Source of the DNA: Gammaproteobacteria bacterium
GTDB lineage: Bacteria; Pseudomonadota; Gammaproteobacteria; Pseudomonadales; Azotimanducaceae
Assembly (NCBI GenBank): GCA_026706385.1
Contig: JAPOYV010000114.1
Location: 124,001 to 188,000 of the forward strand
Length of the DNA: 64,000 nt
Direction: 5' to 3'
Below the pieces are notes generated by a model. The model searched no databases. It was not told the DNA's origin and saw nothing but the letters and a program-made list of their open reading frames with translations. The position numbers were made by a program, and so were the translations under genes. Below are positions 1-64,000 of the stretch, one piece after another. Positions within the stretch are counted from its first letter, which is position 1. Every line of letters starts with the position of its first letter.

Positions 1-127
1 CGCTGCGCAGCGCGTTGGCAGGAACGACACAGTCGGTCGACCCGGTGTCGACAAGAAACAAGCCGTCCCAGGTCCGATCCGGTGCGGCCGGGTTCCTGAC
101 GGTCGCTGTGACTTGGATGATGGCCAT
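1..127 (-). CDS. Retropepsin-like aspartic protease, C-terminus cut off by window edge
   Basis: Reading the minus strand from the ATG at 127 gives 42 residues before the window ends. They contain a hydrophobic strand leading into L-V-D-T-G-S-T (Asp27), the active-site signature of clan AA single-domain aspartic proteases. Bacterial members are about 100-150 residues and cleave peptides as homodimers. A weak Shine-Dalgarno (GAAGG) precedes the ATG. The gene is the last of a run of minus-strand genes in an accessory region. Its targets are unknown, and the second half, including the hydrophobic-hydrophobic-G motif, is not visible. The family call rests on the DTGS context alone. Confidence 0.6.
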   Translation of the reverse strand, partial: MAIIQVTATVRNPAAPDRTWDGLFLVDTGSTDCVVPANALRS

Positions 128-333
128 GGTTTCGCGCCTTCTGGTCCTGCGGTGCGGGGCTTTGTACCGGATGGAGGCGGGCGAAACAACGCACCGGGCG
201 GATTCTCACGTGCGTGTAGACGATTTCCTACTTCGTCGGCGTCACGACGGGCGTTTCGCCGCGCCAGATCCGACGGTGTTCGGTTGATGAAGTCGACCGC
301 GGCGCAGTTGCCGAAGGACCTCCTGAAACCGGA

Positions 334-867
334 CTAACCCGTCACGCCTTGCCCGATGAAAGCGGGGGTTTCGCACACCGCGTAGGGGTGGATCAGGCTC
401 GCGTCGAGCAATTGGCGGTGCTTCTTGATCGGTTCGATCCGCTCGCGATGGCACTGTTCCTTCGATGGCGCCAGCACAACGCTGTCCAGGGGTTCCCAAA
501 TCGGATTCACCGGCTCGAGGGGCTCGAACGTACAGCGCGTCTCCCAGGCCCCCTTGTGCAGCTCCTGGACCTCGATGGCACGAACAAGAGCCCAGTGCGA
601 GAACCGCAGCGGATTGTCCTCAACCGCAAACATCACCGGCATGCGCTGGCCGAGACTTGTCGCTTGGTCAAGCAGTTCGCGCGCGACCAGCCACGGATGG
701 CTGTCGCGAAACATGCCTCGGCCGACGGTGCCCGGCGGTCCGGGCCTTTTCATGCGAGGGGCAAGCCCCTCGCGCTCCCCGGCTGAGGGCTCTCTGGCGG
801 CCTCTAGCAGGCTCTCGAGGGCCTGCGCCGCGACCACGGTGCAGATGCAGTAATCGCTCACCGGCAT
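334..867 (-). CDS. Hypothetical protein, 177 aa
   Basis: This is a soluble 177-residue protein with no signal peptide or membrane segment. The first 50 residues are rich in Glu, Arg and Pro. The rest looks like a compact alpha/beta domain with several Trp residues (around F-S-H-W, G-A-W-E and P-I-W-E-P). I do not recognise a family; the Trp-rich end is vaguely like small RNA- or base-binding folds, but that is only an impression. It lies on the same strand as the neighbouring accessory genes, 206 bases before the protease-like gene. A 20-bp inverted repeat sits 40 bases upstream of its start and could be its operator. Confidence 0.55.
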   Translation of the reverse strand: MPVSDYCICTVVAAQALESLLEAAREPSAGEREGLAPRMKRPGPPGTVGRGMFRDSHPWLVARELLDQATSLGQRMPVMFAVEDNPLRFSHWALVRAIEVQELHKGAWETRCTFEPLEPVNPIWEPLDSVVLAPSKEQCHRERIEPIKKHRQLLDASLIHPYAVCETPAFIGQGVTG

Positions 868-1289
868 CAGGGGTATTCATCTTGTTTCTGTCCGATGACT
901 GTAGAGCCTTCCATGAAACAAACACCAGAGGGAGCGCAGCGACTGTCGGTGGTTGTTTCGTGGAAGGTCGGAGTGGCCTTGGGCCGGAGTCGGCGCGCCG
1001 CAGGCGGCGCGTTGCTGGCGCACAGCGTCAGCGAAGCGCCGGGTCGGCTATGGGGCGGCTTTCAATGGTCTTGCGTGGGTCGATCGGGTTACGGAGGCGG
1101 AACAGGGGGAGGGCTGTGCCGTACCGATGCAGCAGAACTGCTGTCGCACCAGAGGTAGTGGGCTGATTTGAAATAATCGCCCACCAACCCGACCGGGTTT
1201 TCGAGACTGCCCCCGTCAGTCGCCTCTTTGAAACCACCAAAGAGGATAGACAGACATGAACGACGACAAACCGCCACGTCTTACCGTGG
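868..1289. other. Intergenic stretch without a convincing gene
   Basis: The stretch contains the inverted repeat 907-967, a GC-rich hairpin at 995-1010 and a perfect 8-bp hairpin at 1223-1245 (CCTCTTTG, 7-base loop, CAAAGAGG). Several short ORFs cross it in all frames, but none has a plausible start, ribosome site and protein-like composition. The 1223-1245 hairpin lies downstream of the minus-strand gene 1290-1568 and could mark its transcript end, although no T-run follows. It also directly precedes an alternative plus-strand ORF starting at 1256. Confidence 0.4.
907..967. repeat. 20-bp imperfect inverted repeat
   Basis: The arms 907-926 (CCTTCCATGAAACAAACACC) and 948-967 pair at 18 of 20 positions across a 21-base spacer. 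No T-run follows on either strand, so it is not an obvious terminator. It lies just upstream of the minus-strand gene starting at 867, in a 422-base stretch (868-1289) with no convincing gene. It could be an operator for a dimeric regulator or a recombination or element end. A short GC hairpin (995-1010) follows. Confidence 0.6.
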
Positions 1290-1568
1290 TTACCGACCCT
1301 CCCCCTTGGCTATCAGACGATCAAGCTCCGCGAACAGAGCTTGCACGTCGTCGCGGCGGGCAGGATCGCGCATCCCGGACTGATAGAGACGCCGATGACC
1401 TTCCATCCGATCCCTCAGAGGGGTGGCTGATAAACCACGTCGCTGGTCTTCAAGATGTACTAGCGCCAGAAGTGCTAGAAAGTCTCCCAATCCTTCGGGA
1501 CTTGATTGAGGCGTCGAAGGCTCACGCAGAAGAGCACGGATGGCGGTGATCTGTTCTTCGGGCGTCAC
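1290..1568 (-). CDS. Hypothetical small protein, 92 aa
   Basis: A GTG start at 1568 follows the stop of the upstream gene (1573) by four bases and is preceded by a GGGAG ribosome site seven to eight bases away, so the two look like an operon. The product is helical and charged, with a Leu-rich segment around residues 28-40 and no membrane segment. No family is recognised. A plus-strand ORF (1256-1549, 97 codons) fully overlaps it and has an AGAGGA ribosome site before its ATG. Both reading frames look protein-like, so strand assignment is uncertain. The operon spacing makes me favour this one. Confidence 0.45.
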   Translation of the reverse strand: MTPEEQITAIRALLREPSTPQSSPEGLGDFLALLALVHLEDQRRGLSATPLRDRMEGHRRLYQSGMRDPARRDDVQALFAELDRLIAKGEGR

Positions 1569-1572
1569 GCTG

Positions 1573-2169
1573 CTACTCCCTCAGCCCGCTTTGCTGCGGG
1601 ATCGTGATGGGCGCGAGCGGGTATCCCCCGTCCGCGTCCACTCCCCGCGACTCGCGCCAGTCCGCCATCGCCTCCCGCTCCATTTCCGCGAGCAGGGCTT
1701 CGGTGGCTATGAAGCGCTGGCGCATCGGCTCGAAGGCGGCTTCGATTTCCTCGCGGGTGACGTAGGGCACCGGCTCCGGCGGTTGCCGTTGCGCGACGGC
1801 GGGACGTGCGCCGACCATCGCCGTCTCGGCGTGTTCCGGCAGACAGGCCACGAGGATCATCGCGCCGACCTCCCACGACCCATCGAGCCGGGCATCCCAT
1901 TCCCACAGCTTCCGCACCAGTTCCAGCGATTCGTCGTCGTTGCCGGAGCGGTAGACCTCCCGGTTCTGGTACAGATGCAGGACGCGGTTCTCCGGGGGAT
2001 CGGTGAGGGCGCACCCGATGTAGATGCCAGCGGGGTTTTCCACCGGGTAGGCGAGCATGACCCTCTGGTCGCCCCCGTTGTCGATGATCCACACGCCGAC
2101 CCTAAGCTCTTCGGCGCTCCCCGACACTGCCGCCGCCGCTACCAGAAAAGCGCAACCGAAGCAACGCAT
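1573..2169 (-). CDS. Secreted hypothetical protein, 198 aa
   Basis: The ATG at 2169 begins a clear signal peptide (short basic start, Ala/Val-rich core, cleavage after A-V-S-G-S-A around residue 18). The mature part is acidic, with one domain of about 100 residues followed by a Gln/Pro-rich linker and a charged helix. I do not recognise a family. A longer frame runs upstream to 2364, but its composition is not protein-like, and the signal peptide plus a GGGAG ribosome site fix the start at 2169. That ribosome site sits inside a perfect 7-bp hairpin, so translation may be structurally controlled. The small gene at 1290-1568 follows immediately. Confidence 0.65.
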   Translation of the reverse strand: MRCFGCAFLVAAAAVSGSAEELRVGVWIIDNGGDQRVMLAYPVENPAGIYIGCALTDPPENRVLHLYQNREVYRSGNDDESLELVRKLWEWDARLDGSWEVGAMILVACLPEHAETAMVGARPAVAQRQPPEPVPYVTREEIEAAFEPMRQRFIATEALLAEMEREAMADWRESRGVDADGGYPLAPITIPQQSGLRE

Positions 2170-2173
2170 AACC

Positions 2174-2194
2174 GTGCTCCCATCGGCGGAGCAC
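2174..2194 (-). promoter_or_regulatory. Hairpin sequestering a ribosome-binding site
   Basis: On the minus strand GTGCTCC and GGAGCAC pair perfectly (7 bp) around a 7-base loop. The downstream arm contains the GGAG ribosome site of the secreted protein starting at 2169, leaving only four bases to the ATG. Such a structure can act as a translational switch or RNA thermometer. No function beyond the pairing is shown by the sequence. Confidence 0.4.
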
Positions 2195-2542
2195 GACCGA
2201 CACAAACGCGGGGCGTTCGTGATAGGGTGCGCGCTTCGCCAGCCTTGTCGTTGGCGAATCGCCGGGAGCGGATGCCTTTGGATTTGACGGTCTTTGGGGC
2301 ATCCGCCCCGGCACCTTTCCACGGCCCGGATGCCGGGCCGTTGCAAACGCCGGTGGGTAGCCACAGGGTTCCCGCCCTTTCGCCACTGGCTTATGAGACG
2401 GGCGACCCGGCCCAGAGGACCGAGCAGCTACCGCTACGGCGTTTGCAGACGGAAATCTGCCAAGCCGGTTTTACGTTGTCAAGACGGCTTGCAACCCCTG
2501 CCCGGACAATTCAAAATGAACCACACTGACACGGAGGCTGCT
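2195..2542. other. Intergenic stretch with two GC hairpins
   Basis: Nothing protein-like is supported here. There are two tight GC hairpins: 2296-2309 (GGGGC, ATCC loop, GCCCC) and 2322-2340 (an 8-bp stem with a 3-base ATG loop). Neither is followed by a T-run. The region separates the minus-strand secreted-protein gene from the plus-strand small gene at 2543, so it should contain divergent promoters, but I see no confident match. Confidence 0.35.
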
Positions 2543-2668
2543 ATGGCACGACCGAAGCGCCCCGGCAACAATCCTCTCGCGCTTGCGAAGCTGGTCGTAG
2601 AGATCGGTACCAAGCAACGGGAGAACGATTCGCCGGGAAAGCGGAAGCCGCCCGCACGGACGCGGTAG
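2543..2668 (+). CDS. Small basic protein, 41 aa, possibly frame-broken
   Basis: The ATG at 2543 is preceded by a strong GGAGG ribosome site five bases away. The 41-residue product is very basic (MARPKRPGNN start, K-R-K-P-P-A-R-T-R end). Its first 25 residues resemble the start of small histone-like proteins often seen in mobile regions (an A-L-A-K-L-V-V-E-I type helix). An open, protein-like frame shifted by -1 continues to 2811, so the native gene may have been longer and broken by one indel. Confidence 0.45.
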   Translation: MARPKRPGNNPLALAKLVVEIGTKQRENDSPGKRKPPARTR

Positions 2669-2811
2669 AGGGCGGCGACAGTACGAGGCTTGGCGGCGGG
2701 ATCACCGTCGCGGAGCTAACCCCGGAACAGGCCAAGGCGGTCACGGAAGGGCGAGCCTTGGCCGGGAAGAGCAAGGCGAAGGTCTTGACCGGGGAGGACA
2801 AGGTACAATAG
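2669..2811 (+). other. Open frame without a start, likely continuation of the 2543 gene
   Basis: In the -1 frame relative to the gene at 2543 there is an uninterrupted, natural-looking reading frame ending with TAG at 2811. It is rich in Ala, Lys, Gly and Thr and contains V-A-E-L-T-P-E-Q-A-K. It has no ATG or GTG start of its own in a sensible place. The simplest reading is the C-terminal half of the upstream gene after a one-base frame break of roughly 2600-2660. A chance open frame cannot be excluded. Confidence 0.3.
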
Positions 2812-2869
2812 GGTTTGCATCAGCGGTTCGGAGCTTGCCACCCGGATCGCGGGCCGAGGAACGGCAGGA

Positions 2870-2963
2870 TGCCGGTACGGGATTCGAACCCGTGACGTAG
2901 CTCCGTTTGGGGGAGCATCTAGGGTTGCCAGCCTAGCGCATTCGATCGGTCTGCCAACCGGCC
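2870..2963 (-). tRNA. tRNA-Ser-like gene with long variable arm and 8-base anticodon loop
   Basis: The minus strand folds as a class II tRNA. It has a 6-bp acceptor core plus a 1:72 G-A mismatch, U8, a 3-bp D stem whose arm closely matches tRNA-Ser, a 5-bp anticodon stem CTAGG/CCTAG, a 5-bp variable stem GCTCC/GGAGC, and a perfect T arm with TTCGAAT. The anticodon loop is CTGGCAAC, eight bases instead of seven. Read conventionally the anticodon would be GGC (alanine codons) on a serine scaffold. No CCA is encoded and the D loop lacks GG. It may be a decayed tRNA, a mobile-element tRNA or a sequence carrying one inserted base. Confidence 0.55.
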
Positions 2964-2977
2964 CGAAGCATTGTACG

Positions 2978-3010
2978 AAAGCCCCGGCACCTAAGACGTG
3001 CCGGGGCTTT
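2978..3010 (+). terminator. Strong rho-independent terminator
   Basis: The arms 2978-2990 (AAAGCCCCGGCAC) and 2998-3010 form a perfect 13-bp stem with a 7-base loop, followed on the plus strand by CTCTTTT. It would stop plus-strand transcription entering from the small genes at 2543-2811, just before the transposase promoter. It lies 15 bases upstream of the tRNA-like gene transcribed the other way. Confidence 0.75.
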
Positions 3011-3024
3011 CTCTTTTCCGGGCA

Positions 3025-3054
3025 TTGACGATTTCAAACTTTACCACCTATAAT
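3025..3054 (+). promoter_or_regulatory. Near-consensus sigma-70 promoter of the transposase
   Basis: TTGACG at 3025-3030 and a perfect TATAAT at 3049-3054 are separated by 18 bases. Transcription would begin near 3061, only about four bases before the transposase ATG at 3065. No ribosome site is present, so the mRNA is expected to be leaderless or nearly so. Confidence 0.65.
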
Positions 3055-3064
3055 CGGCAGCACT

Positions 3065-3919
3065 ATGAACATGCTGCCACTGCATAAGCGCACCGCGATC
3101 CTGAAATGCCTCTTGGACGGCAACAGCCTGAGAGCGACCGGGCGGATAACGGGAACGGCCAAGCAGACGGTGTGCAGACTGTTCGAGGACGCGGCTGGCG
3201 TGGCGCTCCGGGAACAGGATCGGTTGCTCCGCAACATCCGGTGCGAGCGCCTTGAGCTTGACGAGATATGGAGTTTCGTCTACGCGAAGGCCAAGACGGT
3301 GAGGCGTCGCCCTGTTTCCTCCCCGGACGCGGGCAACGTATGGACGTGGATAGCCTTCGACCCGGACACCAAGCTCGCGCCGTGCTGGTGCATAGGCGAC
3401 CGCACGACGCGAACCGCAGAACAGTTCATTGGCGATCTTCGCCAGCGCGTCAACCCGGACATTCAGATAACCACGGACGGCTACGCGCCGTATCTGTGGC
3501 CGGTTGACTACCATTTCGGCGGCTCCGCCGACTTCGCGCAACTGGTGAAGCAGTACGACGAGCGCGGCCACTACGCCGGTGCCGAAAAGACGATCATCAG
3601 CGGCGATCCCGACATGGACAAGGTTTCTACTTCGGGAGTCGAACGGTTCAATCTCACGCTGCGCATGAGCGCCCGGCGCTTCACCCGAGAAACCAACGCC
3701 TACAGCAAGAAGCTGCGGAACCACGAGCTTGCCGTTGCGTTGATGATGCTGCACTACAACTTCATGCGCCGCCACGACACCATCGGCGCGGTGCCTGGGG
3801 TAGCGGCTGGCGTCATAGAGGCCGCGTGGACAGTGGAGCGGCTTGCGGATATGGCGGTCGCGGTGCGCCCGAAGCCGAACAGGCCGAAGCGCTACCGGAA
3901 GCGGGCGGCGGTGGCGTAG
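3065..3919 (+). CDS. IS1-like DDE transposase
   Basis: This 284-residue protein has an N-terminal helix-turn-helix (about residues 8-42) followed by an RNase H-like catalytic core. The presumed triad is Asp66 (in L-D-E-I-W), Asp138 (in T-T-D-G-Y) and Glu193 (in G-V-E-R-F-N). It would cut and join DNA during transposition. The layout and the L-D-E-I-W motif resemble IS1-type transposases made as one protein. A near-consensus promoter sits directly in front. I could not find matching terminal inverted repeats or target duplications, so element boundaries are undefined and it may be an immobilised copy. Aberrant tRNA-like genes flank it on both sides. Confidence 0.85.
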   Translation: MNMLPLHKRTAILKCLLDGNSLRATGRITGTAKQTVCRLFEDAAGVALREQDRLLRNIRCERLELDEIWSFVYAKAKTVRRRPVSSPDAGNVWTWIAFDPDTKLAPCWCIGDRTTRTAEQFIGDLRQRVNPDIQITTDGYAPYLWPVDYHFGGSADFAQLVKQYDERGHYAGAEKTIISGDPDMDKVSTSGVERFNLTLRMSARRFTRETNAYSKKLRNHELAVALMMLHYNFMRRHDTIGAVPGVAAGVIEAAWTVERLADMAVAVRPKPNRPKRYRKRAAVA

Positions 3920-3954
3920 AATGCGCGGCTTCCGAACGAGCGGAGGTCGCAGCT

Positions 3955-4474
3955 ATGGGCCTGAACTACATGGATTTGAACGGCGCTGTACGCGGTCACA
4001 TGGCGTCGGAAGTACAGGGCGACATTGACGGCGGAACCCTATACTTAAGCGCTCGGCTAACCCCGCAAGGTCGGGATCAGTACCCCGGATTGCTGTTCGA
4101 TGCCGCTTGCAGCCACAATGACGACTGGCTCGCCGCGCAGCTACGTCGGAATGGTCTGCTGGCCAGCTTCGAAACACGAAGAAAGGAGGGCGGAGGAACA
4201 ACGCAAGCCAAGGTTCCCGTAACCGCCGCGCAGAACGTTGGCCGAAGGCGAGTTCAACAGCTTCTATCTGCGCGGGCTCTGTTTGCACGCCATCGCCACA
4301 GGCCGGAGCGCCGTTCAAGTGTATCGGGGCAAAGAGGTAGCAAACCCGCGCCCCGACTCTATTCACTGGATAGACCAAAGGATCAACGCGCAGGAATGGT
4401 TGGACGCGCTTCGACAAGGTTTCGAGAACGTCGAGCTACCGCGTCCCAACACCGGGCTTACTGCGCGACTGTGA
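3955..4474 (+). pseudogene. Hypothetical protein gene with +1 frame break
   Basis: An ATG at 3955 with a GGAGG ribosome site eight bases away opens a protein-like frame of about 92 codons. Sensible sequence then continues one frame over, from about 4230 to the TGA at 4474, with S-F-Y-L-R-G-L and W-I-D-Q-R segments. The in-frame alternative beyond 4235 becomes Arg/Ser-rich noise. A TAA in the second frame at about 4220 limits the shift to roughly 4223-4237. The joined product would be about 172 residues, soluble and of unknown family. It follows the transposase by 35 bases. Decay, a sequencing indel or recoding are all possible; I see no classic slippery site. Confidence 0.55.
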
Positions 4475-4565
4475 CCAGCCTTTAACCCGCGTGTTACAGT
4501 GGGTGGACTCGGTTGAGGGCTTGACCGGGGGCGTAGGAGAGGCTAGGGTGTCTGCCGTGGATGGA

Positions 4566-4643
4566 TGGCAGCCCCGGTAGGATTCGAACCTACAACCTTT
4601 GCCTGCGACAGCACTGCTCTTTCCAAGATTGAGCTACGGGGCC
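4566..4643 (-). tRNA. tRNA-like gene with encoded CCA and defective anticodon arm
   Basis: The minus strand gives a 7-bp acceptor stem (GGCCCCG with CGGGGCT, one G-U), U8, a perfect 4-bp D stem GCTC/GAGC with GG in its loop, a perfect 5-bp T arm with TTCGAAT, a G discriminator and an encoded CCA. The anticodon arm does not form a normal 5-bp stem with a 7-base loop: the best folds give a 6- or 8-base loop. At the standard offset from U33 the triplet would be CGC. The good acceptor, D and T arms with a poor anticodon arm suggest an indel in that arm or a decayed or mobile-element tRNA. Confidence 0.55.
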
Positions 4644-4911
4644 GTCCATCCATTCTACCAGCCCGGCCCGACACGCTTGGTCAGTTTGACCAACTGCGTG
4701 GCGGGATTTTCAAACTAGCCCAAAACCGCACCAGAGCCTACCTTGACACGCCAAGTGAAGCGGCGTATGAGTTCGGGGCCGACCGGGAAAAACACCCGAA
4801 AGTGGCGTAATGCCGCAGGTCCCGCCTTCTTGACATTTGCGCTCCGCGCGAGTGCTCGTCCCGGCCCCACCAGCCCATTGGGTCCGCGTTAAGCAAGGGA
4901 GGGTACCCAGA

Positions 4912-7569
4912 ATGTCTATCAGCCATGCGAAGCAATCGCTCTTCCCACGCATCGCAACGATGCTCGTTCCCGTGCTGCTGGCCGTACCCACGGCCGCTCA
5001 AGGCACCGAGGAACCCGCCACGCGCATCACCGAGGAGATTATCGTCACCGCCGAACGGCGCGAGGAGAACGTGCTCAAGGTACCGATGAGCATGACCGTC
5101 CTGAACGCCACCAAGATCGACGAACTCGGGATCCAGAATGCCATGGACTTAGAGCAGCTCGTGCCGGGATTGCAGTTCGGCGATCCCACCGAGGGGCTTG
5201 GCCACGGCACCACCATGCGCGGCATGGGAACGGCCCGCGGCGGGGACAAGGCCGGCGTCGACATATCGCGCGACGAAGCGGTCGCAACCTATGTCGATGG
5301 TGTATTCACCTTCGCCGAATACGGTCTGGACGCGCACCTGTTCGACCTCGAACGCGTTGAAGTGCTGCGTGGGCCCCAGGGGACGATGTTCGGCCGCAAC
5401 GCCATTGGCGGCGCTATCAACTATTACACCAAGAAACCCACCGACGAGTGGGATGCGCTGGTCATCGCGGAGGTCACCGATCAAATGACGCAGAGGGTGA
5501 ACGTCGCCTTCGGGGGCCCCCTATCGGATCACTTTAGCTTCCGCATCACCGGCGGCTACTACGCGGGCGACGGCGCGCAGGAAAACATCGGCTTTGGCGG
5601 CGACTACGACGAGCCCGATCAACGCAGTATCTCGCCGCAGCTCAGGTTCAAGACCGATCGCCTGGACATCAACCTCCGTTATGGCTACGTGGAGGACACT
5701 GGTGCACCGCGCACCCCGATCTCCATTTCGGATCGCGTTCGCGACGTCGAGTGCGCCGAATTCCCCGGGCTGACCTATTCCGCCCTGATCGATGGGTGCC
5801 ATCCCAACAACTGGTACCTGTATGAAGGCTCCGTGCCGTCGATCGACCCCAACTGTCCGCCGAACGTGGTGGGGTTTAAGTGCGGCAGGTTGAAGAACAT
5901 TACCAATGTCAACGCGCCGGGCATTCAGGACAGCCACCGCGAAACGGTGATCGCCTATGCCATGTTCGATCTCACGGAGACCTTGACGCTGCGCTACAAC
6001 TTCGGTTTGGCGGATATTCTTCAAAGCAGCAGTCGCGACAACGACAATACGAACAGAGTCAGTAGTGCGCAGGATGTTTCCCTGGCGAGCGACGGCCTGG
6101 TGCCGTTCATAAACGATCGACAGGAGAACTTTTTTCCGTATGAGGAGACCTCACACGAGTTGCAGCTCTTGTCGAACTTCGACGGCCCGTTCAATTTCGT
6201 AAGCGGCGTCTTTTACTACGACGTCGAAAACGCGTGGGACATGGAGATCGACAGTTTCAGCACGACTTTCCGCTTTCTCAACGCCGACGAGGCGGCCCAG
6301 GCCGCGGGCTTCGACGGGTGCCAGGCGATGCTCGAGCTCTTCGGGTTGGGGATAGAGTCGAGACTACCAGATCTGTATTTCACTTGTCCGCCGGGCAGCG
6401 ATCACACCCATGCGTTTGAACTCCTATCGCGTCATACGTCGGAGACCTTTGCGGCGTTCTTCAGCGCTGATTACCGAATCGATGAGCGGTGGCTCGTGTC
6501 GGGCGGGCTGCGTTATTCCAAGGACACAAAAGACAGGCCCGGCTTCGATGGATCGACCACCATCGGCATCGCCGGTGTACCCGTGCTAGTCCATTTCGAC
6601 ATCTCCAACTTGTTCGGCCATTTGCAGCCCGGTGAAACCGTCAGCTGGGACAAGACCATCGGTCATGTCGGTATCGAGTACACGCCGGTTGAGAATAGGC
6701 TGTTCTATGGCCGCCTCTCCACCGGCTACCGCGCCGGCTCGTTCAACTACGACGAAGGATCGCCGAACACACCACCGGTACCCACCGATCCCGTCGAAGA
6801 AGAGACCAACATAAACTACGAACTGGGTGTCAAGGGGATATTCGCCGACGATCGGTTGCGGTTAACGGCGGCCGTGTACTACAGCGACATCGAGAACTAC
6901 CAGATTCTCTTGACGCAGGAGGTGCCACCTGGCTTCTTGCAGCCCCACCACATCTCTCCCAACACCGAGTACACGGCCAACGTCGACGGGACGAGCCTCT
7001 CGGGCTTTGAGCTCAGCGCCGAGTATCGGCTCAGCGAGCAGTGGCGCGTGGACGGTTACTACAACTTCCAGGACTCCAGTCTCGGCCCGCATTCGGCCGC
7101 CATCCGCGGCAATCCGGACAACGATTTCCTGATTCACGAATACGTGACCCTTGCCGGTGAGCCCATGTCTCGCCCCTATCCGGCGCCGGAGGATGTGACC
7201 GGCAATCGGCTGCCCATGCAGCCGACGCACAAGGCGGCCCTGACGCTCGTGCACGAGCGAGCCCTCGCCGCCGGGGGCCGGTTGCAGTTGCTCTCGACCT
7301 TGAGCTATACCGGTTCGCGCTATCCCGACATCGGCAACCTCGATTTCTACAAGATGCCGGCGTATGAACGCTGGGACGTCCGCGCGAGGTGGACCTCGGC
7401 GAACGATGCCTGGTCGGTGACCGCGTACATGCAGAACCTGACCGATGAAATCGGCCTCGTGCAGTTCGTCCCCGTGTCCTACCACGAAGGCCGCGAATCG
7501 CAGACGATGGGCACGCTCACCGACCCGCGGCGGATCGGGCTGCAGGTCCGCTGGCGGCCGCGATTCTGA
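4912..7569 (+). CDS. TonB-dependent outer-membrane receptor
   Basis: This 885-residue protein has a signal peptide ending at about residue 30, a TonB box (E-E-I-I-V-T-A-E-R-R, residues 41-50), an N-terminal plug domain with V-E-V-L-R-G-P-Q-G-T-M-F-G-R-N-A-I-G-G, and a long beta-barrel ending in the C-terminal Phe expected for outer-membrane proteins. It should take up a large or scarce ligand with energy from TonB-ExbBD. Cys pairs in extracellular-loop-like segments suggest disulfides. The start at 4912 has a GGGAGG site about ten bases upstream. Substrate is unknown. The next gene encodes a periplasmic binding protein of oligopeptide type, so a peptide-like ligand is conceivable. Confidence 0.9.
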   Translation: MSISHAKQSLFPRIATMLVPVLLAVPTAAQGTEEPATRITEEIIVTAERREENVLKVPMSMTVLNATKIDELGIQNAMDLEQLVPGLQFGDPTEGLGHGTTMRGMGTARGGDKAGVDISRDEAVATYVDGVFTFAEYGLDAHLFDLERVEVLRGPQGTMFGRNAIGGAINYYTKKPTDEWDALVIAEVTDQMTQRVNVAFGGPLSDHFSFRITGGYYAGDGAQENIGFGGDYDEPDQRSISPQLRFKTDRLDINLRYGYVEDTGAPRTPISISDRVRDVECAEFPGLTYSALIDGCHPNNWYLYEGSVPSIDPNCPPNVVGFKCGRLKNITNVNAPGIQDSHRETVIAYAMFDLTETLTLRYNFGLADILQSSSRDNDNTNRVSSAQDVSLASDGLVPFINDRQENFFPYEETSHELQLLSNFDGPFNFVSGVFYYDVENAWDMEIDSFSTTFRFLNADEAAQAAGFDGCQAMLELFGLGIESRLPDLYFTCPPGSDHTHAFELLSRHTSETFAAFFSADYRIDERWLVSGGLRYSKDTKDRPGFDGSTTIGIAGVPVLVHFDISNLFGHLQPGETVSWDKTIGHVGIEYTPVENRLFYGRLSTGYRAGSFNYDEGSPNTPPVPTDPVEEETNINYELGVKGIFADDRLRLTAAVYYSDIENYQILLTQEVPPGFLQPHHISPNTEYTANVDGTSLSGFELSAEYRLSEQWRVDGYYNFQDSSLGPHSAAIRGNPDNDFLIHEYVTLAGEPMSRPYPAPEDVTGNRLPMQPTHKAALTLVHERALAAGGRLQLLSTLSYTGSRYPDIGNLDFYKMPAYERWDVRARWTSANDAWSVTAYMQNLTDEIGLVQFVPVSYHEGRESQTMGTLTDPRRIGLQVRWRPRF

Positions 7570-7584
7570 GCCTTGAACCGGGGT

Positions 7585-7610
7585 TACCCCCGCCTGATTG
7601 GGCGGGGGTA
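7585..7610 (+). terminator. GC-rich intergenic hairpin
   Basis: TACCCCCGCC (7585-7594) pairs perfectly with 7601-7610 across a 6-base loop, 15 bases after the TonB-receptor stop. No T-run follows, so it may be a weak terminator, an mRNA-stabilising 3' end or an attenuator before the binding-protein gene. Confidence 0.4.
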
Positions 7611-7652
7611 CCCAGGGCGAGCCCCGCAATCTGCGTTCTTGCGACGCTGCTC

Positions 7653-9437
7653 TTGCTCGGTCCGGCGAGTCACGCCGATCCAGCGCCGCTCGAGTTCCAG
7701 CACGGCGTGTCGATTCTTCACGAATTGAAATATCCCCCCGACTTTCGCCACTTCGCGTTCGTCAACCCCGACGCGCCGAAGGGCGGCACGCTGGTCATGC
7801 CCTCCATGACCGACTTCAACACGCTCTCGCCGCTGTTGACTTTCGAGCGCGCGCCGGGATTGAACTGGGTCTACGAGACCTTGCTACTGCGCGCAGGCGA
7901 TGAGCCTGCGGCGTACTATGGCCGACTGGCCGAGGAGATCGCGCTCGGCGCCGATCGCCGGTCGATTGTCTTTCGCCTGCACCCCGGAGCGCGTTGGCAC
8001 GATGGGCTGCCAATCACATCGAGCGACGTCAAGTTCACCTTCGACGCCATGAAGGCCGACGTCGCCAGTTCGACCATTCGTATGGCCTCGCCGTGGTTCG
8101 AGTCGGTCGACATCGTCAACGACCGGGAGTTCGTGATTCGAATGATCGCGGATCCCAGCCTGAGCCTCACACCGCTCGCCGACTACATTCCCATAATGCC
8201 CGCGCACTACTGGGCGGACAAGGATCCCACCATCGCGACCCTCACGCCACCCCTCGGCAGCGGTCCGTACCGGATCACGGCGGTCGAGAAAGGGCGTTTC
8301 GTTCGCTACGAACGCGTAGCTGACTATTGGGGCCGCGACCTTGCCGTCAATGCCGGCAGGTTCAACTTCGAAACGATTGTCTACGACGTCTACCGGGACG
8401 CGACGGTGGCGCGTGAAGCACTGCGCAAGGGGCTGCTCGACGTGTGGTTGCAGTGGGGGAACGAGACCTTGGCCTTCGACATCCCGGCTCGTGACAAGGG
8501 TTGGTTGGTGCAGGGTAAGCGGCGTTACCGGGTCACGATCGGCGCGCGTTTCTGGCTGATCCTGAACAACCGCCGCCATCCCTTTGACGATGCCAAGGTC
8601 CGGGAAGCCCTGAGCTTGGCGTTTGATTTCGAGTGGCAGAATCGTGCGCTATTCGCCGGTCGACTGACCCGCGCCGACAGTTATTTTCAGAACTCGGTGT
8701 TTGCCGCCACGGGCTTGCCGAGCGAGTCGGAGCTCAAGCTCCTCGAGCCCTTTCGCGATCTGATACCCGCGCGAGTGTTCACCGAGGCCTTTCGATTTCC
8801 GCGCACCTCCGGCACCGGTGGCAATCGAGCGGGCCTGTCTCGGGCGCGTGCGCTCCTGGCAGAGGCTGGATGGCAGATGCGCGACGGCGTCCTTGTCAGC
8901 TCGGCGGGCGAGCCCCTGGAGATCGAGTTCCTGTCGAGCACGTTGGCGGATCAACGCAGGCTATTGCCGTACGTCGACGCATTGACCGTGCTCGGCATCG
9001 AGAGTCGGATCAGAGTGGTCGACCGCGTTCAGTACATCAGTCGACTGAGAGACCGCGACTACGATGCCATCATCAGGATCGGCGACTTCGGGTTGCCGCC
9101 GTGGGAGCTGCATCTGTCGTTTCATTCCGGAGCGGTCGATGCGCCGCTTTCGTTCAACCATGCGGGGATCAGTCATCCGGCAGTCGACGCGCTGGTCGAT
9201 GCGGCAAAGGCGGCACCAACACTGGATTCGATGGTCGCCGCGTGTCGGGCCCTCGACCGCGTATTGCTTTGGAGTTTCTATCAGATTCCGTTGGACGCCG
9301 TGGACGACCAGCGCCTCGTCTATTGGGACAAGTTCGGCCGGCCAGAGCGGGAAGCCGAAGCGACATACATGTCGCCCTTTCCAGATGGCTGGTGGTACGA
9401 CGAAGCCAAAGCGGCTCGCATAGATATGGCTCGTTGA
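7653..9437 (+). CDS. ABC transporter extracellular solute-binding protein, family 5 (YejA-like)
   Basis: The 594-residue frame has the lobe organisation of peptide/nickel-type binding proteins. It includes P-K-G-G-T-L near the start, the family signature region around R-W-H-D-G-L-P-I-T-S-S-D-V-K-F-T-F-D, and the F-D-W/F-E-W-type hinge segment typical of the YejA microcin C/oligopeptide branch. It would bind peptides or similar solutes in the periplasm for an ABC importer, but no permease or ATPase gene adjoins it. The only conventional start is TTG at 7653. The frame stays open upstream and encodes a hydrophobic, signal-like L-A-T-L-L-L-L-G-P-A-S-H-A, so the true start is probably earlier, at a non-standard codon, or an indel hides it. 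Confidence 0.85.
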   Translation: MLGPASHADPAPLEFQHGVSILHELKYPPDFRHFAFVNPDAPKGGTLVMPSMTDFNTLSPLLTFERAPGLNWVYETLLLRAGDEPAAYYGRLAEEIALGADRRSIVFRLHPGARWHDGLPITSSDVKFTFDAMKADVASSTIRMASPWFESVDIVNDREFVIRMIADPSLSLTPLADYIPIMPAHYWADKDPTIATLTPPLGSGPYRITAVEKGRFVRYERVADYWGRDLAVNAGRFNFETIVYDVYRDATVAREALRKGLLDVWLQWGNETLAFDIPARDKGWLVQGKRRYRVTIGARFWLILNNRRHPFDDAKVREALSLAFDFEWQNRALFAGRLTRADSYFQNSVFAATGLPSESELKLLEPFRDLIPARVFTEAFRFPRTSGTGGNRAGLSRARALLAEAGWQMRDGVLVSSAGEPLEIEFLSSTLADQRRLLPYVDALTVLGIESRIRVVDRVQYISRLRDRDYDAIIRIGDFGLPPWELHLSFHSGAVDAPLSFNHAGISHPAVDALVDAAKAAPTLDSMVAACRALDRVLLWSFYQIPLDAVDDQRLVYWDKFGRPEREAEATYMSPFPDGWWYDEAKAARIDMAR

Positions 9438-9450
9438 ACGCATGAGGGCA

Positions 9451-9480
9451 TTGCATCCGTAGATGCACATGCTGTATATA
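9451..9480 (+). promoter_or_regulatory. Probable promoter with overlapping hairpins before the nuclease-helicase operon
   Basis: TTGCAT (9451-9456) and TATATA (9475-9480) are 18 bases apart. Two inverted repeats overlap the same DNA: TGCATC/GATGCA (9452-9467) and GCACATG/CATGTGC (9465-9491). The second covers the GTG start at 9488. Transcription from this promoter would begin near 9487, making the first codon essentially leaderless or leaving the in-frame TTG at 9512 as start. Functional inference only. Confidence 0.4.
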
Positions 9481-9487
9481 CATCCAT

Positions 9488-11170
9488 GTGCGAATAGGCT
9501 CCCCAGAAGAGTTGCCAAGCGAAGATCATCATACGCCGATCGCCCATCTTGAGCCCGGCAAGGCGCCGCCCGAGCACTACTATGCGGAGAATCTGCTCAC
9601 TGTGGTGCGCACCGTGTTGCAGCGCTACGGCGACCTGCTGGACTCCGCCGAACGCTGCTTTGGCGCGACGATCCTGGCGTTGCCTGCTCCGGCGCAGCGC
9701 CTGTACGCCCGGCTAATCGGGCGCCGCGGCCCGCTGATCCGCGAGGATCGGCTGATCTACGCCGAGGTCGGCGATCTCCAAGCCGCCTTGCGCTGCCTGG
9801 CTGACGCGGGATTGGTCGAGTGCTGTCCCGAGGCGCCGGCGACCGTCTTGTGCGGACTGATGAGGCGCCCCGAACTGGAGTTGCTGTTCGCCCCCGAACT
9901 CGCGCACGCGCCGCGTGGTGGCGGCAAGGCCGAACGCGTGGCGTGGTTGGCGGCGCGGACTCCGGTCGCTTTTCTGCGCTGGCGGTTGCGGCGGGCGTTC
10001 ACCTGGCTCGCCGTGGCGTCGTTGGAACACTTGGACCTGTACCGGCTGCTCTTCTTCGGTGACCGCCGACAGGATCTGACCACGTTCGTGATGCGGGACC
10101 TCGGCGTCCACCGCTATGAGCCGATCGAACTCTGCCGCGAGACCCGGCTGTTTACCGACCGATCCAGCCTGACTCGATACCTGGATCTGACCGCCATGCA
10201 CGACGAAGTCGCGGCGCTTGGCAAGCGTCCCGACATCGATACCTGCACTGAGCACGTGCGGGATCTCGTCGCACGCCTCGGCGATCCGATCGGCAATCGA
10301 ACCCTGGAGCGCCGCCGCAGCCGTGTCCTGAATCAGCTCGGGCGCAACCTGGAACGCGTCGGTGCCGATGAGTGGGCGTTGCGCTGCTTCGGGCTCTCGA
10401 CGCTGGCGCCGGCACGCGAGCGGCGCATGCGCATCCTGCACCGGCGCGGCGATCGCGGGGGTGTCGAGCGATTGCGCCGCGAGGTGCTCTCCGATCCCGA
10501 GACGACCCTGGAGGCTGACTTCGCCGCCCGGTTTGGTCATCGAGGCCGGCGCCCGGCGGTGCCCACGACCGAGGTCGAACTCGATACGGTTCCCGCCATG
10601 CCGATCGAGCAGTACGCGGCCAGCCTGTGTACCGCCTCCGGCGGCACCGCCTGGCACCTTGAAAACGACCTGCCGATGGCAATGTTCGCCTTGGCGTACT
10701 GGTCCTGGATGTTCGCACCTGTCGAGGGCGCGTTCCTGCACCCGTTCCAGGTCGGCCCGCAGGACCTCTTCTGGCCCGATTTCTTTGCCGCGCGGACGAG
10801 CATGTGCCGGGATCCGCTTACCCGGCCAATCAAGGCGAAGCTGAGGCGCGCGGCCCGCGCCAAGGTCGGAACGGCAAACCGGTTGTTCAGTTGGCACCGC
10901 TGTCCACTCGACGTCGTCGAAACAGTCCTCGACGCCATGCCCGAAGCGGACTTGCGCACCTTGCTTGCGATCGTCCGCGACGACCTCGCCGGCAAGCGCA
11001 GCGGCTTCCCGGACCTCACCGTCGTCTACGGGCCCGGCCGCTACGAGTTCGTCGAGGTCAAGGGGCCGACCGATCAACTGCAGGCGCATCAGCACCTATG
11101 GATCCAGGCACTCCGCGCGGGCGGTCTGCCCGTGCGCGTCATGCGCTTCCGGCTCAAGCACGCGCCGTGA
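9488..11170 (+). CDS. VRR-NUC domain nuclease (FAN1-like)
   Basis: This protein of about 560 residues has a C-terminal VRR-NUC PD-(D/E)XK nuclease domain: F-P-D at 507-509, E-V-K at 523-525, then Q-L-x-A-H-Q with H-L-W. The long helical N-terminal part resembles FAN1 homologues, which cut branched DNA and help unhook interstrand crosslinks. Its stop overlaps the start of the next gene (GTGA), a nuclease-helicase fusion, so the two are probably translationally coupled and act together on DNA. The start is uncertain: GTG at 9488 overlaps hairpins, and TTG at 9512 is in frame. No signal or membrane segments. Confidence 0.85.
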   Translation: MRIGSPEELPSEDHHTPIAHLEPGKAPPEHYYAENLLTVVRTVLQRYGDLLDSAERCFGATILALPAPAQRLYARLIGRRGPLIREDRLIYAEVGDLQAALRCLADAGLVECCPEAPATVLCGLMRRPELELLFAPELAHAPRGGGKAERVAWLAARTPVAFLRWRLRRAFTWLAVASLEHLDLYRLLFFGDRRQDLTTFVMRDLGVHRYEPIELCRETRLFTDRSSLTRYLDLTAMHDEVAALGKRPDIDTCTEHVRDLVARLGDPIGNRTLERRRSRVLNQLGRNLERVGADEWALRCFGLSTLAPARERRMRILHRRGDRGGVERLRREVLSDPETTLEADFAARFGHRGRRPAVPTTEVELDTVPAMPIEQYAASLCTASGGTAWHLENDLPMAMFALAYWSWMFAPVEGAFLHPFQVGPQDLFWPDFFAARTSMCRDPLTRPIKAKLRRAARAKVGTANRLFSWHRCPLDVVETVLDAMPEADLRTLLAIVRDDLAGKRSGFPDLTVVYGPGRYEFVEVKGPTDQLQAHQHLWIQALRAGGLPVRVMRFRLKHAP

Positions 11171-13509
11171 CGATCCTATCGAGCGATGGCGTTTCGGAGC
11201 CGACGGACCCGATCCGCCTCGGTGTCAAGGAGTTGGCGCAGTTCGTTCACCGGCACGGCGACATCCACTATCGCTACGAATACTCGGCGCTGGCACAGGA
11301 GGGGATCGCGCGCCAGCGGGACTACCAGCGCGACAGGGCACCGAGCTACCAGTCCGAGGTGAGCGTCAAGGCATCGTTCGGCGCGCTCATCGTCAGCGGC
11401 CGCATCGATGGCTGGGATCCGGCGGCGGCCCTGGTCGAGGAGATCAAGACCACGCGGGCGGACGCCCGCGAACTGCACGCGCGGATCGGCTCGGTCAACG
11501 CGGCGCAACTCAAGCTCTACGGCGCCATGCTCGTACTCGCGGATCCGACGCTCGGCCCGTTGCGGCTGCGCCTGGTCTACCTGCACCCGGACAAGCCGAC
11601 CGAGACCGTTTTCGAGGAGTGTCTCTCCCGCCGCGAACTTCTCGGCTTCTTCGAGACGACCTGCGCAACCTACGCGCGATGGATCGCCTCAACGGACGCT
11701 CGGCTTGGCCGCCGCAATGAACGGTTGCGGGCCGCGTCCTTCCCCCATGACGAGTTCCGCGACGGTCAACGCCGTTTGGCGAAGGCGCTGTTCCGCGGCT
11801 TCCGCGATGCCGCCGACTGGCTGGTCGAAGCGCCGACCGGGTCCGGCAAGACCATCGCCAGCGTTTTCCCCGCGTGCAAGGCGATGGGCGAAGGGCATCT
11901 GGACCGGGTGGTGTTCCTGACATCGCGAACTACCGGACAGCGGGCCGCGGAAGCCGCCTTCCGGGATGCTGCGGGGGATGCCGCCGTCGCCGTTACGATC
12001 ACGGCCAAGGACCGAATCTGTTTCAACCCCGGCATGCCCTGCGATCCGGAGCGTTGCGAGTTCGCATCGGGCTACTACGACCGCATGCCGGCGGCCCGGG
12101 AGGCCTTGCTCGGCGGGGGTGTGGCGGATCGGTCCGTCGTGGAGCGCGTGGCCCGCGAGCATCGCGTATGTCCATTCGAGCTTTCGCTGGATGCCGCCGC
12201 CTGGGCCGACGCGGTCATTGGCGACTACAACTACGTATTCGATCCGGTCATCCGGTTCAAGCGGCTGGACAACGAGCGCTTCCGCCGGATCGGACTGGTC
12301 GTGGACGAAGCGCACCAACTCGGCGATCGGGTCCGCGACATGCTCGGCATGCGCCTCAGCCGATTCGTTGTGAAGGCGGCCATCGCGGAACCCGGCTTGG
12401 CACCAGGCCTCGCCAAGGGCCTGCGCTCCGTGGATCGGGCGCTCGCCAAGCTCGACAAGACCAGCAGGGAGGCGGCGGAAGGTCGCGACGGCGAGCGCGA
12501 AGTGACCTGGCCCGAGGGTCTCGTCCGGGCCATCGACCGCTTCTTGGTAGCGTTTGCCGAGACGCCCGTCGAGGCCGACGACTTGCCGGCCGTGAGTGAA
12601 GCCCACTTCGATCTCCTGCGGTTCCGCCGTGCTTGCGAATGGGCGGAGGAAGGCACGTTCCACTGCCTCGGGCACCACTCCGGGCGGAGGTTCCAAGTCG
12701 AGATCGCCTGCACGGTGCCGGGCCGCTACATCCAGGAGATCCTGGCGCCATTCCATGGCAGCGCGCGCCTATCGGGCACGCTCACGCCGGCTGGCGTCTT
12801 CCAGCGCATCCACGGCTTCGCCCAGGAGTCGGATTCGCTGTCAACGAACGGCCTTGCGTTTTCGGAGCAGCTCGACGTGCTGCTCGTCCCGGACCTGAGC
12901 ACGTTCTATCGCGATCGGCAACGCACAATGCCGGACCTCGTTCGGCTGATCGACGGCGTCCGCGGAACGACGCCCGGCAACATCCTGGTGGCCTTCCCGT
13001 CCTTCGCGTACGCGCGTGCCGCCGCCGCAGTGTTCGACCATCCGGCCTTGCGTTGCCAGGAGCCGGACATGACGCTCGCCGACCGGGAGGACTTCATCGC
13101 CTGGGTCAACACCGACGGCGGGCCGGACGGCGGTCGGGTGGCCTTCGTGGTCATGGGCGGTGTCTTCGCCGAGTCGGTCGACTACGACAGCAGCGCCGTC
13201 CGCGGCATCGTGGTCGTGGGCGTGGGCCTGCCGCCGCGCTCGCTCCGTCGCGATTTCATCGCGGTCGACAGCGTTGCCAACGACATCGCCGAGGACGGCT
13301 TCGAGATCGCCTATCGGCAGCCGGCCATGACCCGGGTCGTGCAGGCCGTCGGCCGGGTCGCGCGCGGCGACCATCGCGGCATCGCCGTCCTCGTCGACCC
13401 GCGTTTCCGCGATCCGGCCTACCAGGCGTTCATGCCGAACTGGTGGAAACCGCGTTGCCTACCGGCCCGCGCTGCAGCGGGGGAAGTGGCCGACTTCTGG
13501 GGCGGCTGA
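11167..13509 (+). CDS. RecB-like nuclease fused to DinG/XPD-family helicase
   Basis: The 780-residue product starts at the GTG overlapping the upstream stop. Residues about 60-150 form a RecB/Cas4-type PD-(D/E)XK domain (Asp81 in G-R-I-D-G, E92-I-K94, then Q-L-K-L-Y-G). The rest is a superfamily 2 XPD/DinG helicase with Walker A A-P-T-G-S-G-K-T at 222-229, four Cys (285, 292, 297, 335) placed as an iron-sulfur cluster domain, DEAH at 380-383 and a C-terminal Q-A-V-G-R-V-A-R-G motif. It should unwind DNA 5'-3' and may nick it. Pairing with the FAN1-like nuclease suggests a repair module for crosslinks or blocked forks. Confidence 0.88.
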   Translation: MTILSSDGVSEPTDPIRLGVKELAQFVHRHGDIHYRYEYSALAQEGIARQRDYQRDRAPSYQSEVSVKASFGALIVSGRIDGWDPAAALVEEIKTTRADARELHARIGSVNAAQLKLYGAMLVLADPTLGPLRLRLVYLHPDKPTETVFEECLSRRELLGFFETTCATYARWIASTDARLGRRNERLRAASFPHDEFRDGQRRLAKALFRGFRDAADWLVEAPTGSGKTIASVFPACKAMGEGHLDRVVFLTSRTTGQRAAEAAFRDAAGDAAVAVTITAKDRICFNPGMPCDPERCEFASGYYDRMPAAREALLGGGVADRSVVERVAREHRVCPFELSLDAAAWADAVIGDYNYVFDPVIRFKRLDNERFRRIGLVVDEAHQLGDRVRDMLGMRLSRFVVKAAIAEPGLAPGLAKGLRSVDRALAKLDKTSREAAEGRDGEREVTWPEGLVRAIDRFLVAFAETPVEADDLPAVSEAHFDLLRFRRACEWAEEGTFHCLGHHSGRRFQVEIACTVPGRYIQEILAPFHGSARLSGTLTPAGVFQRIHGFAQESDSLSTNGLAFSEQLDVLLVPDLSTFYRDRQRTMPDLVRLIDGVRGTTPGNILVAFPSFAYARAAAAVFDHPALRCQEPDMTLADREDFIAWVNTDGGPDGGRVAFVVMGGVFAESVDYDSSAVRGIVVVGVGLPPRSLRRDFIAVDSVANDIAEDGFEIAYRQPAMTRVVQAVGRVARGDHRGIAVLVDPRFRDPAYQAFMPNWWKPRCLPARAAAGEVADFWGG

Positions 13510-13519
13510 TCGTGCGCCC

Positions 13520-13537
13520 CGTCGCCGTCAGGCGACG
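13520..13537. terminator. Hairpin between convergent genes
   Basis: CGTCGCC (13520-13526) and GGCGACG (13531-13537) form a perfect 7-bp stem with a 4-base loop in the 29-base gap between two converging genes. There is no T-run. It could serve as a shared transcript end in both directions. Confidence 0.35.
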
Positions 13538-13538
13538 C

Positions 13539-14798
13539 TTACGCCCAGACCAATGGTTCCGTGCTGTGTCCGAACGTCTCCGTGGGAACGCCGAAGGCGC
13601 GCAGCAAGGTCACGAACAGGTTCGACAGGGGAGCGTCCTCATCGCCTTCGTGGACGACATGGCGTCCATGGGCGAACGGCCCGCCGGCGACGAGGATCGG
13701 CAGGTGCTTGGCGCTGTGCGAGTTGGCGTTGCCGAGGTTGCTGCCGAATAGCACCGTGGTCGAGTCGAGCAGGCTCGGGCCGCCGTCGGGACGTTCGTCG
13801 AGTCGGTCGAGCAGGGCGCCGAACCGTTTGACGATCTCTGTCTCGACCAGCTTGAGTTGGGCGATCTTCGCCTCGTCCTGGCCGTGATGGGATAGGCCAT
13901 GGTGTTCGCCGTTCACGCCGTCGACCTTGGGCACCGCGCCATGGTCCTGGATCATGAGGCTTATGACGCGCGACGAGTCCGTGGCGAGGATCAGAGGGAC
14001 CAGGTCGAGCATGCGTTCCACCCGACCGATGAGGTCCGCGGGATCGTCCACATCCTGGGGCGGACTGGCCTCCACGATCGGTTTGGGGCGGTCGAGCCAG
14101 GCTTGCACTTCGACGAGTTCGCGCTCAGCCGTGCGTACGGCCTCGAAGTAGGCATCGAGCTTGCGTGCATCGCCCGCATTGGCGTGGACGCGCAGCGCCT
14201 GGGCGTCCAAGCGCAGGCGGTCGAGGATGCTTCCGCCATCGGCGAGCCGCTGCTTCTCGCGAGCCACCGTGGCCGCATCGCCTTGCAGGAAGAGCTTGCC
14301 GAACAAAGTGGCGGGGCTGATTTCGGCCGGCACCATGACACCGCCGGTGGTGTAGGACTGGCTCTGCGGGCTCACCGTGCCCATGACGATGGACGGGTGG
14401 CGCGTGACGTAGCCCACGTGGTTTGCGGCCGCCTGGTCGAGCGAGATGGTGTTCTGGAAGCCATCGAGGCCAGGGTGCTCGGCCGATGTCAGCCAGGTGA
14501 TCTCCGAGTTGTGCGCCTGCCGGCCCGTCTGGTTGGCGTGCGCGAAGCCGGAGAACACCGTATAGCGGCTGCGGTGGCGGTCGATCAGGGCGAGATAGTC
14601 GCTGGCCTCGTAGTCCGCCCCGGCTGTCTGCGGAAACCACGAGTCGGCATAGAGACCGAGCGTGGCGCAGATGTTGACCATGCGCGTGGGCGGGGGCCGG
14701 GGCGCGGCGTTTGCGACGGACAAGCTCGGCAGCCACGGCAGCGCGACGGCCACGCCGCTCGCTTTGAGAAACGTCCTTCGGTCGACTCTGCGGGGCAT
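13539..14798 (-). CDS. DUF1552 protein with Tat-type signal
   Basis: This 419-residue protein belongs to the DUF1552 family (related to DUF1501, alkaline-phosphatase-like fold). The start at 14798 has an AGGAGG ribosome site ten bases away and opens a twin-arginine signal (R-R-T-F-L-K at residues 7-12), so it is exported folded. The end of the protein has V-L-F-G-S-N-L-G-N-A-N-S-H and a G-G-P-F-A-H-G-R stretch typical of the family. It follows the DUF1592-type cytochrome-like gene by four bases on the same strand; the pair recurs in planctomycetes and some proteobacteria. Biochemical role is unknown. Confidence 0.85.
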   Translation of the reverse strand: MPRRVDRRTFLKASGVAVALPWLPSLSVANAAPRPPPTRMVNICATLGLYADSWFPQTAGADYEASDYLALIDRHRSRYTVFSGFAHANQTGRQAHNSEITWLTSAEHPGLDGFQNTISLDQAAANHVGYVTRHPSIVMGTVSPQSQSYTTGGVMVPAEISPATLFGKLFLQGDAATVAREKQRLADGGSILDRLRLDAQALRVHANAGDARKLDAYFEAVRTAERELVEVQAWLDRPKPIVEASPPQDVDDPADLIGRVERMLDLVPLILATDSSRVISLMIQDHGAVPKVDGVNGEHHGLSHHGQDEAKIAQLKLVETEIVKRFGALLDRLDERPDGGPSLLDSTTVLFGSNLGNANSHSAKHLPILVAGGPFAHGRHVVHEGDEDAPLSNLFVTLLRAFGVPTETFGHSTEPLVWA

Positions 14799-14802
14799 CG
14801 GT

Positions 14803-17265
14803 CTAAAGCCTCCTGAAGAGGTCACTCTTCGCGACCTCGTGGATCACCGTTCTGAGCGGATAGTCGTCGGTTGCCACCGCGGCGACGATGGCATCGCGCT
14901 CCCTGCGGTCGGCGAAGCCCACTTCCGCACCCGTCGCCAGCACCAGGAGTTCGGAGACGACATGGCGGGCGACCAGATCGAGCTTCTGACCTAGGAGCAA
15001 GCGCTGATATTCGGCGAAACCGGAGAACGCGACGCCTTCGGGCGTGATTCCGCTTGGATCCACCGGCAGTCCCTCCTTGTAGGGGCCGGGGTAGCGATCG
15101 CCATTGACCTCGACCTCGTCGCCCGAAGCCCGGTAGGTGGTGCGGAACCCGCCGATGGGATCGAAGGATTCGAGCGCGAGGCCCGGCGGATCGATCACCG
15201 TGTGGCAGGTCGCGCACATCGGGTTCTCGCGGTGCGCCTGAAGCTGTTCCCGGATGGTCGTCGCGCCGCGGGTGTCCGGTTCGAGGCCGGCGACGTTCGG
15301 CGGTGGCGGCGGGGCAGGCTGGCCGAGCAGATTGGCGAGCACGAAATTGCCGCGCGGCACAGGCGAGGACGTCGTCCCGTTGGCGGTGAGCTTGTGGATC
15401 GCCGCTTGCGCCAGTAGCCCGCCGCGCACGCTCTCCGCGGGCAGGTCGACGCGCCGCATGTGCTGGCCGGCGATGTCGTCGATCCCGTAGTGCTCGGCGA
15501 GGCGCCGGTTCACAAAAGTGAATTCCGCGTCGACAAGATGGCCGACGCTGCGGTTGTCGTCGATCAGTTCGCCGAAGAAGAGCTCCGTTTCCGCAGCCAT
15601 CGCCTGACCCAAGCGCTCGTCGTACTCGGGATAGAGCCCGGCATCCGGCGTTGTGGCATAGAGCTCGTAAAGACGGAACGCTTGACCCGCGAAGTCCTTG
15701 ACGAAGCGTTCGCTGCGCGGGTCGTCCAGCAGGCGTTCGACTTCCGCTGCCAGGGTCGCGTCGTCGGACAGCCTGCCTTGCTCGGCAAGCGCCAGCAACC
15801 GCGCATCCGGCGGGCTGCGCCACAGGAAGTAGGCCAACCGTGTGGCGAGTCCGTAGTCGTCGAGAAGCGCTTCGTCTTCCGTGCCGGGCGTGGCGCCGTG
15901 GAACAGGAAGGGCGGGGCGCTGAGTATGGCGCGTAGCGGCACGCGCAAGGCATCGATGAAGTCCCGACCTTCGGCGAGCAACGGCTCGGCGAGCCGCGCG
16001 TACGCTTCGGCTTCGCCAGGCGCCAACGGGCGCCGGAACGCCTTGGGCGCGAAGTCGGTGACCACTTCGAGGACGTGCGCATAGGGGTCGTTGTCGATCT
16101 GGACCTTGCCGTCCGCCACCTCGAGGTCGCCAAGCAGTGCGCGCGTACCCTGCGGTGGCCACGCATCAAAGAGCGGCCCCTCCACGGCGAGCCACTTGAT
16201 GGCGATGCCCTCGCCCTTGTAGTCGCGTACGTTCTTGTCCGGCGCGTAGTAGTTGACGTAGTCGCCGGGAGGCTTCTTCAGATCGGCCACCGAGGGGCTG
16301 ATGACCTGGCCTGGCTTGAGGAACGTCGTGACCTCCACCGTCCGACTCTCGTCGCCGACGAGGTCGAAAGAACCGATCAGGTCGGTGAGCGCCGCGGCCG
16401 CCGCAACGCCCTCGTTGCCTTTGAACAGCGTCAACGTGACCGGCGAGGTCGCCTGGTAGGGATAGGCTTCGACGGACACCCGGTAGCGGCCCGGCCGGGG
16501 CACCGCGTAGCCTTCCGTGTCCGTGTGGAACATGTATGTGGATGCACCATCGAAGAAGGTGGCTACGGCGTCGTCCACCAGCTTGGTGATGCCCCCGCCG
16601 AGAATCTCGGCGTCGTGCATGAATCCGAGATAGCCGGACTTCGCGTACTCGACCCGGAACGTCTCCGTTTTCGGCCGTTCACCGATGTCCAGCGCGACAT
16701 CGAGGGCCGCATCCGCAGCGTCGAGATAGCCACGCACGTGCAGCGCGGAAATGCCCTGCTTCGCGGCGACCGTATCGAAGCCACCGGTATCCGCTTCGGC
16801 TGGGAGCGCCTCGGCAATCGCGCCGGCGATCTCGGGATCGATCTTCAACAGATCGCTGATGGTGTACTGGTATTCGAGGCGTGTCAGGCGGCGCAGCGGC
16901 GTGCGTTGGGGCCCGCGCGCTTCCAGGTTGGCCTGGGTCAATGCGCGGTCCAGGGCCCGGAGTGCGGGATCGGCCACCGCCGCCTCCGGCGTCGGCATCG
17001 GCGGTGGCGGCATCTCGCCGCGCTGCACGCGGTCGAAGACGCGCTCCCACGTCCGGAACGTCGCGCCGTCGGAGAGATCGAAACCCGTGGTCGTCAGATC
17101 GAGGGAACTGAGGATTAGGTTGCTGTGGCAAGCGAGGCACGACGACTCCAGGAGCGGTCGCACGTCGGATTCGAAGGCTTGCACGGAGGCGCAAGCGCCG
17201 CCTGCCACAACCGCCAAGGCTGCGCGGGACGCGTGCCAACGGCGCCGTTGAACGATGATCGGCAC
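14803..17265 (-). CDS. DUF1592/DUF1588-type cytochrome-like protein
   Basis: This 820-residue exported protein has the planctomycete-type domain train DUF1587-DUF1595-DUF1592-DUF1588-DUF1585. Two haem-binding motifs are visible: C-L-A-C-H (Cys43-His47), just after the signal peptide, and C-A-T-C-H (Cys684-His688) near the end, which is followed by the family's I-D-P-P-G-L-A-L-E-x-F-D. A carbohydrate-binding-like domain may lie around residues 190-330. It probably works in the periplasm with its DUF1552 partner, four bases downstream. The substrate is unknown; planctomycete relatives are linked to polymer degradation only by context. Confidence 0.87.
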   Translation of the reverse strand: MPIIVQRRRWHASRAALAVVAGGACASVQAFESDVRPLLESSCLACHSNLILSSLDLTTTGFDLSDGATFRTWERVFDRVQRGEMPPPPMPTPEAAVADPALRALDRALTQANLEARGPQRTPLRRLTRLEYQYTISDLLKIDPEIAGAIAEALPAEADTGGFDTVAAKQGISALHVRGYLDAADAALDVALDIGERPKTETFRVEYAKSGYLGFMHDAEILGGGITKLVDDAVATFFDGASTYMFHTDTEGYAVPRPGRYRVSVEAYPYQATSPVTLTLFKGNEGVAAAAALTDLIGSFDLVGDESRTVEVTTFLKPGQVISPSVADLKKPPGDYVNYYAPDKNVRDYKGEGIAIKWLAVEGPLFDAWPPQGTRALLGDLEVADGKVQIDNDPYAHVLEVVTDFAPKAFRRPLAPGEAEAYARLAEPLLAEGRDFIDALRVPLRAILSAPPFLFHGATPGTEDEALLDDYGLATRLAYFLWRSPPDARLLALAEQGRLSDDATLAAEVERLLDDPRSERFVKDFAGQAFRLYELYATTPDAGLYPEYDERLGQAMAAETELFFGELIDDNRSVGHLVDAEFTFVNRRLAEHYGIDDIAGQHMRRVDLPAESVRGGLLAQAAIHKLTANGTTSSPVPRGNFVLANLLGQPAPPPPPNVAGLEPDTRGATTIREQLQAHRENPMCATCHTVIDPPGLALESFDPIGGFRTTYRASGDEVEVNGDRYPGPYKEGLPVDPSGITPEGVAFSGFAEYQRLLLGQKLDLVARHVVSELLVLATGAEVGFADRRERDAIVAAVATDDYPLRTVIHEVAKSDLFRRL

Positions 17266-17441
17266 GTCCGCGGATCCTCCTCAACTCCAACTTGCGAAGC
17301 CTACAACAACGCTCGCTGCGCGGCGACACGACACCGCGGCTGAGGCGGTGCCAGATCGTGTGCGGGCGAACTTTCCGCGACCTTGCGGCGTCCAAGACGC
17401 TATCATCCGAAGGTGCTCAGACGCGAGCGGCGGGGTGCGCG

Positions 17442-18989
17442 GTGGCTGACTTGCCCGCACAACACAGCAATGGCGAGCCTGGTGTCCCGGCCGCGGGGCC
17501 GATCCTTCCGTTCGCCTTCGCACGGGACTTCGGCGTCGTCGTTGTCGGCGGGCACGACGACGACCGGTTGACGGTGGTCTGCAAGGCGCAGCCGACGCTG
17601 ACCACGCTCGCCGAACTCAAACGCGTCACGAAGCGGCGCTTCGTCCTCAAGATCGTCTCCGAAGAGGAGTTCGAGGCCTGCCTTACAGATGCCTACGCCC
17701 GCGACGCGTCGGCCACCAAGCAAATGGTCGCCGACATCGGCGAGCACCTCGACTTGGCGAGCCTCGCCGACTCCGTGCCGGAGACGGAGGACCTCCTCGA
17801 CGCGGAGGCCGACGCACCGATCGTGCAGTTGATCAACGCCGTGCTCTCCGAGGCCATCCGCGAGGGGGCGTCGGATGTGCACATCGAGACCTTCGAGAAG
17901 GTTCTCCAGGTACGCTTCCGCGTCGATGGCGTGATGCGCGAGGTGGTCCAACCGAAGCGCGCGCTGGCACCGCTCCTCGTATCGCGCATCAAGGTGATGG
18001 CGAAGCTGGACATCGCCGAGAAACGGATCCCCCAGGATGGTCGCATCCCGCTTCGAATCGGCGGGCGGGAGGTCGACGTGCGGGTGTCCACGTTACCGAC
18101 GGGGAACGGGGAACGCGTCGTACTCCGCCTCCTGGACAAGCAAGCCGGCGCGCTGCAGCTGCCGAATCTCGGCATGGACGGTGCGACGCTCGCGCGGCTC
18201 CGCGGGGTGGTCGCCAGCCCGCACGGCATCTTCCTCGTCACCGGGCCGACCGGTTCCGGCAAGACGACCACCCTGTACGCGGCGATGGGTGAGCTGAACA
18301 GCGACGCCATCAACATCCTGACCATCGAGAACCCCATCGAATACAGCATCAAGGGCATCGGTCAGACGCAGGTGAACGAGAAGGCCGACATGACCTTCGC
18401 CCGCGGACTGCGCGCCATTCTGCGCCAGGACCCCGACGTCGTCATGGTCGGCGAGATCCGCGACTTGGAGACCGCGCAGACGGCCGTTCAGGCGAGTCTG
18501 ACTGGGCATCTGGTCATGTCCACGGTGCACACCAATACCGCCATCGGCGCGGTCACCCGGCTGGTCGACATGGGCGTCGAGCCGTTCCTGATCGCGTCCA
18601 GCATGGTCGGCGTCCTGGCCCAGCGGCTGGTGCGCACGCTGTGTGCGGCCTGCAAGGTCCCCGTCGAGCCGAGCCCGCTGGAGAAGCGCTTCCTGAACGG
18701 CCTGAACCCGGGTGCCCCGATCTACCGCGCCGAAGGCTGCGACGCCTGCGGGAACTCGGGGTTCCGCGGTCGCACCGGCATCTACGAACTGGTCACCATC
18801 GACGAGACCCTGCGCGGACTCATCCACGACCAGGCCTCCGAACAGGCCATGGCCGAGTACGCGCGCCGATATTCCCCCGGCATCGCAGACGATGGACGGC
18901 GGAAGGTCCTGGATGGCATCACGACGGTAAACGAGGTGATGCGCGTCAGTCTCGCGGACGAGGGCGCCTCGGAGCCGGGCGACTCCTAG
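17442..18989 (+). CDS. gspE: Type II secretion ATPase GspE
   Basis: The cytoplasmic ATPase powers assembly of the T2SS pseudopilus. The protein has an N-terminal GspE/PilB domain, Walker A G-P-T-G-S-G-K-T at 268-275, an Asp box and Walker B (D-P-D-V-V-M-V-G-E-I-R-D), and a zinc-binding pair C401/C404 with C433/C436. I chose the GTG at 17442 (515 aa). The frame is open upstream to 17292, but that stretch is Arg-rich and not GspE-like. It is the first gene of gspEFGHIJKLM, divergent from the DUF1592 gene. No gspC, gspD or gspN is in the window. Confidence 0.92.
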   Translation: MADLPAQHSNGEPGVPAAGPILPFAFARDFGVVVVGGHDDDRLTVVCKAQPTLTTLAELKRVTKRRFVLKIVSEEEFEACLTDAYARDASATKQMVADIGEHLDLASLADSVPETEDLLDAEADAPIVQLINAVLSEAIREGASDVHIETFEKVLQVRFRVDGVMREVVQPKRALAPLLVSRIKVMAKLDIAEKRIPQDGRIPLRIGGREVDVRVSTLPTGNGERVVLRLLDKQAGALQLPNLGMDGATLARLRGVVASPHGIFLVTGPTGSGKTTTLYAAMGELNSDAINILTIENPIEYSIKGIGQTQVNEKADMTFARGLRAILRQDPDVVMVGEIRDLETAQTAVQASLTGHLVMSTVHTNTAIGAVTRLVDMGVEPFLIASSMVGVLAQRLVRTLCAACKVPVEPSPLEKRFLNGLNPGAPIYRAEGCDACGNSGFRGRTGIYELVTIDETLRGLIHDQASEQAMAEYARRYSPGIADDGRRKVLDGITTVNEVMRVSLADEGASEPGDS

Positions 18990-19007
18990 CCCTTGTAAAG
19001 AGGCAGC

Positions 19008-20240
19008 ATGGCGGCGTTCGAATACACGGCGTTGGATGCCGGGGGCAGGCAGCGCAAAGGCGTGTTGGAGGGCGACAGCAGTCGCCAGGTCCGCCAACTC
19101 CTGCGCGACCAGGGGTTGTCGCCGATGTCCGTTGCGACCGCCAGCCGTCGCAACGGCGCACGCACTGCCAGCACGCCGATCCGTCGCCGGCTGTCGATCG
19201 GCGGCGCCGTCGCGCCTTTGGATCTTGCGCTCCTGACGCGGCAGTTGGCGACCTTGATCGCGGCCGGCCTGCCGGTCGAGGAGTCGTTGCACACGATCGC
19301 CCGGCAGAGCGACAAGCGGCGCCTGTCCGCCCTGGTGATGGACGTGCGCGGGCGGGTGCTCGAGGGTCATTCGCTGGCCGCGGCCCTCGGCGACTATCCG
19401 AACGCCTTCTCGTCGATGTACCGCTCGACCGTCGCCGCAGGCGAACAGTCCGGCTACCTCGATGCGGTGCTCGACAACCTCGCCGATCACACGGAGCAAC
19501 GGTTCGAATCCGTACGCAACGTGCAGATGGCGCTTTTCTATCCGGTGCTGCTCTTCGTGGTGTCCGTGATGATCATCGCTGGCCTGATGATCTACGTCGT
19601 GCCGCGCATCGTGGACGTGTTCGCGGACACGGGTCAGACGCTGCCGTTGTTGACGGTCGTGCTGATCGACATGAGCGATCTTCTGAGGCAGTACTGGTGG
19701 GTGCTCGTGACCTTCCTTGTCGGCGCGGCCATCGCCGTGCGCTGGCTGCGCGCCAACGCGGGCTTTCGGCTGTGGTGGGATCGACGCAAGTTGTCGATGC
19801 CCCTTGTCCGTCGGCTCGCGCGCGGCAGCAGCGCTAGTCGCTATGCCAGCACGCTCGCCATCCTGACATCGAGTGGCGTGCCCCTGGTGGACGCCATGAA
19901 GATCGCCACCGAGGTCGTGTCCAATACGTGGCTGAAGCGCGGCCTCGGGGGCGCGGTTCAGAGCGTGAGCGAGGGCAGCAGCTTGCGCGCGGCGCTGGAA
20001 GCGGTGGGGTACTTCCCGCCAATGTTCCTGCACATGATCGCTAGTGGCGAGGCGAGCGGTGAACTCGACGCGATGCTGGCCAAGGTGGCGGACTACCAGC
20101 AGCAGGAATTGACGCGGCTGGTGACCACGCTGGTGCAGTTGTTCCAGCCGCTGATGCTGCTGCTCATGGCGGGCATGGTCTTGATGATCGTGCTGGCCAT
20201 CCTGGTGCCGATCCTCAACATGAACCAATTGGTGGCTTGA
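19008..20240 (+). CDS. gspF: Type II secretion inner-membrane platform protein GspF
   Basis: This 410-residue protein has two repeated GspF/PilC cytoplasmic domains (about 70-193 and 273-395) and three membrane segments, around residues 180-200, 225-250 and 375-400. It anchors the GspE ATPase and the pseudopilus assembly platform in the inner membrane. It starts 18 bases after gspE with an AGAGG ribosome site. Length and layout are normal for the family. Confidence 0.93.
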   Translation: MAAFEYTALDAGGRQRKGVLEGDSSRQVRQLLRDQGLSPMSVATASRRNGARTASTPIRRRLSIGGAVAPLDLALLTRQLATLIAAGLPVEESLHTIARQSDKRRLSALVMDVRGRVLEGHSLAAALGDYPNAFSSMYRSTVAAGEQSGYLDAVLDNLADHTEQRFESVRNVQMALFYPVLLFVVSVMIIAGLMIYVVPRIVDVFADTGQTLPLLTVVLIDMSDLLRQYWWVLVTFLVGAAIAVRWLRANAGFRLWWDRRKLSMPLVRRLARGSSASRYASTLAILTSSGVPLVDAMKIATEVVSNTWLKRGLGGAVQSVSEGSSLRAALEAVGYFPPMFLHMIASGEASGELDAMLAKVADYQQQELTRLVTTLVQLFQPLMLLLMAGMVLMIVLAILVPILNMNQLVA

Positions 20241-20285
20241 CCGGACTAAGCGAATCGCCTAGGGGCGATTTCGATGGAGGGCGTG

Positions 20286-20726
20286 ATGCGAAAGAGGAGA
20301 GCGTTGGCGATGCACCGGCAAGCCGGCATGACGCTGATCGAGATCATGATGGTCGTGGTGATCATCGGCATCCTGGTCGCCGTGATCGTCCCCAACGTGA
20401 TCGGCTACGACGACGACGCCCGGGTCGCGGCGCAGCAGATGGAGATCCGCACGATCGGCAATGCGCTCGACATGTACCGGCTGCACAACGGCAACTATCC
20501 GTCGACGGACCAAGGCCTCGAAGCCTTGGTGTCGAAACCGAGCGGCTTCCCCGAGCCGCGGAACTGGGGACCGGATCCGTATCTCAGGAAATACCCGCTG
20601 GACCAGTGGGACAACGAGTACGTCTACGTCAGCGAGGGCCGCTCGTACCAACTGGTGTCGCTCGGGGCCGACGGGACCGAAGGCGGCGAAGGGGTGGACG
20701 CGGACATCAGTTCCGCGGACATCTGA
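20286..20726 (+). CDS. gspG: Major pseudopilin GspG
   Basis: This 146-residue type IV pilin-like protein has a class III signal cleaved after Gly in A-G/M-T-L-I-E, followed by the hydrophobic helix M-V-V-V-I-I-G-I-L. The C-terminal domain has the calcium-site region and the P-S-T-D-Q-G-L-E-A-L and W-G-P-D-P-Y-L motifs diagnostic of GspG. It polymerises as the main subunit of the T2SS pseudopilus. Three in-frame ATGs (20274, 20286, 20310) are possible; 20286 has GGAGGG five bases upstream. Confidence 0.93.
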   Translation: MRKRRALAMHRQAGMTLIEIMMVVVIIGILVAVIVPNVIGYDDDARVAAQQMEIRTIGNALDMYRLHNGNYPSTDQGLEALVSKPSGFPEPRNWGPDPYLRKYPLDQWDNEYVYVSEGRSYQLVSLGADGTEGGEGVDADISSADI

Positions 20727-20743
20727 GCCTACCGGGCAAGCCC

Positions 20744-21325
20744 ATGCCCGGTCGTCATGCCGGCTTCACGCTGCTGGAACTCTTGCTCGTGATGACCATC
20801 ATCGGCATCCTGGCGGCCACGGTCACCCTCGCCGTGTCGGATCCGGGAGCCCGCCAGCGCGTTCAGACGGAAGCCGAGCGCATAGCGCTCGCCGTCGAGT
20901 TGGCGCGCACGGCGGCGTTGACGCGCAACGAGATCTGGGGACTGTCTGTCAACTCGGCAGGCTACGCGTTTCAAACCTACGACCGGGAAGCAGACGAATG
21001 GCAGGTTCTCGACGAGCCGCCGTTCCTGCCGCGCCGCGCCGAGGACGGTTTGCTGTTCGCGGTACAGGCCGGACTCGGCGAGCGTCGGCAGAGGGACGAG
21101 GGCGGTGACGCCGCGCCGCCCTTCCTCGCGCGCTCGGACGACGATGCGGCGTCTCCGGCGGGACTTCCGAGCATCGCGATCCTGCCGGGGGGCGAGATCA
21201 CCCCGTTCGAAGTCGTCGTCTCGAGTGGCGACCTGCCGCCATGGTCGGCGCGTTCCGACGGGATTGCCCGCGTCCTGGCCGCGCCCCAGGGCGCATCGGT
21301 GGACGAATCGACCCGTGTCCGCTAA
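20744..21325 (+). CDS. gspH: Minor pseudopilin GspH
   Basis: This 193-residue protein starts at 20744 with a very short leader and a prepilin peptidase site (H-A-G/F-T-L-L-E), then the N-terminal pilin helix. The globular part contains the R-x-A-L-T-R-N-E segment seen in GspH. It is a low-abundance subunit of the pseudopilus. The gene lies 17 bases after gspG and overlaps gspI by 11 bases. A Glu/Asp/Arg-rich insertion of about 35 residues (around 105-140) is longer than I would expect. Confidence 0.88.
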   Translation: MPGRHAGFTLLELLLVMTIIGILAATVTLAVSDPGARQRVQTEAERIALAVELARTAALTRNEIWGLSVNSAGYAFQTYDREADEWQVLDEPPFLPRRAEDGLLFAVQAGLGERRQRDEGGDAAPPFLARSDDDAASPAGLPSIAILPGGEITPFEVVVSSGDLPPWSARSDGIARVLAAPQGASVDESTRVR

Positions 21326-21755
21326 GCCCACCGGACCGTTGGGTATCACGGCGCATCGCAGTTTTGGCCGCGCAGCCCGTTCGCGCGGGTTCACCTTGCT
21401 CGAACTCATGGTGGCGCTGGCCGTGCTGGCGATCGTCGCGATGGCCGTGTTCGGCCGTGGCGGCGACTCGGTACGCGACCTCTACACCATGGAGCAGCGT
21501 ACGCTGGCGCGCTGGGTCGCGGAGAACGAAGTCGCGCGGATGCGTCTTGAGCACCGTGGCAGCATCCAGGCCATCAGCCTCGGTACGGTGCGCCAGCGGG
21601 TGCGCCAGGGCGCCCGCTCGTGGCAGGTCGTCAAGGAGACGCAGTCGACATCCCATCCCTCGTTGCGCCGGGTCGAAGTGACGGTCTACGCCGTCGAGGA
21701 AGGCCGGGAAGTCGGGCCGCTGGACACCTTGGTCGCCTTCGTGGGGCGCTACTGA
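21315..21755 (+). CDS. gspI: Minor pseudopilin GspI
   Basis: This 146-residue protein has a prepilin cleavage site (S-R-G/F-T-L-L-E-L-M-V-A-L) after an unusually long 26-residue leader if the GTG at 21315 is used. The globular domain, with W-V-A-E-N-E and R-M-R, matches GspI. With GspJ and GspK it forms the tip complex that initiates the pseudopilus. It overlaps both neighbours (11 bases with gspH; TGATG with gspJ), which suggests coupled translation. Confidence 0.88.
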   Translation: MSAKPTGPLGITAHRSFGRAARSRGFTLLELMVALAVLAIVAMAVFGRGGDSVRDLYTMEQRTLARWVAENEVARMRLEHRGSIQAISLGTVRQRVRQGARSWQVVKETQSTSHPSLRRVEVTVYAVEEGREVGPLDTLVAFVGRY

Positions 21756-22447
21756 TGGCGCGGCGACGACACGGGTTCACGCTGCTGGAGATGCTCATCG
21801 CGCTCGGGGTATTCGCCGTGATCGGGGTCATGTCGAGCCAGATCCTCTCGGGGATCGTCGACCTGTCCGATACGGTCCGCGACCGTTCGGAGGAGTTGGA
21901 GGAACTGCAGCGGGCGATGTTCATCATCTCCCGCGACATCGAGCAGATGACGCGCCGGCCGGTGCGTGACGCGTTTGGCGACTCCACCGCCGCGATCATC
22001 ATCGGCGAGCCACTGATCGAGTTCACACGGCGCGGCTGGCAAAACCCCCTGCGATCACCACGTTCGGAATTGCAGCGGGTCGCCTACACGGTGGCCGACG
22101 GCGACCTCGTGCGTCAGTTCTGGCCGTTGCTCGACCGCGGGCCCGACACCGAGCCCATCGACCAGGTGTTGTTGCAGGGTGTCGCGGACGTCGAATTCCT
22201 GGCCCACGCGTCTCGGGGGGACGAGTTCCGCTATTGGCCCGTGGCCGTGAACGCGGACGACGATGAGAACGCGCTCGAGGCCATCGAGTTGCGGCTGGAC
22301 CACGCGGTCTACGGTCGCTTGGACCGACTGTGGCCGGTGGCGCCACCCGGAGACTTCCTGTCAGCGGGTGATCAGCCCGGCTTGCCGGGCACCGAGCGAC
22401 GGGACTCGGACGGTGAATTGGATCCGGACATGGAGCCCACGTCGTGA
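21755..22447 (+). CDS. gspJ: Minor pseudopilin GspJ
   Basis: This 230-residue pseudopilin has a short leader and cleavage site H-G/F-T-L-L-E-M-L-I-A, then the hydrophobic helix and a globular domain with R-D-I-E-Q-M-T-R-R-P-V-R-D-A typical of GspJ. It is part of the I-J-K tip complex. Start overlaps the gspI stop (TGATG) and its end overlaps the gspK start (GTGA). The C-terminal 30 residues are acidic and low in complexity. Confidence 0.9.
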   Translation: MARRRHGFTLLEMLIALGVFAVIGVMSSQILSGIVDLSDTVRDRSEELEELQRAMFIISRDIEQMTRRPVRDAFGDSTAAIIIGEPLIEFTRRGWQNPLRSPRSELQRVAYTVADGDLVRQFWPLLDRGPDTEPIDQVLLQGVADVEFLAHASRGDEFRYWPVAVNADDDENALEAIELRLDHAVYGRLDRLWPVAPPGDFLSAGDQPGLPGTERRDSDGELDPDMEPTS

Positions 22448-23445
22448 GCCGCCGGCAAAGGGGAGTGGCCCTTGTCAGCGTCCTGCTGGTCGTGGCCATA
22501 GCCACCGCGTTGGCCTACGCCATGGTAGACCGCCAGGGATTCACGATCGCGCACAGCCAGCAGACCCTAGCCGGATCCCAGGCCCGCCAGTTCGCCTTGG
22601 GCGGCGAGCAGTATGCGCGCCAGATCCTCCACTCCGATTGGGAAGACGAGGAGACACGCGAGATCGACACGTTGCTCGAAGAGTGGTCGGCGCCCGGCGA
22701 AGCGTTCGAGGTGCGTGGCGGCGCCCTTGAGATTCGCATCCAGGATCTCGAACGACGCTTCAACCTCAACGCCGTGGCCGGTGACCGCGAAGGCGCTCAG
22801 AACACCGCGCGCTTGAAGCGTCTGCTCACCGCGCTCCAAATCGATGCCAACCTCGCCGATCGCTGGGTGGACTGGGTCGATGCCGATCAGGACGTCACGG
22901 CGCTCGGCTCCGAAGACGTGGCCCACCTGATGGGTGATCCGCCACGCCGGGCCGCCAATCAACGCGCGGCCCACGTGTCCGAGTTCGTCGTCGCGACTGG
23001 TCTCGACGCCCAAGCCTTCGAACGGCTGCGACCGCACATCACGGTGCTGCCGATCGACGATCTGCACGTGAACGTCAATACCGCCAACGAGATCGTGCTC
23101 GGCACATTGGCGCCGAATTTCACAACCAGTCGGGCCCTGGGACTGGTCGAGCAGGAACGCGAAATCGCCCGCGTGGAAGACATCACCGGCACCCATCCGG
23201 AGCTCGGCGAGGCCGTGGCCGTGCTCACGGTGCAGAGCGCCTTCTTCAGGGTCCAGGCTCGCGCGGAGGTGGATGGCGCGCGCAGCGAATTGACCTCGCT
23301 CCTCCATCGCCATCCGGAGACCGGGGCGTTGACGCTGCTCTGGCGGAGTTACGGCGAGCGCTTCGAGGCGCTGGCCTGGCACGAACACGAGCCCGAGGAA
23401 TCCGAGGCAAACGGTACAATGCGCCAGCCGGATCGCCGGGGTTGA
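22444..23445 (+). CDS. gspK: Minor pseudopilin GspK
   Basis: This 333-residue protein has the GspK-type N-terminus (R-Q-R-G/V-A-L-V-S-V-L-L), where the residue after the cleavage site is not Phe, and the large helical insert domain with two SAM-like folds. D-L-E-R-R-F-N-L-N and V-N-V-N-T-A-N-E are family hallmarks. It caps the pseudopilus tip. Start is the GTG overlapping the gspJ stop. Confidence 0.9.
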   Translation: MSRRQRGVALVSVLLVVAIATALAYAMVDRQGFTIAHSQQTLAGSQARQFALGGEQYARQILHSDWEDEETREIDTLLEEWSAPGEAFEVRGGALEIRIQDLERRFNLNAVAGDREGAQNTARLKRLLTALQIDANLADRWVDWVDADQDVTALGSEDVAHLMGDPPRRAANQRAAHVSEFVVATGLDAQAFERLRPHITVLPIDDLHVNVNTANEIVLGTLAPNFTTSRALGLVEQEREIARVEDITGTHPELGEAVAVLTVQSAFFRVQARAEVDGARSELTSLLHRHPETGALTLLWRSYGERFEALAWHEHEPEESEANGTMRQPDRRG

Positions 23446-23459
23446 TTCGAGAACTGCCG

Positions 23460-24740
23460 ATGCTGCGACTCTTTGTACGGTTCACCAGCCCCGTCGATGG
23501 CATGCAGGAAGCCCTGCTCGACTGGCTGATCCGGGACGACGCGGATGGCGTCCAGGCCGAGGGGCGGACCGACCGGGCGGGGCTTGCGACGCTGGTCGCG
23601 GATGATGCGCCCTGGGCGACGGACCCGGCGCGCGTCGTTGCCTTCGTCCCGACCGCGGAGGTCGTCGCACTTCGCTGCGAAGTCCCGGGGCGTACAGCCG
23701 CCCAGTTGCGGCGCGCTGCGCGTTACGCGGTGGAGCCTTTCGTCACCGAGGACATCGACACGATGCACGTGGCCTGCGGCGCTTTGGCGCGTCACGAGCC
23801 CGTCCGTTGCCTGGTCACCCCGCACGCCGCCATGTGGGCCTGGCTCGATGTCCTTGGCGAGGCCGGCATCGCACCGGGCTGCATGACGCCGGAGGCCATG
23901 GCCCTGCCGACCGACGCCAATACGATCGCCGTGTTGTACGACGGCGACGACGCGCTGGTGCGTGCCGGCGATCAGTTGGCGAGCATCGACGCGGCGAATC
24001 TTGCCGCTGCCTTGACGTCCTTGCGCACGGATCTCGACGACGCCGACGGTGTCATGCTGCGCCAGATCAACGGCAGCCTGTCGGCGGTCGACCTGCGCGC
24101 GGCAGGCTTCGCCATCGACGAGGTCGAAAAGGTCGGGTCGCATGGTTCGGTGCTCGCGGACCTGGCGAGCGCTTTCGACGCGCGCCTCGCGATCGACCTG
24201 CTGCAGGGCGAGTTCACCGTCAAGCGGCGTGCCGGCGGGGCTTGGGCACGGTGGCGTCCGGCGGCCGTGCTCGCCGGAGCGTGGTTGGTGTTGGGGCTTC
24301 TCATTGCCGCGGCACAAGGCTTTTGGGCCAACCACCGGGCCGATGGCTACCGCGCCGAGGCCGTGGCGCTGTATCGCGACATCTACGGTGTCGACCGCGC
24401 GCCCGGCAACCCGGCGACCCGCATGCGCGTGCGCCTGGGCCAGGCGCCCGAGACGCGCCTTGGTTTCCATCGCCTCCTTGGCCACCTCGGCGTCGCCCTG
24501 TCCGATCTCTCCGGGAAGTACGAGCTGCGCAGCGTCTCCTACAACGAGCGCAGCGGTTTCGGCGCAGACGTCCTGGTGGCGGACTACGATGTCCTGGACG
24601 AGTTGAAGGCGGCGCTCGGCGAGCGCGGTGTGGATTTGGAGATCGTGTCCGCGGAGCAGCATGAGGATCGCGCGCGGGCCAGCATCCGCATCGCGGACCA
24701 CTGGATCGGTCCGGGCTGGGCGGGCAACCGGCGGGGCTAG
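23460..24740 (+). CDS. gspL: Type II secretion protein GspL
   Basis: The product is a bitopic inner-membrane protein of about 426 residues. It has a cytoplasmic actin-like domain that contacts GspE (about residues 1-230), one membrane segment near 260-285, and a periplasmic ferredoxin-like domain. It links the ATPase to GspM and the pseudopilus. An alternative TTG start at 23442 overlaps the gspK stop (TTGA) and would fit the overlapping style of this operon; the ATG at 23460 looks more conventional. Confidence 0.85.
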   Translation: MLRLFVRFTSPVDGMQEALLDWLIRDDADGVQAEGRTDRAGLATLVADDAPWATDPARVVAFVPTAEVVALRCEVPGRTAAQLRRAARYAVEPFVTEDIDTMHVACGALARHEPVRCLVTPHAAMWAWLDVLGEAGIAPGCMTPEAMALPTDANTIAVLYDGDDALVRAGDQLASIDAANLAAALTSLRTDLDDADGVMLRQINGSLSAVDLRAAGFAIDEVEKVGSHGSVLADLASAFDARLAIDLLQGEFTVKRRAGGAWARWRPAAVLAGAWLVLGLLIAAAQGFWANHRADGYRAEAVALYRDIYGVDRAPGNPATRMRVRLGQAPETRLGFHRLLGHLGVALSDLSGKYELRSVSYNERSGFGADVLVADYDVLDELKAALGERGVDLEIVSAEQHEDRARASIRIADHWIGPGWAGNRRG

Positions 24741-24743
24741 CAG

Positions 24744-25226
24744 GTGCTCAGAGCGCTCATCGACACGGTGCAGCCTTGGCGGGCTCGATTCAATGCCTTG
24801 TCTCCCCGCGAGCGGATGCTGGCACTCGGGTGCGCTGCAGCGGTCGGCATCGCGCTCCTCTATGGCGCGATCGCACCCCTGGTCGAGTTCCGCGCAACGG
24901 CGATCGAGCGCCAGGCCCGCGAGTTCCAGGACCTCATGTGGATGCAGGACAACCGTGCCCAGGCCGAGGCCCGCGCAGCGGACGCGGCAGCCACGTCGCA
25001 GGCGAGAATGTCGACCATCAACGCCGCTGCCAAGGCGGTCGATCTCCCGTTGCGACGCATCCAGCCCGAGGCCAACGGTTTCAGCGTGCAGGTCGACCGC
25101 CAGCCGTTCGACAAGGTGATCCGCTGGACGGACGCCTTGGAGAGCCGGCACGGCATCGAGATCGTGAGCGCGACCGTGGACCTGCACGAACCCGGGATCG
25201 TGAACGCCCGGTTCAGTCTGCGCTGA
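24744..25226 (+). CDS. gspM: Type II secretion protein GspM
   Basis: This 160-residue protein has a short cytoplasmic start including L-S-P-R-E-R, typical of GspM, one membrane segment at about 25-45 and a periplasmic ferredoxin-like domain after a coiled-coil-like stretch. It stabilises GspL in the inner-membrane platform. GTG start four bases after gspL. gspN, which often follows gspM, is absent; the next gene is unrelated. Confidence 0.87.
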   Translation: MLRALIDTVQPWRARFNALSPRERMLALGCAAAVGIALLYGAIAPLVEFRATAIERQAREFQDLMWMQDNRAQAEARAADAAATSQARMSTINAAAKAVDLPLRRIQPEANGFSVQVDRQPFDKVIRWTDALESRHGIEIVSATVDLHEPGIVNARFSLR

Positions 25227-25234
25227 GCTCGGCC

Positions 25235-26119
25235 TTGAGACTCGCGTACGCCGCAGCGGCACTGCTGCTGTCTGTCCACGGGGCCGCGGGACCCTTGGTT
25301 CTGCAGACCGACTTCGGCCTCGAGGATCATGCCGTCGCCGCCATGCGCGGCGTGGCCCGGCGGGTCGCGCCCGGACTCGTTGTCGACGACCTGACCCACG
25401 AGATCCCGGCCTTCGACATCTGGCAAGCCGCCTACCGGTTGCACGCGGTGGTCAACTACTGGCCGTCGGACACCGTCTTCGTCTCGGTCGTCGACCCGGG
25501 GGTCGGCTCGGACCGCGAGTCGGTGGTCGCACGGTTGGCGAACGGACAACTGGTCGTGACACCGAACAACGGCACGCTCACGCTGCTGCACGACGGCGTC
25601 GGCGTCGTTGCGGTTCGGCGGATCGATGAGAGCAAGCATCGGCTGCCGGGGTCGGAGCGATCGCATACCTTCCATGGGCGAGACCTTTATGCGCATGTCG
25701 GCGCGTTGCTGGCGAGCGGCAAGCTGCGTTTCGAGGAGGCGGGCGAGGCGACGCAAGCCGTGCGCCTCGACTACCAGCGCCCGACGATCGAAGCGAATCG
25801 ACTGGTGGGCAATATCCCGGTGCTCGACGTGCACTTCGGCAACATCTGGACGAACCTGCCGGCCGACTGGAAGGCGCTGACCCTGGGTGTGCGCTACCGG
25901 GTCACGATCACGGGCCCGGACGGGGCGCGTCGATTCGCGGATGACGTGCCGTTCGCGCGGACCTTCGCCGACGTTGGCATGGGCGAAGCCGTGCTCTACG
26001 TCAACAGCGTCGGCAAGATCGCAGTGGCGCTCAACCAGGCGAGTTTCGCGGAACGCTTCGACATCGCGTCCGGCCCCGGGTGGCGGGTGCTCGTCGAGGC
26101 GCTACCGGCCTTGGAGTGA
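25235..26119 (+). CDS. SAM hydroxide adenosyltransferase (DUF62) with signal peptide
   Basis: This 294-residue protein belongs to the DUF62 family, which hydrolyses S-adenosylmethionine to adenosine and methionine. Visible hallmarks are the N-terminal T-D-F-G-L motif, V-V-D-P-G-V-G, T-P-N-N-G-T and T-F-H-G-R-D. Unusually, the frame begins with a typical signal peptide (M-R-L-A-Y-A-A-A-A-L-L-L-S-V-H-G-A-A), suggesting a periplasmic enzyme; most relatives are cytosolic. The TTG start at 25235 lies eight bases after gspM, so it is probably the last gene of the secretion operon. Its periplasmic role is unknown. Confidence 0.85.
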   Translation: MRLAYAAAALLLSVHGAAGPLVLQTDFGLEDHAVAAMRGVARRVAPGLVVDDLTHEIPAFDIWQAAYRLHAVVNYWPSDTVFVSVVDPGVGSDRESVVARLANGQLVVTPNNGTLTLLHDGVGVVAVRRIDESKHRLPGSERSHTFHGRDLYAHVGALLASGKLRFEEAGEATQAVRLDYQRPTIEANRLVGNIPVLDVHFGNIWTNLPADWKALTLGVRYRVTITGPDGARRFADDVPFARTFADVGMGEAVLYVNSVGKIAVALNQASFAERFDIASGPGWRVLVEALPALE

Positions 26120-26128
26120 CGCGACCCG

Positions 26129-27181
26129 CTAGCGCGACACAGGCCGCCGCGGCGTGCGCTTTGCGGTGTACCAGGTCACCGGCAGGGCGTGATCGTGCAC
26201 CTGCTCGGCGATGTCGAGCACCATCGCGAACAGCGCCATGCGCACCACGACGCCGTTGTCGGTCTGGCGGAAGATGGCGAGGTTGGGATTCGCGTTGAGG
26301 TCCTCGTCGAGTTCCTGGGCCTGGGCACGGGAGTCGCGCGGGAGCGGATGCATGATCACCGTATTCGGCTCGCAGTGCTCCGTGTAGATCTCCTCGTTGA
26401 CCCGGAACAGCCCGCGATAGCGATCGGCATCGGCGCTGCTCCCGAAGCGCTCCTCCTGCGTGCGGGTGACGTACAGGATGTCCACGTGCTGGATGCCTTC
26501 CTCCAACTCCTGGTAGGTGGAGACCGCGTGTCCACGGTCGCGCAGGGGGGCGGTGACGTCGTCCGGCGCTTCCAGTCCGGGAGGCGAGACGAGGTGCACT
26601 GAGACGTCGTCGAACAGGGCCAGCAACTTGAGAAGCGAGTGCACGGCCCGTCCGAACTTCAGGTCGCCCACCAAGGCGATCCTGAGGCCGTCGATTCCGG
26701 CGGTGGCCCCTTGCCGCGCCGCCCGCGCGCCGATCTCCCGGCGCACCGTGTAGAGATCCAGCAGAGCCTGGCTCGGGTGCTCGTTGGCCCCATCGCCACC
26801 GTTGATTACCGGTACCCGCGATGCCGACGCGAACTCGGCAACCGCGCCCTCGACCGGATGGCGCATCACGATGATGTCGCTGTAGCCGGACAGCACGCGG
26901 GCGGTGTCGTGCAGGGACTCGCCCTTGGCCAAAGCCGACGCCTTGACCTCGGTGGTCTCCCGGACGTCGCCGCCGAGCAGGTTGAACGCGCAGCCGAACG
27001 ACACCCGTGTGCGCGTGCTGGGTTCGAAGAACATGTTCGAGAGAATCGCCCCTTGCAGCACGCGCGTGATTCGGCGTCGGCGGGCGTACGGGACCATGTC
27101 GTCGGCCACTGTGAACAACCGGTCGATGTCCTCGCGCTCGAACTGGTCAACCGAGAGGATGTGGCTGCCGACGAATTCCAA
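26129..27181 (-). CDS. pyrB: Aspartate carbamoyltransferase
   Basis: The enzyme condenses carbamoyl phosphate with aspartate in pyrimidine synthesis. The 350-residue protein has the carbamoyl-phosphate site F-E-P-S-T-R-T-R-V-S-F, the H-P-S-Q-A-L-L-D stretch and H-P-L-P-R-D, which fit aspartate rather than ornithine transferase. It is slightly longer than the usual 310 residues at the C-terminus. The start is TTG at 27181 with a strong AGGAGG five bases away. No pyrI regulatory subunit or pyrC follows. It is transcribed divergently from pyk, with an 18-bp tandem duplication between them. Confidence 0.92.
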   Translation of the reverse strand: MEFVGSHILSVDQFEREDIDRLFTVADDMVPYARRRRITRVLQGAILSNMFFEPSTRTRVSFGCAFNLLGGDVRETTEVKASALAKGESLHDTARVLSGYSDIIVMRHPVEGAVAEFASASRVPVINGGDGANEHPSQALLDLYTVRREIGARAARQGATAGIDGLRIALVGDLKFGRAVHSLLKLLALFDDVSVHLVSPPGLEAPDDVTAPLRDRGHAVSTYQELEEGIQHVDILYVTRTQEERFGSSADADRYRGLFRVNEEIYTEHCEPNTVIMHPLPRDSRAQAQELDEDLNANPNLAIFRQTDNGVVVRMALFAMVLDIAEQVHDHALPVTWYTAKRTPRRPVSR

Positions 27182-27202
27182 GGGGACCTCCTTGGAGCAT
27201 GG

Positions 27203-27231
27203 ATTGTAAAGGAATCGGACAGACGCAAAAC
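27203..27231 (-). promoter_or_regulatory. Candidate pyrB promoter
   Basis: On the minus strand TACAAT (27203-27208) lies 17 bases downstream of GTTTTG (27226-27231), with the pyrB ribosome site 10 bases further on. The -10 is good and the -35 is poor. The -35 lies inside an 18-bp unit duplicated in tandem, so the duplication provides a second copy 18 bases upstream. Confidence 0.35.
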
Positions 27232-27256
27232 GGGTCCTAGACGCAAAACGGGTCCT
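27221..27256. repeat. Perfect tandem duplication of an 18-bp unit
   Basis: AGACGCAAAACGGGTCCT occurs twice in direct contact (27221-27238 and 27239-27256) in the 170-base gap between the divergent pyrB and pyk genes. It overlaps the presumed -35 region of pyrB. It may be a duplicated regulator site or a recent replication slip. Confidence 0.85.
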
Positions 27257-27351
27257 ACGCGGTCGATGGCGGATCTCCTACAGGCACAGCGCGGTGGGAC
27301 TACTCGGTCAGTGTCACGAAGCCTTCGCCAAGCGGTGTTACGGTTGCAGGC

Positions 27352-28770
27352 ATGCGACGCAAGACCAAGATCATCGCCACGATCGGCCCGGCCACGGGTT
27401 CGTATCCGGCAATCGAGCGGATGTACGAGGCCGGGATGTCGATCGTTCGCCTGAACATGTCGCATGCGACGCACGACGAGGCCGCGAGCGTCATCAACTG
27501 GGTCAAGACCCTGAACCGCAAGGTGCGCTATGCGGTTCCGATCATGCTGGACACGCAAGGGCCGGAGATCCGCACGGGCGTTCTGGATGAGCCCTTGCGC
27601 GTCGCAGCCGGCGAGACGGTTTTCTTGGACGTCGAGCCGCAGCCAAAGGCGATGTCTCGGCCACCATCGGTTGTGGTGGACTACCCGGAACTCCCTGACG
27701 CCGTCGGGGTCGGCGACCGCGTCCGCTTGGACAACGGTCTACTGAACGTCGACGTGGTCGAGCGCGTCGGCAAGCGCCTGCAATGCAGCGTGGTGGACGG
27801 CGGCACACTCGGCAGCCGCAAGCACGTCAACCTCCCCGGCGTCGCACTCAACCTCCCCGCGCTCACGGCCAAGGACCGCGCCGACATCGCCTTCGGCATG
27901 GAACACGAGATCGACTACGTCGCCCTGTCCTTTGCCCGCTCTCCCGGGGACATCGAGGAACTACGCGACCTGCTAGGGCCGAAGGGGGCGAGGACGGTGA
28001 AGGTCATCGCCAAGATCGAGAACCAGCAAGGTCTCGCCAACGCCACGGGTATCGCCGAAGCGGCAGATGGGGTGATGGTCGCCCGCGGGGATCTCGGCAT
28101 CGAAACCGACATCGCCGCGTTGCCGAGCGTGCAGCGGCGCCTCGTCGAGACCAGCGTGCAGCTCGGCAAGCGCTGCATCGTCGCCACGCACCTGATGGAG
28201 TCCATGGTCGACAACCCGATCCCGACGCGCGCAGAGGTCACGGATGTCGCCAACGCCGTGTACGAAGGCGTCGACGCCATCATGCTGTCCGGCGAGACCG
28301 CCATCGGGAAGTACCCCGTGCGATGCGTCGAGCAGTTGGCGAACATCGCCGAGGCGAGCGAGCGCCAACAGGGGTTCGGCCTGCATCAGGCACTCGCCAT
28401 CGACACCGACAAGCAGCATCTCGCGCGTGCCGCGGTCCACTTGGCCGACGCTCTCGGTGCCGAGGGTATCGTCGTCATCACCCGGCGCGGGATCACCGCG
28501 GACGCCGTAACCAATTGCCGGCCCGAACGCGTGCCGATATTCGCGTTCACGAACTTGAGCCAGACACGTCGGCGCCTGATGCTGAACCGCGGCGTCTTCG
28601 CGCACAGGACTGCCTTCAGCAGCGATCCCGAGAAGACGATTCGGACGGCGCTCAAGGTGTTGCGGGAGCGTGAGGGCGTGCCGCCGGACGGACGCGTCGT
28701 GGTGATTTCCGACGTCCTGGCACAGACCGCGGTCGACGCCATCCAGTTGCGCCGAGTGGGCGACGAGTAA
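27352..28770 (+). CDS. pyk: Pyruvate kinase
   Basis: This 472-residue enzyme converts phosphoenolpyruvate and ADP to pyruvate and ATP. Motifs run in order: I-I-A-T-I-G-P-A-T at the start, N-M-S-H-A-T-H-D, the B domain (about 70-165), K-I-E-N-Q-Q-G, the active-site stretch V-M-V-A-R-G-D-L-G-I-E and the P-T-R-A-E-V-T-D-V-A-N-A-V signature, then an allosteric C domain. Length is normal for the short bacterial type. It is divergent from pyrB; nothing else glycolytic is adjacent. Confidence 0.95.
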   Translation: MRRKTKIIATIGPATGSYPAIERMYEAGMSIVRLNMSHATHDEAASVINWVKTLNRKVRYAVPIMLDTQGPEIRTGVLDEPLRVAAGETVFLDVEPQPKAMSRPPSVVVDYPELPDAVGVGDRVRLDNGLLNVDVVERVGKRLQCSVVDGGTLGSRKHVNLPGVALNLPALTAKDRADIAFGMEHEIDYVALSFARSPGDIEELRDLLGPKGARTVKVIAKIENQQGLANATGIAEAADGVMVARGDLGIETDIAALPSVQRRLVETSVQLGKRCIVATHLMESMVDNPIPTRAEVTDVANAVYEGVDAIMLSGETAIGKYPVRCVEQLANIAEASERQQGFGLHQALAIDTDKQHLARAAVHLADALGAEGIVVITRRGITADAVTNCRPERVPIFAFTNLSQTRRRLMLNRGVFAHRTAFSSDPEKTIRTALKVLREREGVPPDGRVVVISDVLAQTAVDAIQLRRVGDE

Positions 28771-28852
28771 AGGGAAACGCCGCTATCCGGGCCCCGGGCA
28801 CCACCACCGGAGAGGCGACGGGACGCAATGCGGTCGCTGCTGTTCGCTCAAC

Positions 28853-29325
28853 TCATCGGGGCGCGTCGTCGAAGACAACCGGCACCCCGGCACCCGACCT
28901 TCTCCTCACGACCACCGTCCCTGCGAGCTTGTCGTGCCAGCCCTGCTTCCGGCTATCGAACGCAACCCAGATCAGGCCGAGCCCAAGCGGCAGTGTCGAT
29001 ACGATGTAGCCGAAATAGCGACCAACGAGTTGCCCGGTCGACGGTCTTCGACCCGTCCGGGCATCCACGATGGTGGCGGAGATCACCATCTTGCCGGGTG
29101 TCGCCAGCCAATCACGAGCACCGCGGGAAGGACGTACCGGATGAGAATGCCTGCTGGTCCTCCCGTCAGTAGATCAGGACCGAGGAAGTAACGCTCGCCG
29201 TAGGCCCACCACATCAGCGGGACGATGATGATCGCCACGAGCACGGAGTCGATCACAACCGCCCCGACGCGAAGCCAGAATCCGGCGTACTCGAGATCCG
29301 AACCGGGAGTATCTGGCCACGCCAT
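28853..29325 (-). pseudogene. RDD-family membrane protein gene with a frame break
   Basis: The RDD domain is split between two frames. From the ATG at 29325 a protein with two membrane segments runs to about 29105. The RDD signature end then continues in another frame (A-T-P-G-K-M, V-G-R-Y-F-G-Y, D-K-L-A-G-T-V-V-V) to 28853. Joining requires one missing base near 29100-29107. Read together it would be a normal protein of about 157 residues with three or four membrane helices. RDD proteins are small membrane proteins, some implicated in ion transport. A sequencing indel is as likely as true inactivation. Confidence 0.7.
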
Positions 29326-29401
29326 CGACCCCACCGTCACTCTCTTCGGCTCAATTCGGTGTCGGCAGACTACAACCGACCTTGCACCCTGGCGCGTAGG
29401 C

Positions 29402-30679
29402 CTAGAAGAAGACGAAGGACCGGACGACGACGTTTTTCCGGCACGGCGCATCAGCGGGCGCCGTGGGATCCACGCAGGCCGTGTGGAACGACCACCGCGA
29501 AACCGAACCGTCCGTGACCGAGTCGTAGCACTTCAGCATCGAGACTTCGGTGGCCTTCTGCTGCGGGATCCAGTACCACTCGTGGTCCGGGCGGTACGTG
29601 AAGCGCGTGGTCTCGCCGACCCGGTCGTCGTAGATCCGGTAGTTGGTGATGTACGGCTGGTCGGCGAACGAGGGCCAGGCGCAGAGCACGAACGGATTCT
29701 GCCCCACGGTCTCCATGGGCTTCGCCAGGTTGATGGACATGAAGCGCCGGGACATCTTGGCGTCGGCCTCGGCCTCGGTGTAGTGCTGCGTGCGACCGAA
29801 GTTGCGCAGGTTCTGGGTCAGCAACTCGCGGCAGCGCACGCGGCCGCTGTTGTCGTTCAGGTCGTTATGGACGAGGTTGGCGTAGCCGCGGTTCACGCCT
29901 GGATCCTTGTTGTCCTGGTCCTCGGTCCGGTCGCCCGTGTAGTCCTTGTTGAATACGTCGTGGTTGTAGACCAGCGCGTCGGTCGAGCCGGGGAAGAAGT
30001 CGAGAAGGAGCTTCTCGATTTCCAAGTAGAAGACGCGCTCGACTTCGTGCGCGTCGTAGAAGTTCCGGCACTTCGACTCGAGATGCGCGAGCGCGACCCC
30101 GAGCCTGTCCATGCACTCCGGGCTGTTGGCCGAGAGGCCGGGGTGGTACTCCTCCATGCGCCGCGCATCGCGGAGTATTTGCGGGAAGTAGAGGCACCGT
30201 CGACCGTGATTGCGCTCGTATTGCCGGACCGCGTCCGCCTCGGCCTTGCGCGCGGGATCCTGCCAAAGCGCGTTCGACGAGACGATAGAGTAGGTGGGGT
30301 CTTCGTGGACCGTGTAGCGCAACGGTAGCGCCAGCCCCCCTGCCGGCGCCTCGATGTTGTTCTCGTGGATGTAGGCCATGCACTCGTCGTATTCGCGGAA
30401 CCCGAGCCCCCACTTGGTCTGGATCGGGCCCGGCGGCGCGGTCTCGAGCAACTCGATGACCTCGTCGCCCGTGCCTTCGGCGACCTGGGCGAACGCCGCC
30501 TCCGTGGCGGCCGCCGTGCCGGCGTCGCCGTCGCGGTCGAGCATCATGTAGGACCGCCCCCCGTTGTGCGCGAACGGCGGCGGCTGTCCCTTCGTGAGCT
30601 GGAACGGCGGCACGTAGGCGGACGGCGTCGTCGCCGTGTCCGCCGGAAGCTCGTTCTCGACAACGTTGGTCTGATCCAT
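29402..30679 (-). CDS. CmcJ/NvfI-family oxidoreductase
   Basis: This 425-residue soluble protein belongs to the CmcJ/NvfI (AsaB-like) group. These iron/2-oxoglutarate-type or related enzymes are mostly known from fungal secondary metabolism and cephamycin C biosynthesis. The recognisable core is V-H-N-D-L-N-D-N-S, R-F-M-S-I-N-L-A-K-P, then W-P-S-F-A-D-Q-P-Y, with a final E-W-Y-W-I-P-Q-Q segment. The N-terminal 100 residues are less typical. No biosynthetic partners adjoin it: neighbours are the broken RDD gene and a nucleoside hydrolase, so the substrate cannot be guessed. Family membership is fairly clear, reaction is not. Confidence 0.75.
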   Translation of the reverse strand: MDQTNVVENELPADTATTPSAYVPPFQLTKGQPPPFAHNGGRSYMMLDRDGDAGTAAATEAAFAQVAEGTGDEVIELLETAPPGPIQTKWGLGFREYDECMAYIHENNIEAPAGGLALPLRYTVHEDPTYSIVSSNALWQDPARKAEADAVRQYERNHGRRCLYFPQILRDARRMEEYHPGLSANSPECMDRLGVALAHLESKCRNFYDAHEVERVFYLEIEKLLLDFFPGSTDALVYNHDVFNKDYTGDRTEDQDNKDPGVNRGYANLVHNDLNDNSGRVRCRELLTQNLRNFGRTQHYTEAEADAKMSRRFMSINLAKPMETVGQNPFVLCAWPSFADQPYITNYRIYDDRVGETTRFTYRPDHEWYWIPQQKATEVSMLKCYDSVTDGSVSRWSFHTACVDPTAPADAPCRKNVVVRSFVFF

Positions 30680-30724
30680 GGCGTAGCTCCGACCGAAAGG
30701 GCGATTATGGCATACGTCCGTCGT

Positions 30725-31612
30725 TCAGTAGGTGCTTTGGACGATGTCGTCGACGAGTGCAGCCGCGCCGCCGTCAACGAACCCGGTGAGGAAGGTGACC
30801 GGTCCGCCACCCAGTTTCGGGCTGGTCTCGAGCCAGCGCACGTCTGGATCGTCCGGCGAAACGCCGATTCGCCAGCCGCGGTTCTCGCGCATATAGCGCT
30901 CTGGATGGAGTAGCCAGTCGATGGCCGCGGAGTCCCAGGGATGGAACCCGTCATCGCCGGGGAACGTACGCTGCCAGTGCTCCAGCCAAGGGCGCGTCCG
31001 TGCGAGGAAGTGCTCGCGGATGGGGGAGGCGGGGAGCGCTTCGAGATGGGCGCTGCCAAGCGCGACCTGGCTCGTCAACTCGAAGCCGGCCATGGTGACG
31101 GGAACGCCGTGTTCGAGCACGGCGCGAGCAGCTTCGATGTCGTTCTCCACGTTGAAGTCGTTCACCGGACCCTTGCCGTGGAGCATGAACCGGTTGCCCG
31201 CCGTGCGGCCGCCGACGATGGCCACGGATGCAGCGTTCGCGAGCCGTTCCGGATAGCGTCGTGCCAGCAAGCCTACGTTGGTCAGTGGACCGATGGCCGC
31301 GATGTGCGCTGACTGCGACTTCAGCGTATCGGCCATGAACTCCACCGCGTCGTTGGTTGTCGGTCCGTCGCGCGAGAGCGGTTCCGCGGCACCGGTGGCG
31401 ACCGGCGCGGTGCTGCCCTTCATCGCCACGATCTCGCGTGCGATCGCGTCGGTATCGGCCAGCGGCGCGTTGCCGAACACGGTGGTGATCCCGACCACGG
31501 CGATCGCGGCGCTGTTCAGCGAGGCGACGACGGCATAGGCGTCGTCGACGTCCCGCGGACGGCCGTCGTGGACCGCGCCGAGTGCGATGTCCGTGTCGAT
31601 AATCAGGCGCAT
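30725..31612 (-). CDS. Inosine/uridine-preferring nucleoside hydrolase family protein
   Basis: This 295-residue protein hydrolyses nucleosides to base and ribose. The N-terminal calcium site appears as D-T-D followed, after a slightly long loop, by D-V-D-D-A-Y-A; G-P-L-T-N, the G-G-R segment, N-F-N-V-E-N-D and a final D-P-type region complete the fold. The frame continues far upstream (to 33247) but only as antisense of other genes; the ATG at 31612 begins the real domain. It stands alone, divergent from the BKACE gene. Confidence 0.87.
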   Translation of the reverse strand: MRLIIDTDIALGAVHDGRPRDVDDAYAVVASLNSAAIAVVGITTVFGNAPLADTDAIAREIVAMKGSTAPVATGAAEPLSRDGPTTNDAVEFMADTLKSQSAHIAAIGPLTNVGLLARRYPERLANAASVAIVGGRTAGNRFMLHGKGPVNDFNVENDIEAARAVLEHGVPVTMAGFELTSQVALGSAHLEALPASPIREHFLARTRPWLEHWQRTFPGDDGFHPWDSAAIDWLLHPERYMRENRGWRIGVSPDDPDVRWLETSPKLGGGPVTFLTGFVDGGAAALVDDIVQSTY

Positions 31613-31741
31613 TGCCAGTGAGCATAGCGCAGGAATGGGCGATCGAAGCCGCCTGTGGGAAAACCCGCGCCCGAACGGTGCGTCCGTCCCGTCGCCGGGT
31701 GTAAAGTCGTTCCGAGGCAGTCGCAAAGGGGAGCCGATGCC

Positions 31742-32629
31742 ATGAATCCCGAGGTTGTGATCACCTGTGCGGTTACCGGCGCCGGCGACACCGTCGGCAA
31801 GCATCCCGATATCCCCGTCACGCCGGCCCAAATCGCGGCCTCCGCACTCGACGCCGCCAAGGCCGGTGCCGCCATCGTGCACTGCCATGTGCGCGACCCG
31901 GCGACCGGCAAGGGCTCCCGCGATGTCGCGCTGTATCGGGAAGTCGTCGATCGGATCCGGGACGCGGAAACCGACGTGGTCATCAACCTGACGGCGGGCA
32001 TGGGCGGCGACCTGTTCATCGGCCCGGACGACGCACCCACGAGGTTCGGCAACGAGACCGACCTCGTCGGCGCCGTCGACCGCCTGCCGCACGTTGCGGA
32101 ACTCCTGCCCGAGATCTGCTCGCTGGACTGCGGCTCGTACAACTTCGGCGAGGGCAGCCTGGTGTACGTGTCGACCCCCGACATGCTGCGTTTGGGCGCG
32201 CGCCGGATTCGGGAACTCGGTGTCAAGCCGGAGTTGGAGATCTTCGACACGGGCCATTTGAGCTTCACGCTGCAGATGCTCGACGAGGAGCTCTTGGACG
32301 ATCCGCCCTTGTTCCAGCTTTGCTTCGGCATCCCGTGGGCCGCGCCCGCCGACGTCGGCGTGTTCAAGGCGTGCGTGGACATGCTGCCGCCGGGAGCGAA
32401 TTGGACGGCGTTCGCGATCAGCCGCAACCAGATGCCGTTCGCCGCGCAGTCCGTTCTGCTCGGCGGTCATGTCCGCGTCGGCCTCGAGGACAACCTGTAC
32501 CTCAAGCGCGGCGTCTACGCGACGAATGCGCAGCTTGTCGAACGTGCGCGCCAGATCGTCGAGTTGCTCGGGGCTCGTGTGCTCGGCCCGGACGAGGCCC
32601 GCGACAAGTTCGGCTTGGCGCGTCGCTGA
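31742..32629 (+). CDS. Beta-keto acid cleavage enzyme (BKACE, DUF849), probably dehydrocarnitine-type
   Basis: This 295-residue TIM-barrel enzyme exchanges a beta-keto acid with acetyl-CoA to give acetoacetate and a new CoA ester. The zinc-binding H-C-H-V-R-D motif, the N-terminal I-T-C-A-V-T-G and the A-I-S-R-N-Q segment are characteristic. The start at 31742 has a GGGGAG ribosome site. A dehydrogenase of the carnitine/3-hydroxyacyl-CoA family follows immediately, as in carnitine degradation (CdhA-CdhC), where dehydrocarnitine becomes betainyl-CoA plus acetoacetate. The substrate assignment is from context; other BKACE substrates remain possible. Confidence 0.85.
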
Positions 32630-32647
32630 CGCACTCGGAGACGAGCA

Positions 32648-33616
32648 CTGGCCAATCGGACCCTTGCAGTCATTGGCGCCGGCGTCATAGGCGCCGGTTG
32701 GGCAGCACGCGCGCTCGCGAACGGGCTGGACGTCGTCGCCTGGGACGTAGCCCCGGACTGGGAGGGCAAGCTCCGGTCGGCGGTTGACAACGCTTGGCCA
32801 GCGCTCGCGAGGCTGGGCCTCGACGAAGGGGCCAGCACCGCCAGGCTGCGTTGTGCAGACGCCTTGGAATCCGCATGCGGCGGGGCGGATTTCGTCCAGG
32901 AGAGCGCCCCGGAGCGTGCGGATCTGAAACGCGCCCTGATCGCCCGGATCGACGCGTCGACGGAACCCGAGGTCTTGGTGGCATCGAGTACGTCGGGACT
33001 TAAGCCGAGCGACTTGCAGGCCGACTGCGAGCATCCGGAGCGGATCGTCGTCGGCCATCCGTTCAACCCCGTCTACCTGCTGCCGCTTGTCGAGGTCCTG
33101 GGCGGCGAGCGCACCGCGCGCGAATACGTCGATCGAGCCATGGCCTTCTACGCAGACCTCGGCATGCAGCCGTTGCGGGTCCGCAACGAGATCGACGGCT
33201 TCCTGTCCGACCGGTTGCAGGAGGCGCTGTGGCGCGAAGCGCTGCACCTGGTCAACGACGATGTGGCGACCACCGAGGAACTGGATGCCGCCATCACTCT
33301 CGGGCCCGGTCTTCGCTGGGCGTTCATGGGCACCTTCCTAGCCTTCCATATGGCTGGCGGCGATGCCGGGATGCGCCATTTCATGGAACAGTTCGGCCCC
33401 GCCCTGAAACTGCCCTGGACACGCTTCGAGGCCCCCGAACTGACCGACGGCCTGATCGAGAAGCTGGCTTCCGGCACCGCGCGGCAAGCCGGGGGCAGGA
33501 CAGTGAAGGAACTCGAGCGATTGCGCGACGACTGTCTCGTTTCCATCATGGAGGCGTTGCGGCGGCACGGTGTCGGTGCCGGAAAGGTACTCGCGGGCAG
33601 CGAGGCTACGAGTTAG
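32648..33616 (+). CDS. 3-hydroxyacyl-CoA/carnitine dehydrogenase family protein
   Basis: This NAD-dependent dehydrogenase of about 322 residues has an N-terminal Rossmann fold starting G-A-G-V-I-G-A-G-W, the S-S-T-S-G-L strand, the G-H-P-F-N-P-V-Y motif and the all-helical C-terminal domain. Carnitine dehydrogenases share this length and the N-P-V-Y-L-L-P-L-V stretch. No ATG, GTG or TTG lies between the previous stop and the Rossmann motif. The best start is CTG at 32648, with GGAG seven bases upstream. The first conventional start (32864) would remove the NAD site. It most likely oxidises carnitine or a related beta-hydroxy acid for the BKACE next door. Confidence 0.82.
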
Positions 33617-33631
33617 GCAAGGGAGGCAGGC

Positions 33632-34414
33632 ATGGCGAATCCGGTCAAGACCCGTATCGACGGGACGGTGCTCGAAGTGACGCTGGACCGCCCGAAGGCG
33701 AATGCCATTGATCTCGCCACGAGCCGCGCCATGGGCGAGGTATTCGTCGATTTCCGGGACGACGCCTCGCTGCGGGTGGCGATCCTGCGCGGCGCGGGCG
33801 AACGATTCTTCTGTGCCGGTTGGGATCTGAAGGCCGCCGCGGCGGGCGATGCCGTCGACGGCGACTACGGCGTCGGCGGTTTCGGTGGCATCCAGCGGTT
33901 GCCGGACCTCAACAAGCCGATCATCGCGGCCGTGAACGGCATGGCGGTGGGCGGCGGCTGGGAGTTGGCGCTGTCCTGCGACCTGATCCTGGCCGCAAAC
34001 ACCGCGACATTCGCACTCCCGGAGATCCGCGCGGGAACGCTGGCCGATGCTGCGTCCATCAAGTTGCCCAAGCGCGTTCCCTACCATGTCGCCATGGATC
34101 TGCTGCTCACCGGCCGCTGGTTGGATGCCGAGGAAGCGCACCGGTGGGGCGTGGTCAACGAGATCGTCGAACCGGGCAAGCTCATGGCGCGCGCCCGTGA
34201 ACTCGCCGCGTCCTTGGCGGCCGGCCCGCCGCTGGTCTTCGCGGCGATCAAGGAGGTGGTTCGCGAGGCCGAGACCATGCGTGCCCAGGACGCGCTGCGC
34301 CACGTTGCCGAGCGCCGGTTCCCCACCGTGGACCGGCTCTATGCCAGCGAGGACGAGCGCGAGGGGGCGCGGGCATTCGCCGAGAAGCGCGAGCCGGTGT
34401 GGAAAGGCCGCTAG
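33632..34414 (+). CDS. Enoyl-CoA hydratase/carnitinyl-CoA dehydratase family (CaiD-like)
   Basis: This 260-residue crotonase-fold protein has the oxyanion segments F-C-A-G-W-D-L-K and A-V-N-G-M-A-V-G-G-G-W-E-L-A, with Glu and Asp in the positions expected for hydratases. The best overall resemblance is to CaiD, which interconverts carnitinyl-CoA and crotonobetainyl-CoA. The gene follows the dehydrogenase by 15 bases with a GGGAGG-type ribosome site, so the three genes form one catabolic operon, probably for carnitine or a similar quaternary-amine acid. No CoA-transferase or ligase is in the cluster. Confidence 0.87.
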   Translation: MANPVKTRIDGTVLEVTLDRPKANAIDLATSRAMGEVFVDFRDDASLRVAILRGAGERFFCAGWDLKAAAAGDAVDGDYGVGGFGGIQRLPDLNKPIIAAVNGMAVGGGWELALSCDLILAANTATFALPEIRAGTLADAASIKLPKRVPYHVAMDLLLTGRWLDAEEAHRWGVVNEIVEPGKLMARARELAASLAAGPPLVFAAIKEVVREAETMRAQDALRHVAERRFPTVDRLYASEDEREGARAFAEKREPVWKGR

Positions 34415-34432
34415 CGCAGGGGACGAACGCGG

Positions 34433-35545
34433 TCAGTCCTCGTCTTCCGCGTGGCGTCGTGCGATCTCGTCCAGCTTCGGCCCGATGGAGGACATGACTG
34501 CCGCGAACAGCACGACCGCCCAACCGGCCGAGATGATCAGGTGCGTGCCGACCAGGATCCTTGCTCCCACGGAAACCGGTTTCGCGGCCGCGAACTCCTG
34601 GCCGAGCGCGGTGAAGAATGCGAACGAGAGCCACTCGGTGATCCCGGTGCCGGCGTCGGCGAAGGCGCCGGGCTGGAAGCGCTCCAGCATGCCGTAGAAC
34701 CCGGCGAAGAGGACGATGATCGTGAGGTAGCCGACCGCAAAGGCGCCGATCGGCACCCACATGACATTCAGGTAGTCGGCTAGGTAGCCGTAGACGCGGA
34801 TCCGCGGCTGCAGCCACGTGATCACGCCACGCCCGAGCAGAAACGAAACCGCCGTGAGGCCAACGGACATACCGGCGATCGCGAGGATGCCGAGTACGAG
34901 GTAGATGCCCGAGAGACCACGACCTTCCTCCAACTCGCCGGTGTACATCCCCCAGGCGACAGCGACGGGAATCACCAAGGCCGTCAGCACCAGCACCAGA
35001 GGCGGCCGGTTGTCGCGCCATCCCTCGCGGCGGTGGCTCAGGAGGCCGCCCGCGAGGGCAGTCCAGGAGGACAGCACTAGCGTAGCCGCGATGGCCAGCG
35101 TCCCGTAGGACCAGAAGCCGTCAGCGAAGTGTCCCTGGACGATCCAGGCGGGAAGAAAACCCAATGTGACGAGAACCGCGACGATGAGCGCCTCCTTCGC
35201 CATATCGCGATAGCCCGCGATGGCCGCCCCGCGGAAGCCGGTGATCAAGCCGACGGCCAAGGCGAGAACGGGTACGACCAGGAGGCCGTACGCATTGCCG
35301 GGCACCAGGCCCGCGATCAGCGCCGTTGCCACGCCGACGATCACGCCGGTGAGGATGCCGGTCCACGGCCCGCTCTCCGGACCGCCTCGCAAGCCGACCC
35401 CCATGCCGACGGCTACGCCGCAGCCGACCCCCATCAAGACGTCGGCATGAACGCCGGTGATCGCGTACCCGAACGGCACGACGACGGCCGCGACGACGAC
35501 GCCGATGCGTGCGGCGAGCCAGATCAGTCGGGCGGTTACTTTCAT
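34433..35545 (-). CDS. Multi-pass membrane protein, ion-channel-like C-terminus
   Basis: This 370-residue protein has about nine or ten predicted membrane helices. The N-terminal half is Gly/Val-rich with a G-V-G-C-G-V-A-V-G-M-G-V-G-L-type repeat. The last 130 residues resemble a two-helix ion channel: a helix (V-G-Y-L-T-I-I-V-L-F-A-G-F-Y-G), a short re-entrant-like loop ending L-S-F-A-F-F-T-A-L-G, and a final helix. The loop lacks a proper T-V-G-Y-G filter, so potassium selectivity is not supported. Family otherwise unrecognised. It converges on the CaiD-like gene and is separated from the TlpA-like genes by 46 bases. Confidence 0.6.
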   Translation of the reverse strand: MKVTARLIWLAARIGVVVAAVVVPFGYAITGVHADVLMGVGCGVAVGMGVGLRGGPESGPWTGILTGVIVGVATALIAGLVPGNAYGLLVVPVLALAVGLITGFRGAAIAGYRDMAKEALIVAVLVTLGFLPAWIVQGHFADGFWSYGTLAIAATLVLSSWTALAGGLLSHRREGWRDNRPPLVLVLTALVIPVAVAWGMYTGELEEGRGLSGIYLVLGILAIAGMSVGLTAVSFLLGRGVITWLQPRIRVYGYLADYLNVMWVPIGAFAVGYLTIIVLFAGFYGMLERFQPGAFADAGTGITEWLSFAFFTALGQEFAAAKPVSVGARILVGTHLIISAGWAVVLFAAVMSSIGPKLDEIARRHAEDED

Positions 35546-35591
35546 GCGCGCGCCTATGTTAGCGCCGCATGGCGCACGAATCGGCTGCGTC

Positions 35592-36776
35592 TCAGGGAGT
35601 CGACCGGAGACGCTCGGCGAGTTCCGTGCTGAGCGCGTCCGGATGCAGGTCCTTGGCGAGGACTCTCCGGTCCGTGTCGAGCAAGTAGGTCTTGGGCAGG
35701 TGCGTGACCCCGAAAGCCACGGCCGCGGGACTGGAGAAGGCGAGCTGGTCCCCGAGGTCCACCCACGTCAACTCGTGGTCCGCACTGGCTTCGCGCCAGT
35801 CCTCCTCGTCGGTGTCCAGGGATACCCCGACCACTTCGAAGCCCTGGTCCCCGTATTGCGCGCGCAGTTCCTTGAGATGCGGGAACTGCTTGATGCAAGG
35901 CCCGCACCAGGATGCCCAGAAGTCCACGAGCACGATCTCGTTCGCGGCGACGACGGTGGACAGGTCCGTGGGCTCTCCGCCCAAGGACTCAGCCGCAAAG
36001 TCCGGTGCGATCGCGCCGGGCACCAGGGCCGCATTGTTCGCGGCCAGTTCTTGTACGGCCTCGATGCGCTTGCGCTTCTGCGCCACGCGCCGAGTGAGGC
36101 CCAAGTCGGAGAGTCCGGGTGCCAATACGTCCAGCCGCTCGAGAGCCGCCGTCGTTGCGCCCAGCGCGCCGAACTCGATAGCGAGCAGCGCGGTCAGCGG
36201 TTCCTCGTCACCGGCCAGCGCATCCAACGCCGTCCGCCTGATTCGATCCAGCTCGCCGTACAGCCGGTTCGCATCCGCCAGCAGATCCTCGTGTTCGGGG
36301 CCTTCCGGCGTATCGCGCTTCGTCGTCATGACCTCGGTGTATTGCGCCAAGGTGTCGCGGTACGCGTCGGTGTCTCGCCAGGACAGGATTAGCCGCTGGT
36401 GATAGGGGCCACCGCCCGCGGTGGTCAGCCCCGCGACCCAGCCGCCCCACTGGATATCCAAAAGAGAACCGGGCTCCACGATAACCTGGCTGGCGGTACG
36501 CGTTTCGTCGTCGACAAGGACCTTGACCTTGCCGAGCCAGGCGGGTCCGGTCTCCCCGAGCAACTCGAACCGGCCGTCGCGGATCGGTGCCGTGGCGTAG
36601 ACGCGCTCTTCGCCCGGAACGGAGGTACTACCGACGAGGACCGCTTCGCCCGTGGTGACGAACGTCCCGATGTCGCCCTGGATCCGGAAGCCCGGCTCCT
36701 GCGTGCAGGCCACGCAGCCGGAGAGCATCGCGCCGACGGCAATCCGCCGGCCCAGGGAGCGAGCCGAGGAGGGCAA
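35592..36776 (-). CDS. TlpA-like thioredoxin lipoprotein
   Basis: This 394-residue envelope protein has a lipobox (L-S-G-C, Cys21), a DUF4369-like beta-domain at about 30-130, a helical linker and a C-terminal TlpA/AhpC-type thioredoxin domain with active site W-C-G-P-C (Cys291, Cys294) and a cis-Pro in T-H-L-P-K. It would act as a membrane-anchored disulfide reductase. It lies five bases after a second TlpA-like gene and downstream of a TonB receptor on the same strand, so the three form an operon. Confidence 0.87.
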   Translation of the reverse strand: MPSSARSLGRRIAVGAMLSGCVACTQEPGFRIQGDIGTFVTTGEAVLVGSTSVPGEERVYATAPIRDGRFELLGETGPAWLGKVKVLVDDETRTASQVIVEPGSLLDIQWGGWVAGLTTAGGGPYHQRLILSWRDTDAYRDTLAQYTEVMTTKRDTPEGPEHEDLLADANRLYGELDRIRRTALDALAGDEEPLTALLAIEFGALGATTAALERLDVLAPGLSDLGLTRRVAQKRKRIEAVQELAANNAALVPGAIAPDFAAESLGGEPTDLSTVVAANEIVLVDFWASWCGPCIKQFPHLKELRAQYGDQGFEVVGVSLDTDEEDWREASADHELTWVDLGDQLAFSSPAAVAFGVTHLPKTYLLDTDRRVLAKDLHPDALSTELAERLRSTP

Positions 36777-36781
36777 GGGTT

Positions 36782-38044
36782 TCAGTTCAAGAGCTCTTCA
36801 AGTTTCTCGTCGAGATGATGGCCGCGCAGATCCTTGGCGACGATTTCGCCGGTGCTCGACTCCACCAGGTAGTTCTTCGGCACCCCGGTCACGTTGTAGG
36901 CCAGCGGCGCCTCGGCATCCCGGCCCATGCCTAGGTTCGGCCAAGGCAACTGTTCCTCCTCGGAGGCGATCTCCCAGTCCTCGCGGTCGTCGTCGATCGT
37001 GAAGGAGACGATCTCGAAGCCCTCGGCCCGGTAGCGGTCGTAGGCTTCCTTCATGTGCGGGATCTCGACGCGGCACGGGCCGCACCAGGACGCCCAGAAC
37101 TCGAGGAGCACATAGGTACTCTCGGCGCGAACGTCCGCCAGCCGAACGGATTCGCCGTCGAGCGTGTCGGCGACGAAGTCGCGAATCCCCGCACCGACTG
37201 CGAAGCGCTGCCGCTCCTCGGCCCGTTTCGCGGCGCGTTCCTCGGCGCTTGCGAGCTTCTCCCGGACCCACGGGTCATCCGGCGTCAGCACCGCGAGGCC
37301 ACGCCACGCCTCGAGCATCCAGTCTCCCCCGAGCCAAGTGGTCTCCAGCGTCAGGCGCCGGACGAAGGGATCCGGATGGGTGGTGGCGATGCGCGCACGT
37401 CCTTCGGTCTCGAGGGTCAGCATCCCATCGAACACCGCCGCCGCCTGGTCGACGCGCCGGCGGCGCTCGTCCTCGGTCTCGCCGTCGACCCTCCGGATGA
37501 GCCGTTGGTACTCGGCCTGGGCTTCCACGAACGGTGCCGAACGCCGCCAACTGTTGTAGACGGCGTCGTTCAACGGCCCGCCTTCGATGTAAAACTGCCC
37601 CGGCCGACTCATGTGCAGGCGCAGCCAGCCGGGCTCCAGGATGAACGCGTTGCCTTTCATGGGGGCGAGGCGCCGGCCCTCGTGGCCAACCGCGTCGAGC
37701 ACGTAGAAATAGGCACGCCGTGGCGTCTCGACGGTTCCTTCCACCCCTAACGTGCCGTCCGCTAGCAAAGGCGATTCGGCGATCACATCGTAGGGCCGTG
37801 CCGCTTCGGTCGGCCTGTCGGCCGATATCGCCTGGGTCGGCTTCGCGGCGGTGGACGCAGCCGACATGCTCAGGCCCGCGGCGGAGGCGCCTCGCGCGGA
37901 TTGCTTCGGCTCCCAAACGACGAAGTTGCCGCTGGCGTAGAAGGCCGACAGATCGCCCTCCAGGACGAATTCCTCGGCCTGGACGGACACCGGAGCACCG
38001 GCCACCAGGCCGAGGACGAGCGCGGTTCTGTAAAGCGGATTCAC
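36782..38044 (-). CDS. TlpA-like thioredoxin, exported
   Basis: This 420-residue protein starts at GTG 38044 (GGAG six bases upstream) with a signal peptide ending around residue 22. It has an N-terminal beta-domain, a helical middle and a C-terminal TlpA-type thioredoxin with W-C-G-P-C (Cys321, Cys324) and V-P-K in the cis-Pro loop. The layout matches the next gene, so the two are probably an ancient duplication with divergent sensor-like N-terminal domains. The start lies 13 bases after the TonB receptor stop. Both would reduce periplasmic disulfides; their specific targets are unknown. Confidence 0.87.
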   Translation of the reverse strand: MNPLYRTALVLGLVAGAPVSVQAEEFVLEGDLSAFYASGNFVVWEPKQSARGASAAGLSMSAASTAAKPTQAISADRPTEAARPYDVIAESPLLADGTLGVEGTVETPRRAYFYVLDAVGHEGRRLAPMKGNAFILEPGWLRLHMSRPGQFYIEGGPLNDAVYNSWRRSAPFVEAQAEYQRLIRRVDGETEDERRRRVDQAAAVFDGMLTLETEGRARIATTHPDPFVRRLTLETTWLGGDWMLEAWRGLAVLTPDDPWVREKLASAEERAAKRAEERQRFAVGAGIRDFVADTLDGESVRLADVRAESTYVLLEFWASWCGPCRVEIPHMKEAYDRYRAEGFEIVSFTIDDDREDWEIASEEEQLPWPNLGMGRDAEAPLAYNVTGVPKNYLVESSTGEIVAKDLRGHHLDEKLEELLN

Positions 38045-38057
38045 GGCAAGCTCCGGA

Positions 38058-41030
38058 CTACATCGACATGTGCAGCGACAGGTTGAATACGCGGCCGTAG
38101 AGCAGCGAGCGGGCGTCGTTGTTCGCGTCCAGCGCTTCCCCGTCATCGCTGACGCTTGACGTCGTGCCAAAGCTATCGCGCAGGTTGTTGATCGTCAGCC
38201 TGACGCGGGTCGTGCTCGCCCAAGCCGGCGCGGGCAACCACCGGGCCTCCGCGAAGTTGTAGCTCAAGCTGAGATCGACGATGGTGGCCGGGTCGTAGGT
38301 GGTGATGACGCCACCGATTTCCGTGGTGGTCTCGGACCGCGACGACACGTCCACGGCAGCTTCCATCCCGCGGTAGCCCCAACTGAACTGGGCCGTCGAC
38401 GCCGTTTCGGACACCACGCCGATCGCGGTGCTCCCTTTGGTGTGTCCCACGACGCTGATCGGGTCGTCGGTCGCCGGGTCGAGCGTGAACTGGTAGTTGT
38501 CGGTGCGCGAATGCCGGACTTGCGCCGTGAAGTCGCCGACGTCGGTGGATGTGCGGTAGTAGGCCTCGTAGTCGACGCCTTCGCGGTCGACCGACGACAC
38601 GTTGATCCAACGGCGTTCCTGGAACCAGATGTCTTCGCCGGCCAAGTAGCGCGTATTGCTCGGCGGATTGTCGGGGTCGATGATGAAGGCCGAAAGCAGG
38701 CTGATGCGGTCCTCGTACTGCGTTTCGTTCCAGGTCGCCTTCAATCCGAGTCCCGGCAGGAAGCGCGGGTTGAACTCGACGCCAGCGCTCAGGGTATCCG
38801 CCGTTTCCGGGCCGAGTTCGGAATTGCCCCCTTCCGTGATCAAGGCGTCGGCGAAACCCAGCGACCCGTCCGGATTCTGGATCAAGAGTCCCCGGAAACC
38901 GCTAACCATAGCCTCGCTGGTGCGCCGCAGGATCTGGTTGAGTTGCGGTGCCACGAAGGCGGTCTGCGCGTTGACGCGGAAGGTGATGTCGTCGACGGGC
39001 GTGAACACGAGGCCGGCGCCCCAGGTGGTCTTGGTGCCGGGGTCGCGAATGTCTTCGGCGGTCTCCGGTCCTTCCTCGGAGTCCCGGTAGAGGACGTCCG
39101 GTTTGTCGTAGGAGTCCCACCGCGCCGAAAGGGCGAGCGTCAGCGCGTTGAAAAGCGGCACGAGGGCTTCGCCGAAGACGGCTTGGTTGACGCGCTGGGC
39201 ATCGGTCTCGAACGTGTCGATCTCGCCGATCGGCGCCCTCGTTGTGCCGATCTGGAACTCGCTTGCGCTGTTCAGAGCGGTCTCGTGCCAACTGTAGCCG
39301 ACGAGCAACCGCACTTCGCCGGCCGGCAATGCCCCGAGTCCGCCGCGCAGTAGCGCATCGACACGCTTTTGTTCGTTCAGGCTGCCGGCCCGAAGCGCGT
39401 CGTTGAGATACGGCGACAGATCGCCGAACGGGTTGATCGGGTCGAGCGGCGGCAGAGTGATCCGGCACAGACCGAAGAAGAACGTGCCGCCCACCTCGGC
39501 GCACGACGCGGCGTCGTGCCCGCCCAGAAACTGGCTGCGGGGCGTCACCCCGTCCGACGTGAGGCCCGCGCCCAACGTCTGGGTGTCAAAAGTGTTCAGG
39601 CGCTGGCTCCTGGAATCGTCGGAGCTGAAACCGAAGCCGGCCTCCCAATCCCAGTTGTCGCCGAGCGAGCCCTCGAAATCGATGCCGACGTTGAAGATGT
39701 CCGCGATCGTCTCGGTGGCGACGGCGCCCATGTCCGGCCGCTGGCCACGCAGGTGGACGCTGCGGCCAAGGGGATTGAACGGGTTGCCGCCGCCCAGGGT
39801 CTGGCCGGAGAATCCCACGAAGCCTCGCCGATAGGTCGTGTCCCGACGCTCGTAGCGTGCGTGCATTTCCGCGCTCATGCGGTCGTTCAAGTCCCTGTCG
39901 AGACTTCCCGAGAAGCTGTTGCGCACGGTCTCGGGCAGGACGTCCCAGCCGGCCTGCGTCGCCGAGCCCCAGTTCGGTGGTCCGAAGCGCGTGATCTCGT
40001 CGACGCTGGAACCGGCGTTGAACCCCGGCGGGAGTACCGCGTGGGTCTCCGCCGACGCCCGGGCCTGGTCCTCGGGGGAGAGCGCGTCGTATTCGGCCTG
40101 GGTGAACACGTCGCCACCGAGGCGAAACAGGATCGGGACGTGGATCGGCCCGGGCAGACAGCAGAAACGAATGTCGTACTGCGGCCCCGCGTAGTTGGAA
40201 CGTTGGAACAGGGTGGCTTCCCGGTCCGCACCGTCGAGACCGGAATGCACGGCGCGGGAATATGTCGCCCGGACGCGGGATCCGTCCAGGTTGCCGCCGG
40301 CGGAAACCGTGCCGCGCCATTCGCCGTACTCGCGGCCGCTCGGCGTGTTGTAGTTCAGGTCGATCTCCACGCCCTGGTAGTCCTTGCGCGTGATGATGTT
40401 GACCACGCCCCCGACGGCGTCCGAACCGTAGATGGCCGACGCGCCGTCGAGCATGACCTCGACCCGCTCCACGATGGACAAGGGAATGCTGGAGACATCG
40501 GTGACGCCGCCCAGGAACCCGTTGTGGCCGACGCGCTTGCCGTCGATCAGGATGAGCGTGGACTCGGCGCCGAGACCGCGCAGGTTCACGGTCGATGCAC
40601 CCGTGAAGTTGGCCACGTTGTTGAAATCGCTGAAGACCTGCTCCGTGGTGGAGTTGAGGTTCTGTGGCAACTGGCGTAGCACGCGTTCCAGCGTCACCTC
40701 GCCGGTGGCGTTGATGAAGTCCTCGTCCAGGATCACGAGGTTGCCCGCGAGCTCTCCCGGGGTGCGCGCCAAGCGCGAACCGGTGACCACGATTTCCTCG
40801 ACGTCGGTCATCGGCACCACGGGTGCGTCCTCGAGTTCGGTCGGCGCGACCACCGGCGCTTCTTCGATCGTGTCGGCCGGCACGGTCTCGGTGTCGCCGT
40901 CCTCCTCCGCATCCTGTGCCGCCGAGGCGACGGCGAGGAAGCTTGCGAGGGTTACCGCCAAGGGCCACCGGCGTGCGCCGGTTGAGATGCAAGACGCTCG
41001 GAACGGGTCGAATCCCACGACATTATCCAA
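38058..41030 (-). CDS. TonB-dependent receptor, 990 aa
   Basis: The receptor has an N-terminal export signal (core ending A-V-A-S-A-A-Q), an acidic Val/Pro/Thr linker, the TonB box V-E-E-I-V-V-T-G-S-R at about 77-86, a plug with L-R-G-L-G-A-E-S-T-L-I-L-I-D-G, and D-A-V-G-G-V-V-N-I-I-T closing the plug, then a barrel. It lacks the usual terminal Phe, ending L-H-M-S-M. It belongs to the group of receptors often paired with peptide or glycan uptake. TTG is the likely start at 41030; GTG at 41018 is possible. Two TlpA-like thioredoxin genes follow in the operon. Confidence 0.9.
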   Translation of the reverse strand: MDNVVGFDPFRASCISTGARRWPLAVTLASFLAVASAAQDAEEDGDTETVPADTIEEAPVVAPTELEDAPVVPMTDVEEIVVTGSRLARTPGELAGNLVILDEDFINATGEVTLERVLRQLPQNLNSTTEQVFSDFNNVANFTGASTVNLRGLGAESTLILIDGKRVGHNGFLGGVTDVSSIPLSIVERVEVMLDGASAIYGSDAVGGVVNIITRKDYQGVEIDLNYNTPSGREYGEWRGTVSAGGNLDGSRVRATYSRAVHSGLDGADREATLFQRSNYAGPQYDIRFCCLPGPIHVPILFRLGGDVFTQAEYDALSPEDQARASAETHAVLPPGFNAGSSVDEITRFGPPNWGSATQAGWDVLPETVRNSFSGSLDRDLNDRMSAEMHARYERRDTTYRRGFVGFSGQTLGGGNPFNPLGRSVHLRGQRPDMGAVATETIADIFNVGIDFEGSLGDNWDWEAGFGFSSDDSRSQRLNTFDTQTLGAGLTSDGVTPRSQFLGGHDAASCAEVGGTFFFGLCRITLPPLDPINPFGDLSPYLNDALRAGSLNEQKRVDALLRGGLGALPAGEVRLLVGYSWHETALNSASEFQIGTTRAPIGEIDTFETDAQRVNQAVFGEALVPLFNALTLALSARWDSYDKPDVLYRDSEEGPETAEDIRDPGTKTTWGAGLVFTPVDDITFRVNAQTAFVAPQLNQILRRTSEAMVSGFRGLLIQNPDGSLGFADALITEGGNSELGPETADTLSAGVEFNPRFLPGLGLKATWNETQYEDRISLLSAFIIDPDNPPSNTRYLAGEDIWFQERRWINVSSVDREGVDYEAYYRTSTDVGDFTAQVRHSRTDNYQFTLDPATDDPISVVGHTKGSTAIGVVSETASTAQFSWGYRGMEAAVDVSSRSETTTEIGGVITTYDPATIVDLSLSYNFAEARWLPAPAWASTTRVRLTINNLRDSFGTTSSVSDDGEALDANNDARSLLYGRVFNLSLHMSM

Positions 41031-41130
41031 CTGGCCACCCCGTCCCGGATTATAAGCTTATTGCATCGGGGCATTTCGATCCGAGAACGTCCGCATTGTT
41101 GGGCGGGTCGCGTACCCGGGAGCCGCGTAC

Positions 41131-41691
41131 CTAGACGCGGAGCTTCCGGTAGCGGACGCCGCCTGGCACCCACCAGCCGGCGATCTTGCGCACGGCCGGG
41201 TGCGGGTCGTGCTTGTGTGCATGCGCGATGGCGGTCTTGGCGGCTTCGCTGCGCAGGACCGAAGGGCCGAGCAGGCCGGCCGCCTGCTGGCGCACCTGTC
41301 GGTCCTCGTCGTGGAGTAGCGCTTCGGCGACGATCGGTATGACGTCCTCCTCGCCCGGACGGCACACCCCTTCCTTGCAGCGGTCGCAGGCCAGCGCATG
41401 GATCGCCCAGGATCGAACGCCTGGATGCCGATGGTCCAGGTTCGCGATCAACTCCGGAACAGCAGCTTCGTCCATGAAGTGGTCGAGAACCTTGCAGCAC
41501 GCGATGCGCACGTCCGGGTCCTTGTGCTTGAGACCGGCGCGAACGACCGGCGTACCGGTACGTCCCGCGGCCATCAACTTGCGCATCGCGACCTTCCGGC
41601 GATGCGGACTCGCTAGCATCTCGATCGTCTCTTCGAGCGTATTGCCGGACAGGTCGACGACGGGGCGGCGAGCCGTCGGGGCGCTTCGCAT
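41131..41691 (-). CDS. HEAT-repeat protein
   Basis: This 186-residue protein has three to four HEAT/PBS-lyase type helical repeats (D-P-D-V-R-I-A-C-C-K-V-L, H-P-G-V-R-S-W-A-I-H-A-L, D-R-Q-V-R-Q-Q-A-A-G-L-L, H-P-A-V-R-K-I-A). Such repeats bind other proteins. A Cys pair (C-D-R-C-K-E-G-V-C) in one loop might hold a metal. It begins four bases after the TauD-type dioxygenase stop, so the two are probably co-transcribed. Specific partner unknown. Confidence 0.8.
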   Translation of the reverse strand: MRSAPTARRPVVDLSGNTLEETIEMLASPHRRKVAMRKLMAAGRTGTPVVRAGLKHKDPDVRIACCKVLDHFMDEAAVPELIANLDHRHPGVRSWAIHALACDRCKEGVCRPGEEDVIPIVAEALLHDEDRQVRQQAAGLLGPSVLRSEAAKTAIAHAHKHDPHPAVRKIAGWWVPGGVRYRKLRV

Positions 41692-41695
41692 GTCC

Positions 41696-42802
41696 CTAGC
41701 TCGAAGGTGCGTAGTAGGGCGTCCTGCGCGAGATGTCGTGGTCGAGGATCGTCAATCGTTCCATGCGCCGGCGATGCGGCCAGAAATCAGCGCTGGCGCT
41801 GTGCAGAACGGCCCGGTTGTCCCACATGGCGATGGACCCTGGCTCCCAGCGGAAGCGGCAGGTGTACTCGAGCCGGCCTTCCTGGCGCTTCATCTCGGCG
41901 AGCAGCGCACGTTCCTCGTCCTCGGGAACGCCGTGCTCGGGCGCGAACCGCTTGACGAAGCCTTGCTGGACATACAGCGTGGTCTTGCCCGTTTCGGGAT
42001 GCGTGCGGGCCACCGGGTGTTGTGACACGGGCGTCTTCCCATCCATCTGGTGGACGAGCCCGCCTTCATGGATCGCGGTGAGGTGCTGAACGCGTTCCCG
42101 GGTTGCCTCGGACAAGCCCTGCCACATGCTGTAGCAGTCGCAGAAGCACGTGTCGCCGCCGACCGGGGGCGCCTCGCGGCACATCAGCACCGAGGCCATG
42201 GGCGGCCGCTTCTGCCAGGTGGCGTCCGCATGCCAGCCGGATGCCGCGGCGGGGACCTTCTCGTCGGAGATCAGTACCAGCATCTCCGGCACTCCTTCGA
42301 TGACGGCCGGACCCCTCATTTCGCTCCGCGAGTTCGGCTCGTGGCCCCGCTCGCCGTACTGCACGCCGACCTCGCCGAAGTGACTGGCGAACTCGAACTG
42401 CTGGCGCGGGGTCAGGTGGTTCTGGTCGCGGAACATGATCACCCGGCGCTCCAGCCAGAGGCCGCGTAGGAACGACACCATCTCCGGTTCGGCGAGATCG
42501 CGGGCCAGGTCGATCCCGTGCACGACCGTGCCGATGCTCGGTTGCAGCGGTTCGAGCTTGAGCTCAACGCCTGCCACTGTCACCGGCTTGAAGTGGATGG
42601 TGCCGAAACTCGCGGAGACCAGATCGTCCTCGGCCCTCAACTCGTCGGCCATGGCGGCCCGTGTCTTGTTCCCGGGGACTCGCGATCCGGCGACCGCACC
42701 GAGCGGCGTCGCCGTTGACGGCGGCTTGTTCTCCCGTGCGCGCCGGGCGAGGTCGACGTAGCCCGGATGCTCATCGAGGTTGAGGGCTTTGCTCTCTGCC
42801 AT
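41696..42802 (-). CDS. TauD/TfdA-family 2-oxoglutarate dioxygenase
   Basis: This Fe(II)/2-oxoglutarate dioxygenase has 368 residues from the ATG at 42802 (GGAGG five bases upstream). The iron site is H-A-D in G-W-H-A-D-A-T-W with the distal His in N-R-A-V-L-H-S-A; an Arg for 2-oxoglutarate follows in the R-R-R-M-E-R-L-T segment. The N-terminal 85 residues are a less conserved extension. Family members hydroxylate taurine, aryloxyacetates, alkyl sulfates and similar compounds. The nearby sulfatase suggests organosulfur or sulfate-ester catabolism, but it is transcribed the other way and the link is only contextual. Confidence 0.88.
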   Translation of the reverse strand: MAESKALNLDEHPGYVDLARRARENKPPSTATPLGAVAGSRVPGNKTRAAMADELRAEDDLVSASFGTIHFKPVTVAGVELKLEPLQPSIGTVVHGIDLARDLAEPEMVSFLRGLWLERRVIMFRDQNHLTPRQQFEFASHFGEVGVQYGERGHEPNSRSEMRGPAVIEGVPEMLVLISDEKVPAAASGWHADATWQKRPPMASVLMCREAPPVGGDTCFCDCYSMWQGLSEATRERVQHLTAIHEGGLVHQMDGKTPVSQHPVARTHPETGKTTLYVQQGFVKRFAPEHGVPEDEERALLAEMKRQEGRLEYTCRFRWEPGSIAMWDNRAVLHSASADFWPHRRRMERLTILDHDISRRTPYYAPSS

Positions 42803-42918
42803 GGGATCCTCCAACGTGTTTTTGCCGCTGCCTGGTTTCAGGCGAGCCCCTAGTATTCCACGACCCGCGTGCCTGCGCTTCGCGCCGAGGACCGGGTGTT
42901 AGTCTTTCCCGGACGACG

Positions 42919-44703
42919 ATGATCGGGCCACAGTCCATGGACAACTGGCGGGCGCTTAGGACGCTCGAGGTCGCCGGGTCGCAGGGAGAGCGCCTCTCGG
43001 CGTGGCGCGATCACCGCTTGTGGTACATGGCGGAAACCGGCTACCTGGTCGACGGCTTCGAGAACCGCCCGGGGGTCCACCCGTGGCAGGGCGAGCACGT
43101 CGGAAAGTGGTTGCACGCGGCAACCCTCGCCTGGACGATGACCGGTGACGTGAGACTCGCGAGCGAACTCGAACGGACCGTGGAGCGACTGCTGGCGACG
43201 CAATTGCCGGACGGCTATCTCGGCACCTATGCGCCTGAAGCCACGTTTGTGGCCGTGCCCGAGAATGCGCCATCGGCCGTGCCGCACGACGACGTCGATG
43301 CGCCGAGGACGAAGCGTCGCGGCGGCTGGGACGTCTGGACGCACCGCTACAACCTCTACGGTCTGCTGACCTACGAGAACGCCTTCCCTAGCGAACGGGT
43401 GGTCGACGCGTGCCGGCGAATGGCCGACCTGCTGATCGAAGTCTACGGCCCGGATGGCGCGGACTTGACGAAGTACGGGACGCGCAAGGGGATCTCGGCG
43501 ACGACGCTGCTCGAGTCGGTCGTCATGCTCCACGAGCGCACCGGAGAGTCGAAGTACCTGGATTTCGCCGAGCACATCGTCGGCAGGATCGAAGCCAACC
43601 CGGATCTCGAGCTGATGGGAACGCTCCTGCGCGGCGGCAGCGTCGTCGGTCCCGGGGAAGGTAAGGGCTACCAGCTCATGGCGAACCTGCTGGGGTTCCT
43701 GCGCCTCTATCGATGCACGGGCAATCGCGACTACCTCGACACGGCGCGCAACGGCTGGCGCGAGATCCGGGATCGCCACATCCTCGTCACCGGTGGCCCA
43801 TGGACCCGGCACAGGGACTACAACGGCAACCGCGAGTGCTTCGCCCGGGCGGAAGACTTCGATCCGTGGCAGATCTCGGTGGAGGGTTGCTGCGACGCGA
43901 CTTGGATCCAGCTTTGCGTGCAGCTCTTCGAAATCGAAGGCGAGAGCCAGTACCTGGATGCGGCGGAAATCACCCTCTACAACAGCCTGCACGGCCACCA
44001 GCACGCCGATGGCATCCGCTGGTGCTACTTCACGGCGCCCAACGAGGCGAGTACCAAGTACGTCGACACCATGCACTGCTGCGGCTCGAGCATGCCGCGT
44101 GCGATGGAGATGCTTGCCGGCCACCTAGCCGGCGAGATTGACGGTCGTCTGGCGGTCTGCACGCTGGCGCCGTGCACCGTGGAAGTGAGCGAAGCGCTCG
44201 GCGGCGGGACGGTGGTTGTCGAGGGCGAGTTCCCGGACGGGCCCACGACGCGCATTCGCTTCAAGCCCAAGAGCCCGCACACGTACACCTGCGAATTCAG
44301 ACTCCCGGCGGACACCGCTCTACGCCGCGTACGGGTCAACGGGAGTTACGCCGAGGTCGCACGCAACGATCGGGGGTTCTACGCGTTGCGGCGGCAGTGG
44401 CGTGGCGGGGACGTCCTCGCGATCGAAGCCGAGTACGAGTTGAAGGTCCATCTGCAGGCATCCGATGCCTCAGAAGGCGAGCGTTGGGTCGCGTTCACCC
44501 ATGGCCCGTTGGCGTTGGCCCAGAAGATCTCGGCGAGCCCGCGCAACGAACCTTTCGCGGGGCGGCCACCCGAGGAAACGTTGGCGATGCTGGAGCCCTC
44601 GACGCAAGGTTCGTTCAAAGTGCTGGGGACCGACATTTCGCTCGTGCCCTATCACCTGGCGTGTTCCGACAGCTCGGGGCCAAGAACCTATTTCAAGGTG
44701 TAG
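42919..44703 (+). CDS. GH127-type glycoside hydrolase (DUF1680)
   Basis: This 594-residue protein shows the (alpha/alpha)6 barrel of DUF1680/GH127, whose characterised members are beta-L-arabinofuranosidases that use a zinc-bound cysteine as nucleophile. The G-K-W-L-H-A start of the barrel, G-G-x-x-G/G-W-D-V-W stretch, E-C-F segment and M-H-C-C-G motif fit this mechanism. No signal peptide is visible, so it acts in the cytoplasm or its start is later (ATG at 42937). It abuts the sulfatase-esterase gene, suggesting degradation of a sulfated or acylated glycan. The family has diverse members, so the sugar is not certain. Confidence 0.82.
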   Translation: MIGPQSMDNWRALRTLEVAGSQGERLSAWRDHRLWYMAETGYLVDGFENRPGVHPWQGEHVGKWLHAATLAWTMTGDVRLASELERTVERLLATQLPDGYLGTYAPEATFVAVPENAPSAVPHDDVDAPRTKRRGGWDVWTHRYNLYGLLTYENAFPSERVVDACRRMADLLIEVYGPDGADLTKYGTRKGISATTLLESVVMLHERTGESKYLDFAEHIVGRIEANPDLELMGTLLRGGSVVGPGEGKGYQLMANLLGFLRLYRCTGNRDYLDTARNGWREIRDRHILVTGGPWTRHRDYNGNRECFARAEDFDPWQISVEGCCDATWIQLCVQLFEIEGESQYLDAAEITLYNSLHGHQHADGIRWCYFTAPNEASTKYVDTMHCCGSSMPRAMEMLAGHLAGEIDGRLAVCTLAPCTVEVSEALGGGTVVVEGEFPDGPTTRIRFKPKSPHTYTCEFRLPADTALRRVRVNGSYAEVARNDRGFYALRRQWRGGDVLAIEAEYELKVHLQASDASEGERWVAFTHGPLALAQKISASPRNEPFAGRPPEETLAMLEPSTQGSFKVLGTDISLVPYHLACSDSSGPRTYFKV

Positions 44704-44736
44704 ATGTTGCTAGTTTCGATTCACAGGAGTAGACCG

Positions 44737-47169
44737 ATGCCGAATGCCGCAGCGATCCTCGTCAGCCTGACGGTGCTGGCCTTGGCCGGCGAGGCATTCG
44801 CCCAGACCCGGCCCAGCGTCGTGCTGGTCATGGCCGACGACATGGGCTGGGCGCAGACCGGCTACTACGGTCATCCGGTCATGAAAACGCCGAACCTCGA
44901 CGCGATGGCGCACAACGGTCTCAGGATGGACCGTTTCTATGCCGGCGCGCCGAGTTGCACACCGACCCGGGCCTCGGTGCTCACAGGCCGGACCAACGAC
45001 CGAACAGGCGCGTTTCGTGTCGGACACGCCATCAACAAGCAGGAAAAACTGCTCTCGACGGCGTTTCGGGACGCCGGCTACGCAACGGCCCACTTCGGCA
45101 AGTGGCACCTGAACCAGGGTGGCCCGAAAGGCCATCCACTTCCGGCCGATGACCCACACAATCCGGGCGAGCTCGGTTTCGACTACTGGCTGAGTGCGAC
45201 CAGCGGGTTCGATCGATTCGACCTCGAGGGGGGCCGGTTCGAACTCAGCCGCAACGGCACGGTTGAACAGTTCCAGGGCGACGGCTCGGAAGTCATCGTC
45301 GATGAAGCCCTCAAGTACATCGCAACCCAAGTTGCCGACGGCAAGCCCGTGTTCGTCGTCATCTGGTATTCGGCGCCCCACGGCCCATGGGAGGCTTCCG
45401 AGGAAGACATCGAGCCGTTCCTGGGACGCGTCGACCGAACGTCGGCGCACATGCACGGCGAGATCGTCGCCATCGACCGATCGATCGGGCATCTGAGATC
45501 CGGCCTCAAGGATCTAGGCATAGCCGACAACACGCTCATCTGGTTCACGAGCGACAACGGCGGCACCCCCAACATCGACTACCCGTCGAACTGCAGCGCG
45601 GCCTTGGATCCGGACCTGACGAGCGAGGAGACCAGGGCACTGGGCTGCTACCGGGGCGTCCGTCCGGACAGCACCGGTCACCTTCGCGGGTTCAAGAAGG
45701 ACTTCTACGAAGGCGGACTGCGCGTCCCCACCGTCGTCGAGTGGCCCGCCGGCATAGACCCGCGGGTGTCGAACTTCCCGGCCGGGACCGTGGACATGTT
45801 CCCGACGTTGATCGACGTGGCGGGCTTAAGTCCGGACGCCATCAACGAGGTGCACGATGGCATCTCGCTCGCCGAAGTCTTCAAGTCGGAACCGGCACGG
45901 CGCGATCAACCGTTGGGATTCCGGGCGAGCGACGGCCGGATGTGGCTGGACAACGACTGGAAGCTGGTTCAGAACGTCACCTACGCGGACGGGGAGTTCA
46001 TCACCGAGCCCTTCGAGCTGTACAACGTCATCGGCGACCCAAGCGAAGAGCAGAACCTGATCGGCTTGTATCCGGAACGCGCGGAGCGCATGGGCAGGCA
46101 ACTGGATTCCTGGAGCCTTTCGGTGAGCCGCAGCGCTTTGGGCGCCGACTATCCCGAAGGCAAGGTTCTTCCTTCGGGGCGCGAGCCCGACCCCGATGTC
46201 GACGAGCGCCGGAGAACGCGGATGAGGGAATGGGCGGAGGAAGTGGAAAAAGCGGCAAAGATCCCAACTCGACGAAAGCAAGCCGACATGACCGACAATT
46301 CGAACCCCGGCAACCTGGTCCACTATCCGGACTTCCCCACCGAACTCCTTGCACCACGTCCCGTGGACGTCTGGTTGCCCGAGGCGTACGAGGCCGCGCC
46401 GAACGATCGATTCCCCGTCATCTACATGCACGACGGCCAGTTCCTGTTCGATCGCGGCCACTCGCCTTACGTGGGTACCGACTGGTTGTGGGATGTGGAC
46501 CGAACCATGACGCGGCTCATCCGCGACGGGGAGATCCGACCGGCGATCGTCGTTGCGGTGTGGATGAACGAGACGAAGAAGGCCAGTCGGGGCGCCGAGT
46601 ACCTGCCGCAGAAGATGATGACTGACGAGGTCACGCAGCGCGTGTTCGCACAGCACCCCGACTTGGCGAGCCAGGAACTCGCATCCGACAGCTATCTCAA
46701 GTTCCTGGTCGAAGAGCTCAAGCCGTTCATCGATCGGAACTACCGCACACGGCCGGGTCGGGAAGACACGTACCTCATGGGGTCGAGCATGGGCGGCATG
46801 ATCTCCGCGTACGCCATCGCGGAATACCCCGATGTCTTCGGGAGTGCTGCCTGCCTGTCGACCGACTGGACCTTCGGGGACGGGGCCTTCGTCGATTGGC
46901 TAAACGACCACTGGCCGGCGGCTGGATCGCACCGTGTCTATTTCGACCACGGTACTGCGACGTACGACGCCGCCTACGGACCGCACCAACGGAAGATGGA
47001 TGGCGTGTTGCGCAGCAAGGGCTACCGAGCCGGCGAGGACTGGGTCACGCGACGGTTCGAAGGGGCCGACCACACACCGAAAGCCTGGGCTAAGCGCCTG
47101 CACATTCCACTGCAGTTCCTACTGGCGCCGCCGGGCGCCAAGACGCCGAAAGCACACCCGACGCATTAG
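44737..47169 (+). CDS. Sulfatase-esterase fusion protein
   Basis: The 810-residue protein starts at 44737 (AGGAG site; an ATG at 44704 is in frame). A signal peptide (to about residue 22) precedes a type I sulfatase with M-A-D-D-M-G-W metal site, formylglycine motif C-T-P-T-R (Cys74) and G-K-W-H-L; it spans to about residue 500. From about 520 a second enzyme follows, a putative esterase of the Fes/D type with nucleophile Ser684 in G-S-S-M-G-G and a late His. An internal ATG near 46287 could start a separate esterase, but no ribosome site supports it. Together they would remove sulfate and acyl groups in the periplasm. Confidence 0.85.
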   Translation: MPNAAAILVSLTVLALAGEAFAQTRPSVVLVMADDMGWAQTGYYGHPVMKTPNLDAMAHNGLRMDRFYAGAPSCTPTRASVLTGRTNDRTGAFRVGHAINKQEKLLSTAFRDAGYATAHFGKWHLNQGGPKGHPLPADDPHNPGELGFDYWLSATSGFDRFDLEGGRFELSRNGTVEQFQGDGSEVIVDEALKYIATQVADGKPVFVVIWYSAPHGPWEASEEDIEPFLGRVDRTSAHMHGEIVAIDRSIGHLRSGLKDLGIADNTLIWFTSDNGGTPNIDYPSNCSAALDPDLTSEETRALGCYRGVRPDSTGHLRGFKKDFYEGGLRVPTVVEWPAGIDPRVSNFPAGTVDMFPTLIDVAGLSPDAINEVHDGISLAEVFKSEPARRDQPLGFRASDGRMWLDNDWKLVQNVTYADGEFITEPFELYNVIGDPSEEQNLIGLYPERAERMGRQLDSWSLSVSRSALGADYPEGKVLPSGREPDPDVDERRRTRMREWAEEVEKAAKIPTRRKQADMTDNSNPGNLVHYPDFPTELLAPRPVDVWLPEAYEAAPNDRFPVIYMHDGQFLFDRGHSPYVGTDWLWDVDRTMTRLIRDGEIRPAIVVAVWMNETKKASRGAEYLPQKMMTDEVTQRVFAQHPDLASQELASDSYLKFLVEELKPFIDRNYRTRPGREDTYLMGSSMGGMISAYAIAEYPDVFGSAACLSTDWTFGDGAFVDWLNDHWPAAGSHRVYFDHGTATYDAAYGPHQRKMDGVLRSKGYRAGEDWVTRRFEGADHTPKAWAKRLHIPLQFLLAPPGAKTPKAHPTH

Positions 47170-47190
47170 TCCTCAAGGAGGCTGAAGAAA

Positions 47191-47580
47191 ATGGCGAACA
47201 ACCACGTCCGGCACGGTTTCGGCACCGTGAGGCCTTACCTCTACGGGCCCTACGAACTGCCCGGATTCCTAGCGTCGGTGTTCGATGCGCGGGAGATCGG
47301 ACGGCACGAGGCGCCAGGACGCCGCGCCGCGCACGTCGAGCTGGCGATCGGCGACGGCATGGTCGTGGTCGAAGCCGGAAAAATGCCCCCCGAGGTCAAT
47401 CCGACGGAAGCGTCCGTCTACGTGTACGTGGAGGACGTCGACGCGGCCTATCGGCGCGCCTTGGATGCTGGCGCGGAGGCGATCACTGCGCCCGAGGACA
47501 AGCCTTACGGGGAGAGGGGCTGCGGATTCCGGGCTTGCGGAAACACGTGGTGGGTGGCCACGCACCTAGGGACCGGGTAG
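47191..47580 (+). CDS. VOC-family (glyoxalase-fold) protein
   Basis: This 129-residue protein has two beta-alpha-beta-beta-beta modules of the vicinal oxygen chelate fold, closest to the PhnB-like group (Y-V-Y-V-E-D-V-D-A-A-Y-R-R-A-L-D-A-G-A and D-K-P-Y-G-E-R-G-C-G-F). A metal-dependent isomerase, dioxygenase or binding role is possible. A GGAGG ribosome site precedes the ATG. It sits 21 bases after the sulfatase-esterase and 21 before fumC, apparently in one transcript. Confidence 0.85.
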   Translation: MANNHVRHGFGTVRPYLYGPYELPGFLASVFDAREIGRHEAPGRRAAHVELAIGDGMVVVEAGKMPPEVNPTEASVYVYVEDVDAAYRRALDAGAEAITAPEDKPYGERGCGFRACGNTWWVATHLGTG

Positions 47581-47601
47581 GGGAGGACCAACGGGGATCG
47601 C

Positions 47602-48987
47602 ATGACCACCGAAGATCGAACGGTGCGCGACAGCATGGGTGAGCTGAGGGTGCCATCCGATGCCCTGTGGGACGCGCACACGCAACGGGCCGTCGTGAAC
47701 TTTCCGATCAGCGGTCTGCGCATGCCCCGGCAGTTCATACGAGCGCTGGGCCTGATCAAGTGGGCTGCTGCAGCGACGCACGACGAACTCGGGCTGATGC
47801 CGGCCGAGTTGGCTGCCGCCATCAAGTCGGCCGCGATGGAGGTGGCCGAAGGGCGGCACGACGACCACTTTCCGGTGGATGTGTTCCAGACCGGATCCGG
47901 CACAAGCTCGAACATGAACGCCAACGAGGTCATCGCCAACCTGGCCTCCCGCGTTTGGGGCGAGCCCGTGCACCCCAATGACGACGTCAACAAAGGGCAG
48001 AGCAGCAATGACGTGATTCCGTCTGCGATCCACGTCAGCGCGGCGCTCGGCGTCACGGAGTCGTTGCTGCCGGCGCTGGATCATCTGGCGAGCACCATCG
48101 AGCGCAAGGCCGAGGCGTTGCCGGGGATCGTCAAGACGGGTCGAACTCACCTCATGGATGCCATGCCGATTCGACTCGAGCAGGAGCTGTCGGGGTGGTC
48201 TGCGCAGATCAGGACCGCCCATCAGCGCATTGCCGGTGTCCTGCCACGTCTGAGCGCCTTGGCGCAGGGTGGTACGGCGGTCGGCACCGGCATCAACGCC
48301 CATCCCGAGTTCGGCACGCGCGTGGCAGAGCACCTGTCACAGCAGACGGGCATCGCGTTTCGACCCGCGGACAACACCTTCGAAGCCATGAGCTGCCAGG
48401 ACACGGCCGTGGAACTATCAGGACAGATGAAGACGGTCGCCGTGAGCCTGCTCAAGATCGCCAATGATCTGCGGTGGATGAACAGCGGCCCATTGGCGGG
48501 CTTGGGCGAGATCGAGCTGCCGGCGCTGCAGCCCGGCAGCAGCATTATGCCGGGGAAGGTGAATCCGGTGATTCCCGAGGCGGTCGCGATGGCGGCGGCA
48601 CAGGTCATCGGCAACGACACGACCATCACGGTGGCCGGGCAATCGGGCAACTTCCAGCTCAACGTCATGCTGCCAGTCATTGCTCACAATCTCTTGCAAA
48701 GTATTGAAATATTGAGTAATTCATCCGAGCTGATGGCGGACACGGCCATTGCTGGATTCACCGTCAACGAAGATCGCATGCGGTCCGCTCTACAACGCAA
48801 CCCCATACTGGTCACGGCATTGAATAACCTCATCGGGTACGACAAGGGGGCCGAAATCGCCAAGCGCGCCTACCGGGAACGGCGTTCCATCATCGACGTG
48901 GCCGCCGAGGAAACGGACTTGAGCCGGGACGAGCTTGAAGCGCTGCTGGACCCTGCGGCGTTGACGCAAGGAGGCATCAAGGGCTAG
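47602..48987 (+). CDS. fumC: Class II fumarate hydratase
   Basis: This 461-residue fumarase interconverts fumarate and malate in the citric acid cycle without an iron-sulfur cluster. The family signature appears as G-S-S-I-M-P-G-K-V-N-P, with G-S-G-T-S-S-N-M-N-A-N-E and G-R-T-H-L-M-D-A for the active site. Length is standard. The last gene of a plus-strand run, it converges on a small membrane-protein gene six bases away. Confidence 0.95.
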   Translation: MTTEDRTVRDSMGELRVPSDALWDAHTQRAVVNFPISGLRMPRQFIRALGLIKWAAAATHDELGLMPAELAAAIKSAAMEVAEGRHDDHFPVDVFQTGSGTSSNMNANEVIANLASRVWGEPVHPNDDVNKGQSSNDVIPSAIHVSAALGVTESLLPALDHLASTIERKAEALPGIVKTGRTHLMDAMPIRLEQELSGWSAQIRTAHQRIAGVLPRLSALAQGGTAVGTGINAHPEFGTRVAEHLSQQTGIAFRPADNTFEAMSCQDTAVELSGQMKTVAVSLLKIANDLRWMNSGPLAGLGEIELPALQPGSSIMPGKVNPVIPEAVAMAAAQVIGNDTTITVAGQSGNFQLNVMLPVIAHNLLQSIEILSNSSELMADTAIAGFTVNEDRMRSALQRNPILVTALNNLIGYDKGAEIAKRAYRERRSIIDVAAEETDLSRDELEALLDPAALTQGGIKG

Positions 48988-48993
48988 GCCACC

Positions 48994-49659
48994 TCACCTC
49001 GGCCGGGGGATCTTGTGCTCCTCCGGCAAGGTGCAGATGCGTTCCATCCGCGTGACGCTGCCGTCGACGTACTCCCACACAAGCTGCTCGCCGTCACGGT
49101 AACGCCGCACCACAACAGGCCCCCAGCCGAAGATGTGGAAGTCCAGAACACCGTCATTCCAGATCATGCTGGCGGATGATCGAGCGCAATAGGGCCTCCC
49201 GCCGATTCTGAACGCCACCGAGCCCCGGGTGTCGTTGGTGTTCTCGCCCAGCGTGCTGTTCGGGCCGTAGTCGTGAATGACGCCGCTGCTGGTGACGACC
49301 ACCCGGCGGCCGCACTGTTCGATGCGTTCCACATGACCCACGCGTCCCTCGACCCCCAGCCACAGGCCGCGGATGTCATCGGCCCCGGCAACAAGCGGCT
49401 CGGTGCAACGGCCGAGGATCGGCAACGGGAAGTGGGTATAGCTGCAGTCCGGCGTGTTGCCCTTGGGTATGTCCCGGGCCAGCTTGCCGCTGCCATCGAG
49501 CTTGGGGAGTTCGCAGTAGTCGATCTCGCTCCCGTCGCCGGCAAGCGTCGCCGGGTCGGTCGTGAGGGGTGGTCTCGGCGAGAGGAAGATCCCCCAGAAC
49601 GCAAGCAGGACCAGGGCAACGAGGACGCCCACGGCCCATCGGACGATTCGCCAAATCAT
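48994..49659 (-). CDS. Hypothetical membrane-anchored protein, 221 aa
   Basis: This protein has one N-terminal membrane helix (about residues 8-27) followed by an exported domain of about 190 residues with several Cys (six or more), possibly disulfide-bonded. No family is recognised. It follows the carboxylesterase gene on the same strand and converges on fumC. Confidence 0.7.
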   Translation of the reverse strand: MIWRIVRWAVGVLVALVLLAFWGIFLSPRPPLTTDPATLAGDGSEIDYCELPKLDGSGKLARDIPKGNTPDCSYTHFPLPILGRCTEPLVAGADDIRGLWLGVEGRVGHVERIEQCGRRVVVTSSGVIHDYGPNSTLGENTNDTRGSVAFRIGGRPYCARSSASMIWNDGVLDFHIFGWGPVVVRRYRDGEQLVWEYVDGSVTRMERICTLPEEHKIPRPR

Positions 49660-49683
49660 CGTGCCGTTACCTCGTTGCGCCTT

Positions 49684-51282
49684 CTACGAACGTCGACTCT
49701 CCCAGATCGCTCGAATGTGAGCGTCCGGGTCGCCAATCACTTCGCTGCGCGCATTCAACATCATCGTCTGGCGCCGCTCCGCGTCGAACTCGGGCCATTC
49801 GGGTAGTCCTGACGCCGTGGGTACGCCCGTCCGGGCGAACGCGGCCCATGCATCGGTCATGCTGTCTGCCAGAGCCTGTGCCTCCGCTACATCGGTTTCG
49901 TCACCCAGGCACGCTCCCAAGGTCGACAGGTTGTTGAACATGAACGCCGCGTCGAAGCCGTGGAACGCGCCGAAGGCACCCTTGAGGCCCTTCGTCTCGT
50001 ACTCGAACTGGTACATGTAGGTCTTGCCGTTGCTGGTGTCGCTGTGGATTTCGGCCGCTTGGATCGATCGCATACGGTACAGGACGTCCGACTGAATGCG
50101 CTCGAGAACGGTGTAGCTGTCACTGTCCGGCAACGAGGATTTGTACTTGGCGATCAATGCCTTGCGTTCGGCTTTTGTGTTCCCGATGAGGCCGTTGAAC
50201 AGGCTGTTGCCGATCTGAATCGCCAGCACCTTGGGCAAGGGCATCGGCAGCACGGCAACCCGTCCATCGTGCCGGCAGTTGCCCACCAAGAGATCGATGT
50301 TGCGCACCCTGGCGTTCGACATGGCCACGAGCACGTCCTCAGGCATGAACTCCGTGTGGTAGGCGCCGGCGGCGGGGAGGCGAATGCGGCTCATCTCGCC
50401 GTAAGGTTCGCCCCGGCGGTAAAGCATGGTCTGCATCTTCGAGCCGACGATGACGTCGTTGGACACCCCGGCAAGCGCCTCCACATCGCCAACGGGGACT
50501 TTCATCGCCTTCAGCACGTCACGCGTGAACCTGTGATGATCGGCGATATCGATCATCACGATTGGACCGCTCATGACGACCGCCCGATGGAACAAGCCTT
50601 CGCTCGTCGGCGAAGACAGCAAGGCCCATACGCAGGTCCCGCCCGCCGATTGACCGACGACCGTCACGTTGTTGGGGTCACCGCCGAATTGCTCGATGTT
50701 GTCCTGGACCCACTGCAGCGCAGCGACGACGTCCATGAACCCGCGATTGCCGACACAGACGTTGTCGTCAAAGAGGCCGTCAGCGGCGAGGAAGCCAATC
50801 CCGCCAAGGCGGTAGTTGATGCTCACGACGACGACCGTCCCTCGCTTCGCCAAGGCACCGCCGTCCGCGGTGGGGGGACTGCTGCCGCCGCTGGCGAGTC
50901 CGCCACCGTGGATGAAGAAGATCACGGGCTGTTTTTCGTGCGAAACGGAAGGCTCTGCTGAAGTCCAGACGTTGAGCGAGAGACACGCCGGCCCGGGTTC
51001 GGTCATGCCGCCCAGCATCTCCATCATCGCCGCCCCCGCCTTGGGCATCAGCCATCCGGGCACGGACGGCACGTTCTGCGGTGCAGACGGGCCGAACTGT
51101 GTTGCGTCGAAGGTGCCCGCGAGGACGGGAGGCGGCTTTGGTGCAAGCCAGCGGTTGATTCCCTCTATGGGCGCGGCGTAGGGAATACCCTTGAAGCTGT
51201 AGATGCCATCCGCGAACCGGCCCCGGATCAGGCCATCGCCCACAGCAACTGCTGGGTCAGGTGCGGGACCGGATGCGGTCAC
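49684..51282 (-). CDS. Carboxylesterase type B
   Basis: This 532-residue alpha/beta hydrolase has the carboxylesterase B hallmarks: F-I-H-G-G-G oxyanion hole, the E-P-G-P-A-C-L-S-L-N-V-W block and the nucleophile elbow G-Q-S-A-G-G. A late E-Y-E-T-K-G and D-A-A-F/H-G-F region carry the remaining triad candidates. No signal peptide is visible. It would cleave carboxylic esters of unspecified type. Followed on the same strand by the small membrane-anchored protein gene. Confidence 0.9.
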   Translation of the reverse strand: MTASGPAPDPAVAVGDGLIRGRFADGIYSFKGIPYAAPIEGINRWLAPKPPPVLAGTFDATQFGPSAPQNVPSVPGWLMPKAGAAMMEMLGGMTEPGPACLSLNVWTSAEPSVSHEKQPVIFFIHGGGLASGGSSPPTADGGALAKRGTVVVVSINYRLGGIGFLAADGLFDDNVCVGNRGFMDVVAALQWVQDNIEQFGGDPNNVTVVGQSAGGTCVWALLSSPTSEGLFHRAVVMSGPIVMIDIADHHRFTRDVLKAMKVPVGDVEALAGVSNDVIVGSKMQTMLYRRGEPYGEMSRIRLPAAGAYHTEFMPEDVLVAMSNARVRNIDLLVGNCRHDGRVAVLPMPLPKVLAIQIGNSLFNGLIGNTKAERKALIAKYKSSLPDSDSYTVLERIQSDVLYRMRSIQAAEIHSDTSNGKTYMYQFEYETKGLKGAFGAFHGFDAAFMFNNLSTLGACLGDETDVAEAQALADSMTDAWAAFARTGVPTASGLPEWPEFDAERRQTMMLNARSEVIGDPDAHIRAIWESRRS

Positions 51283-51382
51283 CAGCTACTCCTCGTTCAA
51301 AGCGGTTTGGTGCCGTTCTACCATCAACGTCCGGCTCCCGCCAACGCGCCTGCTAGGCACGCGCGCCTGGCCGGCAGGCGTT

Positions 51383-52093
51383 CTACCGCGTCGGGAAGGC
51401 AATCGTCCCCGCCATTCCCGGTTCGCGGTACGCCGTGTTGGCGGCCTGCCACGCATCGCTCGCCAGCATGGACCGCAGAGCGTCGAGCGACGGATAGCGC
51501 ACCAGGACGAAGTGCTCCCACTCATCGTCGCTGACCATCGCCTGGTCCGCGACCAGCGACATCTCGACTTTGCCGCCGAGATCATGAACGAGCCGTGCGG
51601 CGACCTCGCCGTAACGGAAGAACGACGCTCTTCCTTCGTCGCCGTGGTAGCGCAGCAGGTTGACCACGAAGACTTCCTCGTCGGACGTTCGCTGCACGTC
51701 CTCGAGCGACGGCGGGGTCACCGGCACCGGGCCGGTGCCGTGCGCGAAGGCGTAGAGCAGACGCGCGGACAGGCCCGCGGTGCGGTCTGAGATGGCGGCC
51801 TGGTAGGCGGGGTTGTCCTGCATATCGAGCCAGGCCGCCCGGCGGGGGTAGTAGACGAGTGCCACGCCGTCCCAGTCGTCCCCGGCCAGGCTGGCGCCGC
51901 TGTAGAGCACACGCCCGCCACGGGCGCTGATCTCGCGGCCGGCAACGGCACCGTAACGGGCGTAGCGTTCACGACCGCCGGGTTCGGCGTACTTGAGCAG
52001 ATTCACCATGACGATCGGGTCGTCATCGGGGCGGGCGCGAAGCGCCGCGATGCTCTCGTCGCTGGGGTTCACGGCGCTCGTGGGGTTCGTCAT
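51383..52093 (-). CDS. Tandem DUF1330-like (dimeric ferredoxin-fold) protein
   Basis: The 236-residue protein has two similar halves (about 25-115 and 135-230), each with I-V-M-V-N-L-L-K-Y or V-F-V-V-N-L-L-R-Y at the start and a Y-P-R/Y-P-S strand near the end, as in DUF1330 stress-response/ferredoxin-like proteins. A fusion of two units would let it fold like one dimer. Activity unknown. It is divergent from the nucleoside permease-like gene. Confidence 0.78.
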   Translation of the reverse strand: MTNPTSAVNPSDESIAALRARPDDDPIVMVNLLKYAEPGGRERYARYGAVAGREISARGGRVLYSGASLAGDDWDGVALVYYPRRAAWLDMQDNPAYQAAISDRTAGLSARLLYAFAHGTGPVPVTPPSLEDVQRTSDEEVFVVNLLRYHGDEGRASFFRYGEVAARLVHDLGGKVEMSLVADQAMVSDDEWEHFVLVRYPSLDALRSMLASDAWQAANTAYREPGMAGTIAFPTR

Positions 52094-52182
52094 CGGATCG
52101 CTCCAGCCATGGTTTGGCCGGCGCGAGCACGGTCACGTTAAGATCGCCGCCGTTCTCCGCCGTGTTAGCGCCATCCCGACTG

Positions 52183-53265
52183 ATGATACGCACGCGAGGC
52201 TTCGTCTCGGCAGCCCTTCTAGTAGCTGGCGCGTGTACGTCCGCAAGCGAGGCCGCACCTGAGCAATCGGCTCCCGACGTGAACCCGGTGCGCGTGGTCG
52301 TCGTGACCATGTGGGAACGGGGTGCCGACGAGGGCGACGAGCCGGGTGAGTTCCAGTTCTGGAAGGCGCGGAGGTCGCTTACGGAGCGCTTTGCTCTGCC
52401 GCAGGGCGATCATGACCTCTACTACAACCGCGAGTCGCAGATCCTTGGCATGGTCACCGGGGTCGGCACCGCGAAGTCAGCGGCGACCACGATGGCCGTC
52501 GGCCTCGATCCGCGCTTCGACCTCACGCGCGCCTACTGGCTCGTGGCGGGCGTTGCCGGCATCGATCCTGAGGACGCCTCGATCGGCTCGGCGGTCTGGT
52601 CCGCCTACCTTGTCGATGGCGACCTGGGCTATGAGCTGGACGCCCGGGAGATCCCCGCGGACTGGGAGACGGGATTCTTCGCGATCGGGTCGACTTCCCC
52701 GACGGATCCGGACAAGCGGGCGCCGCGCGGCGAAGTGTTTCTCGTGAACCCGGGTCTGCGGGACTGGGCCTTTGAGCTGACCAAGGACCTGACCTTGCCT
52801 GACGATCCGGCCCTTGCGGCGGCCCGGGCACCGTACGTCGACCACCCGAATGCCCGGAAGCCACCGTTCGTCGCCCGCGGCGGCCACATCGCGGCGTCGA
52901 CCTTCTGGCACGGTGCGCTCAAGAACGCCTGGGCCAATGACTATGTGCGCTACTGGACGGAAGGCCGCACCGATTTCTTCACCTCCGCCATGGAAGACAC
53001 CGGGACATATCGGGCCATCGACTACCTGGACCGTGCTGGCCGCGTCGACGCGAGCCGGTTCATGGTGCTGCGCGCGGGCAGCAACTACACGATGCCACCA
53101 CCGGGTGTCAGCGCGGCGGAGTACCTGGTGCGGGAGAGCGAAGGCTACTCCGGGATGATCGCTTCGCTCGAGTCACTCTACCTCGTCGGTTCGACCGTCA
53201 TCGACGAGTTGCTCGGAAACTGGCCTCACTACGCCGAGCACGTGCCGGGCGTGGATGCCGATTGA
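52183..53265 (+). CDS. Purine nucleoside permease (NUP) family lipoprotein
   Basis: This 360-residue protein has a lipobox (L-V-A-G-A-C, Cys18) at the ATG at 52183, followed by a mature part matching the NUP family, originally named for fungal nucleoside permeases but with a nucleoside phosphorylase-like fold: T-M-W-E-R-G, the R-E-S-Q-I-L-G-M-V-T-G-V-G stretch and a late M-E-D-T-G-T-Y-R. It may bind or process purine nucleosides in the periplasm. The stop overlaps the next gene's start (TGATG). Confidence 0.82.
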   Translation: MIRTRGFVSAALLVAGACTSASEAAPEQSAPDVNPVRVVVVTMWERGADEGDEPGEFQFWKARRSLTERFALPQGDHDLYYNRESQILGMVTGVGTAKSAATTMAVGLDPRFDLTRAYWLVAGVAGIDPEDASIGSAVWSAYLVDGDLGYELDAREIPADWETGFFAIGSTSPTDPDKRAPRGEVFLVNPGLRDWAFELTKDLTLPDDPALAAARAPYVDHPNARKPPFVARGGHIAASTFWHGALKNAWANDYVRYWTEGRTDFFTSAMEDTGTYRAIDYLDRAGRVDASRFMVLRAGSNYTMPPPGVSAAEYLVRESEGYSGMIASLESLYLVGSTVIDELLGNWPHYAEHVPGVDAD

Positions 53266-54023
53266 TGACGACGTTCCTGGGGCTTGAGAGCCCGGTTGCC
53301 ATTGCCCACCGGGGCGGCGCGGCAGAGCACCCCGAGAACTCCATGGTCGCCTTCGAACACGCCGTGAACCTCGGCTACCGCTGCATCGAGACCGATGTCC
53401 GTGCGACCCGTGACAGCGTGGCGATGGTCTTCCACGACGAGAACCTGGACCGCCTGACCGACCACACCGGACCGCTGGTGGAACGAGATTGGGCGCAACT
53501 GGAGGACGTGCGGATCGATGGCCAGGAGCCCATAGTCCGCCTCGACGACCTGCTCGGCGCGTGGCCGGATCTCCGCCTCATCATCGACCCGAAATCTGAC
53601 GACGTCGTCGCACCGTTGATCGAGGTTCTCCGCCATACGAACGCGCGCGACCGCGTCTGCATCGGTTCGTTTTCCGCCCGCCGCCTGCGTCGGGTCCGAA
53701 CCGAATCCCCCGGCTGCACGTCGTGCAGCCCCGCGGAGGTCGTGCGGCTGCGCGCGAACTCCTGGGGCCTCCCGATCGGCAAGCTGGCTGCCGACTGCGC
53801 GCAAGTGCCGCCGCGTCACCCGCTCATCGGCGGCCTATCGATCCCCGTCGTCGATGCTGCGTTCCTTCGCGCTGCCCACGCGCGCGGCATGCCGGTGCAA
53901 GTCTGGACGGTGAACGACGACGCCGAGATGGAGCGGCTACTTGACCTCGGCGCCGACGGCATCATGAGCGACCGTGTAACGGCGCTTAAGGACCTGTTCG
54001 AACGGCGCGGGCTCTGGCGCTAA
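53265..54023 (+). CDS. Glycerophosphodiester phosphodiesterase
   Basis: This 252-residue GDPD TIM-barrel enzyme has A-H-R-G-G and the metal-binding P-E-N-S-x-x-A-F with I-E-T-D-V, followed by F-H-D-E-N-L-D-R. It hydrolyses glycerophosphodiesters to glycerol-3-phosphate and alcohol. No signal peptide, so it is cytoplasmic. ATG overlaps the previous stop by one base. A Cys-rich C-T-S-C-S insertion is unusual. Confidence 0.9.
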   Translation: MTTFLGLESPVAIAHRGGAAEHPENSMVAFEHAVNLGYRCIETDVRATRDSVAMVFHDENLDRLTDHTGPLVERDWAQLEDVRIDGQEPIVRLDDLLGAWPDLRLIIDPKSDDVVAPLIEVLRHTNARDRVCIGSFSARRLRRVRTESPGCTSCSPAEVVRLRANSWGLPIGKLAADCAQVPPRHPLIGGLSIPVVDAAFLRAAHARGMPVQVWTVNDDAEMERLLDLGADGIMSDRVTALKDLFERRGLWR

Positions 54024-54112
54024 ACGTCGGCTTCGAAAACGCTCTACCATGGTTGCGGGGGATGCGCGTCGATGGACTCGTGGTTCCCGCGTTTGCCGAT
54101 CTCGGGGGGACC

Positions 54113-55702
54113 ATGAGCGACGACTTCAAGAATATCCGCAGGAGGCTCCGGCTCGCTGTCGTCGGAATGGCGCTGGGCATGTTCCTGGCGGTCCTGAGCC
54201 AGACCGTCGTTGCCACGGCGATGCCCGCGATCATCGTCGACCTCGGCGGATTCGGCCGTTACGCCTGGGTCGCCACGGCCTACCTGGTCGCGGCCACCGT
54301 GACCATGCCCATCGCGGGCCGCATCGCCGACATCTACGGCTTCAAGCGTGTGCTTCTCGCGGGCATCGTCCTATTCACCATCGCGTCGATCCCGGCCGGT
54401 TTGGCGCAGACGTTGAACGAACTGGTGGCCTATCGAGCGCTCCAGGGAATCGGCGGCGGGATCGTCATGATCGGCAGCCTCGTCGGCATGGCCCAGTTGT
54501 TCCCACCCCAACGGCGCGCCCGCTACCAGGCGCTGGTGGCCGGGGTCTACGCGCTGGCCTCGGTGCTGGGCCCCGCTTTGGGCGGGTTCATCACGGATGG
54601 AATCGGGTGGAGTTGGGTGTTTCTGATGAACGCGCCGCTTGGCGTGATCGTCTTGCTGGTCGTGGGTCGGACCCTTCCGAATCTCAAGGCGAGTGCCGAT
54701 GTCAGCAAGCTGGACTACACGGGAATGGTGTTGCTGGTGCTCGCCGTGACACCGCTGATGTTCGCCCTGTCGTCCGGTGGCGTCCTATTCGACTGGCTCT
54801 CTTGGCAGATTGTCGCCTGCCTAGCCTTCGGCGTAGTCATGACGGCGGCTCTGATCACTTTGGAGATGCGCACGGAGAGTCCGATCTTGACCGTGGACAT
54901 CTACCGCGTCCGAGGGGTTCCGGTCTCGTTGGCGGCGTCGGTCCTGACCGGATTCGGGTTCTACGCGGCGCTGTTGTTCGTGCCCCTGTGGCTGTTCTCC
55001 GGGAGCGGCATGTCCGCCAGTGCAGCCGGGAGCCACTTGACCCCGATGCTGCTTGGTATGGTGGTCGGTGCGGTGGTCATAGGCCGTCGCCTCTCGCAGG
55101 ACAAGGGAACCCACCGGAGGTCGGCCTTGACGAGTACGGGCGTCGCATTCGTCGCGCTGTTCCTGATGTCCACCACCCTAAACGAGGGCGCGAGCATCCT
55201 CGCGACCGACGGGGCCATCGTCGTGCTTGGGCTCGGACTCGGCGGCATGTTGGCGACTTTCGGTTCGGCGGTGCAGGGCGCCGTACCCGAGAACATGCTG
55301 GGTGCCGCGACCTCTTCGTTGTCGTTCTACCGGTCGGTGGGCGGCATGGTGGGCGTCGCCGCAGCAGGCGCCGTGCTGACCAATCGACTGCGCGACGGTC
55401 TTTCGGACGCGTTGTCCTCCGATACGTCATCGACCGGTGCTTACCAGCAGTTGCCACCGGATTGGTTGGGCAGCGTCCAGTTGGATCCGCGATCGCTATC
55501 GGATGGCCAGTCGTCCGAGGCGGTCGTCGCCGAGTTGGAGCGATCAGGCCTCGATCAGCAAGTCGCCGAAGCGTTGGCCGAGGCGTTTCCGTCCGCCCTC
55601 ACGGGTGCCATCGGGGAGGTCTTCCTCGTCACCGCGGCGGTCGTGGTGCTCGCGTTCGGGCTGTCGCTTTTCCTGCGTTCGGGGAACGAAGAGGCCGGGT
55701 AG
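54113..55702 (+). CDS. MFS drug transporter, DHA2 (14-helix) type
   Basis: This protein of about 529 residues has 13-14 predicted membrane helices. The first helices carry A-T-A-M-P-A-I and the loop G-R-I-A-D-I-Y-G-F-K-R, with the G-x-x-x-G-P-A-L-G-G motif C in helix 5, typical of proton-driven multidrug efflux. The start is uncertain: ATG at 54113 begins the protein-like sequence; a start at 54053 would add 20 residues. Ninety-six bases separate it from the selenoprotein gene. Substrate unknown. Confidence 0.88.
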   Translation: MSDDFKNIRRRLRLAVVGMALGMFLAVLSQTVVATAMPAIIVDLGGFGRYAWVATAYLVAATVTMPIAGRIADIYGFKRVLLAGIVLFTIASIPAGLAQTLNELVAYRALQGIGGGIVMIGSLVGMAQLFPPQRRARYQALVAGVYALASVLGPALGGFITDGIGWSWVFLMNAPLGVIVLLVVGRTLPNLKASADVSKLDYTGMVLLVLAVTPLMFALSSGGVLFDWLSWQIVACLAFGVVMTAALITLEMRTESPILTVDIYRVRGVPVSLAASVLTGFGFYAALLFVPLWLFSGSGMSASAAGSHLTPMLLGMVVGAVVIGRRLSQDKGTHRRSALTSTGVAFVALFLMSTTLNEGASILATDGAIVVLGLGLGGMLATFGSAVQGAVPENMLGAATSSLSFYRSVGGMVGVAAAGAVLTNRLRDGLSDALSSDTSSTGAYQQLPPDWLGSVQLDPRSLSDGQSSEAVVAELERSGLDQQVAEALAEAFPSALTGAIGEVFLVTAAVVVLAFGLSLFLRSGNEEAG

Positions 55703-55798
55703 CACGCGGGCAGCCGGATCCCGCGCCAGCTTGACTTCCCGCGCGCGACAAATCGAAATTGACGCTTCACCCGGTCGCTTGCCGCACGAGGAGATCTG

Positions 55799-56956
55799 AT
55801 GCCCGACAACGACCAGGCGATGCGGACCCACGTCGCGACGCTGCCCGTGCCCGAGTTCGCCGAGACCGCCTTCACCGAGCCGAGGGCGCTGCGGGACGCG
55901 CGGGTGGCGATCGTCACCAGTGCGGCCCTGTACCGCGAGGGCGACCCGCCGTTCGCGGTGCCGGATGTGCACTTCGAGACCATCCCGGACAGTGCGCGCG
56001 ACCTGAAGCTCGGGCACGTGAGCCCGAACTTCGACCGCGCCGGCTTCGCGGCGGACCTGAACGTCGTCTACCCGGTCGATCGGCTGCACGAACTCGCGGA
56101 TCGCGGAGCCATCGGGAGCGTCGCCGACTTCCACTACTCGTTCGCCGGCAACCAGTCGGACACGGTTTCCGAGGTCCGCCTCGACACCGGTCCAGCTTGC
56201 GCGCAAAAACTGCGCGAGGACGGGGTGGACGTTGTTCTGCTCACACCCGTCTGACCCCTTTGTCCGCGTACGGTCTGTACGCTGGCGCACGTCTTCGAAG
56301 CTGCAGGGCTCGCTACCGTCGCAATCGTGCCGATCCGAACGGTCGCGGAGCGCATGCACCCGCCGCGGGCCCTCTACGTCGAGTTCCCGCTCGGACTGCC
56401 GCTCGGAAAACCGGGGGACGCCGACTTCCAGCACCGCGTCCTCGGCGCGGCCTTCGCGCTCCTCGGGGAACCGGCGGGTCCGGTGCTCGCGGACTTCCCG
56501 GAAGCGATCAAGTCCGAGGACACCGAACCGCTCCAGTGTTCCGTGCCGCCCCGCTACGACCCGGAGTTGCATCCCGCCGTCGACGAGGCGCAGGGACTGC
56601 GCTCCGCGCACGACCGCGCGGTGGCCAGAAACGGACGCACCACGGTGGGTTCGCATGTGAGTCGCGACGACATCCCGGACGCGATCGGCAAGTTCGCCAG
56701 GATCGCCGCGGGCGAACCGTGGGACGCGGTGGGTCTCGACGGCTCGGCCGGCCGGGTCGGGCAAGAGATCAGGACGTACTACGAGGAACTCGCCTGCGAA
56801 CTCGCGGACGGCCCCGCCGGGCCGTGGGCCGTAGAACGGTGGTTCTACGAGCGGACGCAGACGGGCAAGGTGCTGCTCGAGGCGCGCCGCAGGATGCGCG
56901 ATGCGGGCGCTCCGCAACTGGCGTGGTTCCTGCTGGCACCGGCGTCGCGAGAGTAG
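55799..56956 (+). CDS. Selenoprotein of the PrdB/GrdB reductase family (Sec at UGA 56252-56254)
   Basis: Reading UGA at 56252 as selenocysteine joins two in-frame ORFs into a 385-residue protein. Before it lies a domain like PrdB (D-proline reductase) and GrdB (glycine, sarcosine or betaine reductase): S-x-x-x-D-R-x-G-F-A-A-D-L-N-V-V-Y-P-V-D-R-L-H-E-L, then D-V-V-L-L-T. The active site is U152-P-L-C155, the U-x-x-C of this family. The family domain continues to about residue 230; the C-terminal tail is extra. The start at 55799 has GAGGAG five to six bases upstream. A SECIS hairpin follows the UGA, and tRNA-Sec and selB lie 6 kb away. No other reductase subunits are nearby. Redox role inferred; substrate unknown. 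Confidence 0.85.
56252..56285 (+). promoter_or_regulatory. Bacterial SECIS element with the UGA codon
   Basis: Stem GCGTAC (56266-56271) pairs perfectly with GTACGC (56277-56282) around loop GGTCT (56272-56276), with two more C-G pairs below a bulged T (56264-56265 with 56284-56285). The loop begins 17 nt after the UGA. As I recall, E. coli fdhF has the same GGUCU loop at about 18 nt, and its G and U are read by SelB. The hairpin lies inside the coding frame, as expected for bacteria. Confidence 0.85.
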
Positions 56957-56989
56957 GGGACGCCACCCCTCCGAACGACCTCGGAAGAG

Positions 56990-57445
56990 CTAGAAGGTGA
57001 ACTTCATTTCGACTTCGTCGGTACTGGTCAAGTCCCGGCTGTACTTGAAGCCCATCCGCTCATAGAAGCTCCCGCTGTTTCCGTCTACTTTGAGGTAGCT
57101 CGTGATCAGGACCCTGGGATTGCTGGATCGGCGAATGCGCTCGATCAGCAACTGCACCGCGCGCCTTCCGTAGCCGCGGTTCTGGAAACGCTGATCGATC
57201 ATCAGCCGCCACAGGAAGTACTCGCCCTGATCCGGCGCCTCAGAAGTCATGATGAATCCCACCGGCGTTTCCCCGGCATAGATCGCTCGCAGCCACACGG
57301 GGTCGTTGTCGGGTGGGTAGTGGGCTTCCGCGATGGAGTAGGCGTTCGAGCGAGGGTAGGCCTGAAGCTGATGTTCGGCCACGGAGAGTTCTAGAATCGC
57401 CCGCAGATTCTCGCTGGTGACTTCTCTGAGTGTGACGGGACTCAA
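56990..57445 (-). CDS. GNAT-family N-acetyltransferase
   Basis: This 151-residue acetyltransferase has the acetyl-CoA-binding motif R-F-Q-N-R-G-Y-G-R-R-A and the N-S-x-S-F-Y-E-R-M-G-F end typical of GNATs of the RimI/spermidine class. It acetylates an unknown amine. It converges on the selenoprotein gene, 33 bases away. Confidence 0.88.
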   Translation of the reverse strand: MSPVTLREVTSENLRAILELSVAEHQLQAYPRSNAYSIAEAHYPPDNDPVWLRAIYAGETPVGFIMTSEAPDQGEYFLWRLMIDQRFQNRGYGRRAVQLLIERIRRSSNPRVLITSYLKVDGNSGSFYERMGFKYSRDLTSTDEVEMKFTF

Positions 57446-57505
57446 TTCATCCCCAGACTGGCGTTGGTTCCTTACAGATAGGGCGTGCTCGGGAATCCAC
57501 CCGCA

Positions 57506-59011
57506 TCAGTCGAGCGGCGGAGTACTCTGCGGCAGCCTCCGCACGGGAACGAGCTGCTCAACCGTAGCGGCCAGGTTCAGGAGCTTCTGCTCGGCCCAGG
57601 CCTCCGCCAGGAACTCGATCGCCACGGGCATGCCATTGGCGCCGAAGCCGGCAGGGACGGAAATCGCCGGGAGACCCGACGCAGCGGCGAGCTTGCAGTT
57701 GAAATGACCTTGCTCCTCACCGAGTGGAACAGCTTCTTCCGTGGCGGTGGGATAGACGAGCACGTCGACATCGTGATCGTGCATGAGCGCGAGCAGTTGG
57801 CGGCGGAGGGCGGCGCCGGCGGCGTGCGCCTCGAGGTAGGCGGTCCGCGATCTGCGCTCCGGATCGGCAAGGATGTTGGCCCAGTGGCCGGCGACGACCG
57901 GCTCGAGGCGATCGTGTGCGGCAACGGATTCGAACGATTGCACCGGGAGATTGGGGTGGCGGCGCAAATAGGCCGTCAGGTCATGGACGATGTCGTAGTC
58001 GTCCACGAGAAAGGCGGTTGGTCCTCGGCTGTCGGTCTTGAGTTCTGCAAGGTCCGCGATCTCGACTATGGATGCGCCGCCTTTGGCGAGGGTCGCGAGA
58101 ACGTGTCGAATACGCGCGTTTGTCGATGCGTCGTCTTCAAACCAATCATTGAGCACGCCGAGGCGCAACCTCGTGAGGTCAACGTGGCGGAGGTCTGCCA
58201 GATAGCTGTCCGGGATCTTGCCGCGCGACTCGGTGGTTTGGGGGTCCGCCGGGTGATAGCCGACCGTTAAGTCCAGCATGATCGCGAGGTCGCGCGTGCT
58301 GCGTGCCAGCGGACCACCGATATCGCGTGAGCTCGAAAGCGGCACGATACCGTGCCGGCTGCTCAAGCCTTGCGTGCCCCGAAGGCCCACGAGGTTGTTG
58401 TGTGCGGACGGCACACGGATCGAGCCGCACGTGTCGCTGCCCATCCCCGCGGCGCCGAAATTGGCGGCAACACCGGCACCGGTGCCGCCGCTCGAGCCTC
58501 CCGCGTGACGGTCGGGATCGTAGGGGTTCTTCGTCATGCCGAACGCGGAGCCGCGAGTCGTCCACCCGAACGCGAACTCGTGCATTGTCGTCTTGGCCAG
58601 GATGATCGCGCCCGCGTCCTTGAGCCTCGCGACTTGCGTCGCGTCGTTCTTCGGCCAGTGACCTTCGATGATCGCCGAGCCTGCGGTGGTCGGCGCGTCG
58701 ATGGTCTCGTAATTGTCCTTGACGAGAACGGGAATCCCGTGCAGCAGCGAGCGCGGTCCCGAGCGCCCGCGCTCGTCGTCGAGCGCCTGCGCCTGGGCAC
58801 GGGCGTTGTCGTTCATGTGCTGGATGGCATTCAACGCGGGGCCTTGCTGGTCGTAGGCTTCAATTCGGCGCACGTACCAATCGACCAAGTCCACGGACGA
58901 GAAGGTATCGGACGAGAGTTGTGCCTGGAGTTCCTCAATTGAGGCGTCCAACGGGTCGGCGCTCACGGCGACGCTCCAAACAACACAGACAGTCGACAAG
59001 ATTCGTTGCAT
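57506..59011 (-). CDS. Amidase-signature family protein, exported
   Basis: This protein of about 501 residues has a signal peptide at the ATG 59011 (GAGGAG upstream; a frame open to 59155 is not used) and the amidase signature with Ser-Ser-Lys triad: Lys in V-L-V-K-D-N, the G-G-S-S-G-G stretch and the nucleophile Ser in G-S-D-T-C-G-S-I-R. It hydrolyses amides in the periplasm. Substrate unknown. Confidence 0.88.
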   Translation of the reverse strand: MQRILSTVCVVWSVAVSADPLDASIEELQAQLSSDTFSSVDLVDWYVRRIEAYDQQGPALNAIQHMNDNARAQAQALDDERGRSGPRSLLHGIPVLVKDNYETIDAPTTAGSAIIEGHWPKNDATQVARLKDAGAIILAKTTMHEFAFGWTTRGSAFGMTKNPYDPDRHAGGSSGGTGAGVAANFGAAGMGSDTCGSIRVPSAHNNLVGLRGTQGLSSRHGIVPLSSSRDIGGPLARSTRDLAIMLDLTVGYHPADPQTTESRGKIPDSYLADLRHVDLTRLRLGVLNDWFEDDASTNARIRHVLATLAKGGASIVEIADLAELKTDSRGPTAFLVDDYDIVHDLTAYLRRHPNLPVQSFESVAAHDRLEPVVAGHWANILADPERRSRTAYLEAHAAGAALRRQLLALMHDHDVDVLVYPTATEEAVPLGEEQGHFNCKLAAASGLPAISVPAGFGANGMPVAIEFLAEAWAEQKLLNLAATVEQLVPVRRLPQSTPPLD

Positions 59012-59325
59012 TGATGCGTGCTCCTCGAACATCTGACGCCACTGTTCCCATCTACGTGAGGAAACGCAACTGGGCAATGGCATTTCATGCCGTGAGCACT
59101 GCCGCAGGCCAACACTGATCCCCGATAGTTGGCGCCATCGGTCGTCGGGTGGCACCAGACTCCTAGACAGCGTGTGCGGCGGCGGTTGTCAGTCGGCCCT
59201 GCGTGCCGTCGGCCGGTTACCGCGTGCGGCGCGTTCGCGGCGCGCCCGTCGCCGCCCGGGGCGCCAACCGGCCGCGGGAGCGCCTGTTGCGACCGGAGCC
59301 CGGTTGATACTCTTGCCCGCTCACC
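59012..59325. other. Intergenic stretch between divergent amidase and MFS genes
   Basis: These 314 bases hold the promoters of two divergent genes. No ORF with sensible composition, no strong hairpin with a T-run and no clear promoter match were found. The frames open here are Arg/Ser-rich and short. Confidence 0.4.
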
Positions 59326-60504
59326 ATGAATTCTCCCCGGAACGTGTCGCCGTCGCCGGCGCCTTCGCTCGGCGCAACGACCCTGTCCGCCGCGGTGCTG
59401 TCGATCGTGCTGATGGGCGATGCGCTCATCTACGTCGTGCTCCCGGTGAGCGCCGGAGCCTTCGGAATCAGCATCGTCTGGGTCGGGGTGCTGCTTTCCG
59501 CCAACCGCTTCGTCCGAATCGTGTCCTACGGCGCGATCGCGCGGGCGACCACCGCCTGTGGATTGCGGCAGACGACGATCGTCGCGTGCATCGGGGGCGC
59601 ATCGTCGACGGTGATGTACTGGCTCTTCGATGGCGGATGGCTCCTGCTCGTCGCACGGCTGCTATGGGGCCTCTCCTTTGCCGGCCTCACCCTCACCACC
59701 CTCGCCTATGCCGTCGCGGACCGTCGCCGCGCGGGCACCCGGGTTGGCCTCAGCAGCGCCATCCAGCAGTTCGGCTCCGTTTTCGCCCTGACCGCGGGAG
59801 CGTGGATCGCCGGCCAGTTCGGACCCAAGTCCGCCTTCCTCTTTCTCGGGCTCGCCTCCTTCCTCGCGCTGCCGTTCGCGATCGCCCTCCCGCGCGAGCG
59901 AGCCGGGCCGGGCGCGAGCCGGCCCCGATGCCTCCCGAAACCCCATGCGCTCGACTGGCTGTTCTTTGCCGTCGGATTCGCCGTCGATGGCGTCTTCGCG
60001 ATGACGATCACGATCATCCTCGCCGACCTCGTGTCCCTCGAGGCGGCGATCCTCGGCGGGGGCATCGTTCTGTCGCTCCGGCGCGTGGGCGATGCGGTGT
60101 TCGCTCCCATCGGCGGCTGGCTCGGCGACCGGCTGGGCACCGAAGCGGCGCTCTTCGCCGCGACGACCTTGACCCTGGGGGGCCTCGCCGCCATCGCGCT
60201 CGGCGGGGTCTACGCCGGCGCGGGAGCGGTCATCGTCGGCCGGGCGGCGATCGCGGCGCTCGGTCCGGCGACGGTGGCGGTCCGAAGTCCGTCCGAGCAT
60301 CTGATGCACCGGATGGCGACGATGCAGACCTGGCGCGACTTCGGGGCCGCGCTCGGCCCGCTGCTCTCCGGCTTCTTCCTCGCCGGCTTCGCGATTTCCG
60401 CGATCTATCTCGCGCTCGTCCTCATCCTGGCCACCGCGCTTCTCGTGCAGCTCTTCCGCCGCGTCTACCCCGACAGGACTTGCACCGATCGGTCGGACGG
60501 GTGA
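59326..60504 (+). CDS. MFS transporter, 12-helix type
   Basis: This 392-residue protein has about 12 predicted membrane helices, with a G-G-W-L-G-D-R-L-G motif A in the second half and R-V-G-L-S-S-A-I-Q-Q-F-G in the first. It belongs to the major facilitator superfamily; direction and substrate are not evident. The base composition is more GC-rich at third positions than the neighbouring toxin-antitoxin genes. Confidence 0.85.
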   Translation: MNSPRNVSPSPAPSLGATTLSAAVLSIVLMGDALIYVVLPVSAGAFGISIVWVGVLLSANRFVRIVSYGAIARATTACGLRQTTIVACIGGASSTVMYWLFDGGWLLLVARLLWGLSFAGLTLTTLAYAVADRRRAGTRVGLSSAIQQFGSVFALTAGAWIAGQFGPKSAFLFLGLASFLALPFAIALPRERAGPGASRPRCLPKPHALDWLFFAVGFAVDGVFAMTITIILADLVSLEAAILGGGIVLSLRRVGDAVFAPIGGWLGDRLGTEAALFAATTLTLGGLAAIALGGVYAGAGAVIVGRAAIAALGPATVAVRSPSEHLMHRMATMQTWRDFGAALGPLLSGFFLAGFAISAIYLALVLILATALLVQLFRRVYPDRTCTDRSDG

Positions 60505-60610
60505 GGGTTCCGGCCACCAGCACCGGGGTCGGCGCATCCGCCGAGCACGACCGGCCCAGGGGAGGAGAGGGTGTGGAATCTTCGAGGTTGCTTTACAAAC
60601 TGAACATTAT

Positions 60611-60622
60611 GGGCAATTGTCC
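60611..60622. promoter_or_regulatory. Palindromic operator-like site before the antitoxin
   Basis: GGGCAATTGTCC is palindromic except for one G/T pair and lies about 30 bases before the antitoxin ATG at 60652. Antitoxins of this class usually repress their own operon, so this is a plausible operator. Inference only. Confidence 0.35.
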
Positions 60623-60651
60623 GGTTGTAGAGAGCAGATGGCTTGAGCGAT

Positions 60652-61203
60652 ATGGCAGAGTCGCCAGAAACGATGTTGGGCTTCCTCGTGAAGAGACCGC
60701 CGAAGCTGTCGAGCAGCGCCCGGGAGTTTGTCCGCGCACATCCCGATGAGGCGCGCGTCGCGGTAGCAGTGGCTCTGGAAACGGCCGCGGTACAATCTAG
60801 GGCGGAGCCGACGAGATCAACGGGCGATGTGCCTGCCCGGCTCCGGCGGTTCGTGGTGGATCGGACCGGCGAGGGTCTGATTGGCGCTACGGAGGCAGCG
60901 TCACGACTAGGTGTGTCCCGTACGACCGTTTACGACTGGGCAGCTAGGAACACGTTGATCGCCTGGCGGGCCACGAAACGCGGACTGAACATCCCGGCAG
61001 GTCAGATCGTCGGGCCCGGTCGGGTCGCTGGCGGATTGGCAGAAGTCGTGGACGTTGTTGGGGAGCCAGAGCTTGCCTGGACTTTCCTCAGTCAGGAATG
61101 GCCCTTTGCGGACGGCGTGGCCCGGCCTATCGAGCGCTTGCAGTCCGGTAGGCTCGACGAGGTTCTATCGGCGGCAGCAGGATTCGGCGCGACCTTTACG
61201 TGA
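60652..61203 (+). CDS. Xre/MbcA-type antitoxin of a RES toxin pair
   Basis: This 183-residue protein has a DNA-binding helix-turn-helix (about 76-100, A-T-E-A-A-S-R-L-G-V-S-R-T-T-V-Y-D-W-A) and a C-terminal MbcA/ParS/Xre toxin-binding domain (about 130-183, with E-L-A-W-T-F-L-S-Q-E-W and P-I-E-R-L-Q-S-G-R). It neutralises the RES toxin encoded next and represses the operon. It overlaps the toxin start as GTGA. Third-position GC is lower than in the flanking core genes, which fits transfer. Confidence 0.85.
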   Translation: MAESPETMLGFLVKRPPKLSSSAREFVRAHPDEARVAVAVALETAAVQSRAEPTRSTGDVPARLRRFVVDRTGEGLIGATEAASRLGVSRTTVYDWAARNTLIAWRATKRGLNIPAGQIVGPGRVAGGLAEVVDVVGEPELAWTFLSQEWPFADGVARPIERLQSGRLDEVLSAAAGFGATFT

Positions 61204-61792
61204 CCGACAACCGCTACCCGCGGAGCCTGATCGAGCCGCTGCTAGTCAGGACAGCGTTTCCGGAAAGCTACCGGATCATGCCGCGGCCACATGTCGGATC
61301 GCCTTTGGGAACAACCCCCGCAGATTCCCGTTTCGCAACCCGGACCGGGAGTTATGCGGTCCTGTATTCAGCGGCCACCTTCACCACGGCGTTCATCGAG
61401 ACAATCGTCAGGGATCGGTTCGTGCATCGCCGAACGCGGAAGGTCGCGTTTCGCGAGATCACGGAACGGGGGTGGGTCCGCGTATCGGTGAAACCAGGCA
61501 CGGGGCTGATGCTTCTCGACCTTCGCGCAGATGGCTGCACGCGCATCGGGGCGCCGACGGACGTCGTTCAGGCGAGGAATCATGCAGCCGGGCGCGCCTT
61601 GGCAAGGCTATCCATGCTGCACATGAGGATGTCGACGGATTGGTCTACTCGTCCCGCCTGATGGGTGAAGATGTTTACGCGATCTATGATCGAAGTGTCG
61701 TAAAACTGGAAGCGGGCGACGTTGGGCAACTGGAGGAGCACGTGGAGCTACCGGATATTCTGGAGCACCACGGGATAGGACTCCTGCTTTAG
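61200..61792 (+). pseudogene. RES-domain toxin gene with a single-base frame break
   Basis: RES toxins destroy NAD+. From GTG 61200 the domain reads normally through S-Y-A-V-L-Y-S-A and A-F-I-E-T-I-V-R-D-R, but the frame ends at 61661. The expected RES end (A-A-H-E-D-V-D-G-L-V-Y-S-S-R) lies in another frame and runs to 61792. One base missing near 61605-61611 explains it. The cell would carry a dead toxin with an intact antitoxin, or the base was lost in sequencing or assembly. Joined length would be about 197 residues, longer than the usual 150-160 for RES. Confidence 0.75.
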
Positions 61793-61886
61793 AGGGGGCG
61801 TGCGGTGGATTTGTTGTGGGCCGTCCGCTACTGAGACTTGACGCCGAAATGTGAAGGAATCGAAGCGCGTTACAGACGACGGCCTT

Positions 61887-61907
61887 GACCCCACATTCGA
61901 CCCCACA
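61887..61907. repeat. Paired GACCCCACA direct repeats near tRNA-Sec
   Basis: GACCCCACA occurs at 61887-61895 and 61899-61907, separated by TTC, in a non-coding stretch (61793-62044) between the broken toxin gene and the 3' end of tRNA-Sec. Such repeats beside a tRNA 3' end are typical of integration-site remnants. No integrase gene is in the window. Confidence 0.5.
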
Positions 61908-62044
61908 AAACGTACTCGTCTAGTAGCGTTTCGGAGAGGTTAACAAACTCCGAATCGTCGTCCCGCGCTCCTTCAAGAAATTGTTTCTAGGAGATTTTTA
62001 GGACGTCGATAGCCTTCATGAAACCCCATGAATGTGCATGATCC

Positions 62045-62138
62045 TGGCGGAAGAGGTAGGAGTCGAACCCACCGGGCACCTATCGAGCGCCCCGACGGCT
62101 TTGAAGGCCGCGCGCCCCACCGGAGACGATGCTCTTCC
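62045..62138 (-). tRNA. selC: tRNA-Sec (anticodon UCA)
   Basis: The 94-base gene has a GGAAGAG/CTCTTCC acceptor, an anticodon arm CGGC-CTTCAAA-GCCG with TCA, a long variable arm, a long T stem with TTCGACT and an encoded GCCA. It differs from the canonical bacterial Sec tRNA only in small ways: the eighth acceptor pair is C-C. It reads UGA as selenocysteine when charged by SerRS and SelA and delivered by SelB. The gene starts 26 bases after selB on the same strand, so the two may be co-transcribed. Confidence 0.93.
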
Positions 62139-62164
62139 GCGGGCCATTGTACGACCTTGTCCGA

Positions 62165-64000
62165 TCAGGCGGCGACTGCCGATGGCGTCCCGACTACCGT
62201 TCGCGTATCGCCTTGGCGCCGCGTGAAGCCCTTGGCGTCGAAGTGTTCGAGCACTTCGATGACGACGTTCCGGCCGACGCCGGTGGCATCGCGGAACTGG
62301 CGGACGGTGAACGGGCCGGCGCTGTCGAGGTTGATCGCGGTGTCGGCCAGTTCGAGGAGGCGGCCAGGCAGGTAGTAGCGCGTTGGGCTGATGCGGACGG
62401 CGAGTCCGAACGCAGGCAGGGCGCGCATGTCTTGTTCGAAAGGCGTGAATGGGCGTTTCAGGCGCTTGGCCAGGTCGCCCAGGCTTGGAGGTTGTATTGA
62501 GTCGAGCATCTGTTCGACGCTGCCGAACAGGCGGCTGACGTCGTCGGGCAGAGTCGCGCGATGGGCGGCGTCGGCGTACAGGCCGTTGCCGACTCTTACC
62601 GATCCTCTCTCAACTAATTCGGCGAGGACCAGCCGGCGTGCGGGGTCGCGGCCGGTGAGGGCTTCGAGCGTCATGCCTTCGCTGTCGGGATGTGCTTGGT
62701 GATGGTCGGACAGCGCGGTCTCGACGTGCTGCCGGGCTGTCGCGATCAGCGCGGGTGCCAGCCAGTGGCCGTCGATCTGCTCAAGACCTCCTTGGCCGCG
62801 CGCGAGGGCATCCACACTAGCGACCTTTGCGTTCCAGTCTCGGGCGAAGGCGTTGCCTTCGATGGGTTCCAGTGCCGCCTGGTGGGCCAACGAACCGGTC
62901 GGGTCACTAGGGTCGAGACCGCTTAGCAAGGCACGTCGCACGTCGCCACGTCGCCGTGTCCGCGGCACGCCGAGGTCGACGACGCGTCCGCCTCCCAACG
63001 TGCGTTCGAGGTCCTGGTCCCGGAGGACAACGCGGTCACCCACCTTGACGTGAAGCGGCGTATCGCAGAGCACGTCAACGAGTGCCTCGGCGCCAGGGGC
63101 CACCCGCGCGCTGTCGAGCAGAAGCAAGCGGCCGTGGGCATGACTCGTGGCGTGGTAGACGTGAACCGCCGCGTTGTGTCGGACCGGGCGCGGGAAGTCG
63201 TCGATGACGCTCAAACGCGCGGCGAAGCCGGTCTGTGGGTCGCGGACGTCCGGATCGAGCAGCCAGTCGCCGCGCCCGACTTCGTCGACGGCGACGCCGG
63301 CGAGGTTGATCGCGGCGCGATCGCCCGCTGTGGCACGGCTGGCCGACTCGTCCTGGACGTGCAAGCCGCGGACACGCGCTGCCGCGCCGGTCGAGGCGAG
63401 CACTAACCGGTCGCTGACGGCGGCGGTGCCCGCGGTCACGGTGCCGGTTACGACCACGCCGCTGCCGCGGATGGTGAAGGCGCGGTCGATCGCCAGGCGG
63501 AAGGGTGCATCCTGCTCGCGGTCGGGTGTTTGGGCGGCTGCGTCGGCGAGGTGCGTGCGTAGACCGTCGAAGCCGGTTCTGGTTTCGCAGGACAGTTCAA
63601 TGATCGGCGCGTCTTCGAGGAACGAGCCGGAGCCCAAGTCTCGGACCTGCCGCCGCACTTCGGACACCCGATCGCCGTCGACTCTGTCAATCTTGTTCAA
63701 GGCCACCAGGCCGCGCTGCAAGCCCAGCAGCCGAAGGATCTGCAAATGCTCACGGGACTGCGGCATTACGCCGTCGTCCGCCGCGACGACGAGGAGTGCG
63801 AACTGTCGCCCGGCCACGCCCGCGACCATGTTGTGGATGAACCGGTGGTGTCCCGGCACATCCACGAAGCCGACGCGCTGGCCGTGGATGTCGGTGTAGG
63901 CGAAGCCGAGGTCGATGGTCAGCCCGCGGCGCTTTTCTTCCGCTAGGCGATCGGTGTCCACGCCGGTCAGCGTGCGTACGATGGACGTCTTGCCGTGGTC
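62165..64000 (-). CDS. selB: Selenocysteine-specific elongation factor SelB, 5' end beyond window
   Basis: The visible 611 residues start with D-H-G-K-T-S (G1 P-loop) at the window edge, so roughly the first ten residues are missing. G2-G4 follow: [22 protein letters not shown]. Domains II and III and the C-terminal winged-helix repeats that bind SECIS RNA follow. SelB carries Sec-tRNA to the ribosome. It precedes selC by 26 bases. selA and selD are not in the window. Confidence 0.95.

Follow-up and report, generated by a model that had tools for sequence, protein, structure and literature searches.

PrdB and GrdB act together with a pyruvoyl-type subunit (PrdA and GrdE, respectively), and their chemistry is known from anaerobic amino-acid fermenters that possess these partner subunits. 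GrdB, GrdF and GrdH are the protein B components of the glycine, sarcosine and betaine reductases (PF07355, TIGR01918), and the UxxC motif of GrdB is described in the accessible part of a recent review (PMC13188914). A GrdB-type fluoroacetate reductase, in which the selenocysteine (Sec) is proposed to attack the C-F bond, has a GrdE-type partner according to the text available (PMC10838667), whereas none was found for the protein described here.

Sec-containing UxxC proteins named PrdB have been known from ocean metagenomes since 2005, and this kind of protein is therefore not new. As given in the accessible sections of the two surveys, they ranked third in abundance among the known families of the Sargasso Sea, with 42 Sec genes and one Cys gene (PMC1088965), and counted 235 Sec and 110 Cys genes in the GOS data (PMC2398784). 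The same sections take a role as D-proline reductase for granted and do not distinguish a long form. Likewise, a review from 2026 (PMC13188914) and one from 2022 (PMC9312934) file the family under D-proline reductase in the parts available. The ocean proteins share the UxxC motif, pfam07355, a marine setting and the existence of Cys counterparts with the protein described here and, judged from their descriptions, probably belong to the same broad group (PMC1088965, PMC2398784). Among the papers on PrdB/GrdB selenoproteins listed in a search that mostly excluded subscription papers, no title or abstract described a long, partnerless form. In this study, we describe such a form from a gammaproteobacterium of the Azotimanducaceae.

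Results

Gene structure and Sec machinery

The gene lies in a window of 64,000 nucleotides, the whole stretch of DNA that was analysed (contig JAPOYV010000114.1, positions 124,001 to 188,000); the features of the locus are listed in Table 1. The original prediction had taken two ORFs, 55799-56254 and 56327-56956, for the halves of one gene. Coordinates and frame were confirmed, as both ORFs lie in the same frame on the two sides of one TGA, and a translation check yielded a single frame that runs from the ATG at 55799 to a TAG at 56954-56956 with this TGA (codon 152) as its sole interruption. The apparent start of the second ORF at 56327 is merely the first GTG past the TGA; coding resumes at the very next codon, and the translated junction reads TPV-U-PLC-PRT (V-U-P-L-C-P). 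The opposite strand also holds an ORF of 457 amino acids (55544-56917). Therefore, a long open frame alone is weak evidence at this locus and the case rests on homology.

Table 1. Features of the selenoprotein locus (positions in the window unless another contig is given).
Feature	Position	Strand	Basis
Probable ribosome-binding site GAGGAG	55788..55793	+	Sequence upstream of the ATG; putative function
Long-form PrdB-related selenoprotein gene, 385 codons plus stop, one internal UGA	55799..56956	+	Frame, homology
UGA codon 152, selenocysteine by comparison	56252..56254	+	TGA in 79/80, TGT in 1/80 relatives
Cys155, UxxC partner of Sec152	56261..56263	+	Invariant in 40 aligned rows
Bacterial SECIS-type hairpin, six-pair stem GCGUAC/GUACGC, loop GGUCU	56266..56282	+	Covariation, pairing counts
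PrdB/GrdB-related alpha/beta core, about residues 1-236	55799..56506	+	TIGR04483 match 25-218; AlphaFold2 model
C-terminal helical domain, about residues 259-385, no known family	56573..56953	+	Model; no Pfam or PDB sequence match
Selenocysteine tRNA gene	62049..62138	-	Rfam RF01852, 68.8 bits; ARAGORN
selB, Sec-specific elongation factor; continues past the window end	62165..64000	-	TIGR00475 5.1e-112
selA, adjoining selB just outside the window	contig C84, about 188024-189391		TIGR00474 4e-161

The genes for tRNA-Sec, SelB and SelA start 5 kb downstream of the gene and selD is present on another contig, so that the genome holds all four components of the Sec machinery (SelA, SelB, SelD and tRNA-Sec). 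SelB was found above its cut-off in 45 of the 50 carrier genomes searched. Four of the five others hold partial SelB-like matches, which in our reading look cut by contig ends. The fifth, G462, carries the Cys form and has neither SelA nor a good COX1 match; its SelB-family matches are weaker than those that the EF-Tu of any genome should give, and its COX1 match is a fragment. This assembly is probably incomplete, and co-loss of the Sec machinery with the appearance of Cys is therefore not firm in G462. The genome of locus L080 (G465) contains two selA-selB pairs, on C10 and C59, which reflect either a real duplication or a mixed bin.

Conservation of the in-frame UGA codon

A four-sequence alignment, used as query against 84,980 species genomes, matched 435 stretches; 252 of these were relatives, and the best 80 were kept. 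These 80 show 52-94% identity to the window protein, the closest being L087 (94%). By their record titles they belong to Gammaproteobacteria, Binatia, Myxococcota and Deltaproteobacteria, to Chloroflexi and to Actinomycetota, here mostly Acidimicrobiia, and one is an Acidobacteria MAG. Codon 152 is TGA in all of them except one, a Porticoccaceae MAG (L077), where TGT encodes Cys. Thus, among the best 80 of the 252 relatives, the in-frame UGA is kept and is replaced by Cys only, as expected of a bacterial selenoprotein. A Cys at residue 152 in homologues had been named beforehand as a test of the Sec assignment; it occurs once in the long forms, in L077, and as CxxC in some of the short forms, which lack the C-terminal domain.

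A second survey covered 58 genomes from that of the window outwards, its own included, and 37 of these contained a match to the protein. The genomes without a match were mostly of other families (20 of the 21 are from the same order, one from the same family). Among the 100 matches in the 58 genomes, 98 hold one TGA, in one case together with a TAG, and the remaining two are C-terminal pieces that end short of the codon-152 site. In all 34 loci that were fetched and in which the site was checked directly, the TGA lies in the motif. The genome of the window itself carries five Sec copies, this gene included, with one TGA each. The closest copy (G009:C375, L010 and L087; 93-94%) is interrupted near residues 227-236, at a locus that contains a short stretch of N; an assembly gap, rather than loss of the gene, is the probable cause.

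Purifying selection is equally strong on the two sides of the TGA, with dN/dS of 0.12-0.29 before and 0.12-0.28 after it among seven relatives, a set that includes two near-duplicate pairs and in which dS is saturated for L065 and L066.

The SECIS-type hairpin

A six-pair hairpin begins 11 nt past the UGA. It has the form of a stem-loop that closely follows the UGA and bears a G in its small apical loop; such a loop is described as a feature of the bacterial element in the accessible part of the Sargasso Sea survey (PMC1088965). In 26 sequences that were hand-chosen for diversity, 98.7% of the cells are paired vs 69.3% in shuffles, and 46 cells are double changes vs 14.8, in both cases with none of the 500 shuffles, which ignore relatedness, as high. 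The best slid control reached 48.7% paired. Further pair types were not above the shuffles in these sequences (11 vs 10.1; 201/500 as high). The loop G22 is invariant in the 26 aligned rows, and L071, L072, L074 and L102, from outside these rows, have G at 24 instead.

All six pairs are formed in 98 of 101 distinct Sec sequences and five in the other three, while none of the 13 distinct Cys sequences forms six (four pairs in eight, three in four and five in one). L158, with codon TGA, was counted as Sec, and the 48-mer of L080, which holds an N, was kept outside the distinct counts. The Cys set, intended to comprise 18 loci, was used without L159, L160, L161 and L165 and is not independent, as a single bacterial family supplied 10 of the 14 sequences. 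When the window gene was recoded synonymously, six pairs arose in 0.9% of 2000 draws. The test was applied to 12 Sec and 15 listed Cys rows, and for pairing it gave values <0.05 in 10 of these Sec sequences. Folding energy does not separate Sec from Cys genes (p 0.10 for the window, <0.05 in 2/12 Sec sequences); 5/14 Cys sequences were also <0.05, but with another fold. The comparison shows that the predicted hairpin is conserved among the Sec genes but not among the Cys genes examined.

Taken together, codon conservation, the covarying hairpin, the like dN/dS on both sides and the nearby Sec machinery make it very nearly certain, as judged from sequence comparison, that UGA152 encodes selenocysteine. 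The original prediction that the split ORFs are one selenoprotein gene is thereby strongly supported.

Relationship to PrdB and GrdB

The profile search of the joined protein against the PrdB and GrdB families, which had been suggested as a check, gave matches below the family cut-offs. The best match is TIGR04483 (PrdB; 2.1e-32, residues 25-218), and joining the halves raised its score from 79.7 to 112.5 bits, still short of the curated cut-off of 300. GrdB-type families gave 40-54 bits vs cut-offs of 65-800, among them the Grd protein B subfamily TIGR01918 with 49.5 bits vs 65.45. In contrast to GrdB, GrdF and GrdH, with which the window protein shares the UxxC motif and this weaker homology, no GrdE-type partner was found for it and its match to Pfam GRDB (PF07355; 35.3 bits, 1.1e-8) is confined to the part before the Sec, although it lies above the gathering cut-off of 22.

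The long-form alignment comprises 40 rows, namely 39 of the best-80 loci and the window. All 40 match PF07355 at E <= 0.01 and the same five NCBI families. UxxC is invariant in these rows, with a true Cys at 152 in one, and 57 columns are invariant, only four of them within the motif, which suggests a specific substrate pocket. The Sec stands in the register of the PrdB Sec, in the sequence UPLC here and UGTC in the three annotated PrdB genes that were fetched (Enterococcus, Ligilactobacillus and Peptoclostridium). In an unrooted tree of the shared core, calculated without GrdB rows and with these three PrdB rows, 18 long rows form one clade (100/96) that is distinct from PrdB (100/100), from the short forms encoded in the same genomes and from those of other taxa, most of which carry Cys. 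Nearest to the long forms stand the PrdB rows, with a support of 94/89 that is below the starred level. Thus, the window protein shares with PrdB a homologous core and the position of Sec, and differs from it in the score far below the cut-off, the separate clade, a C-terminal domain of about 127 residues and a genome in which no gene of the PrdA/GrdE type was found.

The AlphaFold2 model (pLDDT 91.5, pTM 0.90) contains only helices in the C-terminal domain. This part alone has no Pfam match, and PDB sequence searches found no relative of the protein or of the domain. Foldseek against the PDB with the whole model gave nothing at E <= 0.001 (best 5.2e-3, TM-scores 0.21-0.26).

These data show that the core is related to PrdB/GrdB. 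Placement in the PrdB/GrdB superfamily, as proposed in the original prediction, is thus upheld; filing of the protein as PrdB or GrdB itself is not, with scores below the cut-offs and the partner missing.

Proteins from Roseomonas and Haematobacter, annotated on plasmids as 'glycine/sarcosine/betaine reductase selenoprotein B family protein', share the homologous core and carry Cys at the Sec position (CPVC, CPIC). Unlike the window protein they are short, lack the C-terminal domain and form three of six pairs in the hairpin columns. Matches were obtained in 24 plasmid records; since none of them spans more than 80% of the protein, no long form is among them. In the short relatives L025, L026 and L028 the motif is UPLD in place of UPxC, with Sec kept, Asp for the resolving Cys and a hairpin in the same columns; therefore, the resolving Cys is not needed across the whole superfamily. 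L178 holds, at 6001-6714, a copy annotated prdB from a Peptoclostridium acidaminophilum plasmid, and the incomplete gene table of this 12.6-kb stretch contains no prdA.

Genomic context

PF09338, the PrdA/GrdE type, had no match in any of 38 genomes, the window's own included and many of them draft assemblies, while a control record with an annotated prdA was detected. TIGR04480 (PrdA) likewise gave no match in the own genome, in a search in which no positive control was detected. The eight neighbouring proteins scanned comprise a carboxylesterase, a DUF1330 protein, a nucleoside permease family protein, a GDPD family phosphodiesterase, two MFS transporters, a GNAT acetyltransferase and an amidase; none is another reductase subunit, PrdC, PrdD or proline racemase. 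The claim that the gene has no other reductase subunits nearby therefore stands for these neighbours and, as regards PF09338, genome-wide.

Among the largest neighbour clusters listed for the window and the 80 loci, obtained with rough ORF picking, no close neighbour family recurs beyond small groups; the most matches within 2.5 kb were five, in Chloroflexi loci of like layout. In the loci of the own genome and family, neighbours are shared mainly between close species. PF07355 was found in 6 of 299 genomes of the wider phylum and the short Cys form or its relatives in 16 of 398, each count including the own genome, and PrdB-related genes are thus uncommon in the wider phylum.

Several further observations concern these loci. 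A CoA-transferase lies directly after the short form in 4 of 10 loci, L170, L171, L177 (Cys) and L175 (Sec), and belongs to family III by Pfam in both loci scanned, L171 and L175. A protein with two DUF1330 stretches is encoded at 51383-52093 (- strand) of the window, and a protein that is similar by eye adjoins the gene in L097, L099 and L107. In L039 an ORF at 8489-9565 (- strand), with like ORFs in L047, L049, L050, L045 and L048 of the same genus, continues beyond the 3' end of the C112-type paralogue, in a different frame; it may represent a gene lying downstream or simply result from the overlap. A weakly matched helix-turn-helix protein and a RES-domain protein, encoded with an overlap at 60643-61203 and 61200-61661 (+ strand) of the window, resemble an Xre-RES toxin-antitoxin pair. 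Rfam tRNA matches at 2869-2963 and 4569-4643 (- strand), for which ARAGORN gives odd anticodon loops ('???'), are perhaps diverged or degenerate tRNA genes.

The original prediction also spoke of a possible aerobic selenoenzyme. The genome of the window contains two matches to PF00115, the COX1 family (442 and 213 bits), which would agree with this setting; the family also includes nitric oxide reductases. PF00115 was above its cut-off in 24 of the 25 carriers searched, the exception being G462. In the accessible part of one survey, Sec users are about as often aerobic (40.4%) as anaerobic (35.8%), and an aerobic selenoprotein is therefore not surprising in itself (PMC5029168).

Discussion

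In our view, the gene probably encodes one selenoprotein of 385 residues, a Sec152/Cys155 selenol-thiol reductase that would work alone. By analogy with its relatives, stand-alone, thiol-dependent reductive chemistry appears somewhat likely. In the manner suggested for GrdB-type selenoproteins, the Sec152 selenolate would attack a small electrophilic substrate at a polarised carbon (or sulfur), Cys155 would resolve the adduct as a selenenyl-sulfide, and thioredoxin or another thiol donor would re-reduce this bond. The C-terminal helical domain may replace the work of the partner subunit or may shape the pocket.

Other explanations have to be weighed against this one. A genuine stop at the UGA, or an error of sequencing, either of which would leave a truncated protein and a dead fragment, agrees with table 11, in which UGA is read as a stop, and with the upstream half matching PrdB and GRDB without the remainder (39.5 bits to Pfam GRDB alone vs 35.3 joined). 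Against this stand the same TGA in 79 of the best 80 of 252 relatives, drawn from many assemblies, undiminished purifying selection past the codon, the covarying hairpin and the proximity of selB, selA and the tRNA-Sec gene. A stop or pseudogene is thus extremely improbable, and was rejected on codon conservation, hairpin covariation and dN/dS. Nearly as improbable is a PrdB subunit of D-proline reductase, which converts D-proline to 5-aminovalerate. The best profile match, the shared Sec register, the three adjoining PrdB rows in the unrooted tree and the name PrdB given to such proteins in the accessible parts of the ocean surveys (PMC1088965, PMC2398784) would all fit this assignment, but the score is little more than a third of the curated cut-off and PF09338 is missing from all 38 genomes, many of them drafts, in a search whose control responded. 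The separate clades, the extra C-terminal domain and the eight scanned neighbours without prdC, prdD or proline racemase also speak against it, and the missing TIGR04480 match, for which no control was detected, adds little. This role was rejected because the cut-off and partner tests failed.

The motif itself would suit a general thiol-disulfide or peroxide reductase with a thioredoxin- or peroxiredoxin-like role, since UxxC is common among ocean selenoproteins in the accessible Table 2 of PMC2398784. Matches to such families are at noise level (PDO_seleno_TRX at E 0.29; ScsC_N in 1/40 rows at 0.005), no recognised thioredoxin fold is among the 50 Foldseek matches listed, and 53 of the invariant columns lie outside the motif. 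With family and fold support both missing this role was rejected, and we regard it as unlikely. Still less likely is a catabolic enzyme acting on acyl-CoA-type substrates, the Sec making or breaking a C-S or C-X bond. The CoA-transferase after related short forms points in this direction, but it is not a rule beside the long form, and three of the four loci come from one genus.

The selenol-thiol reductase reading therefore remains the best explanation. It is tempting to speculate further on a selenoreductase that consists of one chain, tolerates oxygen, has given up the pyruvoyl-type partner of the proline/glycine reductase systems, has gained a C-terminal domain of its own and has spread through oxidase-bearing aquatic bacteria of several phyla, where it would carry out a reductive bond cleavage not yet described; this wider picture is tentative, and we hold it to be possible rather than probable. 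Standard gene reading splits this gene and its relatives into two pieces. The five Sec copies in the genome, the Cys variants and the UxxD variants make the function directly testable. The partnerless Sec form occurs in Gammaproteobacteria, Actinomycetota, Chloroflexota and others and, because the bacteria that retain it carry COX1-family oxidases, the name 'proline reductase' may be wrong for an abundant class of ocean selenoproteins.
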